A stretch of DNA of 64,000 nucleotides from Clostridia bacterium (GCA_017442265.1 JAFSAC010000008.1:1-64000), one strand, 5' to 3'; counted from the stretch's first letter, positions 1-64,000 are shown. Numbers and translations are program-made. Notes: generated from the sequence alone by a model not told the origin.

Positions 1-27
1 CACGTCTGCCAATTCCATCACACCGGC
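1..27 (-). tRNA. tRNA-Leu, 5' part only (runs off the left edge)
   Basis: Read on the minus strand, bases 27 to 1 give the acceptor and D-arm of a class II leucine tRNA: it begins GCCGGTG, then TGATGGAATTGGCAGACG. The anticodon lies outside the window, so the isoacceptor is unknown. A good promoter and a short hairpin lie just upstream (35-91). Confidence 0.8.
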
Positions 28-34
28 AAATATC

Positions 35-91
35 CACGATGCCTTGTGCGGCATCGTGACCTATTATACAACGATTATTTCAAAAACGCAA
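35..91 (-). promoter_or_regulatory. tRNA-Leu promoter with leader hairpin
   Basis: On the minus strand a TTGCGT (-35, 86-91) is followed after 17 bases by TATAAT (-10, 63-68), a near-consensus sigma-A promoter. Between it and the tRNA is a perfect 9-bp hairpin (35-43 with 50-58, CACGATGCC arms, 6-base loop). The hairpin would sit at or near the 5' end of the precursor. It has no T-tract, so it is not a terminator for this transcript. Confidence 0.65.
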
Positions 92-106
92 GGGGTTATT
101 TAAAAT

Positions 107-1123
107 TTACAGCGGGGTGATATTCACCACCCGGAACCCGTCTCCCGCCCGCCGACAGGCGATGTGGTACGCGGTTTTGAAGGTGCTGCTGTCATACGTA
201 CGGCTAACCACAAAATCGAAGGACACGTCCACCGTGAAATATTCCTCACTCCACGCAACCGGCGACTCCACCTTCATATTTTGAAACTCCACCGAGCGGT
301 GCTGGTTATACCATTTGCGGTCATAAGCACGAACCCACCGGGTAAAAGGAGTATTGCTTTCAAGCAATGCCTGCAATTCACTGTACTCCACATCGTTACT
401 GATGTAGCACGCATAGGTGCGGGCGGCCTTTTCCGCAAAAGCGGTAAGGGTCGCCGTATCCGCCGCCGACACCGGGGCGGTCACCTGTACCGATCCGTCC
501 TTCAGGGTGGTGAGCACCGGGGACGCCCCGTTTTGGAGGGTCACCTCCGGCGGCAACAGTGTCTTGACCCGATAGGTAGACAGGGTCGGCAGGGTGCCGC
601 TCAACCCTTCAAATCCGGAAGCGGTCACCGGCTCGCCCTCCCGGTACCCCGACAAGGCCACTCCGTTCACCAGCGGCTCTGCCGGAGAAACAAAGGTCGT
701 CTCCGCTCCGAATTCCCAATCGGAGAATACCCGGTAGCCGCCCTTTTCCGCTTTTTCCAACGTGAGCGAACCGTATTTTTGGTTGCTTTCGTATACGTCA
801 TAAACCAGCCGCCCGTCCGACTCCTCCTTCAGGGCATACTGCCACTGTCCGTCGCCGGCACGGTATCTTTCATTCAAATAATCAATATACGCATCCTTCG
901 TATTGATCGCATCAAAGGGGAAATCGCTGTCGGCGAGAATTTTCTCGGTTTTCCCACTGTGCAGAGCGGCAAAATAGGCATCCATAGCCCCGGCGGGATG
1001 ATTCTGTTCATATCGCTGTAAATACCCACGGAAAATGAGCAGACCCACCGCAATCAGCACCGCATACAATACGATAAGTCCGATCAGCACCACCCGAAAG
1101 GAAGGACGTTTTCCCTTTTTCAT
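107..1123 (-). CDS. membrane-anchored protein of unknown function
   Basis: Predicted 338 aa. A basic N-terminus is followed by one strong membrane segment at about residues 11-31; the rest, about 300 residues, should lie outside the cytoplasm. I recognise no catalytic motif. The start ATG overlaps the stop of the upstream phosphodiester glycosidase-like gene (ATGA), with a GGAGGG ribosome site 8 bases before it. The two are therefore translationally coupled, and nrdR may belong to the same transcript. The C-terminal part looks like a mixed alpha/beta domain with a VVNITPL end. The role may be in envelope or exopolysaccharide metabolism, judged only from the partner. Confidence 0.8.
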   Translation of the reverse strand: MKKGKRPSFRVVLIGLIVLYAVLIAVGLLIFRGYLQRYEQNHPAGAMDAYFAALHSGKTEKILADSDFPFDAINTKDAYIDYLNERYRAGDGQWQYALKEESDGRLVYDVYESNQKYGSLTLEKAEKGGYRVFSDWEFGAETTFVSPAEPLVNGVALSGYREGEPVTASGFEGLSGTLPTLSTYRVKTLLPPEVTLQNGASPVLTTLKDGSVQVTAPVSAADTATLTAFAEKAARTYACYISNDVEYSELQALLESNTPFTRWVRAYDRKWYNQHRSVEFQNMKVESPVAWSEEYFTVDVSFDFVVSRTYDSSTFKTAYHIACRRAGDGFRVVNITPL

Positions 1124-2121
1124 TCCGCTTCCCTCCTCACCAGAAAACTGGTCGGCAGGTCCCGGGAACCGTACAGACTCGCACAGTAATTCACGTGCTC
1201 CCCCTCGTAGATCATAAGGGTGGAGGAACCGCCGTCGAGGTTCGCGGCGTTAATGGCGCCGTACTGCTGCATCACCTGCTGGCAATCCTTGTAACTGGCC
1301 CCCAGACTGTGCGATTGCCGTCCGTCGATCACCAACATCAGCACGGCTCCGTCCGCCCGCTGACCGATCGCAGTGCGGGGGTTTAAGCCCCCGCCGGTAC
1401 CGGCCACCGGCGCCGCTTCGCCGTTCACCAACAGCACCGGCCCGAAGCTCACCGCCTCCCGGATGCCTTTGTCCAGCGCCGTTTGCGCGGTCATATTGCC
1501 GACGATCAGTTTTCCGTTGCCGTCAAAACCGATCACGGTGCTGGACTTGGACGGCGACCCAAATACCAGCTTCCCACCGCTGATCACGATACCGATCGGG
1601 GTGCCGCCGTTACCGAATCCGTTTTCATCCTCAAAGCCGCCGGCGTTGATGCCGGCAATGGCATTGTTGTTTTTCACCAGATTATCCAGCGTCTGTCCCG
1701 GACGTCCGTCGTACGGACCGGGGGTGCCGATAAACAACCGGGTCGGGTCCTTGACGATCATCATTTTTCCTTTGTAGGTCGCTCCCACCACGTCCTCGAT
1801 CACCAGCGACGGCGTTTCCGGGTCGGGTGCGACCGGGGTGAGTACCGTGTCGTCGGTCTGCATATCGGTTTCGATCACCGCATTGCGCTGACGGATAGCG
1901 GCGATCTCCTCATCCGAAAAATGCATCTGCGCCAAAAATTTCAGCGCGCTCGTTTCCATAACGGTGGTGACAAACAGGTCCCGTGCCCGTCCGGACGGAC
2001 CGTGGCACACCACCGCGATCGCACCGAGGAGAGCGACAAGAATACCAAGCAGGGTGACACCGATCACCGCAAAGGTGCGCCCCACCGTTTGTGCTATCGG
2101 ATTCTTTTTTGCGTGCTTCAT
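1120..2121 (-). CDS. phosphodiester glycosidase family (NAGPA-domain) membrane protein
   Basis: Predicted 333 aa. One N-terminal membrane segment at about residues 15-38 precedes a C-terminal domain with the hallmark motifs of the NAGPA / exopolysaccharide-type phosphodiester glycosidase family: NAGGF, GLNPRTAIG, DGRQ and NLDGGSS. Family members hydrolyse phosphodiester-linked N-acetylglucosamine or act on exported polysaccharide; substrate here is unknown. The domain should face outside. It starts 34 bases after nrdR with a GGGGGG-type ribosome site, and its stop overlaps the next gene, giving a probable nrdR-NAGPA-unknown operon on the minus strand. Confidence 0.85.
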   Translation of the reverse strand: MKHAKKNPIAQTVGRTFAVIGVTLLGILVALLGAIAVVCHGPSGRARDLFVTTVMETSALKFLAQMHFSDEEIAAIRQRNAVIETDMQTDDTVLTPVAPDPETPSLVIEDVVGATYKGKMMIVKDPTRLFIGTPGPYDGRPGQTLDNLVKNNNAIAGINAGGFEDENGFGNGGTPIGIVISGGKLVFGSPSKSSTVIGFDGNGKLIVGNMTAQTALDKGIREAVSFGPVLLVNGEAAPVAGTGGGLNPRTAIGQRADGAVLMLVIDGRQSHSLGASYKDCQQVMQQYGAINAANLDGGSSTLMIYEGEHVNYCASLYGSRDLPTSFLVRREAE

Positions 2122-2155
2122 CGGTATCCCCCCTTTTCCTCATTTTTTCAAAAAA

Positions 2156-2611
2156 TCAGCCGTTTTCGAGCAGCTTGTTGATCGCCTCGTGGAAGGAGTT
2201 GATGTCCTTAAACTGGCGATAAACTGACGCAAACCGCACGTAGGCGACGTCGTCGATCTTCATCAGCTTTTCCATAGCGTATTCGCCGATTTTGGTGCTG
2301 GTCACTTCCCGTTCCAGCGAGTTTTGCAGTTGATTTTCAATATCATCCACCGCTTTTTCCAGCACCGATAACGCGACCGGCCGCTTTTCACACGCACGGA
2401 TGAGTCCGTTGAGCAATTTGACCCGGTCAAACGCTTCCCGAGACTTGTCCTTTTTCACCACCACGATCGGCAGATGTTCAATGATCTCGTAGGTGGTAAA
2501 CCGCTGAGCGCACTTAAGACATTCCCGCCGGCGGCGGATGCGGTTTCCTTCGTCGGTGGAGCGGGAATCCACCACCTTGCTTTCCTCATACCCGCAAAAC
2601 GGACATTTCAT
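2156..2611 (-). CDS. nrdR: transcriptional repressor NrdR
   Basis: Predicted 151 aa, the normal NrdR length. It opens MKCPFCGY with a four-cysteine zinc ribbon (CPFC...CLKC) followed by an ATP-cone domain (residues about 50-140). NrdR represses ribonucleotide reductase genes when ATP/dATP is bound. I chose the ATG at 2611 over a longer frame because it has a GGGAGG ribosome site about 8 bases upstream and matches the universal MxCPFC start. No NrdR box is obvious next to it, and no nrd genes lie in the window. Confidence 0.95.
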
Positions 2612-2797
2612 CGGGGTTAACCTCCCTTTTTTCGATGTCGCCGAACGTGACGGCAATTTTATTTATTTTATCATAAAAAATTCCTCACTGCAAGCACCGA
2701 GCAAGGGTTATGGGTATACTTTTTCAAAAAGTACTGTTCATTTGAAAAAAATTGCGGTATACTGATACTGTAAAAACTGTTGAAAGGACGTTTTATA

Positions 2798-3202
2798 ATG
2801 AGAATGGGATGTTTTACTATGGCATTACTGGTTTTAGCCACCCTGATGCTGTTCGTTTTTGTCGCCTGCGGTGACGCCGACAAACCGGCCGACACCGACA
2901 TTACCTCCACCACCGTGAAAACCGCCGCCCCGACCACCGCTTTACCGTCGGTCGGCTGGATCACCGCCGATTCGTTGCGGGTGCGCGGCGGCGCCGGGCT
3001 GTCCTTTGAGGTGATCGGCGGGATCACCGGCGGTGAGCGGGTACAGATCACCGGCAAAACCGGCGACTGGTACGCAATCCGCTTCGGCGATACGATCGGG
3101 TACGTGAGTGCCCAGTACGTCGGCTTCACCGACCCGGCGACCACCACCGCCGCGACCACAGCCGTCACCACCGTTGCCACCACGGCGGCCACCACCGCTT
3201 AA
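2798..3202 (+). CDS. SH3-domain lipoprotein
   Basis: Predicted 134 aa from the ATG at 2798, which has AAAGGA 9 bases upstream; a TTG 18 bases earlier lies on the ribosome site and is unlikely. A signal peptide ends in a lipobox-like FVAC. A bacterial SH3 domain occupies about residues 50-108 (DSLRVRGGAG, GDWYAIRFGD, GYVSAQYV). The last 25 residues are almost only Thr, Ala and Val, a wall-spanning type tail. It probably binds peptidoglycan or another wall polymer. It is transcribed away from nrdR. Confidence 0.85.
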   Translation: MRMGCFTMALLVLATLMLFVFVACGDADKPADTDITSTTVKTAAPTTALPSVGWITADSLRVRGGAGLSFEVIGGITGGERVQITGKTGDWYAIRFGDTIGYVSAQYVGFTDPATTTAATTAVTTVATTAATTA

Positions 3203-3350
3203 AAATTTCAAAATTTTTTAAGCTGAAATATCCGCCTTTTCCCTTTTTTGAACCGGTCTTTTTCGGACAAACTACTATTGTTGAACTGCGCTTTTTCGGT
3301 TCAACAAAATCAGTTTGCAACCAAAAACGACCGAAAAAGGAGGGAATTTG

Positions 3351-3590
3351 ATGAAAAAACACGCGATTTTGGTGATTTCCGGCGTGCTGTTATCCCTTTG
3401 TCTGCTGTTTACCGGCTGTGGCGAAGGCCAGGGCGCGGAGGATACCGGCGAGGACGGCAAGGTGGCTAACGGCGACCGCACCTCCCACTCCACCACCAAA
3501 CAATCGGATATGCTGGAGGGGGACGACACCCGTTCCACTATGGACGACCGTATTGGGGATATGATCGGCGACGATTCGATGATTCCGTAA
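3351..3590 (+). CDS. small lipoprotein
   Basis: Predicted 79 aa. The ATG at 3351 has an AAAGGAGGG site 7 bases upstream. The N-terminus is a clear lipoprotein signal (MKKHAILVIS..., lipobox LFTGC); the remaining 55 residues are acidic and hydrophilic (many Asp, Gly, Met, Ser, Thr) with no recognised domain. A strong terminator follows 8 bases after the stop. Function unknown. Confidence 0.75.
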   Translation: MKKHAILVISGVLLSLCLLFTGCGEGQGAEDTGEDGKVANGDRTSHSTTKQSDMLEGDDTRSTMDDRIGDMIGDDSMIP

Positions 3591-3597
3591 TAAAAAA

Positions 3598-3623
3598 GAC
3601 GACCCGGGAGGGTCGTCTTTTTT
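3598..3623. terminator. rho-independent terminator
   Basis: A perfect 8-bp stem GACGACCC / GGGTCGTC with a four-base loop and six T residues on the plus side; A residues precede it, so it can also work on the minus strand. It ends the small lipoprotein gene. Confidence 0.9.
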
Positions 3624-3681
3624 ATTACGGATAATTTATCCCACCTGCGGGAAAACTACCCTTGAGAAAGGGTGATAACCG

Positions 3682-3882
3682 ATGGAAAAACGGGAAATTC
3701 AAAAACCGAAGCCCAAAAAAGACGAATTTGAAAAACAGCCGCTTGTGTCCCCCATTGTCGCCGCCGACTGCCGGGTGATGCAGGAGCAGGGACGGGACGG
3801 CATTCTCTCGGACGTGCTGGGAAGCTACACCGGCACCCCTGCCGACCGTACCCAGCCGGAGCAGGACGCCGACGATCTGTGA
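3682..3882 (+). CDS. small hydrophilic protein of unknown function
   Basis: Predicted 66 aa. It starts 14 bases after a GAAAGGG site and ends just before a terminator, so it is a plausible independent small gene. It is highly charged (KREIQKPKPKKDEFEK start, acidic EQDADDL end) and has no membrane segment or known motif. It is convergent with the PrsA-like gene downstream. Confidence 0.6.
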   Translation: MEKREIQKPKPKKDEFEKQPLVSPIVAADCRVMQEQGRDGILSDVLGSYTGTPADRTQPEQDADDL

Positions 3883-3890
3883 AAATAAAA

Positions 3891-3919
3891 GCACCGACAG
3901 AAACCTGTCGGTGCTTTTT
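3891..3919. terminator. bidirectional terminator between convergent genes
   Basis: A 10-bp perfect stem GCACCGACAG / CTGTCGGTGC with an AAAC loop, T-run on the plus side and A-rich on the other. It lies between the 66-aa gene and the convergent PrsA/SurA-like gene. Confidence 0.9.
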
Positions 3920-3922
3920 CAC

Positions 3923-5002
3923 TTATTGCTGCACGAATTTCTTGGGGTTGCAGATACGGTAGGCGGTTTTGTTCACCTCGTAGGTCAGCGTTTTCGCATA
4001 GTCGCTGATCTCCTTGTCAAACTCCTCGTATTTCAGCGACATCAGAATGTTCTGACGGCTGTCCGCAAAATAGTTCTCATACCCCTCGCCCTTTTCGGGA
4101 TCCAGCCGCAGGATGAGCGCCGCCGTCAAGGTGGTGCCGCCGGCGGAATAGGTCACGATCTGCGCCTTACCTTCCGGAACGCCCTTCACCGCTTTGGCAA
4201 GATCCTCGTCCGAGGCGTTTTTCATATCCACGTCCTGGCGGGTGTCGGAATCCTTCAGGTCGGCGAGTTCTTTCTCTTTGGAGGTGCTGATATCGTAATT
4301 GTACTGGGCGATCACCTTGTTGAAGTCGCCGCCCTTATTGTACATATCCAGATACTTCTGCAGGGTGTCTTTGGTTTCCTTCTGCTTGTCGGCGGTAAAC
4401 TCTTTTTTATCGCTATCCACCATGGGGATCGAGATCATCTTATAGCTCAGGTAATTATCATCAAAATATTTACGGATGTCCGCTTCCGCTACCGGGGAGG
4501 AACCATCCTTGTCATACCGGGAGAGGAACAAGGCCAGCTCGTTGCGGTAGTACGCCATACACATCGCGGTGTAATGCTCTTTGTTCACGCCGAAGGTGAG
4601 CAGTTCCTCTTCGGTGACCGCATCCACCATTTCCTGCGCCTGCTTGGTCAGCTCGTCGCTGAACTTGACCCCCGCTTCGGCGATCTTATTTTCCAGCGCC
4701 TTCTGCCGAATAATGGTATCTACCGTCTGAAGCTTCAGATACTCGTCCAGCTTCACCTTTTTCTCATCCTCGCCGTAGGTATATTCCTCCGCCCAGATGT
4801 CGGTACCGTACTGCTCGTAGTAATACAAGCCGCCGTTATAATACGCCTGCTGGAAGCCGTCCAGCAGATACGCAAGATACTCGCCGGTCGGATAATCTTT
4901 TCCGTCTACCGTGATCGCCACTTCGGGGGTGGAACAACCGGCAAAGGATACCAGCATCACCACCGCCATAGCGGCACAAAGCAACTTTTTCATCGTTTTC
5001 AA
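3923..5002 (-). CDS. SurA/PrsA-like foldase lipoprotein
   Basis: Predicted 359 aa. Lipoprotein signal with lipobox VSFAGC, followed by a long alpha-helical region resembling the SurA N-terminal / PrsA chaperone domain (VDTIIRQKALENKIAEAG, then a long helix bundle). No canonical parvulin active-site signature is obvious, so it may be a chaperone without isomerase activity. I prefer the TTG at 5002: AGGAGG lies 8 bases before it, against 17 bases for the in-frame ATG at 4993. It would act on the outer face of the membrane in folding secreted proteins. It is a monocistronic minus-strand gene. Confidence 0.8.
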   Translation of the reverse strand: MKTMKKLLCAAMAVVMLVSFAGCSTPEVAITVDGKDYPTGEYLAYLLDGFQQAYYNGGLYYYEQYGTDIWAEEYTYGEDEKKVKLDEYLKLQTVDTIIRQKALENKIAEAGVKFSDELTKQAQEMVDAVTEEELLTFGVNKEHYTAMCMAYYRNELALFLSRYDKDGSSPVAEADIRKYFDDNYLSYKMISIPMVDSDKKEFTADKQKETKDTLQKYLDMYNKGGDFNKVIAQYNYDISTSKEKELADLKDSDTRQDVDMKNASDEDLAKAVKGVPEGKAQIVTYSAGGTTLTAALILRLDPEKGEGYENYFADSRQNILMSLKYEEFDKEISDYAKTLTYEVNKTAYRICNPKKFVQQ

Positions 5003-5086
5003 GGTCTTATCCTCCTTTGGTGCAATTCGTTTTTTTATTATACCAAACATTTTTGCGGTTGTCCATAAATTTTATCAGGAAAGGGG

Positions 5087-5115
5087 TGGTATAATCGAAT
5101 TTTATATGTTATAAT
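5087..5115 (+). promoter_or_regulatory. two extended -10 promoters upstream of transketolase
   Basis: Two extended -10 elements lie 20 bases apart on the plus strand: TGGTATAAT (5087-5095) and TGTTATAAT (5107-5115). Neither has a good -35. They would give nested starts for the tkt operon. Confidence 0.55.
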
Positions 5116-5190
5116 AGGCGTAAATTGAGAGGGGGACGGTCGTTTTCTGTCCCTTTCCAGCCAAAATGCAAGACAAGGAGACTATGCAGT

Positions 5191-6036
5191 ATGGATGCAA
5201 CCACCAAACGGCAACTGGAATTTGAGGCGCTGAAAATCCGCCTGGCGGTGATCGAAGGAACCTATCACGCCAAATGCGGCCACCCGGGCGGCGCGCTCTC
5301 GATCGCCGATATGCTGAGCTATCTGTATTTCCGCGAGATGAACATTCGTCCTAATGACCCGAAATGGGAGGACCGGGACCGCTTCGTGCTGTCCAAAGGA
5401 CACGCCGCACCGGCGCTGTACGGGGTGTTGGCCGCCCGCGGGTTTATTTCGGAGGACTTGATTCCCACCCTGCGGCACACCGGCTCTATCCTCCAGGGTC
5501 ACCCGGATATGAAGGGGATCCCCGGGGTGGATATGTCCACCGGCTCGCTCGGACAAGGGATTTCCGCCGCCGCCGGTATAGCGCTGGGCGCAAAACTCTC
5601 CGGCAAGGATTTCCGCACCTACGCGATCCTCGGTGACGGCGAATTAGAGGAAGGCCAGGTTTGGGAAGCGGCGATGTTCGCCGGTCATAAAAAACTGGAT
5701 AACCTCTGCGTGATCGTGGACAACAACAATCTGCAGATCGACGGCTGTCTGGAAGAAGTGAACTCTCCCCTGCCGATCCCGGAAAAGTTTGCCGCTTTTA
5801 ATTTCCACGTCATTGAGATCGACGCACACGACTTCGACCAGATCGAAAAAGCGCTGAATGAGGCGCGCACCGTCAAGGGCAAACCCACCGCCATTATCCA
5901 GAAGAGTGTCAAAGGCCGTGGCGTTTCGTATATGGAAAACCAGGTTTCCTGGCACGGCAAGGCGCCGAACGCGGAAGAGTATGAGATCGCGAAAAAAGAA
6001 CTGTTGACCGCTCTGGCGGCATATAAGGAGGGCTGA
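5191..6036 (+). CDS. transketolase, N-terminal (thiamine diphosphate-binding) subunit
   Basis: Predicted 281 aa. The ATG at 5191 has AAGGAG 10 bases upstream; the frame upstream has no ribosome site. It contains GHPGGALS near the N-terminus, the SKGHAAPALYG segment and the ThDP motif GDGELEEGQ ... NNNLQIDG. This is the N-terminal half of transketolase, made as a separate chain. With the next gene (3 bases apart) it should form the enzyme that moves two-carbon units between sugar phosphates in the non-oxidative pentose phosphate pathway, in the cytoplasm. Splitting of transketolase into two adjacent genes is common in archaea and many Firmicutes. Confidence 0.93.
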   Translation: MDATTKRQLEFEALKIRLAVIEGTYHAKCGHPGGALSIADMLSYLYFREMNIRPNDPKWEDRDRFVLSKGHAAPALYGVLAARGFISEDLIPTLRHTGSILQGHPDMKGIPGVDMSTGSLGQGISAAAGIALGAKLSGKDFRTYAILGDGELEEGQVWEAAMFAGHKKLDNLCVIVDNNNLQIDGCLEEVNSPLPIPEKFAAFNFHVIEIDAHDFDQIEKALNEARTVKGKPTAIIQKSVKGRGVSYMENQVSWHGKAPNAEEYEIAKKELLTALAAYKEG

Positions 6037-6038
6037 TC

Positions 6039-6986
6039 ATGGCTGAAGTAAAAACGATCGCTACCCGTGACAGCTACGGCTCCGAACTGGTGGCTCTGGG
6101 CGCCGAGGACGAGCGCATTATCGTCATGGATGCGGACCTTTCCGCCGCCACCAAAACCGCCGGCTTCCGCAAAGCGTTCCCCGACCGGTTTATCAATGCC
6201 GGTATCGCCGAAGCGAATATGATGGGGGTCGCCGCCGGTCTTTCCACCACCGGCAAGATCGTGTTTGCCTCCTCCTTCGCAATGTTCGCCTCCGGGCGTG
6301 CGTTCGAGCAGGTACGTAACTCGATCGGTTATCCGCATTTGAACGTCAAGATCGGTGCCACCCACGCCGGCATTTCGGTCGGCGAGGACGGGGCGACCCA
6401 CCAGTGCTGTGAGGATATTGCGCTGATGCGGAGCATCCCCGGTATGACCATTTTGAATCCCGCCGACGATACCGAAACCCGCAAGGCGATCCGTGCCGCC
6501 GTGGCGCTGAGTGGCCCGGTGTATCTCCGGTTCGGTCGGTTGGCGGTGCCGGTACTGTTTGACGATTCGTATAAGTTTGAGATCGGCAAAGGGGTCACCC
6601 TAAAGGAAGGCACCGACGTCACCATTGTCGCCACCGGTCTTATGGTGGGTGAAGCGCTGACCGCCGCCGAACTGCTCAAAAACGAGGGCGTCTCCGCCCG
6701 GGTCATCAATATGGCGACCATTAAGCCGCTGGATCGTGACATTCTGATAAACGCCGCCCGGGAAACCGGTGCGATCGTCACCGCGGAGGAACACAGTATT
6801 CTCGGCGGACTCGGCGGTGCGGTAGCAGAACTGCTCAGCGAAACGGTACCCACCCCGGTGATGCGGGTAGGTGTCGAGGACAGATTCGGACAGTCCGGCC
6901 CGGCGAAAGAGCTGTTAAAGCTGTACGGTCTTTGCGCAGAAAACATTGTCGCCAAAGCCAAAGCCGCTATTGCTCTCAAAAAATAA
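6039..6986 (+). CDS. transketolase, C-terminal (pyrimidine-binding) subunit
   Basis: Predicted 315 aa, beginning 3 bases after the N-terminal subunit stop, with AAGGAGG inside the end of that gene. It carries the transketolase pyrimidine-binding domain (GIAEANMMGVAAGL, THAGISVGEDGATHQC) and the C-terminal domain (EEHSILGGLGGAVAE). The conserved Glu of the GIAEANM motif is the residue that activates thiamine diphosphate in the family. It is the partner of the preceding gene, and translation is likely coupled. Confidence 0.93.
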   Translation: MAEVKTIATRDSYGSELVALGAEDERIIVMDADLSAATKTAGFRKAFPDRFINAGIAEANMMGVAAGLSTTGKIVFASSFAMFASGRAFEQVRNSIGYPHLNVKIGATHAGISVGEDGATHQCCEDIALMRSIPGMTILNPADDTETRKAIRAAVALSGPVYLRFGRLAVPVLFDDSYKFEIGKGVTLKEGTDVTIVATGLMVGEALTAAELLKNEGVSARVINMATIKPLDRDILINAARETGAIVTAEEHSILGGLGGAVAELLSETVPTPVMRVGVEDRFGQSGPAKELLKLYGLCAENIVAKAKAAIALKK

Positions 6987-7041
6987 TTCTGCCTGAAAAT
7001 ACCTCCGTAACAAACGTAAAGTTTCATAAGAATGATGAAAA

Positions 7042-7070
7042 CCTCGATGAAAATTCATCGAGGCTTTTCT
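7042..7070 (+). terminator. terminator after transketolase operon
   Basis: Stem CCTCGATGAA / TTCATCGAGG, 10 bp, with an AA loop (7042-7063), then CTTTTCTT. It ends the plus-strand tkt operon 55 bases after the stop. Confidence 0.85.
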
Positions 7071-7120
7071 TATACCTATTTATCGCAGACGATAAGAGGG
7101 TGTTTTATTTTGTGCACGAA

Positions 7121-7843
7121 TTAATCCCACCAGCAGGCGGACACTTCTTCCCCTTGGCTGTTTACAATATTTCCGTTATTGTCATAATATAAAGGTTCCC
7201 CGGTTCGCCAATCATAAAAAATGGTCTTTTCCACCAAAATGGGCTGAGGCGGTTGCCACGGTTCCGGTATAGGACTGCCGATTTCTTGCTGATCAAACGG
7301 TATATCAGCGCCCGTTGTTGCGGAAGGATTTTCCATTCTTTCTAACTTTTCCTTAGCGAACGAATTGCCTTGATCGGCTGACAACATATACAATTTGATC
7401 GCTTCGACAATGCTTTTTTCTACGCCTTTTCCTTCATAATAGCAATCGGCCAAAGATAATTGTGCAAATGAATCCCCTTGTTCGGCGGAAAGCTTATATA
7501 ACCTGATTGCTTCACGATAATTTTGTTCTACTCCGCGACCGTAAAAATAGCATTCCCCAAGATTTCTTTGTGCGAACGAGTCTCCCTTATCAGCAGCTAA
7601 TTGATAGTAACGAACAGCCGTATAATAGTTGCGTTCAACACCATATCCCGAATAATAGATATTTCCCATAAACGATTGTGCATATGTATTTCCCGCTTGT
7701 GCGGCCATTTCAAACCATTTAGCGGCTTGCGAATAATCTTGTTCGACGTCATCGCCGAAATAATACATATTTGCCAGTTCAACAACGGAATCAATATTTC
7801 CCGATTCGGCGGAAGATCGAATAATAGAAATATCCTTACTCAT
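7121..7843 (-). CDS. Sel1-repeat (SLR) protein
   Basis: Predicted 240 aa. Residues about 14-165 hold four tandem 36-residue Sel1-like repeats (pattern A..G...AQ..LG..Y..G.GVE.NY..A...Y..AA..G), a solenoid for protein-protein contact. The last 60 residues are different: a Pro-rich linker (EPWQPPQP) then an aromatic YDWRTGEPLYYDNNGN segment. No signal peptide, so cytoplasmic. It lies 21 bases after the cohesin gene on the same strand but is clearly more AT-rich than its neighbours, suggesting later acquisition. Partner unknown. Confidence 0.85.
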   Translation of the reverse strand: MSKDISIIRSSAESGNIDSVVELANMYYFGDDVEQDYSQAAKWFEMAAQAGNTYAQSFMGNIYYSGYGVERNYYTAVRYYQLAADKGDSFAQRNLGECYFYGRGVEQNYREAIRLYKLSAEQGDSFAQLSLADCYYEGKGVEKSIVEAIKLYMLSADQGNSFAKEKLERMENPSATTGADIPFDQQEIGSPIPEPWQPPQPILVEKTIFYDWRTGEPLYYDNNGNIVNSQGEEVSACWWD

Positions 7844-7864
7844 GGTATAAACCCCATTATCCTT

Positions 7865-9301
7865 TTAATGCTTATACTCTCTCGGGCGGTTCACCAGTAA
7901 CACGATCAATACGATCAAACCAACCAGCAGCAAGCCGGCGCCCGCCGCAATGGCGATCATCCGTCCTTTTCCGAGCCGCTCGGCCCAACCGGAAACCGTC
8001 TGCTTTACCTTGTCGATAAACCCGGTAGGGGTGGGCTCTTCGGTCAGGTCCTCATCCGGCTCCGGAGCGGCAACCGTCGTATCCGCCACGTACCGCAGGA
8101 AGGTGCCTTCCACGCTGTCGTACCGATACAGTCCCTTGTTTCCATTCGGGGACAGCGCATACACCAGATATTGCTCCGGCTCGGTCTGTCCCGGGAAGGA
8201 CCACGCCACCACCGTTTTTTCGTTCACCGTGATGAAGGTCTGGGTAAAGCCCTCCGGCACGGCCACCGTATTATCGGGGGTTAAAAACGCATAGGTCCCC
8301 GCCTGCATATTCACCGAAGCAAACGGCGAAAAGGTCATACTGCCGGTATCGTACACGAAAAATTCGCCGGCATTTTTCTGCTCGTTAAAGAGGTATAACA
8401 GCACGATCGCCCGGCTCTTATCCTGCACCGAGGGGAACTTCACATCGTTGACGGTAAGCTCCACCTGCTCGTAGCCGGTGGGAAGCGGAATCCCTTTAAG
8501 ATCGGAAGCGATATACCGGGTCTCCTCCCCCACCGTTACCTTAGAAGCATCCGCCGTCGGTTCCTTTTCGGTATCGGTAGCGGCGCCGGTGTTTTCCTGG
8601 CGGGTGATATTTAAGGTATAGGATTTCACCGTGCCGTCGGGGGCGGTGACCTTCACCACCCGGGTGTTTTTGCCGACCTGCATATTCTTACTGCCGGTGA
8701 CCTCTACCTTCGCATTTTTATCGGCGGTGACGGCACTCACCGTCAACACCGTCACCGAATACGGAATGGTGATGTTATAGGACGTAACTTTGGAGGAAAA
8801 CGCCGGGGACAGCGATCCGCTGGACACGTACAGTTCGGTCAGATTGGCGTTGTTGGACAGCGAGGGATTTTGCACACTCACGGTGGTACTGGCAGAAGCC
8901 GTGCCCAACGAATTTAAGTTCCAGTCGGAGAGACCGGTGGAGGATACCGACACCTTACTGCTGCCGGCGGCTTTCGCTTTAAAGGTTAAGGTGAACGAAT
9001 GACTTTTTCCGCTCGGAGCCGCAGTCGCAAAGTAGGACACCTTGAGCACCCCGGCGCCGCCGCTGACACCCGCACCCGATGCCGAAACGTATTCCAGCAC
9101 CGCGGCATCGTAATTCACCGTCGCATCAAAAGCGGCAACGTTGGTATTGGCGGTATGGGTCACCGTCACCGTGACGGTATTGCCAACCTTCACGGTACCG
9201 CTCCCGGCTTTCACCGAAGCGGTCACCGATGCGGCCGCTACCGGCGGTATGGTGACAATGAACAACAAGCAAGCGAGTAAAAGGGCAAACCATTTTTTCA
9301 T
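7865..9301 (-). CDS. cohesin-domain membrane protein
   Basis: Predicted 478 aa from the ATG at 9301. A GTG three codons earlier lies inside the GAGGTG ribosome site, so I reject it. Order: signal peptide (1-23); cohesin-type beta sandwich, about 25-145 (VNYDAAVLEY, then GKSHSFTLTFKAKAAG); cadherin-like beta-sandwich, about 150-237 (LYVSSGSLSPAFSS, YNITIPYSVT); an unnamed region; C-terminal membrane segment, about 446-470, with a short RPREYKH tail. The protein would display a cohesin on the cell surface. The upstream gene ends in a dockerin, and its TGA (9312-9314) lies inside this gene's ribosome site, so translation is tightly coupled. No sortase signal is seen. Confidence 0.85.
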   Translation of the reverse strand: MKKWFALLLACLLFIVTIPPVAAASVTASVKAGSGTVKVGNTVTVTVTHTANTNVAAFDATVNYDAAVLEYVSASGAGVSGGAGVLKVSYFATAAPSGKSHSFTLTFKAKAAGSSKVSVSSTGLSDWNLNSLGTASASTTVSVQNPSLSNNANLTELYVSSGSLSPAFSSKVTSYNITIPYSVTVLTVSAVTADKNAKVEVTGSKNMQVGKNTRVVKVTAPDGTVKSYTLNITRQENTGAATDTEKEPTADASKVTVGEETRYIASDLKGIPLPTGYEQVELTVNDVKFPSVQDKSRAIVLLYLFNEQKNAGEFFVYDTGSMTFSPFASVNMQAGTYAFLTPDNTVAVPEGFTQTFITVNEKTVVAWSFPGQTEPEQYLVYALSPNGNKGLYRYDSVEGTFLRYVADTTVAAPEPDEDLTEEPTPTGFIDKVKQTVSGWAERLGKGRMIAIAAGAGLLLVGLIVLIVLLVNRPREYKH

Positions 9302-9311
9302 CCGTTTCACC

Positions 9312-11267
9312 TCACAAAATTACCGACGTGATCCCGAGGATCTGTTTTTGCGAACGAAGGAGATCGGTCGAGGTGACCGTCCCGTCTTTGCCGCTGTCGG
9401 CGGCGGTCAGATATGCGCCGGACAGTTTCGATATTCCTAAAATATGCCGTTGAGCGATTAACAGATCACGGGAGGTCACCGCCCCGTCTCCGCTGGTATC
9501 TCCATAGATGACCACCGGGTAGGATCTCATCACCTTACCGCCGCTTAAAAGCTGTACCACCTGCCCGGTGGCGGCGTTGCCGGTCGCCGGCTTACCGTCA
9601 GCGGTGACGATCTGCGCCGAACCGTTTGCCGCCGTCATCCCTTGCAGGAGGTCGGTCGCAGTGGTACCGGGAGCAATACCGGTGATGTTCGTTTCGATCT
9701 TATATTTCGAGCTGGTCAGCACCGGGGTGCCGGAGCCGCCCGGCCGGTACACGTGCAACGTATAGGTGCGGATAAGCCCGCTCGGAGCGGTCACCTTGAT
9801 ACTCACCGTCGTTTCCTCACCCGAGAGGGTGATATTCCCGGCACCGGACACCGAAGCGCCGGCATCACTCTTCACCGGGTTCACCGACAGGGTGGTGACA
9901 CTTGCCGGCACGGTCACCGCATATTCGGTTACATACCGTGAGAAGGTCGGGGTGACCGAATAGCCGGTCACCGACAGACCGGTTAAGGTATTATCGTTAT
10001 TCTTATCCGCCTGCACCGGGCGGTTGCAAACACCCGCCGGCATATTGGTGTACACCGGGATGTTAAACACGATACCGCCTTTCAGCATCTCATCCGAATA
10101 CGCCTTTTTCATCGAGCCGGACTCGGCATAGGCGGCGGTGACGTTGGTCATATACTGATGCTCGTAATAGCCGTTGCCGCCGTCCACCACGTCGAATTTT
10201 TGCAGGTAGAGGGTATCCTGTTGCATATTGATATACCCTTTGGCGAGCTGCTGTGCACCGCCCTCGATCGCCTTTTCGGGGGTGTTCCAGCCACGGGATT
10301 TCGCATAGACTGCCCCGTTTTGGATAGCCGACAGCCCGTCCTTTTCATACGCACCGATATTAAAGAAATTATAATACCCGGTATAATCGTGCACCGTGCC
10401 CTTGGAATCGGTCCATTTGACAACCCCGAGTCCGAGGTTGTTCCCGTCGGTCCCCTGCTCCTGACGGGCACGGGAGGCAAGATGATAGGGGCTGATCCCA
10501 TTGGCCCTCCCGATGTCATAAAACGCCTGCGCGTATTTTTCCATAAAACAACCGGATAGAATCTTTTTCACCCCGTCCACCGTATGGGCGGAGGAGAAAG
10601 AAAGACTTTCAAACTGGAAGATATGGGTCGCATCTAAGGAATTGCGCGGGTCCATATAAAACGCGACGATCTCTTTCTGGGCGCTGACCCAGCCGCCGGA
10701 ATCAAACACCACGTACTGCTTTTTATCCCAATCGTATGCACCGTATTCCATGGATTTCCAGTTGGCTTTCACCGCACTGTCAATAAGCAAACTTTTCCCC
10801 GGCACCGATTCGGCGTTAAGGGCGGTAGTCCAATCAAGATTTAAGTGTTTCGCCACAAATACCCAGTTCGGGTACTGTGCGTGCAGGGTGCGAAGCGCCG
10901 GCTTATAACTGTCGGGAAATTTCTGTGCGGTCAGATACGCTTCAAAATCCGCATCCGGCTTGTACTGTACGTCCACCACCACGTAGGTGCCGTAGATATA
11001 CCCGGTGGTACCCTTTGCGGTGGTGATATGATACCAGGTGTTGCCCGATCCGTCTTTAGTGGACCCGAGCACCGTCACCTTGTCCCCGGTATTAACCTGG
11101 GTAAGCACCTTATGGGAGGTGCTCGCCCCCTCACGCACGTTCACGTAATCCCCGGTCACGGTGCCGGTCTCAGCGGCAAGCGCCACCGTCCCGCCGACCA
11201 GAAGCATACACAAAAGGAGCGACAGCGCAAGCGGTACGGCGACAAATTTCCGCCACAGAGTTTTCAT
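9312..11267 (-). CDS. dockerin-bearing N-acetylglucosaminidase (SH3 + glucosaminidase + cadherin-like + dockerin I)
   Basis: Predicted 651 aa. Signal peptide (1-32); SH3 domain about 35-98 (GDYVNVREGAST); LytD/GH73-like glucosaminidase about 105-385 with the probable catalytic Glu270 in RARQEQG; cadherin-like beta sandwich about 425-508; type I dockerin at 589-651 with two calcium loops (DTSGDGAVTSRDLL and DSGKDGTVTSTDLL). It should cleave peptidoglycan glycan strands outside the cell. The dockerin predicts docking to the cohesin encoded by the next, coupled gene. The ATG has GGAGGG 8 bases upstream, and a consensus promoter lies at 11306-11334. Confidence 0.9.
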   Translation of the reverse strand: MKTLWRKFVAVPLALSLLLCMLLVGGTVALAAETGTVTGDYVNVREGASTSHKVLTQVNTGDKVTVLGSTKDGSGNTWYHITTAKGTTGYIYGTYVVVDVQYKPDADFEAYLTAQKFPDSYKPALRTLHAQYPNWVFVAKHLNLDWTTALNAESVPGKSLLIDSAVKANWKSMEYGAYDWDKKQYVVFDSGGWVSAQKEIVAFYMDPRNSLDATHIFQFESLSFSSAHTVDGVKKILSGCFMEKYAQAFYDIGRANGISPYHLASRARQEQGTDGNNLGLGVVKWTDSKGTVHDYTGYYNFFNIGAYEKDGLSAIQNGAVYAKSRGWNTPEKAIEGGAQQLAKGYINMQQDTLYLQKFDVVDGGNGYYEHQYMTNVTAAYAESGSMKKAYSDEMLKGGIVFNIPVYTNMPAGVCNRPVQADKNNDNTLTGLSVTGYSVTPTFSRYVTEYAVTVPASVTTLSVNPVKSDAGASVSGAGNITLSGEETTVSIKVTAPSGLIRTYTLHVYRPGGSGTPVLTSSKYKIETNITGIAPGTTATDLLQGMTAANGSAQIVTADGKPATGNAATGQVVQLLSGGKVMRSYPVVIYGDTSGDGAVTSRDLLIAQRHILGISKLSGAYLTAADSGKDGTVTSTDLLRSQKQILGITSVIL

Positions 11268-11305
11268 ACGCTATCCCTCCTTTTTCTATATGTCCATATA
11301 TAATA

Positions 11306-11334
11306 AGTATACCGAAAAGAGGGATTACTGTCAA
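11306..11334 (-). promoter_or_regulatory. sigma-A promoter of the dockerin/cohesin operon
   Basis: On the minus strand: TTGACA (11329-11334), 17-base spacer, TATACT (11306-11311). This near-perfect vegetative promoter lies 39 bases before the glucosaminidase start. Confidence 0.85.
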
Positions 11335-11350
11335 TAGAAGTTGGATAATG

Positions 11351-12496
11351 TCACTCGGTGTAAAAATAGGATATTAAGTTAGATATTTCCTGCCGAGCGA
11401 CCTCGTTCGCCGGGGTGTCCCAGAAGGCAAAGCGGAAAAGCGCCACCCCCTCGTACCCGGCACCTTCCACCGCTTTTGCCTGCCGCACGAGAATATCCCC
11501 GCCCTGTTGCCATTCTCCCGACCCGCTCCCGGCAAAGGTGTCGGTTTCCCCCGCCTTATACAGCGCCAGCCCCGCAAACAGCCGGACACCCGGCAACCGG
11601 GTAAGGGAGGAAAAGTCATAAAGCTCGGTTTCAAAGGGGAGCGCCTGATTTTCAAAGCCGCTGTAAAGTTGAGGACAGAGATAATCGACGTACCCCGGAT
11701 ACTTCAGCCAGCGGGACAGATCGGCATACTGCCGTTTAACACACCGCTCGATATTCCCCGCCGGGCTCACCCCGAACACGCAGTTGTCCCGGCTGTGCGC
11801 CACGCTATAGGTCCCGGCGATGAGGGTGTTCACCGCCGCTTGCCGCTGTTTTTCCACCGATACCGACCCTGCTGCCGGTTCAAACCCCTGGCGCTCCTCC
11901 CCGATGCCGGTGGGGTAAAAATAGTCGTCGTACTGTACCCCGTCCACGGCATACCGGTCCACCACCTCCCGCACCCCCTCTAAAATGCACCGCTGGGCAT
12001 TTTGGGAGGTAGGGATATAGTACCAACTGCCGGACAGTTCAAAAACGTCCTCGCACACCGCCCGGCTTTTGTCCTCTCCGATTCGATACGGATTAAACCA
12101 GGCGTGAAAGGAAATTCCCCGCTTATGCGCCGATTCCACCGCATAGGTCAGCGGATCAAAGCCGGCGGACAGCAATGGCGATACACTCTCTGCCGCCGGG
12201 AAAAGGTCGGAGGAATAATACGCATCGCTGTTCGCCCGCACGTGAAAAAACACCGTATTGATGTTGGTTTGAATACACCGTTCAAAGACCTGATCGATAT
12301 ATTCTTTCGCCCCCTCCACCGTCGCCCCGGCAAACGCCCGGTCCAGTTCGAGATAGGACACCCAGACCGCCCGCATTTTTTCCGGGATTGGATAAAACGG
12401 ACCACTCGGTGCGGGCGATTGCGGTTTACCGCCGCAGGCGGTCAAAAACAGCAACACCGCCGTAACGATCAACAGCCATTTGCTCGGTTTTTTCAC
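11351..12496 (-). CDS. family 10-like glycosidase (GHL10/DUF187) lipoprotein
   Basis: Predicted 381 aa. Lipoprotein signal with lipobox FLTAC. The mature part is a TIM-barrel of the glycosyl-hydrolase-like 10 / DUF187 family: RAVWVSYLEL near the start, NTVFFHVRANSDAYY, FHAWFNPYR, VDGVQYDDYFYP and YPGYVDYLCPQLYSGF. Members are thought to cleave glycans, perhaps cell-wall linked; exact substrate unknown. The GTG start at 12496 has AGGAGG 8 bases upstream; an ATG nearer the site is out of frame. It lies upstream of the glucosaminidase operon, pointing the same way but with its own terminus. Confidence 0.85.
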   Translation of the reverse strand: MKKPSKWLLIVTAVLLFLTACGGKPQSPAPSGPFYPIPEKMRAVWVSYLELDRAFAGATVEGAKEYIDQVFERCIQTNINTVFFHVRANSDAYYSSDLFPAAESVSPLLSAGFDPLTYAVESAHKRGISFHAWFNPYRIGEDKSRAVCEDVFELSGSWYYIPTSQNAQRCILEGVREVVDRYAVDGVQYDDYFYPTGIGEERQGFEPAAGSVSVEKQRQAAVNTLIAGTYSVAHSRDNCVFGVSPAGNIERCVKRQYADLSRWLKYPGYVDYLCPQLYSGFENQALPFETELYDFSSLTRLPGVRLFAGLALYKAGETDTFAGSGSGEWQQGGDILVRQAKAVEGAGYEGVALFRFAFWDTPANEVARQEISNLISYFYTE

Positions 12497-12509
12497 CCTT
12501 CATTCCTCC

Positions 12510-12538
12510 TTGCCTTTCGCCACAACCTCTGTTATACT
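12510..12538 (+). promoter_or_regulatory. sigma-A promoter for the DUF1294 gene
   Basis: TTGCCT (12510-12515), 17-base spacer, TATACT (12533-12538) with an extended TG. It points right, divergent from the GHL10 lipoprotein gene. Confidence 0.75.
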
Positions 12539-12584
12539 GATAATAAATAGGGATATAGGTATATACGCGAAAGGGGACAAGGAT

Positions 12585-12854
12585 ATGACGCCAAAACTGT
12601 GGTGGGCCATTGGTCTTATCAATATAGTCGCTTTTGTTCTCATCGCATTGGATAAACAGTATGCCCGGCGACACCGCCGCCGCATTCCGGAAGCGACCCT
12701 GTTATCGGTAGCCGCCTTCGGCGGAGCGCCGTTCACCCTACTGGCGATGTATCTCTTTCATCACAAAACCAGAAAGCCGAAATTTTATATCGGCGTTCCC
12801 TGTCTGCTGATACTGCAGATCGCAATTCCGATACTGGTTTATCTGTATATTTGA
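12585..12854 (+). CDS. DUF1294 small membrane protein
   Basis: Predicted 89 aa from the ATG at 12585; the frame upstream of it covers the promoter and is not translated. Three hydrophobic segments (about 5-22, 40-58 and 72-88) with the DUF1294 pattern DKQYARRHRRRIPEATLL...GG.P..L..M..F.HKT.K..F. Members are widespread small integral membrane proteins of unknown function. A DUF421 gene follows 41 bases later. Confidence 0.88.
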   Translation: MTPKLWWAIGLINIVAFVLIALDKQYARRHRRRIPEATLLSVAAFGGAPFTLLAMYLFHHKTRKPKFYIGVPCLLILQIAIPILVYLYI

Positions 12855-12895
12855 CCGCAAAAACCGGCATAATGGCTATGGGAGGGCTTGCCGTT

Positions 12896-13594
12896 ATGCT
12901 GATTTCTGCGATTCGCACCTTGATTATCTATCTCTTGGTTATTCTGTCTATCCGCATTATGGGTAAACGACAGATCAGTGAACTGCGCCCGTCCGAGCTG
13001 GTGGTGGCACTGCTCATCTCGGACCTTGCGATCGTCCCGATGCAGGATACCGGCACCCCGCTGTTATACGGGATTTTACCGATCTTTTTATTGGTGGCGC
13101 TGGAATTGCTGTTATCCGGCATTATGCTAAAATTCCCCGCCGTGGAACGGCTCATCAGCGGCAACCCGGTGACGGTGATCCGCCACGGAAACCTGGACGT
13201 TCAGGCGCTGAAAAAGCTCCGTATGTCGGTGGACGATCTTATGGAGGCGCTCCGGCTTCAAAATATTTTCAAGCTGTCCGAGGTGGACTACGCACTGGCG
13301 GAAACCAACGGACACATTACCGTGTACCCCGCTCCGGCGGCCAAACCGGTCACCTGCGGGGATCTCAATGCCTGTCAGCCGGATGCCGGGATGCCGGCGC
13401 TGGTCATCAGCGACAGCGTGTTTTGTCCGTGGGGGCTGGAGCTGTGCGGGCAGGATCAAAAGACGGTGTATGACATTTTAAAAAAGAAAAAGCTCTCGGA
13501 AAAACAGGTGTTTTTAATGACCTTGTCCGCCGGCGGCCAGTTTTTCATCCTCACCGATGAAGGAAAGCAGTTGAGCGGGGAGGTGAAGCTGTGA
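12896..13594 (+). CDS. DUF421 membrane protein (YetF/YdfS-like)
   Basis: Predicted 232 aa. I chose ATG 12896 because GGAGG lies 10 bases before it. Three membrane segments at the N-terminus (about 3-22, 33-50 and 57-80), the GKRQISELRPSELVVALLISDLA signature of DUF421 and a cytoplasmic C-terminal domain (NPVTVIRHGNLD, then SVDDLMEALR). Members in Bacillus are linked to spore or membrane functions, but the biochemical role is unknown. Its stop overlaps the start of the DUF4363 gene, a common pairing. Confidence 0.92.
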   Translation: MLISAIRTLIIYLLVILSIRIMGKRQISELRPSELVVALLISDLAIVPMQDTGTPLLYGILPIFLLVALELLLSGIMLKFPAVERLISGNPVTVIRHGNLDVQALKKLRMSVDDLMEALRLQNIFKLSEVDYALAETNGHITVYPAPAAKPVTCGDLNACQPDAGMPALVISDSVFCPWGLELCGQDQKTVYDILKKKKLSEKQVFLMTLSAGGQFFILTDEGKQLSGEVKL

Positions 13595-13971
13595 GACGGT
13601 TGTGGATCGCCCTGTTACTGCTTGTTATCGTGGTGGCGGTCGGGGTCGGCTCGCTCGCCGCTCACCGCACCGTTTTAGGAGACCTGCAGCAAAAACTCAC
13701 CGATGCCGAACAGGCGGTTCAAAGCGGCAATAAAGAGGAGGCCCGGGAAAAGACCCGCCGGTTTCAGCAAAGCTGTGAAAAGGCGGACCCAATTCTGGAC
13801 GTACTGTCCCGCCACGAGCAGACCCTCCCCTTACAGCAAAGCGCCTACCTGCTCCTCTCGCTGTTAGAACAGCCCGACCCCGAGTTGTATTATGCCGAAG
13901 TGGCGCGGTGCCGCTTTTATCTACAGGAATTATTGGCCGAGGAACAACCGGCCTTCAGCAATATTTTTTAG
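13591..13971 (+). CDS. DUF4363 family membrane-anchored protein
   Basis: Predicted 126 aa. GTG start overlapping the DUF421 stop (GTGA). One N-terminal membrane segment (5-23) and a helical soluble part with paired helices (LQQKLTDAEQAVQSGNKEEAREKTRRF...). DUF4363 genes commonly follow DUF421; the two probably form a membrane complex, perhaps sporulation-linked. Function unknown. Confidence 0.85.
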   Translation: MRRLWIALLLLVIVVAVGVGSLAAHRTVLGDLQQKLTDAEQAVQSGNKEEAREKTRRFQQSCEKADPILDVLSRHEQTLPLQQSAYLLLSLLEQPDPELYYAEVARCRFYLQELLAEEQPAFSNIF

Positions 13972-13982
13972 CGGAGGAACCT

Positions 13983-14750
13983 ATGACGACCGATGCCATT
14001 CTTTCCAAACTGACCACCCGAGCCATCGGGCGGCGGTTACATATCTTTGATACCCTCCCCTCCACCAGCGACGAGATCAAAACGCTTGCCGAGCAAAACG
14101 CACCGCACGGCACCACCGTGATCGCGCATCATCAGTCGGCCGGTCGCGGACGGCGGGGACGGAGCTTTTATTCCCCCGAAGGGGACGGCATTTATATGAG
14201 CATCCTCCTGTCCGGCCCGATTCCGGCAAAAGACAGCGGACGGATCACCTGTGCCGCCGCCGTAGCGGTGGCGAGAGCGATCGAAGCGCTCACCCCCGCC
14301 TCGGTACAGATCAAGTGGGTAAACGATCTGTTGATTAATGGCAAAAAGCTCTCGGGGATTCTGACCGAAGGAAAACTTGATCCCGACAGCGGTATGCTGG
14401 ATTACGCTGTACTCGGGATCGGCATCAACCTCTCCACCGCCGACTTTCCGCCGGAGCTGCAATCGATTGCCACCTCGCTGAAAATGGCGACCGGGGTCGC
14501 CCCCGCTCCCGACGCCCTTGTGGCGGAGATACTGAACCAACTGGAAAAAACGTTTCACGATACCCCCGCCGCCTTTTTGGAGGAATACCGCCGCCGTTCG
14601 GCGGTGCTCGGGAAAACGGTAACGGTCATTCGCGGAACCGAAACCTTTTCTGCCCGGGCGGTGGCGATCGACGATACCGGCGCTTTGCTGGTGGAAACCG
14701 AAACGGGCACCTGCACCTTATCCTCCGGGGAGGTGAGCGTGCGGCTATGA
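13983..14750 (+). CDS. birA: biotin--[acetyl-CoA-carboxylase] ligase
   Basis: Predicted 255 aa. ATG 13983 has GGAGG 6 bases upstream. Motifs: GRGRRGR (54-60, biotinyl-AMP binding), KWVND (111-115), GKKLSGILTE, GIGINL, and a C-terminal SH3-like domain. The enzyme activates biotin with ATP and attaches it to a lysine of biotin carboxyl carrier protein. The N-terminal helix-turn-helix of bifunctional BirA is missing, so this is a ligase only, without repressor function. Its end overlaps bioY. Confidence 0.93.
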   Translation: MTTDAILSKLTTRAIGRRLHIFDTLPSTSDEIKTLAEQNAPHGTTVIAHHQSAGRGRRGRSFYSPEGDGIYMSILLSGPIPAKDSGRITCAAAVAVARAIEALTPASVQIKWVNDLLINGKKLSGILTEGKLDPDSGMLDYAVLGIGINLSTADFPPELQSIATSLKMATGVAPAPDALVAEILNQLEKTFHDTPAAFLEEYRRRSAVLGKTVTVIRGTETFSARAVAIDDTGALLVETETGTCTLSSGEVSVRL

Positions 14751-15295
14751 CCTCCTCTCACCGTCGCTTGCGGGCGCTGTTAGCGGTGGCGCTGATGACC
14801 GCTCTGCTCGCCCTTTTCTCCCCGCTCGCGGTGACAGCCGGACCGGTTCCGCTGTCCCTCGGGTCGCTGGCGGTGTATCTCGCCGCCGCGTTGCTTCACG
14901 GCAAACGCTCCACCCTCGCGGTTTTTTTGTACTTATTACTCGGTCTCATCGGGGTGCCGGTGTTCACCGGTTTTTCCGGCGGGATTCATCATCTTTTAGG
15001 ACCCACCGGCGGTTTCCTTTTAGGGTATCTCCCCTGTGCGTTGCTGTCCGGGTGGATGATTGCCCGATTGGGGGATAAACCACTCGTATGGACAGGCGCT
15101 TTCATCCTGGGAACCCTCCTTTTGTACCTATGCGGAACCGGGTGGTATGCAATGATATCCCGCATCCCCGTAACCACCGCGATCCCGTTTTGCGTTTTTC
15201 CCTTTTTGCCGGGGGATGCGATCAAGATCGCTATCGCGGTGATCGGCGGGCTGCCGCTGAAAAAACTGCTTGTCCGGCATCGCTATCTGCCGTAA
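14747..15295 (+). CDS. bioY: biotin transporter BioY
   Basis: Predicted 182 aa, ATG overlapping the birA stop (ATGA). Six hydrophobic segments with the BioY signatures VPLSLGSLAVYLAAALLHGKRS, YLLLGLIGVPVFTGFSGG and GPTGGFLLGY. BioY is the substrate-binding S component of an ECF-type transporter and takes up biotin, alone or with a shared energising module; no ecfAT genes are in the window. Paired with the ligase, it suggests biotin salvage. Confidence 0.93.
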   Translation: MTSSHRRLRALLAVALMTALLALFSPLAVTAGPVPLSLGSLAVYLAAALLHGKRSTLAVFLYLLLGLIGVPVFTGFSGGIHHLLGPTGGFLLGYLPCALLSGWMIARLGDKPLVWTGAFILGTLLLYLCGTGWYAMISRIPVTTAIPFCVFPFLPGDAIKIAIAVIGGLPLKKLLVRHRYLP

Positions 15296-15300
15296 TTTTG

Positions 15301-15329
15301 TTGTAAATTCTCATCATTTCTGTTAAAAT
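15301..15329 (+). promoter_or_regulatory. promoter of GH43 gene
   Basis: TTGTAA (15301-15306), 17-base spacer, TAAAAT (15324-15329) with an extended TG. It lies 32 bases before the GH43 start, just after bioY. Confidence 0.7.
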
Positions 15330-15360
15330 ATACCTATCAATCACCCGAGGAGGAACGACC

Positions 15361-16254
15361 ATGAAAAACCCGCTGTTTTTAGGGGCTGATCCCTTTATCC
15401 TGTATTGGGAAGGGAAATATTATATGTACCCCACCATTCAGGTGCCGGATGCTCCGCCAAACAGTCTTTTGGACCCCGCCACCGACGGCTACCAGGTGTA
15501 CGTATCAGACGACCTTGAAACCTGGGAATGCAAGGGCTACTGCCTGCGTGCCGAGGACGTCAAGGGGGATAAATGCTTCTGGGCGCCGGAAATTCTGGTG
15601 CGGGACGGGAAATTTTATATGGTGTATACCGCCGAAGAGCATATCGGCGTGGCGGTGGCGGATAACCCGCTCGGTCCCTTCACCCAGCAGGAAAAGAAAT
15701 GGCTGAGCGAAGAACGTGCGATCGACGGTCACTTCTTCCTCGATGACGACGGACAGGTGTATATCTACTACGTCCGTCTGCGTGGCGGGAATAAAATCTA
15801 CGTCACCACCATGGCAGAGGATATGCTGTCTATGGATGAGGCGAGTGAAAAGGAACTGTTGGTCGGCGGCGGACAGGAGTGGGAAACCTACGATTGCCGG
15901 GTGGCGGAAGGTCCCTTTATCATCAAGCATAACGACCTGTACTATATGACCTATTCCTCCAACCATACGAGAAGCCCTTACTATGCGATCGGATGTGCGA
16001 TCGCCGCCTCCCCTTGGGGACCTTTTGAGCGGTATGAAGGCAACCCGATCCTCTCCAAAACCGAAACGGTGGTCGGGGTGGGGCATCACAGCTTTGCGAA
16101 AATCGGGGATAATAAATGGGTGTGCGCCTACCACAGCCATTTCTCCCCCGATCAGTTCAAACCCCGCCGCACCCGCATCGACCTCGCCGAATTTGTGAAA
16201 GACCCCAACGGCGGCGCCGACATCCTCGTCATCCACGGCCCAACCGAGGAGTGA
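15361..16254 (+). CDS. GH43-family glycoside hydrolase
   Basis: Predicted 297 aa, single domain, no signal peptide, so probably intracellular. A five-bladed beta-propeller of GH43: GADPF near residue 10 (general base Asp), ERAIDGHFF around 120 (pKa-modulating Asp) and VAEGPF around 182 (acid Glu). Family members remove arabinofuranose, xylose or galactose residues from plant oligosaccharides; specificity cannot be read here. GAGGAGG lies 8 bases before the ATG, and the gene has its own promoter. Confidence 0.9.
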   Translation: MKNPLFLGADPFILYWEGKYYMYPTIQVPDAPPNSLLDPATDGYQVYVSDDLETWECKGYCLRAEDVKGDKCFWAPEILVRDGKFYMVYTAEEHIGVAVADNPLGPFTQQEKKWLSEERAIDGHFFLDDDGQVYIYYVRLRGGNKIYVTTMAEDMLSMDEASEKELLVGGGQEWETYDCRVAEGPFIIKHNDLYYMTYSSNHTRSPYYAIGCAIAASPWGPFERYEGNPILSKTETVVGVGHHSFAKIGDNKWVCAYHSHFSPDQFKPRRTRIDLAEFVKDPNGGADILVIHGPTEE

Positions 16255-16267
16255 AAAGTATAAAACT

Positions 16268-16513
16268 GTGAATATGCAATTAAACGAAGCCATCTCCAAA
16301 AGAATAGCCGAACTGTGTGACGCGCGGGATATGACCCAATACGGACTCGCTCAAAAAAGCGGTGTTCCCCAATCCACCTTGAGCACCATTATGAATTGCA
16401 CCTTCCCGAGTATGAAAATGCGTATCATTTACGAGATTTGCGAGGGCTTTGAGATCACCCTCAAAGAATTTTTTGATTCTCCCCTTTTTGAACGGGAAAA
16501 TATTATGGACTAA
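16268..16513 (+). CDS. XRE-family helix-turn-helix regulator
   Basis: Predicted 81 aa. Starts GTG (16268) or ATG (16274); neither has a strong ribosome site. The HTH lies at about residues 20-50 (MTQYGLAQKSGVPQSTLSTIMN), followed by an EICEGFEITLKEFF helix typical of Cro/C1-type regulators. It follows the GH43 gene by 13 bases and probably shares its transcript. Its terminator, 4 bases downstream, has been split by the mobile element. Confidence 0.88.
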   Translation: MNMQLNEAISKRIAELCDARDMTQYGLAQKSGVPQSTLSTIMNCTFPSMKMRIIYEICEGFEITLKEFFDSPLFERENIMD

Positions 16514-16516
16514 CAT

Positions 16517-16530
16517 AAAAAATCCCCCTC
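16517..16530. terminator. left arm of a split bidirectional terminator
   Basis: AAAAAATCCCCCTC, four bases after the XRE stop. Its exact 14-base complement GAGGGGGATTTTTT lies at 27064-27077, next to the end of the convergent ABC permease gene. Together they would form a standard A6-stem-T7 bidirectional terminator; about 10.5 kb now separates the arms. Confidence 0.8.
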
Positions 16531-16602
16531 GGATAGGCTACTTCTCATAAGGATGTTTTGAATATCCTATGAAATCAGCCGATTGACGAGTGCTAAGAAG
16601 AT

Positions 16603-16638
16603 GACAGTATAGCAAAACGCTATGCTGTCTTTTCTTTT
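16603..16638 (+). terminator. terminator at left end of the element
   Basis: Stem GACAGTATAGC / GCTATGCTGTC (one mismatch, AAAAC loop, 16603-16629) followed by TTTTCTTTTT. It may stop chromosomal read-through from the GH43/XRE side, now that the native terminator is split. Confidence 0.75.
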
Positions 16639-16694
16639 TATCAACAAATTTCGCAACTTTTCCAAAAACACTTTTAATTCTATTGTTATTGGGG

Positions 16695-16908
16695 TATAAT
16701 ACATAAGCTACGCAAACTTAATACACGCAGATCAGGTATTTTTCTCTATGGGGATACTATGCCTTTTTTCTGTAATACTATTTTTGAATTTGGCAAAAAT
16801 GCAAATTCCATTAAGTAGTATTACAGCGAATGCTTGATCTATTTAAGTTTGCGTAGCGGCAACGGGGTTTGCGTTTTTCGGTGCGTGGCTTCGGTCACGC
16901 ACTTTTTT
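16695..16908 (+). ncRNA. candidate structured RNA with nested inverted repeats
   Basis: TATAAT at 16695-16700, then four nested pairs: 16707-16721 with 16843-16857 (15 bp perfect, GCTACGCAAACTTAA); GATCA 16730-16734 with TGATC 16835-16839; 16770-16780 with 16816-16826 (11 bp perfect, CTGTAATACTA); GAATTTG 16786-16792 with CAAATTC 16802-16808. A terminator (GTGCGTG 16881-16887 / CACGCAC 16896-16902, T6) closes it. I see no ORF with a ribosome site. It could be a small RNA or a MITE-like sequence. Bases 16531-16694 between the element end and this unit hold only the terminator at 16603 and no gene. Confidence 0.55.
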
Positions 16909-16919
16909 ATTATTAGTTT

Positions 16920-16945
16920 AAAACTTTTTCGGTTTTCACATCGTC
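16920..16945 (+). promoter_or_regulatory. ECF-type promoter upstream of the sigma operon
   Basis: AAAAC (16920-16924), 17 bases, CGTC (16942-16945) followed by TTATAAG. The same arrangement and spacing recurs at 18953-18978 before the next lipoprotein gene. AAC / CGTC elements are typical of promoters used by ECF sigma factors, so the sigma gene is probably autoregulated. Confidence 0.65.
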
Positions 16946-16969
16946 TTATAAGTAAGAGAGGTGAAAATA

Positions 16970-17122
16970 ATGAATAAGTTCGAAATTTTCTTAAAGCAGA
17001 TTTTAACTGTCATTTTCAGGGAGATGCCATTTAACAGGCAAAAAGCTGATGAAAGTTTAGAAAAAATAAAGTCATTTCAAAAGGCAACTTTGGGGGAAAA
17101 TAACGATGGACATAATAAATAA
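16970..17122 (+). CDS. 50-residue small protein coupled to the sigma factor
   Basis: Predicted 50 aa, beginning MNKFEIFLKQILTVIF. GAGAGGTG lies 7 bases before the ATG. The stop is at 17120-17122, so it overlaps the sigma gene by 17 bases in another frame. The N-terminal half is amphipathic/hydrophobic, the rest charged (RQKADESLEKIKSFQK). The arrangement suggests translational coupling, or a small regulator of the sigma factor. Family not recognised. Confidence 0.6.
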   Translation: MNKFEIFLKQILTVIFREMPFNRQKADESLEKIKSFQKATLGENNDGHNK

Positions 17123-18905
17123 TGTGATAAGGGCGATGGATGGTGACCAAGAAGCCATTAGCGAATTATACTATACTACATATCCAAAACTCCGTGCAGT
17201 TGCCGTTAGCATTTTAAAAAATGAAGCTGATGCTGATGATATTGTTCAAGACTCCTACATAAAAGCATTTTCAAGTTTACATCAATTAGATAATGCAAAA
17301 AAATTTGAGCCTTGGCTTTGCAGAATTGTATCAAATAAGTGTAAAGATTATTTGAAAAAGAATAAGCCTATTTTATTTTCTGCGCAAGATAATGAAGAAA
17401 ACGATGAGCCTATTGAGTGGTCAATTGAGGACGAGTCCAAGGAATATGATCCGGAAGAAGTATTACTTTCAGAGGACACAAGAAAGCAAATTATGGACTT
17501 GCTTAATTCTCTGCCCGATGACCAAAGAATATGTTTGGTTTATCATGTAGTTCAAGAAATGAAAATTTCCGAAATTGCGGAATTGCTTGAAGTATCAGAG
17601 AACACCGTAAAAAGTAGAATCAATTATGCGAAATCCAAAATGAAATCTAAAATCAACGAGTTGGAGAAAAAAGGTGTCAAATTGCGTGGTTTCGCAGGTT
17701 TTGCTCTGTTCCCACTTATCAGACACTTGTTTGCTTCTCAATCTACTTCTGTTCCGCCCATTTCGGCAGAAATAGTTGCAGGCTCAACGGCCGGTGTAGC
17801 AGGAACAACTGCCGCCATATCGGAAACGGTAGCATCATCTTCTTCGGCTGTTATAGGCGAAACAGCAAAAACGGTTGTAGGACAGGCGGTACAGCATTTA
17901 GGTTTAAAAATTATATCGGGAGTGGTTGCAGTGGCTATAGCGGCAACTACCATTACAGGTATAATTAACCCTAAACTTTTATATCCAATAGATGTTTTCA
18001 ACATTATTGAAGAAGCACCGATTAAAGTTATTGAGAAATTTGAAGATGCTTTTAATGATGGCGAATTGGACGAAATGGTTGAATGTTTGGAGCCGAACAT
18101 TCAAAAAGAAATTAATGAATATAGGTATGAAGCCGATGGCTTTATAGGTATATTCTTAAATACAGATTCTAACAAAATAGTAAAAATTGCTTCTTCGTTG
18201 TTAGGTGCAAAATGTGATATCATAGTCGATAAAAAGAACAGTGATATAAAATCCGATGTGGCTATCCTTAAAACCAAAATCAAGTTTTCTATTCTTGGCA
18301 AAGATGATGATAGCGAAGAAACTGTAACTATGAAAAAAGTTGACGGAAAATGGTATATAGCTCATTCTGAACAAGCGTTAGAAGTTGATCCGAAGAATAA
18401 TGATAAGGCTATTGAATTATACGAAAGTTTATTGCGAAAGGGAGTTACTGAAAACGATCTTGAAATTGCTTATTATGCATATATTGATTTGAACAATGAT
18501 GGGGTTTATGAACTGTTAGTATCAGATGCTCAAGGAACTTCTGATACTTGGTCTACTGGTGAGTTGTTTACTTACAAGAACGCTGAACTATATTTTTGCG
18601 GTCGAACAAACTCAAGATATGATTATTTTTACATTGTTAATAATAGTTATCTTTTAGGAAGACATCGTATGGGAAATCAGTTTATTTCTCTTAATGAAAC
18701 AATATCGACAACAAACTATCATTGGGACGAAACAATGCAAAGAAACGACCTCGCCATTTCTTATAATGATGGTGAATGGGAATACCTCACAAACGAAGAA
18801 TTTGAATTTTACCAAGCTATGCCGGATAGCAATTCCGTGGAAGATGCATTTATTAAAACTGCCGAACCCATTATTCTCAAACAAAATTCTTTTGCAGAGA
18901 ATTAA
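17106..18905 (+). CDS. ECF sigma factor fused to a membrane segment and extracytoplasmic domain
   Basis: Predicted 599 aa. Sigma region 2 about residues 5-85 (DADDIVQDSYIKAF, then KKFEPWLCRIVSNKCKDYL); region 4 about 125-185 (DDQRICLVYHVVQ, SEIAELLEVSENTVKSRI). Residues 210-262 are Ser/Thr/Ala/Gly-rich; a membrane segment lies at about 266-287 (LKIISGVVAVAIAATTITGII). The last 310 residues should be outside: an NTF2-like stretch (KVIEKFEDAFNDGELDEMVECL) then an acidic Asp-rich segment (YAYIDLNNDGVYELLVSD). Typical ECF sigmas are about 180 aa, so sensor and sigma seem joined in one chain. GGGGG precedes the ATG. Release may need proteolysis; this is inference. Confidence 0.9.
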   Translation: MDIINNVIRAMDGDQEAISELYYTTYPKLRAVAVSILKNEADADDIVQDSYIKAFSSLHQLDNAKKFEPWLCRIVSNKCKDYLKKNKPILFSAQDNEENDEPIEWSIEDESKEYDPEEVLLSEDTRKQIMDLLNSLPDDQRICLVYHVVQEMKISEIAELLEVSENTVKSRINYAKSKMKSKINELEKKGVKLRGFAGFALFPLIRHLFASQSTSVPPISAEIVAGSTAGVAGTTAAISETVASSSSAVIGETAKTVVGQAVQHLGLKIISGVVAVAIAATTITGIINPKLLYPIDVFNIIEEAPIKVIEKFEDAFNDGELDEMVECLEPNIQKEINEYRYEADGFIGIFLNTDSNKIVKIASSLLGAKCDIIVDKKNSDIKSDVAILKTKIKFSILGKDDDSEETVTMKKVDGKWYIAHSEQALEVDPKNNDKAIELYESLLRKGVTENDLEIAYYAYIDLNNDGVYELLVSDAQGTSDTWSTGELFTYKNAELYFCGRTNSRYDYFYIVNNSYLLGRHRMGNQFISLNETISTTNYHWDETMQRNDLAISYNDGEWEYLTNEEFEFYQAMPDSNSVEDAFIKTAEPIILKQNSFAEN

Positions 18906-18952
18906 CGAGATTAGCACAGTAAAGAAAAAATTTAAATATTTTTATAATTTTT

Positions 18953-18978
18953 AAAACCTTTTTCAAAACCAAATCGTC
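18953..18978 (+). promoter_or_regulatory. ECF-type promoter before the lipoprotein gene
   Basis: AAAAC (18953-18957), 17 bases, CGTC (18975-18978) followed by TATAAAG, matching the motif before the sigma operon in both elements and in spacing. It predicts that the sigma factor drives the lipoprotein gene at 19028. Confidence 0.65.
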
Positions 18979-19027
18979 TATAAAGTGTAACAAGAAATTG
19001 TTAACATCAAAAAAAGGATGGTTTGTT

Positions 19028-20050
19028 ATGAAAAAGACCTTTAAAAAACTAACCGCATTGCTATTTGTTTTTGTATTGATTTTCTCATTTGCAGGATGTG
19101 AGAGTGATACTGGTTTGGATTCCAAAGAGTCCGAATATGCGGAAACAGTCGAAAATCTTCAACGTGATGAAAGCTCTGAAGAACTAACTGTTGATGATGA
19201 ATCAACTGACATTGACACAAGCACCACAATATCAACCGAAGAAAAAGTAATCAAAGAAGAGCCTACCGAAGAGAAAACAGCAACTACACAAAAATCTCCG
19301 GTTGAAACGGAAGATACTACTTCTAACACGGAATCCACACAAAAAAGCAGTGTTACAACATCGTCTAAGGAAACAAACAAGAAAACGGAAGTTACACAAT
19401 CAAAAGAGAATAACGAGTCAGAAACCATTACTTCAAGTCCTACCGACAATACTACAACATCTGCGCCCATCGTTACGATACCAACGTTCACAAAAACGGT
19501 ATATGTATATGAACACAAAAATATCGAAACAGCGACAGGATCAGACGACTATTATGCTTGGCTAAATGTTTATTGCATCAACGATAACACTTCCAATAAA
19601 AACGATTTCCAAAACGAATTTAAAAATGTATTTGGATATATGCCAACAGCAAAAATTCAAAGCAAATATATCGGAGAATTCTTAGTTGATGGATATGAAG
19701 GGGTGCAAAAAATCTATCAATATACTATTGAAGATAGCACATACCCTTTCATTGTAGATGAGTTTTATGTGGTAAAAAAGAAAATTTGTGCTGACGGTTC
19801 GGGGTGGTGTGGTTTTCCTGTTCCATGTTCGATGGATAATATGGATAATTCTCAACGAGTTCAAAGTCTGTTGTTAGAGATGCGCGAGATGTTTTGTGAG
19901 TGGTATGGTGTTGACTACTCGTATATAACAGAAAACGCCGATAAATTTATGGCAAATATGATAAGCGAAGCTGGTCTTATGAGAACCGAGGATGGTCGTG
20001 TGCTTAATGTTGTTTACCGTTACATTAGAGGAATTAATATGCCACTATGA
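19028..20050 (+). CDS. lipoprotein with long Thr/Ser/Glu linker
   Basis: Predicted 340 aa. ATG 19028 with AAGGATGG about 8 bases upstream; an earlier in-frame start lacks a site. Lipobox FSFAGC. Residues about 25-165 are a low-complexity linker rich in Thr, Ser, Glu and Lys that could span the wall. The C-terminal 175 residues form a compact domain (YVYEHKNIETATGSDDYY, then a conserved-looking CADGSGWCGFPVPC with three cysteines). Family not recognised. It follows the sigma gene and has the same ECF-type promoter, so it is the likely main target or partner of that sigma factor. Confidence 0.8.
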   Translation: MKKTFKKLTALLFVFVLIFSFAGCESDTGLDSKESEYAETVENLQRDESSEELTVDDESTDIDTSTTISTEEKVIKEEPTEEKTATTQKSPVETEDTTSNTESTQKSSVTTSSKETNKKTEVTQSKENNESETITSSPTDNTTTSAPIVTIPTFTKTVYVYEHKNIETATGSDDYYAWLNVYCINDNTSNKNDFQNEFKNVFGYMPTAKIQSKYIGEFLVDGYEGVQKIYQYTIEDSTYPFIVDEFYVVKKKICADGSGWCGFPVPCSMDNMDNSQRVQSLLLEMREMFCEWYGVDYSYITENADKFMANMISEAGLMRTEDGRVLNVVYRYIRGINMPL

Positions 20051-20157
20051 TTTTCTCATTAAATTTAATATAACGCATACGAAAATGACAATTGGGTTGT
20101 GGATAATATAAATTCCCTAAAAATAAACGATTAAAAAGTTAGAAAGGTTTGATTATA

Positions 20158-20784
20158 ATGAAAAATTTTATTTGTGCTCTTTGGGTTTGTTTGTTATTGT
20201 TTAGTTTGTGTGCTTGTGGAAAACAGGAGAATGAAAAAGATGGATCGCCTACAAGTAGTACTAATCAACCGGCGGTTGCACAGAGCAATGTTGGTGATGA
20301 AACACTTCAATATCCCGCTAAGAATGATGAATTCGAATATAAGGTTTATGAAACTTATATTGAAATTACAAAATATATCGGTTCCGAGTCAATAGTAACT
20401 GTTCCAACTACAATAGAAAATTTGCCGGTTAAATCCATTAGTGACTGGTCGCTTGAAGGGTGCCAAAACATAACGAGTATAATCTTACCTGATGGACTTG
20501 AAGAAATTGGATACAAGGCCTTTGCGGATTGTAGCGCCCTGAAAGAAATCAACATTCCTAATAGTGTGAAGGAAATTGGAGAAAGAGCTTTTCATGGCTG
20601 TGTATCTCTTGTTGAACTCACTATTCCAAAAAGTGTAACCAAAATTGGAGAGAAAGCGGTTGGTTGGTCTGGTGGTATTGGTACATATAAGCAAACGGAT
20701 GTTATTGTAAAGGTCTATAAAGCTTCGTACGCTGTTCAGTGGGTTCTAGATAATTATATTCAATATTATGAGGTGTTAGGATAA
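20158..20784 (+). CDS. BspA-type leucine-rich-repeat lipoprotein
   Basis: Predicted 208 aa. ATG 20158 has AGAAAGG 10 bases upstream. Lipobox LCACG. Residues about 75-175 hold BspA/LRR_5 repeats (ITSIILPDGLEEIGYKAFADCSALKEI, INIPNSVKEIGERAFHGC, LTIPKSVTKIGEKA). Such repeats mediate surface binding to host or other cells. The short array (about three repeats) ends with VYKASYAVQWVLDN, a usual C-terminal cap in this family. Located between two other envelope genes in the element. Confidence 0.85.
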   Translation: MKNFICALWVCLLLFSLCACGKQENEKDGSPTSSTNQPAVAQSNVGDETLQYPAKNDEFEYKVYETYIEITKYIGSESIVTVPTTIENLPVKSISDWSLEGCQNITSIILPDGLEEIGYKAFADCSALKEINIPNSVKEIGERAFHGCVSLVELTIPKSVTKIGEKAVGWSGGIGTYKQTDVIVKVYKASYAVQWVLDNYIQYYEVLG

Positions 20785-20790
20785 GTTCGT

Positions 20791-22362
20791 ATGGGAAAGA
20801 AAATGTTTTTCAAAATCGCAAGTATAAGAGAAGCCACTAAATTGAAGAAAAAATCCATTGCCCTTTGTATTGTGCAGATGCTTGTGGGGTTATTCGTTAT
20901 ACCATATGTCGTTTGTATGTTGACATTAGTATTGTGCTCGGGTGAGGTGTCAAATGTTTGGACGGTTACACAGTATGTAATTTACTTCTTTCTTGTTGCA
21001 CTATATTGGTATGCATGTAATATCCGAAAATGGTCTCATTCATATATGTTGGATTACACAAAAAGGACATTGGAAAACCAAGGGGCTTACTGCCCTCGTT
21101 GTTTTTCTAGAATGAAGACTTCTCTAGAATCCTTTGATTACGAAGAGAAAATCGGCGAAGAAACTATAAAAACAGTATACTCGGACGGTTATGTTTCGTA
21201 TGATGCTAAGGTGATCATGGAAAAGCGTAAAGAGAAGTTGCCGCATTTTGTTTGTACCGGAAAGAAATGTGCACTTGAAACGAAACCGCAAAAATCCAGT
21301 GCTGATTCATACAAAGTTAGATGGCAAGTGAAAAACAATTACTCTTTTTTTGAATTGCCAAGGGGGATGCGTAATACATACCGCTTGATTCTCGGCGACA
21401 CAAACAGTGCTTGTAAATCTTCTATGATGAGAAAGTTTCATACAGGATTGCATCGTGCTCTTATCGGTATTATTTTTGTAGTTTTACTAATTGTGTCAAA
21501 GATTAACAACTATGGTGTAACGGGAAAATCTTTTGAATTGCTTTGGGGGACAACCGATGCAATCATTACATTTGCTGTTATGACCACCATTCTAGTAATC
21601 GCTTATGTTATAGCGGAGATTATCATCAAAAGGAAAAGTGATAAAATCTGTTCATCAGAAGTTTTCGCTCAAGATAAGCAAAAGCGGCACAAACAATTGG
21701 CAGAAACTTATTTTGCAAAGTGTAACGGCGAGTATGTAATTCAATACCGCAAAAAAGCCATAAGAAAAGCTCGTAAAGAAAAAGATCCTATGGTAGAAAA
21801 GCTTCCAAAATACGATTATCAAGGTGAAAGAAAACTCTTAAAAGACAAGCAACACTATGTTGACAATTTGTTGAAAATGCTCGCATGCTTCTTAAACGAA
21901 ACGGAACTTAAGCATAGTACAAATTTTCTTAATGGAACCTATATCGTTGAAGCTCTTACAAAGCATCTCGTTCCTAAAAAGTATTCTTTTATCGTCGATG
22001 AGGGAACGGGGTATTTAGCTATGTCCACATATCTTCGATATGGTTTATATGAAGAACATATCGAGAATATTGTAACGGATTGGTTAAAGGAAAATGAAAA
22101 CCATACATTTCCAATATTCGTTGATCGAGATCCTTGTGGCGTATATGTGTCAGCGGGAATCCCTTTTACTCTTGATTATCAATTGAAAGATAGCGATAAA
22201 AACGAATTTGAGAATACTATTGGTCGTTATATGAAATGGATCGCCACTTTGCAGGATATAATTGCCGATGAGTTTGGAGAAGAGGAGGATTTTTCGGAAA
22301 CTCCTGACATCAGTAAGCAACTACTTGAGCAGGCAGCAAATCAGCTAAAACAAAAGAATTAA
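20791..22362 (+). CDS. multi-span membrane protein with four-cysteine zinc-like motif
   Basis: Predicted 523 aa, beginning 6 bases after the LRR gene, so probably co-transcribed. Two membrane segments near the N-terminus (about 24-46 and 60-80), then a cytoplasmic stretch with CPRC (about 100) and CTGKKC (about 153), which could bind a metal; two more membrane segments about 228-248 and 258-280; then a 240-residue charged C-terminal domain, presumably cytoplasmic. No catalytic motif or family recognised. Low GC like its neighbours. Role in the element unknown. Confidence 0.75.
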   Translation: MGKKMFFKIASIREATKLKKKSIALCIVQMLVGLFVIPYVVCMLTLVLCSGEVSNVWTVTQYVIYFFLVALYWYACNIRKWSHSYMLDYTKRTLENQGAYCPRCFSRMKTSLESFDYEEKIGEETIKTVYSDGYVSYDAKVIMEKRKEKLPHFVCTGKKCALETKPQKSSADSYKVRWQVKNNYSFFELPRGMRNTYRLILGDTNSACKSSMMRKFHTGLHRALIGIIFVVLLIVSKINNYGVTGKSFELLWGTTDAIITFAVMTTILVIAYVIAEIIIKRKSDKICSSEVFAQDKQKRHKQLAETYFAKCNGEYVIQYRKKAIRKARKEKDPMVEKLPKYDYQGERKLLKDKQHYVDNLLKMLACFLNETELKHSTNFLNGTYIVEALTKHLVPKKYSFIVDEGTGYLAMSTYLRYGLYEEHIENIVTDWLKENENHTFPIFVDRDPCGVYVSAGIPFTLDYQLKDSDKNEFENTIGRYMKWIATLQDIIADEFGEEEDFSETPDISKQLLEQAANQLKQKN

Positions 22363-22478
22363 ATTAAAAGTGTTTGGTGTTATTGTTGTCTTCGGTTTAC
22401 CAGCTGTATTTACTATCGCAAAATTCTTTAATGAAGATAGTTTTCAATAATTGAAATATTTGCTGGACTTACGAAAAC

Positions 22479-22506
22479 CTTTGTAGTATGTTGTTGTACT
22501 GCAAAG
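22479..22506 (+). promoter_or_regulatory. hairpin touching the ribosome site of the 32-aa ORF
   Basis: CTTTGTAGTA (22479-22488) pairs with TACTGCAAAG (22497-22506), 10 bp with one G-U, 8-base loop. The 3' arm includes the first bases of the AAAGGAGGTG ribosome site (22503-22512). It could limit access to that site. The rest of 22363-22517 shows no gene I can support. Confidence 0.5.
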
Positions 22507-22517
22507 GAGGTGCTCAT

Positions 22518-22616
22518 ATGGCACAAAAACTAAATAAATTAAAAAAGAGCGACTTTATAATGGTAACCGCCGTTGTGAAGTCGCTCTTCTCTTATGTGGG
22601 GGTGAGATTAAAATGA
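22518..22616 (+). CDS. 32-residue small ORF at the head of the DUF6809/CAP operon
   Basis: Predicted 32 aa (MAQKLNKLKKSDFIMVTAVV...), with a very strong AAAGGAGGTG site 6 bases upstream. Its TGA overlaps the next gene's ATG (ATGA). The ORF contains an 11-bp perfect inverted repeat (AAGAGCGACTT 22545-22555 / 22578-22588) that could form when ribosomes are absent. It may be a leader peptide or a small membrane-associated protein. Either reading fits; conservation would decide. Confidence 0.55.
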   Translation: MAQKLNKLKKSDFIMVTAVVKSLFSYVGVRLK

Positions 22617-22897
22617 CAACACTTGAAGATTTATATTACGGCAACATCAGTCCGCACGAAAGATATATCAAGCGAGGAACGAGAGTAGACAAGCTCGTTA
22701 AGCTGATATGCAAAAACGAGGAAGAATTAAATTCTACCCTCACAGAGAAGCAAATAGAAACCTTTGAAAAGTTCAAGGACTGCACAAGTGAGCTGTCCTG
22801 CATTACCGAGCGTGAAGCGTTCAATTCGGGATTTATCCTTGCCACTCGCATCATGGTGGAAGTGATGCAAGGCTTGGAGGAGGTCGAGGATATATGA
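22613..22897 (+). CDS. DUF6809-like small protein (element copy)
   Basis: Predicted 94 aa. Opens MTTLEDLYYGNISPHERYI, and shares the same pattern (LxDLYYGNIxPxERYI...L...L...F.....E.SxI.ExExFxxGFxLxxxMxxEV) with the chromosomal 94-aa gene at 56481-56765. These match the small family I know as DUF6809, common in Firmicute mobile and accessory regions, function unknown. Mostly helical, cytoplasmic. Translationally coupled on both sides (ATGA overlaps). Confidence 0.75.
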   Translation: MTTLEDLYYGNISPHERYIKRGTRVDKLVKLICKNEEELNSTLTEKQIETFEKFKDCTSELSCITEREAFNSGFILATRIMVEVMQGLEEVEDI

Positions 22898-23745
22898 AGA
22901 AAATTATTATCCTTCTTCTCTGCTGTGGGGTACTCGTGAGTGTGGTAGGATGCGGTGGCAACACCGCACTGCCGTCTAGCGAGAGTCCACCGACGACGGT
23001 ATCGGAAAAGATAATAACGGAAACTCCAAGCGAAATAACACCGCCTGTGGCGGCGGTAGAGCCGACAGAGGAAGAAAAAGAACCTCTCCCCACCGAGAGC
23101 AAGCCTCAGGCAACCGAACCAACTGTGACCGCCATAGAGCCGACAACAAAGGCACAGTCAACGGAAGAACCCAAGCCTACGTTACGGACAAAACCAGCCG
23201 AGCCATCGGTGGCGGAAATCACCGAAGCTAAGAAAGAAACACCGACGAAAACTGAAGAATCGCAAGAGGAAATATATGTAGGCATACAATGGTCGGAGGT
23301 CGATCCTGCAGATATCGAAAAGTTGGTGGTAGAAAAAATAAATGCCTACCGCATAGCACAAGGTGATACGGCAGCTACGATACTCCCTGGACTGACCGAG
23401 GTGGCTCGGTACAGAGTAACCGAACTCACAACAAACTTTGAGCATCGCGGAGAACAACATGTCAGCACGGAACTTAAATATGGACAGTATGTTGACCTTG
23501 TTCCTTATGGTATGCTTGATGAAAGTTATTACAAAGGATATAGTCGCGAAGCCATCGGAATGGGTGACTGGTTCGGTACTGCGGAAAGTATGTCTGACCG
23601 AATCGCAGACGGATTTTATCATAGCAAAAAACATTGGGCATATGTCGGTAGTTCCAAAAATCCATACATCGCCGTAGGCGTAACAAAAGCAAACGGCAAA
23701 TGGTATGTCTGCTTCTGTATGAGTGAAGAAAACTACGGCGGATAA
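22894..23745 (+). CDS. CAP-like (SCP/PR1) domain lipoprotein
   Basis: Predicted 283 aa. ATG overlaps the stop of the DUF6809-like gene. Lipobox VVGC, then a 110-residue Pro/Thr/Glu-rich linker, then a C-terminal domain of about 140 residues resembling the bacterial CAP fold (VVEKINAYRIAQG, RVTELTTNFEHRG, FYHSKKHWAYVGSSKNPYIAVGV, WYVCFCM). CAP proteins are secreted and bind lipids or ligands; enzymatic activity is rare. It is the third putative lipoprotein in the element. Confidence 0.8.
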   Translation: MKKIIILLLCCGVLVSVVGCGGNTALPSSESPPTTVSEKIITETPSEITPPVAAVEPTEEEKEPLPTESKPQATEPTVTAIEPTTKAQSTEEPKPTLRTKPAEPSVAEITEAKKETPTKTEESQEEIYVGIQWSEVDPADIEKLVVEKINAYRIAQGDTAATILPGLTEVARYRVTELTTNFEHRGEQHVSTELKYGQYVDLVPYGMLDESYYKGYSREAIGMGDWFGTAESMSDRIADGFYHSKKHWAYVGSSKNPYIAVGVTKANGKWYVCFCMSEENYGG

Positions 23746-23762
23746 AAACAAAATAAGGCGAT

Positions 23763-23809
23763 TTAAGGCAGGTGTATGCTCAGACGAGTAAACACCCGCC
23801 TTAAGTTTT
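23763..23809 (+). terminator. terminator after the CAP lipoprotein gene
   Basis: TTAAGGCAGGTGT (23763-23775) pairs with ACACCCGCCTTAA (23792-23804), one mismatch in 13, followed by GTTTTT. It ends the small-ORF/DUF6809/CAP operon. Confidence 0.8.
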
Positions 23810-23900
23810 TAAACGCCACACAGTGCAAAAAACACCAAAAATCGCCCCAGATTTCCCCTTTTTAGAACACACTCTCGAATGAAATTTAGAAATAACTTCT

Positions 23901-23933
23901 ATCGCAAGTTTAAAGAACTTGCGATATTTTTTT
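23901..23933 (+). terminator. terminator-like hairpin
   Basis: ATCGCAAGTT / AACTTGCGAT, 10 bp perfect, TAAAG loop (23901-23925), followed by ATTTTTTT. No gene lies directly before it after the CAP terminator, so it may end an unannotated transcript or insulate the repeat region. Confidence 0.7.
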
Positions 23934-23949
23934 ACAAAAAACGGTCTGC

Positions 23950-24194
23950 AAAACGCTAATTTCTCGACGTTATATGAAGGGGCAATTTTTTCGTGAAAAT
24001 GGGGCTACAAAACAGTAATTCTTGGACGATAGGTAGAGGGGAAAAGTTGTTTTTTATGTAAGTGAGAGGTATAAGTGTAAACAATTTATGAATTGTTTTG
24101 AAAAACCACCTTTCAAAACCGCGTTTTCAGGACGCTATATAGAGGGATAAAAATACTGATAGAAAATGCTGCTTTTGGACACTAAGTAGAGGAA
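23950..24194 (+). repeat. four iteron-like direct repeats upstream of the winged-helix gene
   Basis: Four imperfect 32-33-base copies begin at 23950, 24009, 24115 and 24163. Common pattern: AAAAC, then TT.T.GGACG, TA, (A/G).TAGAGGG. Starts are 59, 106 and 48 bases apart, so they are not a regular array. They fill most of the 480-base gap before the winged-helix protein and look like binding sites for it or for a replication/recombination protein. Confidence 0.6.
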
Positions 24195-24225
24195 CAAATT
24201 TACATAACTGAAAGGAGTGTTAAAA

Positions 24226-24552
24226 ATGAACACAACTAATGAAAAATCTTTAGTAAAGGAGATGGCAAAACACAAGAACTTTTTTATGGTATCAAATCGG
24301 ATATTTGAATTTGACTTAAAGCCGAAAGATTTCACAGTATACTGTTGCCTTGTTCGTCACTGTGATAACGAAGATCATTCCTGCTTCCCTTCACGGAAGC
24401 TCATTGCAACGGAATGTGGAATTGATAAAAAGACGGTGGATGCAGCTATGAAGAATCTCGAAGACCGTGGTCTTGTAAAGAAGGTTCATCGCAAACATTC
24501 TGACGGCAGTAAACGAAGCAATTTATATTACGTCACTCGACTTTTTGAGTAG
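24226..24552 (+). CDS. winged helix-turn-helix DNA-binding protein
   Basis: Predicted 108 aa. ATG 24226 with AAAGGAGTG 6 bases upstream. A wHTH fold covers residues 30-105: FDLKPKDFTVYCCLVRHCD, CFPSRKLIATECGIDKKTVDAAMKNLEDRGLVKKV, a recognition helix and wing as in plasmid or phage replication-initiator/regulator proteins of Firmicutes. The direct repeats just upstream are likely targets. It may regulate recombination or replication of the element. Confidence 0.8.
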   Translation: MNTTNEKSLVKEMAKHKNFFMVSNRIFEFDLKPKDFTVYCCLVRHCDNEDHSCFPSRKLIATECGIDKKTVDAAMKNLEDRGLVKKVHRKHSDGSKRSNLYYVTRLFE

Positions 24553-24989
24553 CCTCTAAAACGTATGGGTGTAGTGTGAGAACTTCTTATCATTAACTAA
24601 ACCCATAGAACTAAACTAAGTTTCTACAACAGAAGATAAAGAATATATAGCAGTGATAAAGCCGAAGAAATATCGATGTTGATTGAGAGGATGCAGCGTA
24701 AAAAATGCTTTTTTCTTTTCTGCTGTAAGGGTAAAAGCAGAGATTTTGTATGTGCGAAAAAAAGCAGGAGAAAGGAGCAACCCCTATTGTTCGGGGATGC
24801 TCCGATCAGGACGGACGGCAATGCCGACCGTTAGGGCGTTTGCGGGATTTCGAAACGATTTTTGCAGGGTTGCAACCACGACGGTTGCTTGCCTGTTTTT
24901 TGCTTGTTTACGACCGCGTAGTCCCCTCAAATGCCGAATGTTACGGCATTTTGACAGGGGTTGCTGATTATTAAATGAAAGGAAAAACA
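24553..24989 (+). other. structured non-coding region, oriT-like
   Basis: No supportable gene. The second half is rich in palindromes: GGAGCA/TGCTCC with CCCC/GGGG (24774-24803), GCAACC/GGTTGC (24872-24888), and a larger hairpin CCCCT + AATGCCG / CGGCATT + AGGGG (24923-24960). GC is higher than the surrounding element. From memory this resembles the DNA before mobilisation genes of gut Firmicute integrative elements, so a relict transfer origin is possible, but no relaxase is encoded here. Confidence 0.4.
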
Positions 24990-25232
24990 ATGAATAATAA
25001 AATTAAAGAAATTTGTATACCGGTGAAGAAAGAATATGATTTTAAGGTTGCCAAAGCAATCCGCCGCCGACAGAGAATAAAAATTGATGATGGTAAACTG
25101 ATTACCGAAACAGGATATACCGTTGGCGGTATGAGGTATAAGGTTAATTCTATTTTTGATATAGTGAACTCTCCGAAAAGTGAAGAAACATTAAAAAATC
25201 TAATGGCAAAAGAAATAAATAATGTTTCATAA
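24990..25232 (+). CDS. small basic protein upstream of the recombinase
   Basis: Predicted 80 aa. ATG 24990 has AAAGGA 6 bases upstream; an earlier in-frame ATG lies on that site. A hydrophilic, basic protein (KKEYDFKVAKAIRRRQRIKIDDGK) with a C-terminal NSIFDIVNSPKSEETLKNLM segment. Small genes of this kind are usual beside serine recombinases of integrative elements. I do not assign a family; an excision or regulatory role is possible. Downstream (25233-25338) I see only imperfect inverted repeats. Confidence 0.65.
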   Translation: MNNKIKEICIPVKKEYDFKVAKAIRRRQRIKIDDGKLITETGYTVGGMRYKVNSIFDIVNSPKSEETLKNLMAKEINNVS

Positions 25233-25338
25233 TAGCTGGACTTTGAGACCGCTTGGGAGTATTGTGTTGATGCAGAAATATTAAACTGCACAAATGCACT
25301 CTCAATCGGTTTGACACTTGAAAGGAGATTATGAATTT

Positions 25339-26979
25339 ATGTCAAACCAAACAGAAAAAAGAATAACTGCGTTATACTGCAGACTCTCTCAGGAAGATGA
25401 GAAAAAGGGCGATAGCGATAGTATCGTCAACCAAAAAGAAATGCTTCAAAGATATGCCAAACAAAACGGATTTACCAACACGCAAGTTTTTGTGGACGAC
25501 GGATACTCAGGTGTAAGTTTTAACCGCCCCGGCTTTCAAAGTTTACTTGAACTAATGGAGAACGGAAAGGTTGAAACGCTTATTACTAAAGACCTGTCCC
25601 GTCTCGGTAGAAACTATCTTGAGGTAGGTCAGTATACCGAAATAATGTTTCCAAGATGGAACGTTCGGTATATTGCCGTTAACGACAATTACGATTCACT
25701 TTACACCGAAGGCAACGAACTTGCTCCCTTCAAAAATTTATTCAACGAATGGTATGCAAGAGATACAAGTAAGAAAATCCGTGCGGTACTAAAAGCAAAA
25801 GCGGAACGCGGCGAACGCATTGGAACGTCAATTCCTTACGGATACAAACGTGATCCGGAACACAAAGGTAGACTGCTTGTCAATGAAGAAACTGCGCCTA
25901 TCGTCCGAAGAATATTTGAACTGTGTGCGCAAGGTATGGGGCCAAAGAATATCGGCAACGTGTTACGAGATGAAAAGATTTTTAAACCAACTTTCTACCG
26001 ATATCAATCAGATGGTTACTACGGAACGATCACTGACACTGACGTGCCTTACGGTTGGTCATCACAAACGATATCTAAGATACTCGGAAATGAAATTTAT
26101 CTTGGTCATACCATTAACTGCAAAACTCGTGTGGTGTCTTTCAAAGATAAGCGTACAGTTGAAGTTCCCAAGAACGAACAGTACCGTTTTGAAAATACCC
26201 ACGAAGCAATCATTGATCAGGAAACCTGGGATGCAGTTCAAAAGGTTCGTCAAGGCAAACGCCGCCGCAATAGTATGGGTGAGATTGATAAGTACAGTGG
26301 ATTATTATACTGCGCTGACTGTGGCTCAAAGTTATACTTTGTGCGAGGAAAATCGATCACGCCTGATGCTTACAACTTCATCTGCAGTCGGTATCGCAAA
26401 CATGTTGGTGAACAATTATGCTCCGCTCACCGTATTCGTGAAATGGCTTTGGATGAAATCGTTCTTGAAGAGATACGCTGTATAACCTACTATGCGAGAA
26501 CCAAAACCAAAGAGTTTGTTCAGGTCATAAACAACAAAAGTTCCTCTGAAAACAAGAGAGAGCTTACGGCAAAAACGATTGAACTCAGTAGAAAAGAAAA
26601 TCGTAATGATGATCTGAACGCATTATTCAAAAGACTGTATGAGGATAATGTTCTCGGCAAGGTTACCAACGAACAATTTCGTATGTTGTCTGAAGGATAT
26701 AATGCAGAGCAAAAAGAAATTGCAGAACAGATACCTGTCCTGCAAAAACAAATTGAAGAATTAAAAGCGGCAACTGTAAATATAGAAAAGTTCATTGCAA
26801 TAGCAAATAAGTATACCGATTTGCAAGAGCTCACCGCAGAGGTGTTACGCACCTTCGTAGCGAAGATTGTTATTCACGAACGTACAACCAAGTGGGCAAA
26901 AACATCTGAGCAGCAAATCGATATCTACTTCCGCTATATCGGTTACCTTGAAGAAACAAATACGAAACAAGCCGTATAA
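25339..26979 (+). CDS. large serine recombinase (TndX/TnpX-like)
   Basis: Predicted 546 aa. ATG 25339, about 10 bases after GGAG. N-terminal resolvase domain with the nucleophile Ser in YCRLSQEDE and KDLSRLGRNY; recombinase domain (YGYKRDPE, then SQTISKILGNEIYLGHTI); zinc-ribbon CADCGSKLYF ... FICSRYRKH ... CSAHRI; a long coiled-coil (about 400-510). Such enzymes excise and integrate elements by 2-base staggered cuts, without extensive homology. It sits next to the right end, transcribed outward, as in Tn4451/Tn5397-type elements. All catalytic parts look intact. Confidence 0.95.
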   Translation: MSNQTEKRITALYCRLSQEDEKKGDSDSIVNQKEMLQRYAKQNGFTNTQVFVDDGYSGVSFNRPGFQSLLELMENGKVETLITKDLSRLGRNYLEVGQYTEIMFPRWNVRYIAVNDNYDSLYTEGNELAPFKNLFNEWYARDTSKKIRAVLKAKAERGERIGTSIPYGYKRDPEHKGRLLVNEETAPIVRRIFELCAQGMGPKNIGNVLRDEKIFKPTFYRYQSDGYYGTITDTDVPYGWSSQTISKILGNEIYLGHTINCKTRVVSFKDKRTVEVPKNEQYRFENTHEAIIDQETWDAVQKVRQGKRRRNSMGEIDKYSGLLYCADCGSKLYFVRGKSITPDAYNFICSRYRKHVGEQLCSAHRIREMALDEIVLEEIRCITYYARTKTKEFVQVINNKSSSENKRELTAKTIELSRKENRNDDLNALFKRLYEDNVLGKVTNEQFRMLSEGYNAEQKEIAEQIPVLQKQIEELKAATVNIEKFIAIANKYTDLQELTAEVLRTFVAKIVIHERTTKWAKTSEQQIDIYFRYIGYLEETNTKQAV

Positions 26980-26986
26980 AAGGAAA

Positions 26987-27062
26987 GGACGGACAGTCTA
27001 AACTGTCCGTCCAACTCCACGCCACCGCCTTACGCAAAGATATCCTTATAACAACTTGCGTA
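26987..27062 (+). other. right end of the element
   Basis: A perfect 10-bp hairpin GGACGGACAG / CTGTCCGTCC (26987-27012) follows the recombinase stop, without a T-run. Then ATCCTTAT (27042-27049), the inverse of the left-end 8-mer, within a TACGCAA/TTGCGTA (27031/27056) flanked palindrome. These are the likely recombinase half-sites. Confidence 0.6.
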
Positions 27063-27063
27063 T

Positions 27064-27077
27064 GAGGGGGATTTTTT
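27064..27077. terminator. right arm of the split bidirectional terminator
   Basis: GAGGGGGATTTTTT, exactly complementary to the arm at 16517-16530. It lies 45 bases past the end of the convergent ABC permease operon. Confidence 0.8.
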
Positions 27078-27122
27078 TATCTGTGTCTATTCATTCCGTC
27101 TTTACACGCGGCAACGCCTGCT

Positions 27123-28067
27123 TTATCTTTCCTCCCGGAAATACGGCAGTCCTAACGCCTGCGGCGGCTGATTTTTCTTGCTGCGCATACTGGTAACCAC
27201 TAACACCAGAATGGTGACGATATACGGAAGCATCTTAAACAGCTCCTTGCCGGCAAAGCTCACGCCGGTGATATAACTGCTCGCGATGTACAGCGCTCCA
27301 AAGATAATCGAACCAAAAATAGCGAGGTTCGGTTTCCACACGGTGAAGATGACCAGCGCGATCGCCAGCCAGCCAATGGCATCCACGCAATACTCCCAGT
27401 TACCGTTCAGGTAGTCCATAATGAAGGACAGGCCGCCCAGACCGGCGATCCCGCAACCGATACAGGTCGCTCCATACCGATACAGCGACACGTTGATGCC
27501 GGCGGCGTCGGCGGTCGCCGGGTTTTCACCCACCGCCCGCAGATGAAGACCTACCCGGGTCTTATTGAGTACGTAGGTGGTCACGATCGCAATGATCAAC
27601 GCCAGATACACGAAAACACCGTAAGACAGGAACAGTTCTCCAAACCAACCGAGGTCATCCGCAAACGGCAGATGCGCGGTGAAGTATTTGCTGCCCTTGG
27701 TGAAAATGGTGCTGGCTTCGTCGATGATATACTCGGACATACCCACACCAAGGGTGGTGATCGCCAGACCGGTCACGTTCTGATTAGCACGCAAGGTGAC
27801 GGTGAGGAAGCTAAAGAGCAGTCCCATTAACCCGCCGCCAAGCAGGGAGGCGATCAGCGGAATGATCACCGCGAGCACCGGGCTTATCGCCGCACCGACC
27901 GCTTTGAAGTACATATACTCGGCATAACAGCCGCAAGCCGCACCCACACACATAACGCCGGGGATACCCAGGTTTAGGTGTCCGGATTTTTCGGTAATAG
28001 TTTCGCCGGTAGAGCCGAGCAGGAAGGTCATACCCAGTCGGATAGCACTGACAAGAAAGGCCAACAT
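27123..28067 (-). CDS. ABC transporter permease (BMP/nucleoside type, YufQ-like)
   Basis: Predicted 314 aa with about eight membrane segments, of the branched-chain/simple-sugar permease family (BPD_transp_2): FLLGSTGETITEKSGHLNLGIPGVM near the start, ENPATADAAGI in the centre, KPNLAIFGSIIFG toward the end. It pairs with the larger permease whose stop overlaps its ATG. With the ATPase and BMP lipoprotein it should import purine nucleosides or related bases. Last gene of the operon. Confidence 0.9.
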   Translation of the reverse strand: MLAFLVSAIRLGMTFLLGSTGETITEKSGHLNLGIPGVMCVGAACGCYAEYMYFKAVGAAISPVLAVIIPLIASLLGGGLMGLLFSFLTVTLRANQNVTGLAITTLGVGMSEYIIDEASTIFTKGSKYFTAHLPFADDLGWFGELFLSYGVFVYLALIIAIVTTYVLNKTRVGLHLRAVGENPATADAAGINVSLYRYGATCIGCGIAGLGGLSFIMDYLNGNWEYCVDAIGWLAIALVIFTVWKPNLAIFGSIIFGALYIASSYITGVSFAGKELFKMLPYIVTILVLVVTSMRSKKNQPPQALGLPYFREER

Positions 28068-29167
28068 TATGCATTCTCCTTTCTGTTTTTACGGATAACC
28101 ACCCGATACTGTAAGAAAAATTCACAGCCGATGATAAACAGCAGGATGATGCCGGTCACAATGTCCGAAATGGAACTGGAGATACGGAAATCGGTGGACA
28201 CCTGCTGGGCACCTTTCTCCAGGAAAATAACCAGCGCAGAGGTCAAGATCATATACAGCGGATTGAATTTTGCAAGCCAGGATACCATGATCGCGGTAAA
28301 ACCGCGGCCGCCGACCGTGGTGGTGCTAATGGTATGGTTAGTGCCGCCGACCAGCAAAAGACCGGCAATACCGCAGATCGCACCCGACACCAGCATGGTA
28401 CGGATGATCACCTTTTTCACGTTGATGCCGATATAGCGAGCGGTGTTCTCACTTTCGCCGACCACCGAAATTTCGTAGCCCTGTTTACTGTATTTCAGGT
28501 AAATATAAACCACCACGGTAATCAGCGCCACCAGAATGATGTTGAGCAGATACGCCTGCCCGCCGATCACCGGCAAGCCGTACTGATCCATCGGGGACAA
28601 AACGCCCGAGCCGTCCTTGACAAACACCTTGAGAAAATAAGCCACCAGCTGGGTCGCCACGTAGTTCATCATCAGGGTGAACAGGGTTTCATTGGTGTTC
28701 CAATACGCTTTAAACACCGCCGGCAGCAGCGCCCAGATCATACCGGAGAGAATACTCACCACCGTCATCACCGTCAGCAGCAACCACAGCGGCATCTTAT
28801 CCCCCAAAAACATCATGGTCGCCACGCAGGCAAGACCGCTGATAAGCACCTGTCCTTCAGCGCCGATGTTCCAGAATTTCATCTTAAAGGCCGGGGTAAC
28901 GGCGAGCGACACGCATAACAGCATCGCCACCCCCTGCAGCATATTCCATACCCGGCGGGAAGAACCGAACACGCCGTCGATCATCGAACCGTATACCTCG
29001 ATGGGGTTCTTACCGGTCAACAGGGTGATCAACACACCGCATACCAGAAGCGCCGCCACAATGGCAACACCCCGGACCAGCAGTTTATGATACCAGGTCA
29101 GAGAGGCCGGGTCCCGCTTTACGATATGAACAAAGGGGGTACGCTTTTTGGATTCGGTTTTGCTCAT
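28067..29167 (-). CDS. ABC transporter permease (BMP/nucleoside type, YufP-like)
   Basis: Predicted 366 aa. N-terminal cytoplasmic stretch, then about ten hydrophobic segments with the family pattern FWNIGAEGQVLISGLAC and ESENTARYIGINVKK. It is the larger permease of a nucleoside-type ABC importer. Its start overlaps the ATPase gene stop (ATGA) and its stop overlaps the next permease start, so production is coupled. Confidence 0.9.
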   Translation of the reverse strand: MSKTESKKRTPFVHIVKRDPASLTWYHKLLVRGVAIVAALLVCGVLITLLTGKNPIEVYGSMIDGVFGSSRRVWNMLQGVAMLLCVSLAVTPAFKMKFWNIGAEGQVLISGLACVATMMFLGDKMPLWLLLTVMTVVSILSGMIWALLPAVFKAYWNTNETLFTLMMNYVATQLVAYFLKVFVKDGSGVLSPMDQYGLPVIGGQAYLLNIILVALITVVVYIYLKYSKQGYEISVVGESENTARYIGINVKKVIIRTMLVSGAICGIAGLLLVGGTNHTISTTTVGGRGFTAIMVSWLAKFNPLYMILTSALVIFLEKGAQQVSTDFRISSSISDIVTGIILLFIIGCEFFLQYRVVIRKNRKENA

Positions 29168-30711
29168 TGTTCTCCCTCCCCGGCAACGTTTTCGTGGGAT
29201 TTGGTCATCAGAAGACCGATCTCATCCTTTTTCGCGGTGCGGCCGTCCACGGTACCGGTCACCCGACCGGCATTGACCACCAGAATACGGTCACACAGTT
29301 CCATAAGCACGTCCAGGTCCTCGCCTACGAAGATAACCGCAACCCCATTTTCCTTCTGACGGTTCAAGAGATTATAAATGGTGTAAGACGCGTTCACGTC
29401 CAATCCGCGAACCGGGTAAGCCGCCATCAGCACGGTAGGGGCGGCGGCGATCTCACGGCCGACCAACACCTTCTGTACGTTACCGCCGGACAGCTGCCGC
29501 ACCGGAGTGGAAGCACCCGGGGTCACCACCTGCAGATCCTCAATAATGGTCTGCGCCAGATCCCGCGGTTCCTTCCGATGCAGGAAGAAGCCCTGCCCCT
29601 TCTGGTAACTGCGGAGCATCATATTATCCACAATATCCATATTGCCGACCAGACCCATACCGAGGCGATCCTCCGGCACGAAGGACAGCCGGACACCGAG
29701 ATCCCGGATCTGGATCGGGTTTTTATCCCGCAGATCCTCCAGCTTCCCGGTTTTGGGGTCTTGGTACTCAATACTCCCCTCCTGCACCGACTGCAGACCG
29801 GCGATCGCCTCTAACAGCTCCCGCTGACCCGAACCGGCGATGCCGGCAATGCCAAGAATCTCGCCGGAATAGGCGGTAAAGGAAATATCGGTGAGCACCG
29901 GGCGCCCCTCTTCGTTCACGGCAGAGAGGTTAGATACCTTAAGCCGCTCGGTGGGATTTTTCGGTTCACTGCGTTCAATATTCAATTCCACCTTCTGACC
30001 CATCATCATTTCGGTCAGGTCGGCGGCGTTGGTGTCTGCCGTGTTCACCGTGCCGGCATTTTCACCGCGGCGAAGCACCGCGACCCGGTCGGAAATGGAC
30101 AGCACCTCGTGCATCTTATGGGTGATAATGATAATCGACTTTCCGTCCTCCCGCATCCGGCGAAGCACCGCAAACAGCTTTTCGGTCTCCTGCGGAGTGA
30201 GCACGGCGGTCGGCTCGTCCAGAATCAGAATATCCGCGCCCCGATACAACACCTTCAGGATCTCCACCGTCTGCTTTTCGGATACCGACATATCCGCCAC
30301 CCGCTTGTCCGGATCGATAATAAAGCCGTACCGCTGGGTGATCTCAATCACCTTTTTACGGACGTCCGAGAGGCGGAACCGCCCCTCGTCTTCCACCCCG
30401 AGTGCGATGTTTTCGCACGCGGTAAACACGTCCACCAGTTTAAAATGCTGGTGAATCATACCGATTTTATACGCGAAGGCATCCTTCGGCGAGGCAATCA
30501 CCGCCTCCTCGCCGTTCACAAAAATCTGACCGGCATCCGGGAAATAAATGCCCGCCACCATATTCATCAAGGTGGTCTTCCCACTGCCGTTTTCACCCAG
30601 AATCGCCAAGATCTCACCTTTATACACCGTGAGGTCGCAGTTCCGGTTGGCCACCACCCGACCAAAGGTCTTGGTGATCCCACGACATGCTAATGCAATC
30701 GGTTTTTCCAC
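29164..30711 (-). CDS. double ABC ATPase (YufO-like) of the nucleoside importer
   Basis: Predicted 515 aa. GTG 30711 chosen: GGAGGA lies 7 bases upstream, and the longer TTG frame would start on that site. Two ABC domains: the first with GENGSGKTTLMN Walker A and ILDEPTAVLTPQ Walker B; the second with GIAGSGQRELLEAI, LSGGNVQK and AAYPVRGLDV. In the second half the usual GKT Lys is replaced (GSGQRE), as in other sugar/nucleoside-type tandem ATPases. It powers uptake with the two permeases. Confidence 0.92.
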   Translation of the reverse strand: MEKPIALACRGITKTFGRVVANRNCDLTVYKGEILAILGENGSGKTTLMNMVAGIYFPDAGQIFVNGEEAVIASPKDAFAYKIGMIHQHFKLVDVFTACENIALGVEDEGRFRLSDVRKKVIEITQRYGFIIDPDKRVADMSVSEKQTVEILKVLYRGADILILDEPTAVLTPQETEKLFAVLRRMREDGKSIIIITHKMHEVLSISDRVAVLRRGENAGTVNTADTNAADLTEMMMGQKVELNIERSEPKNPTERLKVSNLSAVNEEGRPVLTDISFTAYSGEILGIAGIAGSGQRELLEAIAGLQSVQEGSIEYQDPKTGKLEDLRDKNPIQIRDLGVRLSFVPEDRLGMGLVGNMDIVDNMMLRSYQKGQGFFLHRKEPRDLAQTIIEDLQVVTPGASTPVRQLSGGNVQKVLVGREIAAAPTVLMAAYPVRGLDVNASYTIYNLLNRQKENGVAVIFVGEDLDVLMELCDRILVVNAGRVTGTVDGRTAKKDEIGLLMTKSHENVAGEGEQ

Positions 30712-30801
30712 AATACATTCCTCCAAAACGGATTTCGGTCCGATAAAAGCAAAGGCCCTTTGCCCTTATCGGGCATAAATCCCATTCGCTAAACAAAATC
30801 G

Positions 30802-30834
30802 GGCATAGGCGGAGCCAAGGGCTCCGCCTATGCC
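30802..30834 (-). terminator. strong hairpin between BMP and ATPase genes (attenuator)
   Basis: GGCATAGGCGGAGC / GCTCCGCCTATGCC, 14 bp perfect, 5-base loop; on the minus strand it is followed by CGATTTTG, a weak T-run. It probably lowers transcription into the ABC genes or protects the 3' end of the abundant binding-protein mRNA. Confidence 0.65.
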
Positions 30835-30850
30835 GACATTAGGGTTTCGA

Positions 30851-32059
30851 TTAGAACTTCTCGTTCAGCAGGGTGATGCCGTCGATCCGCAGGTCAAAGT
30901 ACGGAGCAGACTGACTCTTGGACTCTTCGAAGATGCCGTTGACAACCGCATCGCCGGTGACCGCTTTGCCTTCGACGGTGAAGTTCGCGGTGTTGAACAC
31001 CTTCACAGTGCCGTCCTTCAGGCCAGCGATCGCATTTTTGATCGCCTCAACAGTGCCTTCCGCCGCAACCGCTTCGTTGACACCGGTCAGAACGACCGAG
31101 CCCTCGGCGATGCCACCGCACCAGTCGGTGTCGATCTTAGCGCCGGTGTTAACGCACTTCACAATGTAGTTGAAGTACGGAGCCCAGTTGATGCGGGAGG
31201 ACACAATGAAGGTCTCCGGGCAGGACTCATAGGTAGCACCGTTGTAAGAAACGTTCGGAACCTTGGCGGCCTCGCAGGCACCGGGAGCGCCCATCGAGTC
31301 AGCGTGCTGGGAGATCAGTACGCAATCGCGGGCGATCAGCGCTTCCGCGGCGTTCTGCTCTTCGATCGCATCGTACCAGGAACCGGTAAACTGCACGTCC
31401 ATGGTCACGGTCGGGCAAACCGACTTCGCGCCCAGGTAGAAAGAGGAATAACCGGAAATAACCTCAGCATAGGTGAAGGCGCCGACGTAACCCATCTTCG
31501 CCTGCTCGGCAGTGATCTTGCCGTCTTTGATCATTTCGTTGAGCTTCAGACCGGCAGCGATACCGGCGAGGTAACGGCCTTCGTAGATAGAAGCAAACGC
31601 GTTGTGATAGTTCGCAACGTTCTCCAGGTGGGCCTTGTAGCCGGTAGCGTGGCAGAACTGCACCTCGGGGAACTCTTTAGCGGCCTGGAGCATAAAGTCC
31701 TCATGGCCGAAGGAGTTAGCAAAGATAATGTCACAGCCCTGGTCCACCAGGTCGGCGGCCGCTTCGTAGCACTCTTTGCCTTCGGGGATGTTGATCTTGA
31801 TGATGTACTGATCGGTGGTCAGGCCAACCGCTTTGATCATCTCATCGGCCGCATCCAGGAAGTTCTTGTCATAAGTGGACTTCTCGTCGTGCAGGCAGAT
31901 AAAGCCGATCTTGAAGTCGTCTTTGACTTCATAATCCACCACCAGCTCGGTAGCCGGCAGCGGGGACTCGCTCATGGTGTTTTTGTCTTCGGCGCCGCCG
32001 CAAGCAGCCAGGCCGAACACCATCAGAGCAGCCAAGAGTAATGCCAGGATCTTTTTCAT
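30851..32059 (-). CDS. BMP-family substrate-binding lipoprotein
   Basis: Predicted 402 aa. Lipobox GLAACG. Periplasmic-binding fold of the BMP/Med family: FKIGFICLHDEKSTYDKNF, IIFANSFGHEDFM, YLAGIAAGLKLNE, KMGYVGAF. It captures the substrate, probably purine nucleosides or bases, and delivers it to the ABC permeases encoded downstream. The gene follows xpt, which supports a purine substrate. Confidence 0.92.
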   Translation of the reverse strand: MKKILALLLAALMVFGLAACGGAEDKNTMSESPLPATELVVDYEVKDDFKIGFICLHDEKSTYDKNFLDAADEMIKAVGLTTDQYIIKINIPEGKECYEAAADLVDQGCDIIFANSFGHEDFMLQAAKEFPEVQFCHATGYKAHLENVANYHNAFASIYEGRYLAGIAAGLKLNEMIKDGKITAEQAKMGYVGAFTYAEVISGYSSFYLGAKSVCPTVTMDVQFTGSWYDAIEEQNAAEALIARDCVLISQHADSMGAPGACEAAKVPNVSYNGATYESCPETFIVSSRINWAPYFNYIVKCVNTGAKIDTDWCGGIAEGSVVLTGVNEAVAAEGTVEAIKNAIAGLKDGTVKVFNTANFTVEGKAVTGDAVVNGIFEESKSQSAPYFDLRIDGITLLNEKF

Positions 32060-32114
32060 GGTTGTTTTCCTCCCAAATTTTATTTACACCGTCCTCCGAC
32101 GGTTGGATCCTTTA

Positions 32115-32696
32115 TCAGTCGGTCACAAACTCGATCTTGCCGGTCCGGTGATCCATTGAGGCGATGCGGGCGAGCGACTCCACCCGAATACCCTGCTCCC
32201 GGATCAGCCGGCCACCCTGTTGATGCGCCTTTTCAATCACGATACCGGCTCCGACAATGGTCGCCCCGGCCGATCTCGCCAGGGAAGCGAGCCCCAGGAG
32301 AGCACTCCCCTCAGCAAGGAAATCGTCCAAGATGAGCACCTTATCTTCCGGCGACAAAAAGGACTTCGAGACCACCATTTCATATTGTTTCTTGCGGGTG
32401 AAGGAGGTCACCGGTGCCTTGTACACGTCCCCCGCAATGTTCACGCTCATACTCTTTTTCGCAAACACCACCGGCACGTCAAAATACTGCGCGACAATGC
32501 AGGCAATACCGATGCCGGATGCTTCTACCGTCAGGATCTTGTTGATCTCACAGCCGTCAAACCGGCGGCGAAACTCTTTTCCGATCTCCCCGAGGAATTT
32601 CACGTCGATCTGGTGGTTCAGAAAACTGTCCACCTTCAGGACGTCACCCTCAAACACACGACCCTCGGCCAGGATCTTCTCTTTTAATGCCTGCAC
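32115..32696 (-). CDS. xpt: xanthine phosphoribosyltransferase
   Basis: Predicted 193 aa, the usual Xpt length. GTG 32696 chosen, with GGAGAGG about 7 bases upstream. The PRPP-binding loop VLILDDFLAEGSAL is clear; ILTVEASGIGIA and VVFAKKSMSVN are Xpt-typical. It converts xanthine and PRPP to XMP for purine salvage. First gene of the operon with the nucleoside importer. In Bacillus xpt is under a purine riboswitch; here the 170-base leader shows none. Confidence 0.95.
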   Translation of the reverse strand: MQALKEKILAEGRVFEGDVLKVDSFLNHQIDVKFLGEIGKEFRRRFDGCEINKILTVEASGIGIACIVAQYFDVPVVFAKKSMSVNIAGDVYKAPVTSFTRKKQYEMVVSKSFLSPEDKVLILDDFLAEGSALLGLASLARSAGATIVGAGIVIEKAHQQGGRLIREQGIRVESLARIASMDHRTGKIEFVTD

Positions 32697-32742
32697 GGGC
32701 TTCCTCTCCCTCTCGAAAATCGTCGAAAAATAACACACCATT

Positions 32743-32771
32743 ATCATAGCAATTTTTTCTTAAAAATGCAA
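32743..32771 (-). promoter_or_regulatory. promoter of the xpt-BMP-ABC operon
   Basis: Minus strand: TTGCAT (32766-32771), 17-base spacer, TATGAT (32743-32748) with extended TG. The transcript start would be near 32736, giving only about 40 bases of leader. Confidence 0.75.
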
Positions 32772-32828
32772 CAAATATTTGCAAAAAATCTTGTGTTTTG
32801 CCCCACTTTTTTTCATCCGTAAAAAGAT

Positions 32829-32856
32829 CGGGCGATGCACTTTTACGCATCGCCCG
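32829..32856 (-). terminator. terminator after ldh
   Basis: CGGGCGATGC / GCATCGCCCG, 10 bp perfect, 8-base loop; on the minus strand followed by ATCTTTTTAC. It separates ldh from the xpt promoter. Confidence 0.85.
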
Positions 32857-32864
32857 AACCACTT

Positions 32865-33818
32865 CTATTTTCCCTCTTGCAGACTGTCGTACGCCGCCTG
32901 CAGGGTCTGACAGGACCGCTCTAACCGCTGTTGCTCCGTATCGGTCAGCTTCAGCGGCAACAACCGCCGCACGCCGTTGCGGTTCACGATACACGGCATA
33001 CCGGCAAACACCCCACGCACGCCGCCGATCTCATCCAGCATAGTGCTGACGGTCAGCACGCTGTTTTCATCCCCGAGGATCGCCCGGGTGATCCGCACCA
33101 TGGCCATACCGATTCCATAATAGGTAGCACGCTTGGCTTCAATGATCTTCTGTGCCGCCCCGCGCACCTCCTCTTCGATCTGCTCGATTTTGCCCATATC
33201 ACAATACCCGTCAGCGCAAAAATCGCTGATCGGGCGGGTGGCCAGCATCGCCTGCGACCACGGCACAAACTCGCTGTCCCCATGCTCGCCGATGACGTAC
33301 GCATGGACGTTGCGCGGATCCACCGTGAAATGCCGGCCGAGCAGGTACCGCAGCCGCGCGGTGTCCAGCGCCGTACCGGTTCCGATCACCCGGCGGGCGT
33401 TAAAGCCGGACAACTGACAGGTGATGCGGGTCATAACGTCCACCGGGTTGGTAGCAACCAGAAAGATACCGTTAAATCCGCTTTCGCACACCGGCTCCAC
33501 GATCGAGCGGAACACCGCCGCGTTGCGGCGCAACAATTCCAGCCGGGTTTCCCCCGACTGCTGAGCCACCCCGGCACAGATCGCCACGATGTCCGCATCG
33601 TGACAATCCTCATACCCACCGGCATAGATCCGCATGTGCGACCCCGAGAAGGCGAGTCCGTGGTTTAAGTCCATTGCCTCCCCCTCGGCACGGCGGCGGT
33701 CCACATCCACCAGCACCAGCTCTTCGCACACGTTTTGATTCAGCAAAGCATAAGCGTAGCTCATCCCCACCATACCGGTGCCGACCAGTACGACCTTTCG
33801 TTTATCCGACGTCATCAT
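32865..33818 (-). CDS. ldh: L-lactate dehydrogenase
   Basis: Predicted 317 aa. NAD-binding VVLVGTGMVGMSYA, Asp of VLVDVDRR selecting NAD, TNPVDVMTRI, catalytic His in VIGEHGDSEFVPWS, and substrate Arg in the GETRLELLRRN region. It reduces pyruvate to L-lactate with NADH in fermentation, cytoplasmic. ATG with AAAGGACAGGGTG upstream. Single gene with own terminator. Confidence 0.95.
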   Translation of the reverse strand: MMTSDKRKVVLVGTGMVGMSYAYALLNQNVCEELVLVDVDRRRAEGEAMDLNHGLAFSGSHMRIYAGGYEDCHDADIVAICAGVAQQSGETRLELLRRNAAVFRSIVEPVCESGFNGIFLVATNPVDVMTRITCQLSGFNARRVIGTGTALDTARLRYLLGRHFTVDPRNVHAYVIGEHGDSEFVPWSQAMLATRPISDFCADGYCDMGKIEQIEEEVRGAAQKIIEAKRATYYGIGMAMVRITRAILGDENSVLTVSTMLDEIGGVRGVFAGMPCIVNRNGVRRLLPLKLTDTEQQRLERSCQTLQAAYDSLQEGK

Positions 33819-33913
33819 AATTCGTTCACCCTGTCCTTTTTGAAATACTATTTGTATTTTCTCTCAAAAGTTGCATTTTTGCAAGAGGAAAAATAACTTT
33901 TTCATATACGGAG

Positions 33914-34243
33914 CCAAAAGAAAGACCCGCTGATCCTTTGGTCAGCGGGCCGGATTTATTTTTTAACGTTTACTTTGGTCAGACAGGGTCTATTACCTCA
34001 ACACGTCTTAAATGATCGGACTCACCTTTTCTAAAGTTCGTTCGTTTTGGTTTATTTCGCGTTTACTGTCTGAATCTATGCAAGTTTGCTTAGTTCATGG
34101 GACTCACCTTTTCATCGGATTTGAAACTATTCGGTGATCGGTATTCAGCCCATTGGACTCGCTCCCTTCGTTTTACTTTATTAGAGAAACCGGCGGCGTA
34201 TCTTTCATAGTTGATTTCTCCTTTCATACACCGTCTCTTCTGT
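33914..34243 (-). ncRNA. candidate structured RNA with repeated GTGAGTCC modules
   Basis: About 330 bases on the minus strand between a consensus promoter (34250-34278) and a terminator (CCCGCTGA 33926-33933 / 33942-33949, then TCTTTCTTTT). Three modules GGGAGCGAGTCC, GGTGAGTCC and GGTGAGTCC (34155-34166, 34100-34108, 34018-34026); the first two are each followed after one base by ATG, one codon and a stop. Also an SD plus 11-codon ORF (MKDTPPVSLIK) in the loop of an 8-bp stem, and an 8-bp long-range stem TCAGACAG / CTGTCTGA. It fills the gap between ldh and dus. I cannot name the family. Confidence 0.6.
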
Positions 34244-34249
34244 GTCTTT

Positions 34250-34278
34250 AGTATAGCATCCGCCCCTCTTTTTGTCTA
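34250..34278 (-). promoter_or_regulatory. promoter of the candidate RNA
   Basis: Minus strand: TAGACA (34273-34278), 17-base spacer, TATACT (34250-34255). Confidence 0.75.
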
Positions 34279-34315
34279 TCCGCAAAATCGCCAAAAATAG
34301 AGGCAAAAGTTCTAC

Positions 34316-34344
34316 TTGCGCAACTCGGTTTCCTATGGTATACT
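34316..34344 (+). promoter_or_regulatory. isolated plus-strand promoter reading into a terminator
   Basis: TTGCGC (34316-34321), 17-base spacer, TATACT (34339-34344) with extended TG. The predicted transcript would meet the hairpin at 34368-34390 after only about 40 bases, antisense to the end of dus. Confidence 0.55.
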
Positions 34345-34367
34345 GGTAGTGTTGGGAGTTTAAAAAA

Positions 34368-34390
34368 CACCGCCGTATTACACGGCGGTG
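34368..34390. terminator. terminator overlapping the dus stop codon
   Basis: CACCGCCG / CGGCGGTG, 8 bp perfect; T-runs on both sides (TTTTTT on the minus strand, TTTTCATTTT on the plus). The dus stop codon is in the loop. Confidence 0.85.
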
Positions 34391-35355
34391 TTTTCATTTT
34401 CTTCAATCACCCGGGCGCAAAGCCGGGCCAGTTCTTCCAAGGTGGAAATGGTGCCGGCGGCGGTACGGTATCCGGCGGCGCCTTTCAGTCCCCGCATATA
34501 CCAGGCGGCGTGCTTTCTCGCTTCGAGAAGCGCCACCTTTTCCCCTTTTAATTTCGCCGCCAGTTCGGTCTGCCGGTACAATACCGCCATACGGCGGGAC
34601 AGCGGCGGGGCGGGTAACGTCCGCCCTTCGTGTAACAAGGCGTGAATTTCGGTGAATATCCACGGGGCGCCGAGTGCTCCCCGCCCGATCATGACGAGAT
34701 CACAGCCGGTTTCCTCATACATCGCCGCGGCATCGGCGGCGGTCACGATATCGCCGTTAGCGATCACCGGCACCTTTACCGCCGCTTTCACCCGGGCAAT
34801 ACATTCCCGGTCGTTGGGCGGTGCGTACATCTGATCCCGGGTGCGCCCGTGCACCGTGATCGCATCGGCACCGCCCGCTTCGCACGCTCTGGCTACCTCC
34901 ACCGCCACGTCGTCGCCGCGGTGAAACCCTTTGCGAATCTTGGCGGTCACCGGAATCGGCACCGCCTCCTTCACCGCTTTCACGATCTGTTCGCACAGGT
35001 GCGGTTCTTGAAGCAGCGCACTGCCGCAATGATTGTTCACGATTTTCGGGGCGGGACAGCCGAAATTAATGTCCAGAATGTCCGGGTGAAAGGTAAGCGC
35101 TTCTCTTGCCGCTTTCGCCATATATTCCGGGTCATCCCCGAACAACTGAATGGCCGAGGGGCCGGCTTCGGGGTCGAGGACCATCAACTCCCGGCTTTTG
35201 CGGTCACCGTAGCAAAGCCCTTTACTGCTCACCATTTCGCTGACGGTATACGCCGCCCCGAAATCGGCACAGATCTGCCGGAACGCACGGTCCGCCACCC
35301 CTGCCATAGGCGCAAGCGCGGCATAGCCGTTGATTTCCACCGAACCGATGAACAC
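34378..35355 (-). CDS. dus: tRNA-dihydrouridine synthase
   Basis: Predicted 325 aa. GTG 35355 chosen, with AAGGAGG 8 bases upstream; the longer frame runs through a terminator hairpin. FMN-binding TIM barrel: APMAGVADRAFRQI, the DINFGCPAPKIV signature with catalytic Cys in this loop, TAKIRKGF, ITVHGRTRDQMY, IANGDI, MIGRGALGAPWIF. It reduces uridines in tRNA D-loops using NADPH. Single gene. Confidence 0.94.
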   Translation of the reverse strand: MFIGSVEINGYAALAPMAGVADRAFRQICADFGAAYTVSEMVSSKGLCYGDRKSRELMVLDPEAGPSAIQLFGDDPEYMAKAAREALTFHPDILDINFGCPAPKIVNNHCGSALLQEPHLCEQIVKAVKEAVPIPVTAKIRKGFHRGDDVAVEVARACEAGGADAITVHGRTRDQMYAPPNDRECIARVKAAVKVPVIANGDIVTAADAAAMYEETGCDLVMIGRGALGAPWIFTEIHALLHEGRTLPAPPLSRRMAVLYRQTELAAKLKGEKVALLEARKHAAWYMRGLKGAAGYRTAAGTISTLEELARLCARVIEENENTAV

Positions 35356-35380
35356 CGAGAACCCCTCCTTTTCGAAAAAT

Positions 35381-35404
35381 GATGCCGGCTGAAAAACCGG
35401 CATC
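35381..35404 (-). terminator. terminator after polysaccharide deacetylase
   Basis: GATGCCGG / CCGGCATC, 8 bp, 8-base loop; ATTTTTC follows on the minus strand. Confidence 0.75.
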
Positions 35405-35419
35405 GTTTATTTTTATTGA

Positions 35420-36511
35420 TTACGGATAAGCACTGCCGTATACCTTGCCCGGCACCATGCCGCCGCGCCGCAGGGTGAGCAGCTCCGGCACCGTCACAAA
35501 CTGATAGTTCTGCGCTTTCAGGCGCTTTATCATCTCCGGCATCGCATCCACCGTCGATTTATGAATATCGTGCATCAGCACGATCGAACCGTCCCGGATG
35601 CCGCTTTTGCCAAACGAAATGTTGAGAATGCTGTCGACGTTTCGATACTTCCAGTCCAGCGTATCCACGCTCCAATAGATGACCGGCATATCCACCGCCG
35701 CCGCGGCATTTTTGGCGGTCTGATCAGCGGCGCCGTACGGGAACCGCACCACCGCCGCATTATGCCCCACCAAGTTCCGGATCTGCTTGTTACAATTTTC
35801 AAGATTGGCAGACACGGTCGCGGAGGATTTTCCGCTGAGATACGCGTGGTCATAACTGTGATTGCCCAGCGTATGCCCCTCCGCCTCCATTCGTTTCACA
35901 AGGTCGGGGTACCGGGAGATCCGGTTTCCGAGCATAAAAAAGGTGGCCTTCACCCCTTGTTCCTTCAGGATGTCGAGCAGCCGTTCGGTGTAAGGACCGG
36001 GGCCGTCGTCAAAGGTGAGTGCCACCAGCGGGCGGGAGCCGTTCGACGGAGCGGCTACCGTAATGGCCGGCTTTTGCGGAGCCGCCTGCACGTTTCCTTG
36101 CTGCTGTTGTTTTTTCAGCGCGATCTGGCTTCGCAGGGCATCCGCTTCCTTTTTCAGGGTATCCTTTTCCTTCTGGAGGGTGTCCTTTTCGGATTTCAAG
36201 GTATCATTCTGCTGTTGCAGAGCATCCTTTTCGCTTTCTTTGGTTTGAAGCTGTTCGCTTTGAGCGGTGAGCTGTTTATTCTGCTCGTCGATCTTCGCCT
36301 GCAGACGGGCCGACCGGGTAAAACCGAAAACCGCCAGCCCGGTCACCACCAATAACAGAACGCACAAACCGATCATCAGCATCGCCCGAATGGTCCGTGC
36401 GTTTTTTCTACGGGGAGAACGCGCCGGCATTTCCTTTTCCCGCGCTTGCTCAACCGAAGAAATATTCACTTCATTCTCGGCGATCGGCAGATCCTTGGTT
36501 TCCACGTTCAT
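35420..36511 (-). CDS. membrane-anchored polysaccharide deacetylase (CE4/NodB)
   Basis: Predicted 363 aa. Cytoplasmic N-terminus (1-40), one membrane segment (about 42-66), a coiled coil (about 70-140, with heptads of Gln, Lys, Glu and Leu), then a NodB domain: ALTFDDGPGPYTERLLDIL (catalytic Asp pair), HTLGNHSYDHAYLS (metal His), RFPYGAADQ, DTLDWKYR, IVLMHDIH. It removes acetyl groups from chitin-like or peptidoglycan N-acetylglucosamine outside the cell. GAGGA precedes the ATG. Confidence 0.93.
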   Translation of the reverse strand: MNVETKDLPIAENEVNISSVEQAREKEMPARSPRRKNARTIRAMLMIGLCVLLLVVTGLAVFGFTRSARLQAKIDEQNKQLTAQSEQLQTKESEKDALQQQNDTLKSEKDTLQKEKDTLKKEADALRSQIALKKQQQQGNVQAAPQKPAITVAAPSNGSRPLVALTFDDGPGPYTERLLDILKEQGVKATFFMLGNRISRYPDLVKRMEAEGHTLGNHSYDHAYLSGKSSATVSANLENCNKQIRNLVGHNAAVVRFPYGAADQTAKNAAAAVDMPVIYWSVDTLDWKYRNVDSILNISFGKSGIRDGSIVLMHDIHKSTVDAMPEMIKRLKAQNYQFVTVPELLTLRRGGMVPGKVYGSAYP

Positions 36512-36565
36512 CAGTCCTCTTCTCTACGGTAACTACCTACATCATACTACACTTTTTTGACAAAA

Positions 36566-38017
36566 TCAACCACGCTTTGCGGTTTTTTGAGTGGTGTTTT
36601 CTGCCAGCCGGCGAAAGGGACGAATGATCCCCGCCCACACGGCAGACAGCTCCCGCACCGGCGCTTTCAAATACACCCGCGCCACCGATTCGGCGATACC
36701 GAGCAGCAGCATCGAGGTTACCAGCATACGGGGGGTGAGCAGGGGAAAATCAAACACCCCATGCACACACAGCGCCAGACACGCACCGAGAATGGCAAAG
36801 CCAAGTAACCACGCCTCCTGGTTATGCCGCCGCTTTAAAAGCCGCAAGCTCCGCCGCATCAACACCAATAAAACGGCCGCAAAAAAGCCGAATAAAATCA
36901 ACCCGCCCTGCGCCAAAATTTCCAAAAACAGGTTATGGGCGTGCTTATATTCCAGTCCGGCGGCAGACAAGGTCTTTTGGGTGGTCTGAATACCGATGCC
37001 CGACCCGAACAGCGGGCGCTTCGCCACCCCGGACAGCACCTTTTTCCACATCACAAACCGCATCTGGACCGAGTTATCCTCCGCGTATCCTTCGGAAATC
37101 TCCTCCTCCAGCTCCTCGAGGGTCGCCGGGGGTTGCGGGGTGACCTCCTCTTCCACCACCACCGAGTCGGCGGGGGTGTTGACGTTGCTCGGTACCACCG
37201 TGATCAAACGGTTGCTGATCACCGGCGGGATGAGTAACACAATGTAAATGGTGGTGAGCACGGTCATCACGAATTTTTTGTTGATAAACAGACAGAACAA
37301 CAGCAGCGCCACCGCAATGAAAGCGAGATACCCGCCGCGGGAAAAGGAAAAGCCGAGTGCGTAGGCCGATAAAATGAGCGAGATGCGGGAAAGCGCTTTC
37401 GGCTTCGACCGGGTGCCGGTCAACACGTACGCCACCGCAAACGGAATGGTCATCACGAGATACGCGGCGAGCAGGTTGGGATTATTAAAGGTACTGCTCA
37501 CCCGTCCGTTGAAATCCAACACGTCAAACGGAACCTTCAGCAGACCGTACACCAGACGATCCAATCCGTTCCACAATCCGTGTTCCATATCCAGGTCCAA
37601 AACCGCCCCGAGCAGGTACTGTCCGACCCCCAGAAAACTCACCAGCCCCACCACGGCGGTCATACACAGCATGGCGGTCCGCAAGCGGTGGCGGTCGGTG
37701 AGCACCGACGACGCGACCAGGTACGCGCCGAACAGCGATACCCACATGATTAACGACCAGAAGCTACCGACCGGGTCGGTGGAATAAACCAAGCTGAACG
37801 CCATATACCCAAGAGCGGCGAGCATTAACAGCCCCACCGTGCCGACCGAAAACCGGCGGCCGGTCCGTTTCATATCCTGCCGGGCAAAAATTAAGGAGGC
37901 GATCACCAAGATGAAGCTCATATAATCGGGGAACAGCGGGGCGAGAATCAACAGCAGTACGCTGTAAAACCACGGCTCGTTTCGCACGCTGAGCCAGGAC
38001 TCTTTGACACGCTTCAT
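36566..38017 (-). CDS. O-antigen ligase/polymerase-like membrane protein
   Basis: Predicted 483 aa with about ten membrane segments and a large outside loop (about 260-330, acidic VVEEEVTPQPPATLEELEEEISEG). The Wzy/WaaL-type signature FGSGIG and KHAHNLFLEILAQGG is clear. Such proteins polymerise or transfer lipid-linked glycans at the membrane surface. GGAGG lies 7 bases before the ATG. The nearby deacetylase and GtrA-type genes elsewhere suggest surface polysaccharide assembly. Confidence 0.85.
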   Translation of the reverse strand: MKRVKESWLSVRNEPWFYSVLLLILAPLFPDYMSFILVIASLIFARQDMKRTGRRFSVGTVGLLMLAALGYMAFSLVYSTDPVGSFWSLIMWVSLFGAYLVASSVLTDRHRLRTAMLCMTAVVGLVSFLGVGQYLLGAVLDLDMEHGLWNGLDRLVYGLLKVPFDVLDFNGRVSSTFNNPNLLAAYLVMTIPFAVAYVLTGTRSKPKALSRISLILSAYALGFSFSRGGYLAFIAVALLLFCLFINKKFVMTVLTTIYIVLLIPPVISNRLITVVPSNVNTPADSVVVEEEVTPQPPATLEELEEEISEGYAEDNSVQMRFVMWKKVLSGVAKRPLFGSGIGIQTTQKTLSAAGLEYKHAHNLFLEILAQGGLILFGFFAAVLLVLMRRSLRLLKRRHNQEAWLLGFAILGACLALCVHGVFDFPLLTPRMLVTSMLLLGIAESVARVYLKAPVRELSAVWAGIIRPFRRLAENTTQKTAKRG

Positions 38018-38103
38018 CTTGCTTCCTCCTTTACTACATAATTCAACGGATATATGGTATCACAAAGCCGTTTCAAAACTCAAGAAAGGTTACAAAACTG
38101 TTA

Positions 38104-38147
38104 CCAATAAAAAACCGCTGTCAACGTTGGTTGACAGCGGTTTTGTT
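38104..38147. terminator. bidirectional terminator, copy 1 of an identical pair
   Basis: Stem AAAACCGCTGTCAAC / GTTGACAGCGGTTTT with a short loop. All 44 bases recur at 38733-38776. This copy is between the XRE gene (minus) and the O-antigen-ligase-like gene. Confidence 0.9.
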
Positions 38148-38149
38148 GT

Positions 38150-38377
38150 TTATCGTTTGGGATACGGCAGATCCTCCGGAAGACCAAGCAGATAATCGGC
38201 TGAAACGTGATAAAAGGAACACAAAGCACGAATATCTTCCAGACTGGGTTCGGTGGTACCGTTTTCAATAAAGGAGAGCTTTCGCTGGGTCATACCGCAT
38301 TTCCCCGCCACGTCACTTTGGGTGAGCTTCGGTTCGGTATCTTCTCGTAAATTCCGGAGCCGTTCATAAAAGGTCAT
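38150..38377 (-). CDS. XRE-family regulator (probable autorepressor)
   Basis: Predicted 75 aa. ATG 38377 with AAAGGAGATG about 9 bases upstream; upstream frame has no ribosome site. HTH at residues 16-40 (LTQSDVAGKCGMTQRKLSFIENGTTEPS), then ALCSFYHVSADYLLG. Divergent from a 57-aa gene; a perfect palindrome (38441-38462) lies between them over the -35 of the other promoter, the likely operator. Confidence 0.9.
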   Translation of the reverse strand: MTFYERLRNLREDTEPKLTQSDVAGKCGMTQRKLSFIENGTTEPSLEDIRALCSFYHVSADYLLGLPEDLPYPKR

Positions 38378-38440
38378 CGTTCGGTCATCTCCTTTTTGAC
38401 AAAATAATGATTGCCAAAAAGAAGATATCATAGACATAAA

Positions 38441-38476
38441 TTAACTATTGATTTATAGTTAAAAATCATCTATAAT
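38441..38476 (+). promoter_or_regulatory. operator palindrome and promoter between XRE and 57-aa gene
   Basis: TTAACTAT (38441-38448) / ATAGTTAA (38455-38462), 8-bp perfect inverted repeat, covers the TTGATT -35 (38448-38453); TATAAT (38471-38476) follows after 17 bases. Binding there would block the plus-strand gene and perhaps the XRE gene. Confidence 0.75.
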
Positions 38477-38495
38477 AATAGGGGGGTGATGTACC

Positions 38496-38669
38496 GTGGA
38501 AAACGAGCAAGAAATCAAACGGGCGATATTTCGATTGATTGGGTTAAATGCCGAGTTACAGCAAACAGAAAACGAGCCGGACGATGAAATAAACCGCTTA
38601 CTGCGTGGCGGTCTGCTGGAACTACAAGAAAAAGAATTAAAACACATTTTTGATGATTTGCTCCCATAA
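38496..38669 (+). CDS. 57-residue protein under the XRE operator
   Basis: Predicted 57 aa, GTG start, GGGGGGTGATG upstream. Sequence begins MENEQEIKRAIFRLIG and is mostly helical and acidic, with an amphipathic C-terminal half (RLLRGGLLELQEKELKHIFDD). Good promoter, operator and terminator make it a genuine gene. Divergent regulator/small-protein pairs can be toxin-antitoxin or stress modules, but no known family is visible. Confidence 0.7.
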   Translation: MENEQEIKRAIFRLIGLNAELQQTENEPDDEINRLLRGGLLELQEKELKHIFDDLLP

Positions 38670-38707
38670 ACGTCTACCGGGATTTATAGGCGCTTCTCCC
38701 TGTTTGC

Positions 38708-38776
38708 AAAAACGGAACGAACCGTTTTTCTGCCAATAAAAAACCGCTGTCAACGTTGGTTGACAGCGGTTTTGTT
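38708..38776. terminator. two adjacent terminators
   Basis: AAAAACGG / CCGTTTTT (38708-38729) ends the 57-aa gene; then the 44-base bidirectional terminator (38733-38776), identical to 38104-38147, ends gpmI on the minus strand. Confidence 0.88.
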
Positions 38777-38777
38777 T

Positions 38778-40298
38778 TTATTCAGCGATGAGCGATTTTC
38801 CGTCCATTTCCGCCGGTTGCGGCAGTCCTAACAGCTCAAGCATAGTCGGCGCAATGTCCGCCAGCCGTCCGCCCTCCCGCAGGGAACAATCGTGCCCCAC
38901 CACGCAGAAGGGAACCGGGAAGGTGGTATGCGCGGTAAACGGCGAGCCGTCCGGCTCGTACATTTTATCCGCGTTGCCGTGGTCAGCGGTAATGAGCGCG
39001 ATACCGCCCATATCCAGCACCGCTTCCACCGTCTTGCCAACACAGGTGTCCACCGCCTGCACCGCCGCTTTGGCGGCATCAAACACGCCGGTGTGACCCA
39101 CCATATCGCAGTTAGCGTAGTTTAAGATCACCACGTCGTATTTCCCCGAGCGGATGCGGTCCACCACCTCGTCGCACACCAACGGTGCGCTCATTTCCGG
39201 CTGGAGATCGTAGGTCGCGACCTTCGGAGAGTTGATCAGCGCCCGATCCTCGCCGGCATATTCCTTTTCGACGCCGCCGTTGAAGAAGAAGGTGACGTGT
39301 GCGTACTTTTCGGTTTCGGCGATGCGAAGCTGGGTTAATCCCTTGTCGCTGATATACGCACCAAAGGTGTTATCCAGCGACTGCGGACGGAAGGCAACCT
39401 CCACCCCGGGCATGGTCGCATCGTACTGGGTCATACACACGTAGGTCAGCGGGAAGCATCCGTTTTTCCGTTCAAATCCGTCAAACGCCGGGTCCACCAG
39501 CGTGCGGGTGATCTCCCGGGCACGGTCGGGACGGAAGTTGAAAAACACCACCGCATCCCCGGCTTTGATGACCCCGTCTTTCCCGGTGCAGACCGCCGGC
39601 ACCACAAACTCGTCGGTGACGTCGTTTTTGTAAGACTCTTCCATCACCGCGACCGGGTCGGAGCTTTCTACCCCTTCGCCGTACACCATAGCGGCATACG
39701 CTTTTTCCACCCGATCCCAGCGATTGTCACGGTCCATGGCGTAGTACCGCCCCATAACGGTAGCGATCCGGCCAACCCCGATCTCCTGCATCTTCTGCCC
39801 AAGCGCCGCCACGAAATCCTTACCGGAAGAGGGCGGAACGTCACGGCCGTCCATTAAACAATGGACAAATACCTCTTTCACCCCGTTTTTCTTGGCCATT
39901 TCCAAAAGACCCACGAGATGATCAAAATGGCTGTGCACCCCGCCGTCGGACAAAAGCCCGATGAGATGCAAAGCGGCACCGTCGGCACCGCCGGCCACCA
40001 TCGCCTTTTTTAGCGCGGCATTTTCAAAAAAGTCGCCGTCGTTGATCGCTTTGGTGATGCGGGTAAGTTCCTGATACACCACCCGACCGGCGCCGATGTT
40101 GGTGTGTCCCACCTCGCTGTTGCCCATTTGGCCGTCCGGCAGACCGACGTCCATACCGGAAGCGCCAATGGTGGTGCAGGGATTTTCTTTAAATAAACGG
40201 CTGAGGTTGGGGGTATCCGCCGCTTCAATGGCATTGCCGTAGCTGTCCGGATTGATACCAAAGCCGTCCATAATGATAAGGGTCAACGGTTTTTTCAT
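38778..40298 (-). CDS. gpmI: 2,3-bisphosphoglycerate-independent phosphoglycerate mutase
   Basis: Predicted 506 aa, normal length. [12 protein letters not shown] start with metal Asp, catalytic Ser in [70 protein letters not shown]. It interconverts 3- and 2-phosphoglycerate with manganese in glycolysis. AAAGGA is about 12 bases from the ATG, a little far. Last gene of a pgk-tpiA-gpmI cluster, separated from tpiA by a MITE-like sequence. Confidence 0.96.
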
Positions 40299-40320
40299 AC
40301 GCTTGACCAGTCCTTTCTAC

Positions 40321-40612
40321 TAGGGTAGTGCAAATTATCTGAACCCGCCTTAAAGGGCGGCTTTTCGGTGCTTTTCACCGTTTCGCCCTTGAAGGGCGAC
40401 AGCCCTCCTGCCGGCTCAACCGGCAAAAATCATCCAAAAATCCACCCCTTTGAGGGCGACTTAGTAAAGTCGACGAGTTTGAACGAGATGGATTTTTGGG
40501 CAACCAAGGCAAAAGCGCAAGCCAATACTTTGTGTATTGGCGAGCATTTTAACGCAGGGTGCGCTCAAATCCACTCGTTTCAAACCGGGTTCGGATAGTT
40601 TGCGCTACCCTA
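40321..40612. repeat. MITE-like element with 27-base terminal inverted repeats
   Basis: About 292 bases between tpiA and gpmI. Ends TAGGGTAGTGCAAATTATCT (40321 onwards, 27 bases to 40347) and its inverse at 40586-40612 differ at 3 positions. A related 66-base unit lies at 48932-48997. The inside has imperfect GGGCG-containing repeats and no supportable ORF. The rest of the 40299-40656 gap holds a hairpin CGACCGCCGG / CCGGCGGTCG (40615-40642) after the right end, which may be the tpiA terminator. Confidence 0.65.
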
Positions 40613-40656
40613 ATCGACCGCCGGCTGATTACCGGCGGTCGAAAAATGTCGTTCTT

Positions 40657-41409
40657 TTATTTTGCCGCCGCTACGATAGTCGCAAAATCGGCCGGCTTCA
40701 GAGAAGCACCGCCAATCAGACCGCCGTCCACGTCCGGCTGAGCGAGAAGCGATTCCGCATTCCCGGCGTTCATCGAACCGCCGTACTGAATGGTGACCGC
40801 TTTTGCCGCCTCGTCATCGTACAGGGAGGCGAGGGTTCCCCGGATGTGGGCGCACACCTCGTTTGCCTGCAGATCGGTCGCGGTACGACCGGTTCCGATC
40901 GCCCACACCGGCTCATACGCAATAATGATGCGGGACAGTTCTTCACGGGATACCCCGCCGAGCGCCACCTTCACCTGCATATCCACCACCTCGGAGGTGA
41001 TACCCTGTTCCCGCTGTTCGAGATATTCCCCGACACAGAGGATCACGGTGAGACCCGCATCCAGCGCGGCGCGGGTGCGTTTGGCTACCGTCACGTCGGT
41101 GTCGCCGAAATAGGTGCGGCGCTCGCTGTGACCGAGGATGACGTAACCGACACCCATGGCCTGCAGCATATCCGCAGAGATCTCGCCGGTGAACGCACCG
41201 GATTTCTCCCAGTGGCAGTTCTGCGCCGCCACCCCGATGTTGGTGCCGCGGGTCGCTTCCAGCGCCACCGGCAGGTCCACAAACGGAACCCCCACGATCA
41301 CGTCGCAGGTCGCATCCTTCACCAGCGGAGCGATCGCTTCGATCAGTTCTTTCGCTTCGGCCGGCGTTTTGTTCATTTTCCAGTTGCCGGCAATAATATA
41401 TTTGCCCAT
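40657..41409 (-). CDS. tpiA: triosephosphate isomerase
   Basis: Predicted 250 aa. ATG 41409 with AAAAGGAA upstream; an in-frame GTG three codons earlier is too close to that site. NWKMNK start, ILGHSERR with catalytic His, AYEPVWAIGTG with catalytic Glu, IQYGGSMNAGN and GGLIGGASL. Interconverts dihydroxyacetone phosphate and glyceraldehyde 3-phosphate. Follows pgk by 36 bases, co-transcribed. Confidence 0.97.
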   Translation of the reverse strand: MGKYIIAGNWKMNKTPAEAKELIEAIAPLVKDATCDVIVGVPFVDLPVALEATRGTNIGVAAQNCHWEKSGAFTGEISADMLQAMGVGYVILGHSERRTYFGDTDVTVAKRTRAALDAGLTVILCVGEYLEQREQGITSEVVDMQVKVALGGVSREELSRIIIAYEPVWAIGTGRTATDLQANEVCAHIRGTLASLYDDEAAKAVTIQYGGSMNAGNAESLLAQPDVDGGLIGGASLKPADFATIVAAAK

Positions 41410-41445
41410 GAGAAGCACTTCCTTTTCTGAATTACGACCGCCGAC

Positions 41446-42657
41446 TTATTTGTCGGTCATCGCGGCAATACCCGGCAGTTCCTTGCCCTCCAGGAATTCC
41501 AGCGACGCGCCGCCGCCGGTGGAGATATGGGTCATCTTATCGCCAAAGCCGAGGTTATTCACCGCCGCCGCCGAGTCACCGCCGCCGATAATGGTGATCG
41601 CATCCGAATCAGCCATCGCCTGCGCCACCGCCACGGTACCGCCGGCAAGCGCCGGGTTCTCGGAAACGCCCATAGGACCGTTCCAGATAACCGTCTTTGC
41701 GTTCCGGATCTCCTCGGCAAACAGCTTGCCGCTCTCCGGCCCGATATCCAGTCCCATCATATCCTCCGGGATCTCGCCGTTCTTATACACCACGGTGTCG
41801 ATCGGCGCATCGATCGGATCGGGGAACTCTTTCACCGCCACGCTGTCCACCGGCAGGAGGATCTTAACACCCTTCTCCTTGGCACGGGCCAGCATATCAC
41901 GGCAGTAATCCACCTTCTCGGGATCGAGCAGCGATTTGCCGATCGCATTGCCCTGCGCGTACTGGAAGGTGTACGCCATACCGCCGCCGATGATGAGGGT
42001 GTCAGCAACGTTGAGCAGGTTTTCAATCACGTTCAGCTTATCCGACACTTTCGCACCACCCAGAATGGTGACAAACGGACGGGCCGGATCGCTCACCGCG
42101 GCGCCGAGGTATTTCACCTCTTTCGCCATGAGGTAACCGTTAGCGGATTCCTCCACGAAAGACGCCACACCGACGGTGGAGCAATGCGCGCGGTGCGCCG
42201 CACCGAACGCGTCGTTTACAAACAGATCGCACAGAGAGGCCAGTTCCTTGGAGAAATTCTCGCCGTTTTTGGTCTCTTCCGCACGGTAACGGGTGTTCTG
42301 CAGCAGCACCACGTCGCCGTCCTTCATCGCGGCAACCGCTTTTTTGGCGTTCTCGCCAACCACTTCGTCGTCCGCCGCAAACACCACTTCACGACCCAGC
42401 TTCTCCGCCAGACGGACCGCCACCGGCGCTAAGGACAGCTCCGGCTTCGGCTCGCCCTTCGGCTTACCGAGGTGGGAGCAGAGGATAACCTTCGCTCCGT
42501 TATCAATCAGGTACTGAATGGTCGGCAACGCCGCCACGATACGGTTTTCATCGGTGATGACCCCCGCCTTCAGCGGCACGTTGAAGTCACAGCGAACCAG
42601 CACGCGACGACCGGCAACCTTCAGATCCTCAACACTTTTTTTGCTCAGATAACTCAT
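41446..42657 (-). CDS. pgk: phosphoglycerate kinase
   Basis: Predicted 403 aa. ATG 42657 chosen (AAAGGG 7-8 bases upstream; matches the normal start [12 protein letters not shown]). [44 protein letters not shown], nucleotide site [11 protein letters not shown] and [11 protein letters not shown]. Makes ATP from 1,3-bisphosphoglycerate in glycolysis. First gene of the cluster; GAPDH is not in the window. Confidence 0.97.
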
Positions 42658-42750
42658 ACAAAACACCCTTTCTGCTATTGTATCCTTTTTTATCACCGAG
42701 AGCGTTTTCCGGCGGGAATTGTTAAAAAATCGACAATCCCGGACCAAAGA

Positions 42751-42818
42751 AAACGGCTCCCAAAATTTGGGCAATCCAAACCGTTTACTATTTTAACCGA
42801 TTTTGCCCCTGTTTGCAA
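42751..42818 (-). promoter_or_regulatory. pgk promoter and leader hairpin
   Basis: Minus strand: TTGCAA (42813-42818), 17-base spacer, TAAAAT (42790-42795). The leader then folds: AAACGG (42751-42756) with CCGTTT (42781-42786) enclosing a palindrome CCCAAAATTTGGG (42759-42771). No T-run; a mRNA-stability or regulatory role is possible. Confidence 0.65.
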
Positions 42819-42846
42819 GATAATTCTCAAAAAAATATCCCCGATT

Positions 42847-44241
42847 TTACGAGCGCAACCGAAGTCCCTTCGGATAGCGGTTTTTCAGCCGTCCACCGGA
42901 CACCTTGCCGAACCCGACCACCGCCCCGGCAACACTCACCGCGGTAAAGCCGTTGTCCCCGGCAACCTCAATTTCCTCCCCGCGCAGGAAGGAGAGTAGT
43001 TTCGGATCATCAGGAGAAAAATCCACCCGCCGGCGGCAATGTTCTGCCGATGCCACCAGAAAGACCGCATGACACGGCTCTAACCGGTTTTTCCGTTTTT
43101 CGGCGAGCAGTACCCCGGCAGACAGCACCGGGAGACCCTTGAGGGAGGGCAACCCCGCCGGCAACAGCCGGACAAATTCCCCGATCTCCGCCGGGATGCC
43201 GGTCATTTCATCGGTAAACAGGTCGGTATACAATGCCGCCGCTAATTTCCGGGTGTCCTCTCCCACCGCATAATCGTACGGCAGGCAAGCCGCCGGACTG
43301 TCCCCGCCCTTTCGGAAGGCGGCAATAAAATGCCCCTCCCCGCCGTCAAACGGCAGGATGCGGCGGCAGGCCTCCGGGGAAAACCGGGCACCGTCCACGG
43401 GGGTATCCCCGGCAAAGGGAGAAACCTTTTCCCATAAGAAACCGGGACGTCCGAAGGATACCTCGATCGGCATCGGCTCAAACTCCGGGTGCGCCGCCAA
43501 AAAGGCGGCGGCCATACATTCATTTTCCTCCGGGGCAAAGGTGCAGGTGGAATAAACAAGCCGTCCGCCCGGGCGAAGCATAATAGCGGCGGAGGAAAGA
43601 ATGTCGAGTTGCCGCTCGGCACATGCTTTCACCGCCTCTTCGCTCCAGCCGGTGAGCGCCGCCTCCTCTTTGCGGAACATTCCTTCTCCCGAGCAGGGGG
43701 CATCCACCAAGATCGCATCAAAACAGCCCGCCAGCCATTCGGCCAGCACCGCCGGTGCCCCGCTGGACACCACCGCATTTTTCACCCCGCACCGCTCGAT
43801 GTTTTGCAGTAATATCTGCGCCCGGGGACGGATATATTCGTTACACCATAAAAGACCCTGTCCCTGCATTCTTGCCGCGATCTGGGTGGATTTCCCACCC
43901 GGGGCGGCACACAGGTCCAATATCCGCTCCCCCGGCTTCGGGTCCAGCACCGACACCGCACTCGCGGCAGACGGCTCCTGCATATAGTAAGCGCCGGCGT
44001 GATGAAGCGGGTCGGCTCCCGCGAGATGCGGGGAGTCAAGATAAAAGCTTTCCGGGGCAAACGGCGAGGGGGTCAGCTTTTGCCCGAACACCTTCAAAAA
44101 ATCCGGGACCGTGATCTTCCCGGTATTCACCCGTACTCCCCGGCGAAGCGGCAGATCGTAGCTGTTCACAAACCGCTCAAAATCGGTGTCAAGCAGTAAG
44201 CGCATCCGCTCCAAAAACCGCGGCGGCAACCGGTATTCCAT
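42847..44241 (-). CDS. NOL1/NOP2/Sun-family RNA (cytosine-C5) methyltransferase, RsmF-like
   Basis: Predicted 464 aa. ATG 44241 with GAGGGG upstream; an earlier in-frame ATG has none. SAM site DLCAAPGGKSTQIA, VDAPCSGEGMFRK (motif IV Cys) and VYSTCTFAPEENE (motif VI catalytic Cys). A C-terminal PUA-like region (about 300-464) fits RsmF/YebU-type enzymes that methylate 16S rRNA cytosines. Target base not provable here. Confidence 0.93.
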   Translation of the reverse strand: MEYRLPPRFLERMRLLLDTDFERFVNSYDLPLRRGVRVNTGKITVPDFLKVFGQKLTPSPFAPESFYLDSPHLAGADPLHHAGAYYMQEPSAASAVSVLDPKPGERILDLCAAPGGKSTQIAARMQGQGLLWCNEYIRPRAQILLQNIERCGVKNAVVSSGAPAVLAEWLAGCFDAILVDAPCSGEGMFRKEEAALTGWSEEAVKACAERQLDILSSAAIMLRPGGRLVYSTCTFAPEENECMAAAFLAAHPEFEPMPIEVSFGRPGFLWEKVSPFAGDTPVDGARFSPEACRRILPFDGGEGHFIAAFRKGGDSPAACLPYDYAVGEDTRKLAAALYTDLFTDEMTGIPAEIGEFVRLLPAGLPSLKGLPVLSAGVLLAEKRKNRLEPCHAVFLVASAEHCRRRVDFSPDDPKLLSFLRGEEIEVAGDNGFTAVSVAGAVVGFGKVSGGRLKNRYPKGLRLRS

Positions 44242-44271
44242 TCCCCTCACCCCTTTCATAAAACAGAGAAA

Positions 44272-44301
44272 AAGCCCGTTTCTTTAACAAGAAACCGGCT
44301 T
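44272..44301. terminator. bidirectional terminator
   Basis: AAGCC-GTTTCTT / AAGAAAC-GGCTT (one C/C mismatch, TAAC loop) with T-runs on both sides, between the 180-aa gene and the methyltransferase gene. Confidence 0.8.
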
Positions 44302-44307
44302 TTTCAT

Positions 44308-44850
44308 TCAGATACGTTCAAACTCTACCATACCCACCGTCTCTTCCAGACGGGCAAGGTAACCGCGGAAAAGGGCAGTCCCCTCCTGCTCGGTTTCCGG
44401 GTCTTCCGCCCGACCGCACAGCGCGGCAAACACCGTGCCGAGCTTTTCAGCCGGCAGGGCGTTTTCACTCTCGTTATCCAGGCACAGACGGTAGAAGGTA
44501 AACGCCCCCAACCGATGCAGGGTGACCTCAAAAGAGGGTAGCAACGTACGCAGTCGCTCAAAGAAGGTACCGCGTGCGGTCTGCACCAGCAGGTCGTCAT
44601 TCAAAAACACCGGCGCGCCGGCATCCACCGTAAAGGCAAACAGCATCTGCTTTTGCAACAGCTTCGCCGGGTCGTCGTCCTGAATGTTGAGTAGTTGTTG
44701 CGCCAGCATCTTCCCGAGCCGATGAGCCCGGTCGATGTTGCCGCTGTTTTTATGACGGACCCAGTTTTCCGCCGTATCCGCTTCACGGGATTTTTTCGGC
44801 ATAACCTCGCCGACGATCTTCATATCCTGGTCATTTTCGACGGTGCACAT
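44308..44850 (-). CDS. conserved-looking protein of unknown function
   Basis: Predicted 180 aa. GGAGG lies about 8 bases before the ATG, and a terminator follows. Soluble, alpha/beta, no signal or membrane segment. No family recognised. Features: ENWVRHKNSGNIDRAHRLG, LQKQMLFAFTVDAGAPVFLND, LGAFTFYRLCLDNE. It begins about 35 bases after the TSCPD gene, so it may be in one operon with it and the PHP gene. Confidence 0.75.
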   Translation of the reverse strand: MCTVENDQDMKIVGEVMPKKSREADTAENWVRHKNSGNIDRAHRLGKMLAQQLLNIQDDDPAKLLQKQMLFAFTVDAGAPVFLNDDLLVQTARGTFFERLRTLLPSFEVTLHRLGAFTFYRLCLDNESENALPAEKLGTVFAALCGRAEDPETEQEGTALFRGYLARLEETVGMVEFERI

Positions 44851-44885
44851 ACACGATCCTCCAAACGATCAAGAATTTTGGGATT

Positions 44886-45134
44886 TTATTTCCGAAGCGC
44901 CTCTTCCACCGCACGGGCAAGCTGATCAGGACAGGAGGTTCCCCGTCCGTTACAATCCAGCCCACGCAAACAGCGGATCAGCTCTTCTGCCGGACGGCCT
45001 TCCGCTAACCGCGCCACCCCTTGGGTGTTGCCGTTACAGCCGCCAAGAAAACGAATATTGGTGACCACCCCGTCGGTCAGATCAAAGGTGATCTCCCGGG
45101 AGCAGGTGCCCCGGGTACGGTAATGATGGGTCAT
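44886..45134 (-). CDS. TSCPD-domain protein (TIGR03905-like)
   Basis: Predicted 82 aa. ATG 45134 with GAGGTG 8 bases upstream, this site lying at the end of the preceding gene. It has the RTRGTCSREITF start, FLGGCNGNTQGVARL and CNGRGTSCPDQLARA motifs of the TSCPD family, related to the C-terminal part of class II ribonucleotide reductases. Function unknown, possibly metal binding through its four cysteines. Coupled to the PHP gene. Confidence 0.88.
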   Translation of the reverse strand: MTHHYRTRGTCSREITFDLTDGVVTNIRFLGGCNGNTQGVARLAEGRPAEELIRCLRGLDCNGRGTSCPDQLARAVEEALRK

Positions 45135-45139
45135 CACGA

Positions 45140-45973
45140 TCACACCTCTACACGTTTATATTTGAGCAATTCTTCTGCCAGTTCGTCCGGGACGGTGGTA
45201 CTACCCACCGCACGAACCTTCCGGCTGTACATACCGTGGAAGTCCGAGCCGCCGGTGACAAGCAGACGGTGCTCTTTGGCAAAATCGGTCAGTTGCGCCT
45301 GCTGGCTCTCGTTCTGTTTGGGATGCACCGCTTCGATACCGTCCAGGCGGCCTTCCTTCACTAACTGTTCCATTAAATCGGTACTTTGAAACACAAAGGG
45401 ATGCGCCAGCACCGCGAGGCCCTCGGCACTATGAATAAGGTCGATCACCTCGCGCACGTCCGGCAGCTCCTCCGGGACGTTCGCTACCCCCTTGGAACCG
45501 AACAGCCGCTCGTGCACCTCCCCGAAAAGACCGTCAGCATAGCCGGCATCCACCAAAGCGTGCATAATATGCGGGATGTACACCGCCGCACTGCCGGTAG
45601 CGCACCGCACCACCATTTCCGGCGGCAACGGATAGTACCGCAACACCCGGCGCAACCGTTCGGTCGCCACCTTTTTGCGGTTTTCCAGCGTCCGGTGGCA
45701 CAACCCCTCCAGGCGGGCCGGGGCGGCACAGTTGTAACACAAAACGTGCACCTTCCGCCCGGTCGCCGGATCGACGGCAGACAGCTCCGCCCCCGGCAAC
45801 ACTTCGATCCCCTGTCTACGGCCGATATTCACCCCGCGCACCGCACCGGCAAAGGTGTCGTGATCGGTGATAGCAATGGTTTTCAGTCCCCGACGTTTGG
45901 CCAGTGCGATCAATTCTTCAATTCCGACCGAACCGTCGGAAAGTTTGGTATGGCAATGAAGATCACAGGACAA
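45140..45973 (-). CDS. PHP-domain phosphoesterase (TrpH/RnaAM-like)
   Basis: Predicted 277 aa. TTG 45973 chosen, 7 bases after GGAGG; upstream GTG lies before that site. PHP metal motifs: DLHCHTKLSDG, AITDHDTFAG, GAELSA, LAHPF, and GGSDFHGMYS. Members hydrolyse 3',5'-nucleoside bisphosphates or trim RNA 5' ends. Single domain, cytoplasmic. First of a three-gene minus-strand group with the TSCPD and 180-aa genes. Confidence 0.9.
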   Translation of the reverse strand: MSCDLHCHTKLSDGSVGIEELIALAKRRGLKTIAITDHDTFAGAVRGVNIGRRQGIEVLPGAELSAVDPATGRKVHVLCYNCAAPARLEGLCHRTLENRKKVATERLRRVLRYYPLPPEMVVRCATGSAAVYIPHIMHALVDAGYADGLFGEVHERLFGSKGVANVPEELPDVREVIDLIHSAEGLAVLAHPFVFQSTDLMEQLVKEGRLDGIEAVHPKQNESQQAQLTDFAKEHRLLVTGGSDFHGMYSRKVRAVGSTTVPDELAEELLKYKRVEV

Positions 45974-46142
45974 AAAACCACCTCCCGTCACGAAATTATC
46001 CCAGTGTCCCCTTGTAATATACCCTTATTATAGCACGGTTTTTTCAAAAAAGACAAGAGCGAAAACCGAAATCGGCATTTTTTGGAAATTTGTGAAAAAA
46101 TCCTAAAAAATTTTGTCGATTTTTGCAAAAAGGGAGGTGGAT

Positions 46143-46307
46143 TAATTATCTATCACGCCGCAGGTATTTCACGTGGCGAAGCCATATTTCACACGCGAAG
46201 CGTATATCATCTGCGAAGCAGATATCATAGCGTCAGCTATAATATCCGTGACCACAGGGAACGGATATCATTGAAAAAACGCCCTTTGTCATTAGACAAA
46301 GGGCGTT
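46143..46307. repeat. hairpin array with terminator, copy 1
   Basis: Tandem small hairpins with 4-base loops: TGGCGAAGCCA, ACGCGAAGCGT, ATCTGCGAAGCAGAT, TAGCGTCAGCTA, ATCCGTG...CGGAT, then a terminator ACGCCCTTTGTC / GACAAAGGGCGT (46279-46306). Bases 46193-46307 recur at 47231-47345 with only a few differences. Bases 45974-46142 are AT-rich with no gene. Confidence 0.8.
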
Positions 46308-46370
46308 TCCTTTTCTGCCTAAGAGCAGTCTAACGGTGCGTAAAGTGGAAAAAAGCGAAAAGGTGCGTAA

Positions 46371-46742
46371 CTATTTCAAATTTTCACTATAAACAAATTC
46401 TGAATTTTCTGCCGGTTGGAAAAATTCATTATCTCCGTTGTCAACTAAAACCAAAGTATTAGAATCCGTTATGTCAAAAACAAATGTTGCACTCTGTGTT
46501 GTCGCTACCAAAGTGTCCTTCTCGATGACAAAAGAACCATTTACGGCAAAAGAAAAAAGACTACCTGCCCCCATGCTAAAAGTATTATCATCAAGAGATA
46601 GTGATACATATGGGGTTAATCCTTCTTTATAATCACCCTCGGCATAATAAACACCGGAAAGAACAGGGGTTGTATTGGAATTACATCCCACAAACAAAAA
46701 CAGGATTACCAAACAAATCAAGCAACAGAGTATTCGTTTCAT
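46371..46742 (-). CDS. small lipoprotein coupled to the four-helix-bundle gene
   Basis: Predicted 123 aa. Lipobox LFVGC, ATG overlapping the stop of the upstream gene (ATGA), GAGGGTG before it. The mature domain is small and beta-rich (SGVYYAEGDYKEG, SLSLDDNTFSMGAG, FVFDITDSNTLVLVD), resembling small immunity-like or inhibitor-like lipoproteins, but no family is sure. AT-rich. It and its partner lie between duplicated hairpin arrays. Confidence 0.78.
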   Translation of the reverse strand: MKRILCCLICLVILFLFVGCNSNTTPVLSGVYYAEGDYKEGLTPYVSLSLDDNTFSMGAGSLFSFAVNGSFVIEKDTLVATTQSATFVFDITDSNTLVLVDNGDNEFFQPAENSEFVYSENLK

Positions 46743-47092
46743 TTCGCACCCTCCTTTGCAGTTTTACAAGAGGCAATCAACAGTCTGCGAATGTTGCCGC
46801 AAAGCTTTTCTGCATATTTAAAAGTTGCATTATCTATTCTTTTGGTTTCAAACATCAGTTTTAACCAGTAGCTTGTTTCGTTGGATTCTTTGAGTGCAAT
46901 CTCTAACTTTGCCACAAAGTCTTTTTTGCTTTGTGCGTACTGTGCTTCGTGGATATTGGCTCCTATGGACGTACCCGCCCTGGCAAGCTGATCGGTCATA
47001 TAAGAACTTTTTGGTGCGGTCACACCGTCAACAAGATTAACAATGGCAACGGCAAATTCAAAAGATAGATCAAGTAATTTGTTTTCGGACAT
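46739..47092 (-). CDS. four-helix-bundle protein (S23/Avd-like, TIGR02436 type)
   Basis: Predicted 117 aa. ATG 47092 with GAAGGTG about 6 bases upstream; the longer frame runs through the hairpin array. Pattern LDLSFEFAVAIVNLV, QLARAGTSIGANIHEAQYAQSKKDFVAKLEIALKESNETSYWLKLM is typical of the S23 / bAvd-like family found in 23S rRNA intervening sequences, retroelement loci and many free-standing genes. Here no reverse transcriptase or rRNA is nearby. Function unknown; it may bind nucleic acid. Confidence 0.88.
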   Translation of the reverse strand: MSENKLLDLSFEFAVAIVNLVDGVTAPKSSYMTDQLARAGTSIGANIHEAQYAQSKKDFVAKLEIALKESNETSYWLKLMFETKRIDNATFKYAEKLCGNIRRLLIASCKTAKEGAK

Positions 47093-47144
47093 AATGGCAC
47101 CTTCTTTCAAAAGTATTATATCACTTTTTGTTGTGCTTTTCAAT

Positions 47145-47345
47145 GATATATCGCTAACGCGATATGATATACGGCAGAGCCGCATGATATACTTGCTTTG
47201 CAAGCATGATATAATATCCGTTCTCTTCATACGCGAAGCGTATATCATCTGCGAAGCAGATATCATAGCGTCAGCTATATCATCCGTGACCACAGGGAAC
47301 GGATATCATTGAAAAAACGCCCTTTGTCATTAGACAAAGGGCGTT
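47145..47345. repeat. hairpin array with terminator, copy 2
   Basis: At least six hairpins in tandem, separated by ATATCAT-like spacers: ATCGCTAACGCGAT, CTTGCTTTGCAAG, ATACGCGAAGCGTAT, ATCTGCGAAGCAGAT, TAGCGTCAGCTA, ATCCGTG...CGGAT; then the terminator ACGCCCTTTGTC / GACAAAGGGCGT (47317-47344), which also serves the tRNA-Gly on the minus strand. Bases 47231-47345 match 46193-46307. Confidence 0.8.
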
Positions 47346-47350
47346 TTTTC

Positions 47351-47426
47351 TGGAGCGGCTTACGAGGCTCGAACTCGCTACCTCCACCTTGGCAAGGTGG
47401 CGCTCTACCAGATGAGCTAAAGCCGC
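47351..47426 (-). tRNA. tRNA-Gly (anticodon GCC)
   Basis: 76 bases on the minus strand. Acceptor GCGGCTT / AAGCCGC, anticodon arm CCACC-TTGCCAA-GGTGG with GCC, T-loop TTCGAGC, encoded CCA end. A terminator follows immediately. Confidence 0.95.
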
Positions 47427-47479
47427 AGTTATTCGGTGCGGGTCACAGTATAACACAAGGTGACCCGCCCTGTCAAGCG

Positions 47480-47695
47480 TTATAACCGAAAATCCTCTTC
47501 GGTATACTGTCCGAGCACCGGCTGGCGGGCGGGAATACGCATCAGCGGATCGTACCGGAAACGGCGGCAATGATGATACATCGGCACAATTCCCCGACGG
47601 ATACAGAGCATTGTTTTCCCGTCGGCGTTACGCCGGGCGCGGGAGCAGTATTCACAGCAGGGCGGAATGGAGTTCCCATACAGCTTTCGTTTCAC
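47480..47695 (-). CDS. small cysteine-rich (zinc-binding-like) protein
   Basis: Predicted 71 aa. GTG 47695 chosen: AAGGAGG lies 8 bases upstream. Cysteine pattern CCEYCSRARR ... MLCIRRG ... HHCRRFRYDP suggests a metal-binding knuckle. The end PVLGQYTEEDFRL is hydrophilic. Small proteins with this pattern are frequent in Ruminococcaceae genomes, role unknown. It follows the ylbJ-like gene by 38 bases on the same strand. Confidence 0.75.
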   Translation of the reverse strand: MKRKLYGNSIPPCCEYCSRARRNADGKTMLCIRRGIVPMYHHCRRFRYDPLMRIPARQPVLGQYTEEDFRL

Positions 47696-47733
47696 CGTCG
47701 CCGCCTCCTTTTCTCTCAATTTGTTTCAGTATA

Positions 47734-48849
47734 TCATAAATTCCGACTGTTGCCAACCTTTTTTTCAGCCGCCGCCAAAAAAGCCACACACATGAAAAGC
47801 AGACACACCGACACGGTAGGCGATACGGTGAAAAGCCGTAAGGCCGCCTGTCCCGGCTTTAACACACTTACCGGGAGCGGCACCACCCGAAACAGCAGGA
47901 AGGACAGCCCGCCGCTAAGCAATCCGTGTAACACCCGAAAGGTAAAAAAGCGGGCAAGCGCCCCGGGATACGCTCCCAAAACGGCGCGCACCTGACACTG
48001 CACCGACAGTCCGCCAAACCCCAAGAAAAACCCCAGCAAAAACACCGATTTGTCCGGGCTTCCGGCGACTTCCAGGCACCCGCAACTCACCTCAAGTAAC
48101 CCCGGGAGCAGCGACGGCGCCGCCGGAGAAGCACCGCCCCCGATCAACCGATCGAAAAAGGCGGCCACCCCGCTTCCGTCCAACAGCGACAGCAAAACCG
48201 AAAACAGTACCACAAACCCACACATCGACAGGAGCGCCTGGGCGGCACCGTTCACCGCCGCCGTGAACGCTGTAGCCGGCGACAAAGCTCCGACCCGAGA
48301 AAACTCCCTTTTGCCCGTGCGGTCGGCAAACCGGGATTCCGCCACCCCGATCAAAACCGAACCGAGCAGATGGGCTAAAAGCAACAGCCACCCCCGCCGG
48401 ACATCCCCCAGCATCCCGGCCCCCACCGCGCTCACCGCAAAGGCCGGTCCGGCATTAACACAAAAATGCATCATCCGAGCGGCATCCCGCTCATCAATCT
48501 GCCGGCGGGAAAGCAGTTGTTCCACCGCCACCGCTCCGACCGGGTAACCGCCGAGAAAGGAGAGTATCACCGCACTGCCGGCCGCCGGCGGCAACCGAAA
48601 CAGCCACCCGACCGGGCGGCCAATAAGCCGTCCGACCGCCTCCCCCACCGACGAGCGCATCATCACCCCGGTGAGCACCAAAAACGGCAATAAAGACGGA
48701 ATGATCACCGACGAGCAGAGGGAAAGCCCCCGGGATGCCCCCGCCGCGGCGGCGGCGGGGTAACCGAAAAGGAGAACCCCTGCCACAAGCAACACCCCAA
48801 ATAGCCCCGCCGTTTTCAACCGCCGCCCGTTTACCACCCCGACCACCAT
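47734..48849 (-). CDS. sporulation integral membrane protein YlbJ-like
   Basis: Predicted 371 aa, about eight to ten membrane segments; ATG 48849 with GAAGGG 6 bases upstream. Signatures: SLLPFLVLTGVM, ILSFLGGYPVGA, NAGPAFAVSAVG and GLLEVSCGC, as in the YlbJ / nucleoside-recognition (Gate) family. In Bacillus, ylbJ is a sigma-E gene needed for spore cortex formation. Together with yqfCD it indicates a spore-forming ancestry. Confidence 0.85.
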   Translation of the reverse strand: MVVGVVNGRRLKTAGLFGVLLVAGVLLFGYPAAAAAGASRGLSLCSSVIIPSLLPFLVLTGVMMRSSVGEAVGRLIGRPVGWLFRLPPAAGSAVILSFLGGYPVGAVAVEQLLSRRQIDERDAARMMHFCVNAGPAFAVSAVGAGMLGDVRRGWLLLLAHLLGSVLIGVAESRFADRTGKREFSRVGALSPATAFTAAVNGAAQALLSMCGFVVLFSVLLSLLDGSGVAAFFDRLIGGGASPAAPSLLPGLLEVSCGCLEVAGSPDKSVFLLGFFLGFGGLSVQCQVRAVLGAYPGALARFFTFRVLHGLLSGGLSFLLFRVVPLPVSVLKPGQAALRLFTVSPTVSVCLLFMCVAFLAAAEKKVGNSRNL

Positions 48850-48931
48850 AAAAATCCCTTCTTTCACCGTATTGTATGCCCCTGCTCTTTGGGATATGTT
48901 CCGGCATCATCGGTCAAAAAAATGCATACAG

Positions 48932-48997
48932 TTAGGGTAGTGCGAATAATCCGAACCCGCCTCAAAAGGTAGCGTTGGATTATTCGCACCACCCTAA
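48932..48997. repeat. short MITE-like inverted repeat, second family copy
   Basis: TTAGGGTAGTGCGAATAATCC (48932-48952) and its inverse at 48977-48997 differ at one base of 21. The left end continues GAACCCGCC as at 40321. It lies just upstream of yqfC, in the divergent ylbJ-yqfC region. Confidence 0.7.
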
Positions 48998-49015
48998 GAA
49001 AAGGCGGTGTGAATC

Positions 49016-49303
49016 ATGGCACGAAAAAGACGAAAAATCCCGTTAACGAAGCGCTTGGAAACCGCCCTCGAACTGCCGGACGGTACCTTATGCCGGAGTT
49101 TTAGGATCGAACTCTCCGGCAACCGTCGGGCGGTCATAGAAGGGTGCCGCCGGATCTTGCAGTACGACCAAAACTGCATCCGGCTGGACACGGTAGAGGG
49201 GGCGCTGTGTTTTGAGGGAGATTGCCTGCGGGTGAACTGTCTGTCCGGCGGAAGTGCGGTGGTGGCCGGGCAGATCGCCACCGTCGGATTTGAGGGGGAA
49301 TGA
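49016..49303 (+). CDS. yqfC: sporulation protein YqfC
   Basis: Predicted 95 aa. YabP/YqfC family: KRLETALELPDG start, IELSGNRRAVIEGCRRILQYDQNCIRL and GDCLRVNCLSGGSAVVAGQI. In Bacillus it is expressed under sigma E in the mother cell. A GGCGGTG is 7 bases before the ATG. Overlaps yqfD. Confidence 0.9.
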   Translation: MARKRRKIPLTKRLETALELPDGTLCRSFRIELSGNRRAVIEGCRRILQYDQNCIRLDTVEGALCFEGDCLRVNCLSGGSAVVAGQIATVGFEGE

Positions 49304-50502
49304 CTTTGAACTGGTTGCGCTTATGGCGATTTCTCACCGGCTACGTATGGTTTTCGGGGGAAGGCGGTTTTCCCGAACGATTGCTCACCGAAGCCGCCAA
49401 ATCCCACCTCCCGCTGTCGGACAGCCGCCGGGAAGGAGAAAGCTTTTTTGCCGGCTGTCCGGCACGGGACTACCGCCGGCTCCGCCCGCTTGCCCGCCGG
49501 GCTTGTATGCGGCTGAAAATCCGGCATAAAAGCGGCTTATACTTCCGGCTGTTCCCCTACCGGAAACGGATAGGCGTGCCGGTGGGACTTACCCTCGCTG
49601 TCACCTTGCTTGTTCTGCTGTCCGGACGGGTGTGGGTGGTCACCGCCGAGGGAAACACCACCATACCCGACGGCGAAATTCTGTCCGCTATGGAAGCGCT
49701 CGGGGTATACCCCGGTTGCCGGCTTTCCTCTCTCGATATGGAGTGGCTTCGTACCGAAGCGCTCACCCGCCTGCCGCAGGTATCCTACCTGTCGGTCAAC
49801 CCCACCGGCTGTGTTGCCCGGGTGGCGGTCACCGAGCGGGGGCAGACCCCCTTCATTCAGGATTTCAAACAAAATTTTTCCAATATGGTCGCCGCCCGGG
49901 ACGGACGGATCCTCTCGGTGGAGGTGTATAGCGGGCAGGCGGCGGTGATTGCCGGGCAAGGGGTGACCAAAGGAATGCTGCTCATCGGCGGGGCGGTGGA
50001 AAGCGCCTCCGGCAACACGGTTTTTCGCCGGTCGGCCGGTCGGGTGATCGCCGAAACCACCCGGGAAATTTCCATAACCGTCCCCTTTCGGGAGCAAAAA
50101 CAACTGCCGGCGGGCGATCCAATCTTTCGTCCCGTTTTCCGGTTTTTGACATGGGATATTCCACTGTTTGGACATGGGGCATTGTCCGGCGATTATCTCG
50201 TCACCGAATACCACCACCTGCCGCATAACGGCTCTTTTTCGTTACCAATCGGACTGATCAGCCGGTACTACACCCCGCATAAGACGACCGTCCTTTCCCA
50301 TTCGCCGGAGGCGGCCGCCGCGATCGCCGACCAGCGGCTAAAAGAGCAAAAAGATGCGCTTACATCCGGCGGGGTCACCTTCCTCTCGGAACAGCATAAA
50401 ACGGTTCAAAAAACCGACCGTGGCATCACCCTGACCGTCACCTATCTTTGCAAAGAGGATATTACCCGGGAAATTCCGCTTTCGGTCACCGAAAATTCCT
50501 AA
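49300..50502 (+). CDS. yqfD: sporulation protein YqfD
   Basis: Predicted 400 aa, ATG overlapping the yqfC stop. N-terminal cytoplasmic domain, one membrane segment (about 90-112), then a large outside domain with VTAEGNTTIPDGEIL, VSYLSVNPTGCVARVAVTER, VAARDGRI and GQGVTKGMLLIGG, as in stage IV YqfD. Its role in the spore envelope is known from Bacillus only genetically. Confidence 0.92.
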   Translation: MTLNWLRLWRFLTGYVWFSGEGGFPERLLTEAAKSHLPLSDSRREGESFFAGCPARDYRRLRPLARRACMRLKIRHKSGLYFRLFPYRKRIGVPVGLTLAVTLLVLLSGRVWVVTAEGNTTIPDGEILSAMEALGVYPGCRLSSLDMEWLRTEALTRLPQVSYLSVNPTGCVARVAVTERGQTPFIQDFKQNFSNMVAARDGRILSVEVYSGQAAVIAGQGVTKGMLLIGGAVESASGNTVFRRSAGRVIAETTREISITVPFREQKQLPAGDPIFRPVFRFLTWDIPLFGHGALSGDYLVTEYHHLPHNGSFSLPIGLISRYYTPHKTTVLSHSPEAAAAIADQRLKEQKDALTSGGVTFLSEQHKTVQKTDRGITLTVTYLCKEDITREIPLSVTENS

Positions 50503-50530
50503 AAATCGTCCAAATATTTCCGAAAAGGTA

Positions 50531-50559
50531 ATGACAACCCCTTATTTTTTTGGTATACT
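50531..50559 (+). promoter_or_regulatory. promoter of phoH cluster
   Basis: ATGACA (50531-50536), 17-base spacer, TATACT (50554-50559) with extended TG. Confidence 0.75.
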
Positions 50560-50597
50560 AAATGATAATGAAAGTTGTCAACCAAAGGGGATCGGTT

Positions 50598-51617
50598 ATG
50601 ACGGAAAAGAGCATTGCGGTCGATCGGGTAGAGGAGGTCGTCTCCCTGTTCGGCAGCGGGGATGAAAACGTACGGCTCATCGAAAAGCATTGCGGGGTGG
50701 ACATTGTCAGCCGTGGCGGGGAACTGAAGGTGACCGGCGAGGCGGCGGCGGTGGATAAAGCCACCCGGGTCATAGAAGGACTCATCCGGCTGATCGATGC
50801 GGGAGAACCGCTGAATGATCAGCAGGTGCGGTATATGCTCACCCTGGTGGATGAAAACGCCGAGTCCGCCCTCACCCAGCTTTCCCGAGACAGTCTGGGA
50901 CTGACCGCCAAAGGAAAGCCGGTCAAGCCCAAAACGCTGGGACAAAAACGGTATACCGATGCGATCGCCAAAAACACGGTGGTGCTGGGCATCGGCCCGG
51001 CCGGTACCGGTAAGACCTATCTCGCGGTCGCTATGGCGGTCAGCGCCTTGCGCCGGAAAGAGGTCAGCCGGATCATCCTGACCCGGCCGGCGGTGGAAGC
51101 GGGCGAAAAGCTCGGGTTTCTGCCGGGTGATCTGCAATCCAAGATCGACCCCTATCTCCGACCGTTGTACGACGCGCTGTTTGATATGCTCGGGAACGAC
51201 GTGTATCAAAAATATATGGAGCGTGGGGATATTGAGATCGCCCCCTTAGCGTATATGCGCGGGCGCACCCTGGACGACAGCTTTATCATCCTGGACGAAG
51301 CGCAGAACACCACCCCGGAGCAGATGAAAATGTTCCTGACCCGATTGGGATTTAATTCCAAAATGGTGGTGACCGGCGACATCACCCAGATCGACCTACC
51401 GGACGGCAAACGCAGCGGACTCAAGGATGCCATTCGGATATTGGACGGGGTGGAGGACATCGCGATCTGCCGTTTCTCCGAAAAAGACGTGGTCCGGCAT
51501 CAACTGGTGCAACGCATCATTGCCGCCTACGAAAAGTTCGACAAGTACACCAAAAACCGCAAAAACCAAAGCGGCTCCGACACCAAAGAGGGTAAAAAAA
51601 GTCATGGCAAAAATTAA
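50598..51617 (+). CDS. phoH: PhoH-family ATPase
   Basis: Predicted 339 aa. ATG 50598 with AAAGGGG upstream. N-terminal KH-like part (about 1-100), then P-loop [56 protein letters not shown] and [11 protein letters not shown]. This PhoH (YbeZ/PhoL) class acts with YbeY in rRNA processing; it is an ATPase, possibly an RNA helicase. Its end overlaps ybeY. Confidence 0.93.
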
Positions 51618-52101
51618 AGTGAATATCGTCAACCGTCAAAAAACCTTCGCCATTCCTTCGGGAATGCGCCTGTTGATCCGCCGCTCTTGTCACGCGGTAC
51701 TGCAAATGGAGGGTTTTGAAGGGGATGCCGAGGTGGACGTTTCCATTGTGGACAACGACCAGATCCGGGTCATCAACAACGAACAGCGCCGCATCGATGC
51801 GGTGACCGACGTGCTCTCCTTCCCGCTCGGGGAAAACGGCGTGTACGATAAAAACCCCGCCACCGGCGCTTTTATGCTGGGGGACATCGTGCTATCCGCC
51901 GAACGTGCCGCCTCCCAGGCCGAGCAGTTCGGTCACGATTTCCGGCGGGAGGTTGGGTATCTCACGGTACATTCGATGCTTCATCTGCTCGGCTACGATC
52001 ACGTAAACGGCGGTATGCAAGCGGTACATATGCGCGAAAAAGAGGAGCAGGTGATGACCGAACTGGGTCTTCCCCGCAACGCCGCATATTTAGCAGAATA
52101 A
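51604..52101 (+). CDS. ybeY: endoribonuclease YbeY
   Basis: Predicted 165 aa. ATG 51604, overlapping phoH by 14 bases. Zinc motif HSMLHLLGYDH with the three His, and TDVLSFPLGE. It helps mature the 3' end of 16S rRNA and ribosome quality control. Upstream frame is phoH in another frame. Confidence 0.95.
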   Translation: MAKIKVNIVNRQKTFAIPSGMRLLIRRSCHAVLQMEGFEGDAEVDVSIVDNDQIRVINNEQRRIDAVTDVLSFPLGENGVYDKNPATGAFMLGDIVLSAERAASQAEQFGHDFRREVGYLTVHSMLHLLGYDHVNGGMQAVHMREKEEQVMTELGLPRNAAYLAE

Positions 52102-52164
52102 CAACCCTACGGCGGGAGCGGCTTTCACCTCTCCCGCTATTTTGATAGGAAAGGACCGATTTTT

Positions 52165-53070
52165 TTGGGTAACACCACCACCGGCTTTTTAGCCATTGTC
52201 GGCCGACCGAACGTCGGAAAATCCTCCCTCACCAACCGTCTGGTGGGACGTAAGGTAGCGATCGTCTCGGACAAGCCGCAGACCACCCGCACCCGCATTA
52301 TGGGGGTGTATACCGAAGGGGAAACCCAACTGGTGTTTTTGGATACCCCCGGTCAGCACCGCAGCCGCAACCGGCTGGACGATTTTATGCGCCGGTCGAT
52401 CGGGGAAGCGCTGTCCGAAATTGAAGGGTGTCTGCTGGTCACCACCCCGGACACCGTCATCCACGACGAGGAAAAAGAACTGCTCCGCCGCCTGCAAAAG
52501 GACGGCACCCCCACCCTGCTCGCGATCAACAAGATCGACACCCTCGCCGATAAATCGTCCTTGCTCGCCTGTATCGATATGTGGCAAAAGGCGTTCCCTT
52601 TTGCCGGCATCTGGCCGATCTCGGCGAAAACCGGGGACGGGGTTCCGGCTCTGCTCGAACAACTCAAAGGGTATGCCGTGGAAGGTCCTCACTTTTTCCC
52701 GGACGATGCGGTGTCCGATCAGCCGGAGGAGATACTGGCGTCGGAACTCATCCGGGAAAAGCTTTTACATCTGTTACAGCAGGAGGTGCCGCACGGCATT
52801 GCCGTCGGCATTGAACGGTATGAAGAGCGGGACACCGTCAAGGGCGACCCGATCCTCGATATCGATGCGGTGATCTACTGCGAGCGGGACAGCCATAAAG
52901 GCATCATCATCGGCAAACGGGGCAGTATGCTTCGGGCGGTGGGTGTTGCCGCCCGCACCGAACTGGAACAGCTGCTCGGCATTCGGGTAAACCTGCAATG
53001 CTTTGTGAAGGTGAAGGAGGACTGGCGCAACCGTCCGTCCCAGCTCAGCCAATTCGGGTATCGGTTATAA
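52165..53070 (+). CDS. era: GTPase Era
   Basis: Predicted 301 aa. TTG start at 52165 with AGGAAAGGA 9 bases upstream. G1 GRPNVGKSS, G2 region TTRTRIMGV, G3 DTPG, G4 NKID, G5 SAK; C-terminal KH domain (GKRGSMLRAVGVAAR). Binds 16S rRNA 3' end during 30S assembly. Clustered with ybeY, yqzL and recO in the usual order. Confidence 0.96.
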   Translation: MGNTTTGFLAIVGRPNVGKSSLTNRLVGRKVAIVSDKPQTTRTRIMGVYTEGETQLVFLDTPGQHRSRNRLDDFMRRSIGEALSEIEGCLLVTTPDTVIHDEEKELLRRLQKDGTPTLLAINKIDTLADKSSLLACIDMWQKAFPFAGIWPISAKTGDGVPALLEQLKGYAVEGPHFFPDDAVSDQPEEILASELIREKLLHLLQQEVPHGIAVGIERYEERDTVKGDPILDIDAVIYCERDSHKGIIIGKRGSMLRAVGVAARTELEQLLGIRVNLQCFVKVKEDWRNRPSQLSQFGYRL

Positions 53071-53148
53071 CCAATTCTTTCCGTAATGGATTTCCGTGTG
53101 ACTTTTCCTCCCCTCCGTTCATACTAAAAGAGAAACGGAGGCACGCTT

Positions 53149-53340
53149 ATGTGGGAAGACGATCTGTGGGAAAGCTTTAAAAAGACCGGCCGCATTGCCG
53201 ACTATCTTCGCTATCGCGGGGTGGATATTTATGCGGCACAAAATTCGCTGAACAAGGAGGGGACGGCCGATGTACCCCAAAGCCAGACAAACAGCACCGC
53301 CGATCCTCACCGACGGTCTGATCATCCGAACCTTCAATAA
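53149..53340 (+). CDS. YqzL-like small protein
   Basis: Predicted 63 aa. GGAGG lies 8 bases before the ATG. MWEDDLWESFKKTGRIADYLRYRG matches the YqzL family, small proteins (about 47 aa) encoded between era and recO in Firmicutes. Here the ORF runs 71 bases into recO, so its tail (from about residue 41) is unlike the family and may be incidental. Function unknown. Confidence 0.75.
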   Translation: MWEDDLWESFKKTGRIADYLRYRGVDIYAAQNSLNKEGTADVPQSQTNSTADPHRRSDHPNLQ

Positions 53341-54049
53341 GGTCGGAGAAGCCGACCGGTTTATCACGGTACTCACCCGGGATCGCGGGGTGATCCGCGC
53401 CGCAGCACGCGGCGCCCAGAAGTTCAAAAGCCGTTCCGGTTCAGCGACCCAGCTTCTCTGCTTTTCCCGTCTGCGGCTGATTGCCGGGCGGGATGCGTAC
53501 ATAGTGGAAGATGCCAAACCCTTAGAGGTGTTTTTCAAACTGCGGGAGGACATCGTGAAAACCGCGCTGGCGCAGTATTTTTGCGAGCTGGCGGGGGCGC
53601 TTGCCCCCACTGAAGAACCAGCGGAGGAGCATCTGCGGTTACTGCTCAACGCCCTCCATTTTTTAGCGGAGGACAAGCGCCCGCAAACACTACTGAAAGC
53701 GGTGGTGGAATGGCGGCTTTTGACCCTCGCCGGGTATATGCCGCAGGTGTCCGGCTGTGAAGGGTGCGGAAAACCCGACGGCGATATGCTGCTGTCCACC
53801 GTTGGCGGCGGGCTGTACTGTCCCGCCTGTGCGCCCGGCGGCTGTCTGCCGCTTCCCAAAAGTGCGGTGGAAGGACTGCGCCGTACCGTCATGGGGGAGC
53901 TTTCCGACTGTTTTCAGTTCTCTCTGCCCGATCCGGCGCTTCACGCCTTTTCCGAAGCGGCCGAAAGCTTTTTGAAAGCGCAACTGCAACGCAGTTTTCG
54001 CACCTTAGATTTTTACCATTCTCTGGAAACGGGGGCTTCCTTACCGTGA
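53270..54049 (+). CDS. recO: DNA repair protein RecO
   Basis: Predicted 259 aa. ATG 53270 with AAGGAGGGG about 8 bases upstream. N-terminal OB fold (ILTDGLIIRTFNKVGEADRFITVLT), helical middle, four-cysteine zinc site (GCEGCGKPDG ... YCPACAPGG). It mediates RecA loading onto SSB-coated DNA. Its stop overlaps the mutS2 GTG. Confidence 0.94.
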   Translation: MYPKARQTAPPILTDGLIIRTFNKVGEADRFITVLTRDRGVIRAAARGAQKFKSRSGSATQLLCFSRLRLIAGRDAYIVEDAKPLEVFFKLREDIVKTALAQYFCELAGALAPTEEPAEEHLRLLLNALHFLAEDKRPQTLLKAVVEWRLLTLAGYMPQVSGCEGCGKPDGDMLLSTVGGGLYCPACAPGGCLPLPKSAVEGLRRTVMGELSDCFQFSLPDPALHAFSEAAESFLKAQLQRSFRTLDFYHSLETGASLP

Positions 54050-56418
54050 ACCGTCACTACGTAGTTTTAGAACTGGATAAAATTTTAGAAAAACTCGCAG
54101 GCCACACCGCCGGTCCGGATGCGGCGGCCGCCGCCCGGGCGCTTACCCCGGCGACCGAGATCGGTCAGGTGCGCCGGTTACTGGATGAAACCGACGATGC
54201 CTGCCGGTTAATGGCGGGGTTCGGTTCTCCCTCTTTCGGGCAGTTATCCTCCCCCAAGGATGCCTTAAGCCGTGCCGCCGCCGGGGCGGGATTGTCCCCG
54301 CGGGAGCTGTTACAGGTAGCGTCCACCCTGCGCTCGGTGCGTTCGGTTGCCGAATGGCGGCAATCCTGTACCGGGGTGGAAACGGTGCTGGACGACCGCT
54401 TTTTCGCTCTGTCCCCCAACAAATATTTAGAGCAGAAGATCGCCGCCATTCTCCCCTCGGAGGAAGAGGTGGCGGATACCGCCTCCCCCACGCTAAGTGA
54501 CATCCGTCGCAAGATGCGGGGAGCGGCCAACCGGGTGCGGGAGCAATTGGATCGGATGATCCATTCCGCCACCACCCAGAAATATTTACAGGAACCGCTC
54601 ATCACCCAGCGGGACGGGCGGTTTGTTATCCCGGTCAAGGCGATGAACCGCGCCGACGTGCCGGGACTGGTGCACGACACCTCCGCTTCCGGGGCGACCT
54701 TGTTTATCGAACCTATGGCGGTGGTGGAAACCAACAACGAACTGCGGATGCTGGAATCCCGCGAACAGGCGGAGATCGAACGGATCTTATTGGAATTATC
54801 CGCCGAAGTCGGCGGCTTTTCGTCCGGGATTCTTAAAGATTACGAACTGCTAATTGAACTCAACCTCATCTTTGCCAAAGCCCGGCTTGCCTACGATATG
54901 AAAGGGTCAAAGCCGACCGTCCGGGAGGACGGATACCTGAAATTAAACGGCGCCCGGCACCCGCTCATCCCTCAGGATCAGGTGGTGCCGATCGATATCA
55001 CCCTCGGAGGCGAGTTTGATACCCTCGTCATCACCGGACCCAACACCGGGGGAAAAACGGTCACCCTGAAAACGGTGGGGCTCATCACCCTGATGACCGC
55101 CTGCGGATTGTTGCCCCCGGTGAAGGACGGAAGTGAGGTTGCCGTATTCCGCCACCTGCTTGTCGATATCGGGGACGAGCAATCGATTGAACAATCCCTC
55201 TCCACCTTCTCGGCGCACATGACCAACATTATCCGGATTCTGAAAGAAGCGGATAATCGCACCCTCGTGCTGTTAGACGAGGTGGGCGCCGGCACCGACC
55301 CGGTGGAAGGGGCGGCGCTGGCGGTCGCCATTTTGGAACAGCTTCGCGCACAGGGGTGCCGGGCGGTTGCCACCACCCACTACGCCGAGCTGAAAGCGTA
55401 TGCGATCGAAACCGACGGGGTGGAAAATGCGAGCTGTGAGTTTGACGTTGCCACCCTGCGCCCGACCTATCGGTTGATACTCGGGGCGCCCGGGCGGTCG
55501 AATGCGTTTGCGATCACCCAAAAACTCGGTATGGACCCCAAGCTGGTGAACCACGCGAAAACCCTCATTTCCCGGGAAAACCGGCGGCTGGAACACGTGG
55601 TGCGGGAGCTGGAAAACCGCCGCACCGCCCTCGAACAACAACTAAAAGAAGCCACCGCCGCCGCTTACACCGCCGACGAGGAGGCAAAAGCGCTCCGCCG
55701 CCGGTTGGAGGGGTTAGAGGAAAAGCGGGTGGAAGCGCTGGAGAAGGCCAAAGCGGAAGGGGCGCGGCTGTTACAAAAAGCCCGTGCCGAAGCGGAGGCG
55801 CTACTGCAAGAAATACAGGATATCCGCAAGCAAAAAGAACAGGCGCAGATGCTGTCCGAAGCTCAGACAAATCTCCGCCGGAAACTGCGCCGTTTGGACG
55901 ATGAGCTTGACCCGGTGATCGCCCGTGAAGAGGACGGCGCCCCGCCCGACCGCCCGCTGAAGATCGGGGACACAGTCAAACTTGCCGATCTTGGCAGCGA
56001 AGCGACCGTCACCGCCCTGCCGGACGGTGAACAGGTGGAGGTGCAAATGGGGGCTATCCGCACCCGGGTAGCCCTCTCCCGCCTGCGGCTGATCGAGAAA
56101 AAAGAAGCGACGAAAAAGAAAACGCCCGCTTCGCGCCGCTCCTCTCCCGGGCTTACCGCTAAAATGGAGCGCTCGGCAAAAACCGACCTCGACCTGCGGG
56201 GGATGACGGTGGAGGAAGCGTTACTCGAAACCGACCGGTTTTTAGATAACGCACTGCTCGCCGGTTTTGAGAGGGTCACGGTCATTCACGGAAAGGGTAC
56301 CGGGGCGCTTCGCACCGCTATCGGGCAACATCTCAAAGGTCACCCGGCGGTGAAGGCCTTCCGTCTTGGCACCTTCGGTGAAGGCGAAACCGGGGTCACC
56401 GTGGTGGAGCTGATATAA
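54046..56418 (+). CDS. mutS2: endonuclease MutS2
   Basis: Predicted 790 aa. GTG at 54046 overlapping the recO stop (GTGA); a longer open frame upstream is the recO gene in another frame. MutS core with GPNTGGKTVTLKTVGL Walker A, STFSAHMTNI, VLLDEVGAGTDP Walker B, ATTHYAELKAYA; a coiled coil (about 530-620); C-terminal Smr domain (DLDLRGMTVEEALLE, then VIHGKGTGALR). Members suppress recombination or rescue collided ribosomes. Confidence 0.96.
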   Translation: MNRHYVVLELDKILEKLAGHTAGPDAAAAARALTPATEIGQVRRLLDETDDACRLMAGFGSPSFGQLSSPKDALSRAAAGAGLSPRELLQVASTLRSVRSVAEWRQSCTGVETVLDDRFFALSPNKYLEQKIAAILPSEEEVADTASPTLSDIRRKMRGAANRVREQLDRMIHSATTQKYLQEPLITQRDGRFVIPVKAMNRADVPGLVHDTSASGATLFIEPMAVVETNNELRMLESREQAEIERILLELSAEVGGFSSGILKDYELLIELNLIFAKARLAYDMKGSKPTVREDGYLKLNGARHPLIPQDQVVPIDITLGGEFDTLVITGPNTGGKTVTLKTVGLITLMTACGLLPPVKDGSEVAVFRHLLVDIGDEQSIEQSLSTFSAHMTNIIRILKEADNRTLVLLDEVGAGTDPVEGAALAVAILEQLRAQGCRAVATTHYAELKAYAIETDGVENASCEFDVATLRPTYRLILGAPGRSNAFAITQKLGMDPKLVNHAKTLISRENRRLEHVVRELENRRTALEQQLKEATAAAYTADEEAKALRRRLEGLEEKRVEALEKAKAEGARLLQKARAEAEALLQEIQDIRKQKEQAQMLSEAQTNLRRKLRRLDDELDPVIAREEDGAPPDRPLKIGDTVKLADLGSEATVTALPDGEQVEVQMGAIRTRVALSRLRLIEKKEATKKKTPASRRSSPGLTAKMERSAKTDLDLRGMTVEEALLETDRFLDNALLAGFERVTVIHGKGTGALRTAIGQHLKGHPAVKAFRLGTFGEGETGVTVVELI

Positions 56419-56439
56419 TTACCGAAAACCTCACAAAAA

Positions 56440-56472
56440 AAGAAGGTTCAAAATATTTGAACCTTCTTTTTT
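56440..56472. terminator. bidirectional terminator
   Basis: AAGAAGGTTCAAA / TTTGAACCTTCTT, 13 bp, followed by TTTTTG and preceded by A7; ends mutS2 and the convergent DUF6809-like gene. Confidence 0.88.
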
Positions 56473-56480
56473 GTTGCTTT

Positions 56481-56765
56481 TTAATGAAAGAAATTATTAC
56501 TTTCAAAACGGTCAACCTCCCACGCCATTTTTATCCCTACACAAAACCCCTCCATAAAACTTTCTTTTTCGGAAATATAGCCAAGCATTGAAACGTTCTC
56601 CCCTACATCTTCTAACAGTTGTTTCTGCTCATCATTTAGCAATATAAGCAGATTATCAAGGCGTTCTACGAGCTGTTCATTAATTTTTTGATATTCTCCC
56701 TCTTTTCTTATATATCTCTGTGACGGATGGATATTCCCGTCATACAATTCATCAAGTATGGACAT
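56481..56765 (-). CDS. DUF6809-like small protein (chromosomal copy)
   Basis: Predicted 94 aa. MSILDELYDGNIHPSQRYIRKEGEY start and ISEKESFMEGFCVGIKMAWEV end, the same pattern and length as the element gene at 22613-22897. Helical, cytoplasmic, function unknown. Divergent from an XRE regulator across two palindromes that share TAGCG/CCGCTA arms, so it is likely regulated by it. AT-rich relative to mutS2. Confidence 0.75.
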   Translation of the reverse strand: MSILDELYDGNIHPSQRYIRKEGEYQKINEQLVERLDNLLILLNDEQKQLLEDVGENVSMLGYISEKESFMEGFCVGIKMAWEVDRFESNNFFH

Positions 56766-56799
56766 TTTTATTCCTCCTATATTTTAATAACTATACCCA

Positions 56800-56853
56800 T
56801 TTTAGCGGGTTTTCCGCTAAAAGTCAATAGCGAATTATCCGCTAAAGTATAAT
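56800..56853. promoter_or_regulatory. double operator and promoter between DUF6809-like and XRE genes
   Basis: TTTTAGCGG / CCGCTAAAA (56800-56822, 9-bp palindrome) and TAGCG / CCGCTA (56828-56844), followed by TATAAT (56848-56853) for the XRE gene. The second operator covers the -35/-10 spacer. Confidence 0.7.
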
Positions 56854-56885
56854 AAATGATGTAAACTGATTTTGGTGGTGACACT

Positions 56886-57092
56886 ATGCTCTACAAACGC
56901 ATCCGGGATTTGCGGGAAGATAAAGACCTGACACAACAACAAATGGGTGAAATCCTGTCCTGCAGCCAACGTGTATACAGTAACTACGAACGCGGCGAAT
57001 TAGATATCCCCACCGAAATACTAATTAAACTTGCGGATTTTCATCAAGTCTCGGTCGACTACCTGTTAAATCGCACCGATGATCTAAAATAA
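56886..57092 (+). CDS. XRE-family regulator
   Basis: Predicted 68 aa. HTH at residues 15-40 (LTQQQMGEILSCSQRVYSNYERGELDIP), then LADFHQVSVDYLLNRTDDL. A compact Cro/C1 repressor. GGTGGTGAC precedes the ATG. Likely represses itself and the divergent DUF6809-like gene through the palindromes upstream. Terminator directly after. Confidence 0.9.
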   Translation: MLYKRIRDLREDKDLTQQQMGEILSCSQRVYSNYERGELDIPTEILIKLADFHQVSVDYLLNRTDDLK

Positions 57093-57094
57093 AA

Positions 57095-57127
57095 AAGCGT
57101 ATGCACCTTCGTGCATACGCTTTTTCT
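57095..57127. terminator. bidirectional terminator
   Basis: AAGCGTATGCAC / GTGCATACGCTT, 12 bp perfect, CTTC loop, T-run on the plus side and A-run before it; ends two convergent XRE genes. Confidence 0.9.
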
Positions 57128-57128
57128 T

Positions 57129-57350
57129 TTATTCCTCTTCCGGCTGGTCCGGCACCCATTCCAGCAGATCGGCCGGCTGACAGTCCAGCGCCTTACAGAT
57201 CGCATCCAAAGTGGAAAACCGCACCGCCCGGGCACGGTTGTTTTTGAGTATTGAAAGGTTCGCCAGCGTGATACCGACCTTATCGGCCAGCTCGGTGAGC
57301 CCCATTTTCCGTTTCGCCATCATCACGTCCAAATTCACTATAATTGCCAT
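57129..57350 (-). CDS. XRE-family regulator (YozG-like)
   Basis: Predicted 73 aa. ATG 57350 with GAAGGGA upstream; a longer frame runs into tandem repeats and is rejected. MAIIVNLDVMMAKRKMGLTELADKVGITLANLSILKNNRARAVRFSTL and a CKALDCQPADLLEW end are typical of the YozG group. It usually pairs with a DUF2975 membrane protein, as here. Confidence 0.9.
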   Translation of the reverse strand: MAIIVNLDVMMAKRKMGLTELADKVGITLANLSILKNNRARAVRFSTLDAICKALDCQPADLLEWVPDQPEEE

Positions 57351-57402
57351 GCCGTTACTTCCCTTCAGCTTCTTTACTGTCTCACGTTTTTGCCGTTCTT
57401 TC

Positions 57403-57550
57403 GCTCCCATGTAGAAAATTCGCACAGCGAATTTTGATGAGTGGGCAACGCCACTCAAGTTCTGTAGCAACCTTTTGCTCCCATATAGAAAATTTGCGAA
57501 GCAAATTTTGATGAGTGGGCAACGCCATTTCAAATTCGCACAATCTGTAG
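57403..57550. repeat. two tandem 65-74-base repeats with internal hairpins
   Basis: GCTCCCAT(G/A)TAGAAAATT starts at 57403 and 57477; both contain a hairpin GAAAATT(C/T)GC...GC(G/A)AATTTTGATG, then GAGTGGGCAACGCCA, and end CTGTAG. The second copy's GAGTGGGC (57513) can also pair with GCCCACTC (57551-57558) at the end of the DUF2975 gene. They fill the space between the two paired genes. Confidence 0.75.
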
Positions 57551-57556
57551 GCCCAC

Positions 57557-58018
57557 TCAGATGGTCATGTCGTTCTCCGACTTATACTCCGACGCTTTGT
57601 CAAACAACTGGGCGATCATAAACAGCACCAGTCCAACCACCGCAAAGGCGACAAACACCACCACCATAAAAAACTTATGGATGACAAACACCGCCACAAA
57701 GTAGAAAAAAGCCAGCAACAGACAATCCCAACCGACCATATTCAGCCGGCGGACCGTATCCCGGGAAAAAGCGAGCCCTTTTCGGATGTTCCGCATCACC
57801 TGAAACGCCTGCCATAAGATCAGCTCCGCCATAATGCCGGACACCATCAGTATGGTGTAATACTTCTCAAACAGCCGTTCCGGTTCCCCCGGCACCCGCA
57901 TGGTCACATCCGGAATGGTCCAATGTAAGGTTGCCATTAACACCGCCGCTAAAATCATCATCAATACGAGAGCGATCTCCAGCACACGGCCGAGCCGCTT
58001 ATGTTCAAATAAACTCAT
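57557..58018 (-). CDS. DUF2975 membrane protein (YoaS-like)
   Basis: Predicted 153 aa. ATG 58018 with GAGGAG about 7 bases upstream. Four membrane segments (about 14-34, 53-72, 92-114 and 118-138) and the pattern [16 protein letters not shown] typical of DUF2975. In Bacillus yoaS pairs with the XRE gene yozG; the same pair follows here with repeats between. Function unknown; the partner may be released from or controlled by it. Confidence 0.88.
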
Positions 58019-58150
58019 TTTGTCTTCGCTCCTCGGTGAAATCGGTCGATTGTTGTCAATTATCGAAAACATTATATCGTAAAACAGTAAACCCGTCAAT
58101 CCTTTTCCCCCATTCGACACAAAAAACCTTTCTTTCCTTCTTTCTGACGG

Positions 58151-58179
58151 TTGTCAGCGATAAAAAACTGTGCTATACT
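58151..58179 (+). promoter_or_regulatory. secA promoter
   Basis: TTGTCA (58151-58156), 17-base spacer, TATACT (58174-58179) with extended TG, 39 bases before the secA ATG. Confidence 0.85.
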
Positions 58180-58218
58180 AATAAGGTATATGGTAAATCA
58201 CGAAAGGTAGAGGATAGT

Positions 58219-60969
58219 ATGGGACTGCTCAATACCCTGTTTGGCAATTACAGCGCACGGGAACTGAAAAAGATCCGTCCGCTCGCCGATAAGGTGCTCG
58301 CGCTGGAGGAAACCTACCGGGCGATGACCGACGAGGAGCTGAAAAATCAAACTGCGGTGCTCAAAGACCGCTTGAATAATGGAGAAACCACCGACGATAT
58401 CCTGCCGGAGGCGTTTGCCGTCTGCCGGGAGGCCTCCGATCGGGTGCTCGGGATGCGGCATTTTCCGGTCCAGATCATCGGCGGCATCATTCTGCACCAG
58501 GGGCGCATCGCCGAGATGCGTACCGGTGAAGGAAAAACGCTGGTAGCGACCCTGCCGGCCTATCTCAACGCGCTCACCGGACGCGGGGTGCATATCGTCA
58601 CGGTCAACGATTATCTGGCTCGCCGTGATAGTGAATGGATGGGCAAAATCTACCGGTATCTCGGACTTTCGGTCGGCCTCATCGTGCACGGCCTTAACAA
58701 CGACGAGCGCCGCGCGGCCTACGCCGCCGATATCACCTACGGTACCAATAACGAAATGGGATTTGACTATCTCCGTGACAACATGGTGCTGTATAAGGAA
58801 AATCTCGTTCAGCGGGAGCATCATTTTGCGATCGTGGACGAGGTGGACTCGATCCTCATTGACGAGGCGCGTACCCCGCTTATCATCTCGGGTCACGGGG
58901 ATAAATCCACCGAGCTGTATGCCGAAGCCGACCGGTTTGCCAAAGGGCTTCGTGCGTTCCGCATCAAGGAAATGGATGCCAAAGAGGAGCAGGATGCGGT
59001 AGACGGCGACTATATCGTGGACGAAAAAGCACGCACCGCCACCCTCACCCAATCGGGTGTCCGCAAAGCGGAAAAATTCTTTAACGTCGAAAACCTTATG
59101 GACGGCGACCAGGTCACCCTCTTGCACCACATCAACCAGGCGATCAAGGCCCGCGGGGTGATGAAGCGGGACGTGGATTACGTGGTGCGGGACGGCCAGG
59201 TTATCATCGTGGACGAATTCACCGGACGGCTGATGCTCGGCCGCCGGTATAACGAAGGGTTACACCAGGCGATCGAAGCCAAGGAAGGGGTTAAAGTGGA
59301 GCGGGAGAGCAAAACGCTCGCCACCATTACCTTCCAGAACTACTTCCGTTTATACAGCAAGCTGTCCGGCATGACCGGTACGGCGAAAACCGAGGAAACC
59401 GAGTTCCAGGAGATCTACAAGCTGGACGTTATCGAAATTCCTACCAACAAGGCGGTCATCCGGGAGGATCACCCGGACAGCGTGTATAAGACCGAGCGTG
59501 GGAAATTCGGGGCGGTCATCGGGCAGATCGAAGAGTGTCACAAGCGGCAACAGCCGGTGCTGGTGGGCACCATTTCGATCGAAAAATCCGAATATCTGTC
59601 CAAACTCCTGAAGGCGCGCGGCATCCGTCACGAGGTGCTCAACGCCAAACACCACGAACGGGAAGCGGAGATCGTCGCCCAGGCGGGTAAGCTGGGGGCG
59701 GTGACCATTGCCACCAATATGGCGGGGCGCGGTACCGATATTATGCTGGGCGGCAACCCCGAATTTATGGCGCGCGCCGAAATGCGCCGGCTTAACTACA
59801 GCGAGGAGCTGATCGCCGAATCCACCGCCTTTGGCGAAACCGATAATGAGGAAATCTTAGAAGCGCGGAAAACCTTCCGGGCTTTGAAGGAAAAATACAG
59901 CGACGAGATCCGTTCCGAAGTAGAAGCGGTAAGGGAAGCCGGCGGTCTTTTCATCATCGGCACCGAACGGCACGAATCCCGCCGGATCGACAATCAGCTT
60001 CGCGGCCGTTCCGGTCGTCAGGGGGACCCGGGCGCTTCCCGGTTTTTCCTGTCGCTGGAGGATGATCTGATGCGCCTCTTTGGCGGCGAGCGGATCGACG
60101 CGATGATGAATATGCTGGGTGTCACCGAGGATATGCCGATCGAAAACGGTATGCTCACCCGCACCATTGAAGGCGCCCAGCGCCGGGTAGAGGAACGGAA
60201 CTTCAGTATCCGCCGTGACGTGCTGAAATACGACGACGTGATGAACCGTCAGCGAGAGATCATCTACGGACAGCGCCGGCAGGTGCTGGACGGCGAGGAT
60301 ATGCATGACAGCATCTGGAAAATGGTGCTCGGCTCCATTTCGCAGAACGTCGCCCGGTTCACGGTCGGCGAAGAGCACACCGAATGGAACCTCGACAGTT
60401 TACGGGATTACTACCGTGGCTGGCTGACCGATGACAACGATTTCCGTTTCACCGCCCAGCAACTGGAGGATCTGGAAAGCGGCGAGCTTATTGATCTGCT
60501 CACCGAACGTGCTGAAAAGCTGTATGCCGAAAAACAGGCGCTGTTCGGAGAGAATATGGGCGAAGTGGAGCGGGTGGTTCTGCTTCGCAACGTCGACCGC
60601 TACTGGATGGAGCATATCGACAATATGGATCAGCTTCGCGGCGGTATTCATCTGCGCGCCTACGGTCAGCACGACCCGGTGGTAATGTACCGCTTGGAGG
60701 GCTTTGATATGTTCGATCAAATGGTGGATGCGATCCGGGAGGATACCGCCCGAATGATGCTGACCATTCGTCCGCGGGAGCAAGAGCCGCGCCGCACCGC
60801 CGTTATGCAAGCTACCGCCGCCGCAGTCGGCGGGGATGACAGCGTGAAAAAACAGCCGGTTCGCAAAACCGCCGCCGACAAGGTCGGTAGAAACGACCCC
60901 TGCCCCTGCGGCAGTGGACTGAAATACAAAAAATGCTGCGGCCGTACCGGCGGCAGTGACCCTCAATAA
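58219..60969 (+). CDS. secA: preprotein translocase ATPase SecA
   Basis: Predicted 916 aa. ATG 58219; a longer open frame upstream is rejected because it covers the promoter. Domains in order: NBD1 with [13 protein letters not shown] Walker A and [20 protein letters not shown]; preprotein-binding region; NBD2 ([27 protein letters not shown]); helical scaffold/wing; C-terminal zinc SEC-C motif [14 protein letters not shown]. It drives secretion through SecYEG. Only one secA in the window. Confidence 0.97.
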
Positions 60970-60995
60970 GCCAACAGCAAGGAGATTAAAAAGGT

Positions 60996-62093
60996 ATGAA
61001 ACTGGGTATTATCGGACTGCCGAACGTCGGCAAATCCACCCTCTTTAACGCGATCACCAACGCCGGCGCCCAAAGCGCCAACTATCCGTTTTGCACCATT
61101 GACCCGAATGTGGGGGTAGTATCGGTGCCGGACACCCGTTTAGACGTGCTGACCGAGATGTATCAGCCGGCGAAGGTCACCCCGGCGGTCATCGAATTCG
61201 TGGACATTGCCGGTCTGGTAAAGGGCGCCAGCCGTGGCGAGGGGCTGGGCAACAAGTTCCTTGCCAACATCCGTGAGGTGGATGCGATCGTACACGTGGT
61301 GCGCTGTTTTAATAACGACGATATCATCCACGTGGACGGCAGTATCGATGCGCTCCGCGATATGGAAACGATTAGTTTAGAGTTGATCTTTGCGGATATG
61401 GAGGCGGTGGAACGCCGGCTGGATCGCACCAAAAAAGCGCTCAAGGGGGATAAATCCCTGGAAGCGGAGGTACAGTTCTTACAGCGGGTGCTTACTACCT
61501 TAGAAGCCGGACACGCCGCCCGGACGATCGACACCACCCCGGAGGAGGAAGCGCTCTTACACTCGCTCACCCTCCTTACCGCCAAACCGGTCATTTATGC
61601 TGCCAACCTCTCGGAGGCGGATTTCTCCGGCGGTTCCCCGGACAGCAACCCGCATTATCAGCAGGTAGCGGCGGCCGCCGCCAAGGAAGGTGCCGAGGTA
61701 CTGCCGATCTGCGCACAAATGGAAGCGGATATTGCGGATATGGACGACGAGGAAAAGGAGATGTTCCTGTCCGAGTTGGGGCTCACCCATACCGGCCTTG
61801 ACCGGCTTATTCAAAAGAGCTACCACCTGCTCGGTCTGATTTCCTACCTCACCGCTGGCCCGACCGAGGTACGTGCCTGGACCATTACCCGGGGTACTAA
61901 AGCCCCTCAGGCCGCCGGCAAAATCCACACCGATTTTGAACGCGGCTTTATCCGGGCAGAGGTGGTGTCCTACGACGATCTGACCGCCTGCGGCTCGATG
62001 AATGCGGCGAAGGAAAAGGGCCTTGTCCGCTCGGAAGGCAAGGAATACGTGATGCAGGACGGCGACGTGGTGCTGTTCCGATTTAACGTATAA
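60996..62093 (+). CDS. ychF: GTP/ATP-binding protein YchF
   Basis: Predicted 365 aa. GLPNVGKSTLFNAIT P-loop, the NY-PF-CTI segment after it, DIAGLVKGASRGEGLGNKFL, NLSEADF (altered G4 favouring ATP), and a TGS-like C-terminal end (ARAWTI-type, GFIRAEV). An Obg-family ATPase bound to ribosomes and involved in stress control. AAGGAG is 11 bases before the ATG, 26 bases after secA. Confidence 0.96.
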   Translation: MKLGIIGLPNVGKSTLFNAITNAGAQSANYPFCTIDPNVGVVSVPDTRLDVLTEMYQPAKVTPAVIEFVDIAGLVKGASRGEGLGNKFLANIREVDAIVHVVRCFNNDDIIHVDGSIDALRDMETISLELIFADMEAVERRLDRTKKALKGDKSLEAEVQFLQRVLTTLEAGHAARTIDTTPEEEALLHSLTLLTAKPVIYAANLSEADFSGGSPDSNPHYQQVAAAAAKEGAEVLPICAQMEADIADMDDEEKEMFLSELGLTHTGLDRLIQKSYHLLGLISYLTAGPTEVRAWTITRGTKAPQAAGKIHTDFERGFIRAEVVSYDDLTACGSMNAAKEKGLVRSEGKEYVMQDGDVVLFRFNV

Positions 62094-62107
62094 CTACATA
62101 AAAAAAG

Positions 62108-62140
62108 AACCCCCGATGACAAGATCATCGGGGGTTTTCT
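62108..62140. terminator. bidirectional terminator
   Basis: AACCCCCGATGA / TCATCGGGGGTT, 12 bp perfect, CAAGA loop, T-run on the plus side and A-run before it. Ends ychF and the convergent GtrA gene. Confidence 0.92.
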
Positions 62141-62562
62141 TATGCTTGTTCCTTCTTTTCCCGGGTGTCCATGGTTTTTCCGAACACCACAAACCGGTCA
62201 TATAAAAACTCCAAAACGAAATTGGACAGCATCATCAGCGCTTCTACCAAAAAATCGTTCCAGCCGATCCCCACCAGCAGATTTCCGCCCACGGTGGACA
62301 GCGGGGTGAACACCGCGTAAAACACCGCTACCTTCAGCATCGCCACCGGCACGTTGCCGGCAGACTGGAAGGTCACGTTGCGGTTTAAGGTGAAGTTCCA
62401 GATGACCGACAGGGTGAGTGCGATCAGGTGGGACACCCAATAGGGCCACTTGAGCAGTCCGTTCATCAGCGCAAAGGACCCGGCCTGAATAATGCCGGCA
62501 CTCAACGAAAACAGGGTGAATAAAATCGCCCGTCTGAGTTCCTTCTTCTTTTCGGTCGTCAT
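62140..62562 (-). CDS. GtrA-family membrane protein
   Basis: Predicted 140 aa from the ATG at 62562; its ribosome site is weak and a start further upstream, overlapping the preceding gene, is possible. Four membrane segments, with ALTLSVIWNFTLNRNVTFQ and the C-terminal NFVLEFLYDRFVVF typical of the GtrA family. Members move lipid-linked sugars across the membrane. It follows a nucleotidyltransferase gene, part of a glycan cluster entering from the right edge. Confidence 0.85.
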   Translation of the reverse strand: MTTEKKKELRRAILFTLFSLSAGIIQAGSFALMNGLLKWPYWVSHLIALTLSVIWNFTLNRNVTFQSAGNVPVAMLKVAVFYAVFTPLSTVGGNLLVGIGWNDFLVEALMMLSNFVLEFLYDRFVVFGKTMDTREKKEQA

Positions 62563-62590
62563 ATTTTCCACTCTTTCTCGGCAAGGGACG

Positions 62591-63769
62591 TTAAAGTCCA
62601 ATATCCTGCAACAACTGTTTTAATTCTTCTGCCTGACTTTTGGACACACTGTCGTTATAGCGCACGTCCCGCATCACTCGATCCATGTGCCCGCAGAAAA
62701 GGAGCTTACACCACCGACGCACCTGCATCACCGGGGTGAGCCAGGGATGTTTATACAGGATACAGTAGTGGGTTTTCAGCACGTCATACGGAAGGATGAT
62801 CTTCGAAAAAAGATACCCCTGCCGTCCGCCGTGCTTTTGCTGTTGAATAGCAATATAGTTTCTTCGGTTACCGTAGGCACCGCCGGCAACGATGAATTCC
62901 TGCATCTGTTCGGTGATCCAATCGAGCGGCTCTCCGTCCATCCACACCCGCACCAGTTGGCGCATGACGTTGGCAAACCGCAGAAGATTGCCTTTTTCCA
63001 AAAAGCGATCCCGCCGATCCTTATCCGCCCCGGGCATCCGGTCGAGCAGCCACAGGTCCACAAACGGGCGCAAGCCGCATCCGCCGTGTTCGTAGTGTTT
63101 GGCCATGTGAGCAATATGATAAAAATAAAACATTTCGTCGGTCATCTCTTGCCAGAAAGAAAACCCTTCCTTTGGCGCCGTATATTCCCAGACCTGTTGT
63201 ATCATGTTGTTGGCAGCCGCCACCCAGTCTTCCTCGATCAACTGATAATGCAGTTCAATATGCTGTCCGCCGGGCGAAATGACCGAAAAATCGTGTGAAG
63301 TTCTGCCTTGATAGGTATACCCCTCTTTTTGGAGCAGATGATCCAATACCTTCTGCAAATGATCCTTGGAAAACAGAATATCAATATCACAGCTGGTACG
63401 CATCCACGGTTCCGGGTACACCTGCCGGATGACCGAGCCCTTCAGCGGCAGGAACGGAACCTCCAACGATTCCAGCACCTCGCACAACCGGTTGTATTCA
63501 AAGTTTAACGGCTCATACCGATACACCGCTTTGATCTGCAGTAGCTGGAACGGTTCATAGGTAGCGCTTTCTTTATCCGGCAATCCGTTTTTCTGCAGAC
63601 CGACCCCTACCAGATGCGCGAGGTCCTGCTTATGAGAAACGGTCAGAATGTCCGCCAGCATCTCCTCGGTCAGGGACTCCCGATCGGCATCCGACAGCCG
63701 CCCGTCGGTCAGCGCACACCGAATGAGCTGAAAGATCAGATATACGGTTTTTTCGTTCAACCCTATCAC
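62591..63769 (-). CDS. nucleotidyltransferase family protein (NTP_transf_5-like)
   Basis: Predicted 392 aa from GTG 63769 (TTG three codons later also possible; both ribosome sites weak). Motif LPLKGSVIRQVYPEPWMRTSCDIDILF with the paired Asp, then HYELHYQ-like QHIELHYQLI; the later FYFYHIAHMAKHYEHGGCGLRPFVDLWLL is usual in this family, found in polysaccharide clusters. Predicted to transfer nucleotides or act in surface glycan assembly; substrate unknown. Starts 8 bases after the partial sugar nucleotidyltransferase. Confidence 0.85.
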   Translation of the reverse strand: MIGLNEKTVYLIFQLIRCALTDGRLSDADRESLTEEMLADILTVSHKQDLAHLVGVGLQKNGLPDKESATYEPFQLLQIKAVYRYEPLNFEYNRLCEVLESLEVPFLPLKGSVIRQVYPEPWMRTSCDIDILFSKDHLQKVLDHLLQKEGYTYQGRTSHDFSVISPGGQHIELHYQLIEEDWVAAANNMIQQVWEYTAPKEGFSFWQEMTDEMFYFYHIAHMAKHYEHGGCGLRPFVDLWLLDRMPGADKDRRDRFLEKGNLLRFANVMRQLVRVWMDGEPLDWITEQMQEFIVAGGAYGNRRNYIAIQQQKHGGRQGYLFSKIILPYDVLKTHYCILYKHPWLTPVMQVRRWCKLLFCGHMDRVMRDVRYNDSVSKSQAEELKQLLQDIGL

Positions 63770-63777
63770 TTCATTTC

Positions 63778-64000
63778 TTATCGGGTAATGCCACGATAAT
63801 CGGCTTTCACCTGCTCGTAGCTCTCCAAATTTCCAATATCATACCGCTTTCCGGGCATTTCCATAGCGTGCACCGCCGTTTGCTGACACAGCCAGGCGAT
63901 AAAGCTGCCCGGCGCATCGGTGCCGCAACCGCTTTGGATCCCTTTTTCCACCAAGCGGGCATCCTTCGCCGTATAAAAATAAAACGGCGGGCAACACCAA
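63778..64000 (-). CDS. sugar-phosphate nucleotidyltransferase, C-terminal part
   Basis: Only the last 73 codons are in the window; the start lies beyond the right edge. In frame: YFYTAKDARLVEKGIQSG, GSFIAWLCQQTAVHAMEMPG and KRYDIGNLESYEQVKADYRG, matching the end of glucose-1-phosphate-type nucleotidyltransferases (NTP_transferase). It would make a nucleotide sugar for surface glycans, upstream of the two genes that follow. Confidence 0.8.
   Translation of the reverse strand, partial: WCCPPFYFYTAKDARLVEKGIQSGCGTDAPGSFIAWLCQQTAVHAMEMPGKRYDIGNLESYEQVKADYRGITR

Follow-up and report, generated by a model that had tools for sequence, protein, structure and literature searches.

A membrane-tethered ECF sigma factor with putative promoters for itself and a lipoprotein on a probable mobile element of a gut Clostridia bacterium

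Membrane-tethered sigma factors have been characterised in few cases, outside Clostridia (ECF52 and IutY). In ECF52 (SCO4117 of Streptomyces), the sigma domains are fused to transmembrane and extracytoplasmic parts, and the protein carries a zinc-finger domain, a proline-rich stretch and a carbohydrate-binding domain. Its positive autoregulation is putative, proteolytic activation has been proposed, and the group has been reported only from Actinobacteria (PMC5826349). IutY of Pseudomonas putida (ECF243) holds the sigma factor and the membrane-bound regulator, including an anti-sigma domain, in one polypeptide, which is activated by regulated intramembrane proteolysis as part of an iron-starvation cell-surface signalling system (PMC8999054). 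The soluble proteins of ECF41, ECF56, ECF205 and ECF294 have a SnoaL-like C-terminal extension after the sigma domains (PMC8999054). At the RNA level, the RCd22-abiF leader of Clostridioides difficile (RF03085), which has been studied by experiment, consists of a SigA promoter, a structured RNA, a rho-independent terminator, a short gap, a ribosome-binding site and the gene, and controls expression by read-through (PMC12373285).

Here we analyse a locus in a 64,000-nucleotide stretch of DNA (GCA_017442265.1, JAFSAC010000008.1:1-64000; hereafter the window) from a Clostridia bacterium, which is a gut bacterium. Judged from its sequence, the locus probably encodes an autoregulated one-component system for surface proteins, self-contained and built on a membrane-tethered ECF sigma factor. 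Its features are listed in Table 1. Like ECF52, the window sigma factor has a transmembrane region and a predicted extracytoplasmic C-terminal part (one predicted helix and about 310 residues). Unlike ECF52, neither the full protein nor the ectodomain matches a zinc-finger or CBM family in Pfam, the host is clostridial, there is one helix, the ectodomain differs between close relatives, and the putative regulon consists of local surface proteins. The fusion of sigma factor and membrane part is shared with IutY, and we propose the same release mechanism, but no fused anti-sigma domain is matched. As in ECF41, ECF56, ECF205 and ECF294, a sensory C-terminal extension would replace the anti-sigma factor, and the first part of the ectodomain may be NTF2/SnoaL-like. 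However, the extension in the window lies beyond a membrane helix, and its SnoaL-type match is sub-threshold only.

Table 1. Features of the sigma locus and the surrounding element (window coordinates)
Feature	Position	Strand	Evidence
Probable mobile element of about 10.5 kb that interrupts a bidirectional terminator in its loop; end positions accurate to about 6 bases	16555..27040	.	joined flanks
TATAAT, probable -10 of vegetative promoter for leader RNA	16695..16700	+	sequence; 7 nt before RNA start of covariance model
Structured leader RNA: closing stem, inner hairpin, pseudoknot, rho-independent terminator (16880-16908)	16707..16908	+	fold, conservation, covariation
P1, ECF-type promoter of sigma operon, AAAAC-17-CGTC-TTATAAGT	16920..16953	+	sequence; conserved in L012, L013, L026, L035
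50-aa ORF, overlaps sigma start by 17 nt, translationally coupled	16970..17122	+	codon-position substitutions; recurrence
599-aa membrane-tethered ECF sigma factor	17106..18905	+	Sigma70_r2 E 5.8e-15, Sigma70_r4_2 E 1e-14; fused-sigma clade
Single transmembrane helix, about residues 268-288	17907..17969	+	hydropathy; linker alignment
Ectodomain, about 310 residues: possibly NTF2/SnoaL-like half and second half of unassigned fold	17976..18902	+	sub-threshold Pfam
P2, ECF-type promoter of lipoprotein, AAAAC-17-CGTC-TATAAAGT	18953..18986	+	sequence; conserved in L012
340-aa lipoprotein, likely target gene	19028..20050	+	signal peptide and lipobox FAGC read from sequence
LRR_5 (BspA-type) lipoprotein, probably same transcript	20158..20784	+	LRR_5 E 7e-22
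523-aa membrane protein	20791..22362	+	no Pfam family above cut-off
Remnant of last L013 cargo gene (FGLPAVFTIAKFFNEDSFQ), conserved right edge of variable cargo	22374..22451	+	83% identity to L013 9563-9640
DUF6809 small protein	22613..22897	+	E 9.6e-27
Lipoprotein with weak CAP-like domain	22894..23745	+	CAP E 0.0096, below curated cut-off
HTH_36 winged-helix protein	24217..24552	+	E 2e-13
Large serine recombinase (Resolvase, Recombinase, zinc ribbon, DUF4368)	25339..26979	+	domain matches

The tethered sigma factor and its clade

The window protein matches sigma regions 2 and 4 above the Pfam cut-offs and has no region 3 match, as is diagnostic of ECF (group IV) sigma factors, and it scores 93.9 bits against the sigma70-ECF model TIGR02937 (cut-off 42.9). 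We sought its relatives in genome sets of the order (394) and the family (398). Many were found, at about 30-45% identity, and most of the closer ones are open frames of 470-1300 aa. In nearly all of the long closer relatives a single helix is predicted, located between residues 245 and 340. It is also evident from a maximum-likelihood tree of the sigma domain that the long forms make up one clade (support 100/99). A helix is predicted in 49 of the 50 rows of this clade, which were scored as fused; the one exception (L039, 472 aa) is also long and falls below the helix threshold. Most members carry a KLYxLAPIPFLxxLL-like hydrophobic motif near KLYSLAPIPFLLWLL directly after region 4, which takes the form KLRGFAGFALFPLIRHLF in the window protein, and this motif is followed by a low-complexity linker rich in Ala, Ser, Gly and Thr and then by the helix. 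The single predicted helix at a conserved place in a well-supported clade supports the original prediction that this is a sigma factor with a surface domain. Because the sigma domains must be cytoplasmic and the helix is single, the C-terminal part is predicted to lie outside the membrane.

The ectodomain has only sub-threshold Pfam matches (CaMKII_AD, E 0.2; DUF4878, E 0.7), and short proteins in relatives are similar to its first part. The AlphaFold2 models built for the ectodomain (from two rows) and for the lipoprotein domain (from a single sequence) had a mean pLDDT of 34 and were not used for fold searches. No relatives of the full sigma factor were found in viral contigs, and none covering over 80% of the sigma length in plasmids or phages.

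Putative ECF promoters in the window and in distant relatives

ECF promoters of many groups are alike, with AAC at -35 and CGTC at -10. The original prediction had placed one element of this type ahead of the 50-aa ORF and sigma gene, at 16920, and another ahead of the lipoprotein gene, at 18953, and had proposed that they fit ECF recognition and that the sigma factor controls itself and the lipoprotein. Both elements are present, AAAACTTTTTCGGTTTTCACATCGTCTTATAAGT at P1 and AAAACCTTTTTCAAAACCAAATCGTCTATAAAGT at P2, with the 17-nt spacing and the downstream letters as described. The bare AAAAC-N17-CGTC pattern occurs twice in the window. Shuffled sequences contain it 1.05 ± 1.02 times, and 29 of 100 have two or more copies; we rejected the bare pattern as stand-alone evidence, since its count is at chance level. 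P1 and P2 share a longer pattern, AAACYTTTT-N11-TCGTCTWWNAAGT, with 2 matches and no mismatches in the window, where 0.02 would be expected with up to 3 mismatches. In the 1.47 Mb, 84%-complete assembly, the extended pattern with up to 3 mismatches matches P1 and P2 only, and the reversed control gave 0. Because their spacer letters differ, P1 and P2 are not a recent duplicate.

We then built a position weight matrix from the sites of the window lineage only and ran it on the 1 kb upstream of 50 other sigma loci. Sites with P ≤ 0.02, relative to shuffles of each locus's own sequence, were found at 11 of the 50 loci (about 1 expected); the five unfused ECF genes included yielded none. At the other 39 loci there is no significant site, which could be explained either by differing specificity or by a rule that is not general. 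In one genome whose sigma factor is 39% identical (G212), TTTAAATCTTTTTTTCGTTCCGGATCGTCTTATAAGT stands between the terminator of the same leader RNA as in the window and the operon, and its -10 part equals that of P1 over ATCGTCTTATAAGT. Similarly, TGAACCTTTTTATGGTGTCATTCGTCTATTAAGT occupies the same place, between leader-RNA terminator and operon, in G316. A scan of genome G391, which has four fused sigma factors, gave 9 near matches versus 1 in the control. Seven of these are located in its four fused-sigma loci, before sigma operons or adjacent genes (lipoproteins, a BspA-type lipoprotein and large secreted proteins), and the remaining two precede surface-protein genes on a contig with no sigma gene. 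Across a scan of ten genomes, in which the choice of several loci or genomes followed from a site already noticed there, we counted 25 matches versus 19 controls, with no clear excess outside G391 and the sigma loci.

The conserved sites agree in sequence with the bipartite AAC/CGTC-type promoter of ECF sigma factors. Their conservation in independent relatives, beyond two look-alike sites in one stretch of DNA, supports the proposed control by the sigma factor of itself and the lipoprotein. The arrangement is found across the order, which had been overlooked in the earlier reading of this DNA.

Exchangeable cargo, a probable mobile element and a leader RNA

Two close loci come from a goat-colon Clostridia MAG (L012, genome G751) and a buffalo-caecum MAG (L013, genome G752). 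L012 is 92% identical to the window from 16648 to the end of its contig, P1 and P2 included. Its copy of the 340-aa lipoprotein, a protein with no Pfam family, is 94% identical over the 279 residues available there, and codon changes in the sigma domain between the window and L012 number 53 silent versus 18 not silent. L013, an 82%-identical locus, reaches 87.6% identity from 16654 to 17852; P1 is kept and there is no P2-like site. The similarity in L013 ends in the linker, before the membrane helix, and the ectodomain of its 750-aa protein is wholly different. The downstream genes are also different, until 78 bases near the end of the last gene match 22374-22451. It follows that sensor and cargo were exchanged between conserved edges. 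A relative of the DUF6809 protein is found upstream of the sigma gene in L013. The neighbours of the loci differ as well, with a recombinase downstream in the window and a different recombinase upstream in L012; none was seen on the 10.8-kb contig of L013.

In the window, the genes for the sigma factor, the 340-aa lipoprotein, the LRR lipoprotein, the 523-aa membrane protein and the CAP-type lipoprotein lie together with the serine recombinase inside one putative element. When the sequence left of about 16555 is joined to that right of about 27041, it forms one long bidirectional terminator hairpin (z -7.0). The flanks match the joined query with a 6-base overlap, A(G/A)GAT, as expected for insertion into the terminator loop. 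A large-serine-recombinase element is marked by a recombinase gene at one of its ends and by a site-specific junction; both are seen here, the junction as inferred within this genome, the sole representative of its genus. The recombinase and the flanks that rejoin to an intact terminator back the proposal that the sigma gene, its likely target and three further envelope genes are carried by a mobile element, and carriage on a serine-recombinase element is well supported by the sequence. No relaxase or transfer genes were recognised among the scanned element proteins, which does not fit an integrative conjugative element, and the element may therefore be mobilised by others or be static.

A structured leader RNA, missed in the original prediction, lies just upstream of P1. 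It is placed between the left edge of the block shared with the close loci and P1, and its terminator ends 11 nt before P1. No good -35 was recognised for its TATAAT promoter. The RNA has an MFE z of -8.4 and is identical at 204 of 206 positions in L012 and 193 of 205 in L013. Using a covariance model grown from partial matches elsewhere, we found copies, at the thresholds used, in 86 of 250 family genomes and, order-wide, in 101 of 295 sampled genomes (61 of 149 genera), with up to 11 copies per genome, sometimes in tandem. In 49 aligned copies, 96.3% of the positions in the closing stem, the long pseudoknot and the terminator hairpin, taken together, are paired. Double-change cells number 153, against 31.7 in shuffles and no more than 29 when partners are slid. 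Pairing in the closing stem alone, which was left out of the aligning model, is 94.8%. In 32 of 47 copies, the start of an ORF that has a ribosome-binding site follows within 45 nt of the terminator; at random positions the figure is 7.7%. The genes following the RNA, named by reading their sequences, are diverse and include lipoproteins, BspA-type, short, AbrB-like and HTH proteins and three DNA-methyltransferase-like proteins. Among the distant sigma loci, a minority (2 of 51) have the RNA.

The layout of this leader equals that of RCd22-abiF. Its role is likely to be attenuation. Unlike RCd22-abiF, it is built of a closing stem and a pseudoknot, and the genes downstream are very diverse; a covariance-model search of Rfam 15 found no matching family, RF03085 included. 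Viral contigs scanned with the leader-RNA pattern gave no match. It may be listed anonymously in a survey of human-microbiome RNAs (PMC8040213). The RNA is a separate lead: it covaries, contains a pseudoknot, occurs in roughly one in three of the genomes sampled from the order and is absent from Rfam 15. It may be the more novel part of the locus.

Proposed mechanism and alternatives

From the computed promoters and their conservation, the tethered architecture, the clade, and the RNA with its pairing, we infer that this sigma factor would read P1 and P2, how it would be released and upon what kind of signal, and in which direction the RNA would act. A vegetative promoter upstream would give basal transcription, most of which would stop at the leader-RNA terminator. 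The little sigma factor made would be held at the membrane, as its predicted topology suggests, with the core domains in the cytoplasm and the hydrophobic motif and flexible linker joining them to the helix and the outside sensor. Once the ectodomain meets its signal, the sigma part would be freed or otherwise activated, most likely through regulated proteolysis at the membrane, as demonstrated for IutY and proposed for ECF52. The freed sigma factor would join RNA polymerase and read P1, the promoter of its own operon, so that transcription bypassing the leader terminator would raise the sigma level. It would also read P2 and so express the lipoprotein, probably along with the LRR and membrane proteins encoded next to it downstream. 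More tentatively, and with less than even confidence, we suggest a two-layer switch, in which the pseudoknotted attenuator RNA would gate basal transcription of a tethered sigma factor with an exchangeable ectodomain, the released sigma factor would drive itself and local surface genes, and members of the RNA family would serve generally as leaders of surface genes and of horizontally acquired ones, under one common cue.

Alternatively, the tether could act uncut, with an outside signal changing the linker and exposing the membrane-bound sigma factor, or the 50-aa protein could be an anti-sigma factor, with the ectodomain only localising the complex. A mode of action without cutting is known for the soluble ECF41 extensions (PMC8999054). 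The small ORF shows coding constraint in the window lineage: substitutions by codon position are 6/4/26 in three pairwise comparisons among the three close loci, the pattern of a translated gene. Furthermore, coupled ORFs of 41-67 aa recur before fused sigma genes in several clades, a feature that had also gone unnoticed. However, homology between the small ORFs of different clades could not be demonstrated. One protein family for all of them was rejected, as shuffles outscored the window protein in a profile test, and hhalign between small ORFs of different clades gave no significant link. No anti-sigma family is matched by the sigma protein or by the 50-aa product, and the latter has neither a predicted helix nor a family match, at variance with an adjacent membrane anti-sigma gene. 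We regard the 50-aa product as a candidate regulator, and consider an uncut tether or a separate anti-sigma factor unlikely, though a reading to be reckoned with.

Release of the tethered sigma factor onto P1 and P2 also has to be weighed against the possibility that both are real ECF promoters read by another ECF sigma factor of the host, with the tethered one recognising something else. The assembly does contain one other ECF-like sigma factor (C66, 190 aa), and the resemblance of ECF promoters among many groups would allow such a reading. Yet the sites track fused sigma factors across distantly related genomes, inside fused-sigma loci, and the assembly that holds the window has none besides P1 and P2, and we find this explanation decidedly improbable. 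That the likeness of P1 and P2 reflects chance or a copied stretch, with both genes on ordinary promoters, we give hardly any credence: the bare pattern is indeed at chance level in the window, but the extended one is not, the P1 region is kept in the genome with the 39%-identical sigma factor, and the spacers of the two sites differ.

The autoregulated tethered system proposed here is best called tethered ECF one-component regulation, which is already known in kind; here it is represented by a clostridial sigma clade with local surface regulons. If this is true, a large clade of tethered sigma factors would give gut Clostridia, which are hard to study, a simple and portable outside-to-inside switch. 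The sensor part of this switch would vary while its output promoter stays recognisable, and it could be put to the test by transferring a single gene and a single promoter into a laboratory host.

Exchange of the sensor and cargo

The ectodomain of the membrane-tethered ECF sigma factor and the adjoining cargo genes are wholly different in the window and in L013, a locus of a buffalo-caecum MAG, while the edges of this segment are conserved and the two loci are about 88% identical outside it. Because the ectodomain and cargo are fully replaced between conserved edges, comparison of these sequences suggests that the sensor of the sigma factor is swapped as a cassette. Both loci also carry a DUF6809 gene close to the sigma cassette; the two genes flank it on opposite sides. 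In the goat-colon relative (L167), the sigma cassette adjoins a serine recombinase other than that of the window, and a 62-aa excisionase-like protein is also encoded beside it.

Coordinates of the features compared
Feature	Window	Elsewhere
Exchanged segment	17852-22451	L013 6747-9640
DUF6809 gene	22613-22897	L013 4809-5111
Sigma cassette with another recombinase		L167 2987-6257
Left terminator half	16517-16554	20 bases recur at C14:37811-37830 (own assembly)
Right terminator half	27041-27080
Leader RNA	16707-16908	second host copy, L090, C18:26163-26308

Probable insertion site and promoters away from sigma genes

The probable mobile element of the window interrupts a bidirectional terminator. 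In G391, a relative with four fused sigmas, a contig that lacks any sigma gene (L157, C76) has two sigma-type promoters upstream of genes for surface proteins; judged by their promoters, these genes may belong to the regulon outside the sigma loci of this genome.

The leader RNA family and its neighbours

The leader RNA (further copies L084-L129 and L174-L184) is pseudoknotted, carries its own terminator and matches no family in Rfam 15. It is present in 101 of the 295 genomes sampled from the order, with a maximum of 11 copies in one genome, and some genomes carry tandem copies (e.g., G588 C239, G298 C60 and G137 C48). A gene for a large BspA-type LRR surface protein begins 17 nt past the terminator of L090. 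Immediately 3′ of three copies (L106, L114 and L124) are genes that we read from their sequence as DNA-methyltransferase-like, and the putative products share DEFYTxYxxIxxE...CDDPExSNFxKYF. Such neighbours might place the leader RNA in a mobile or defence context.
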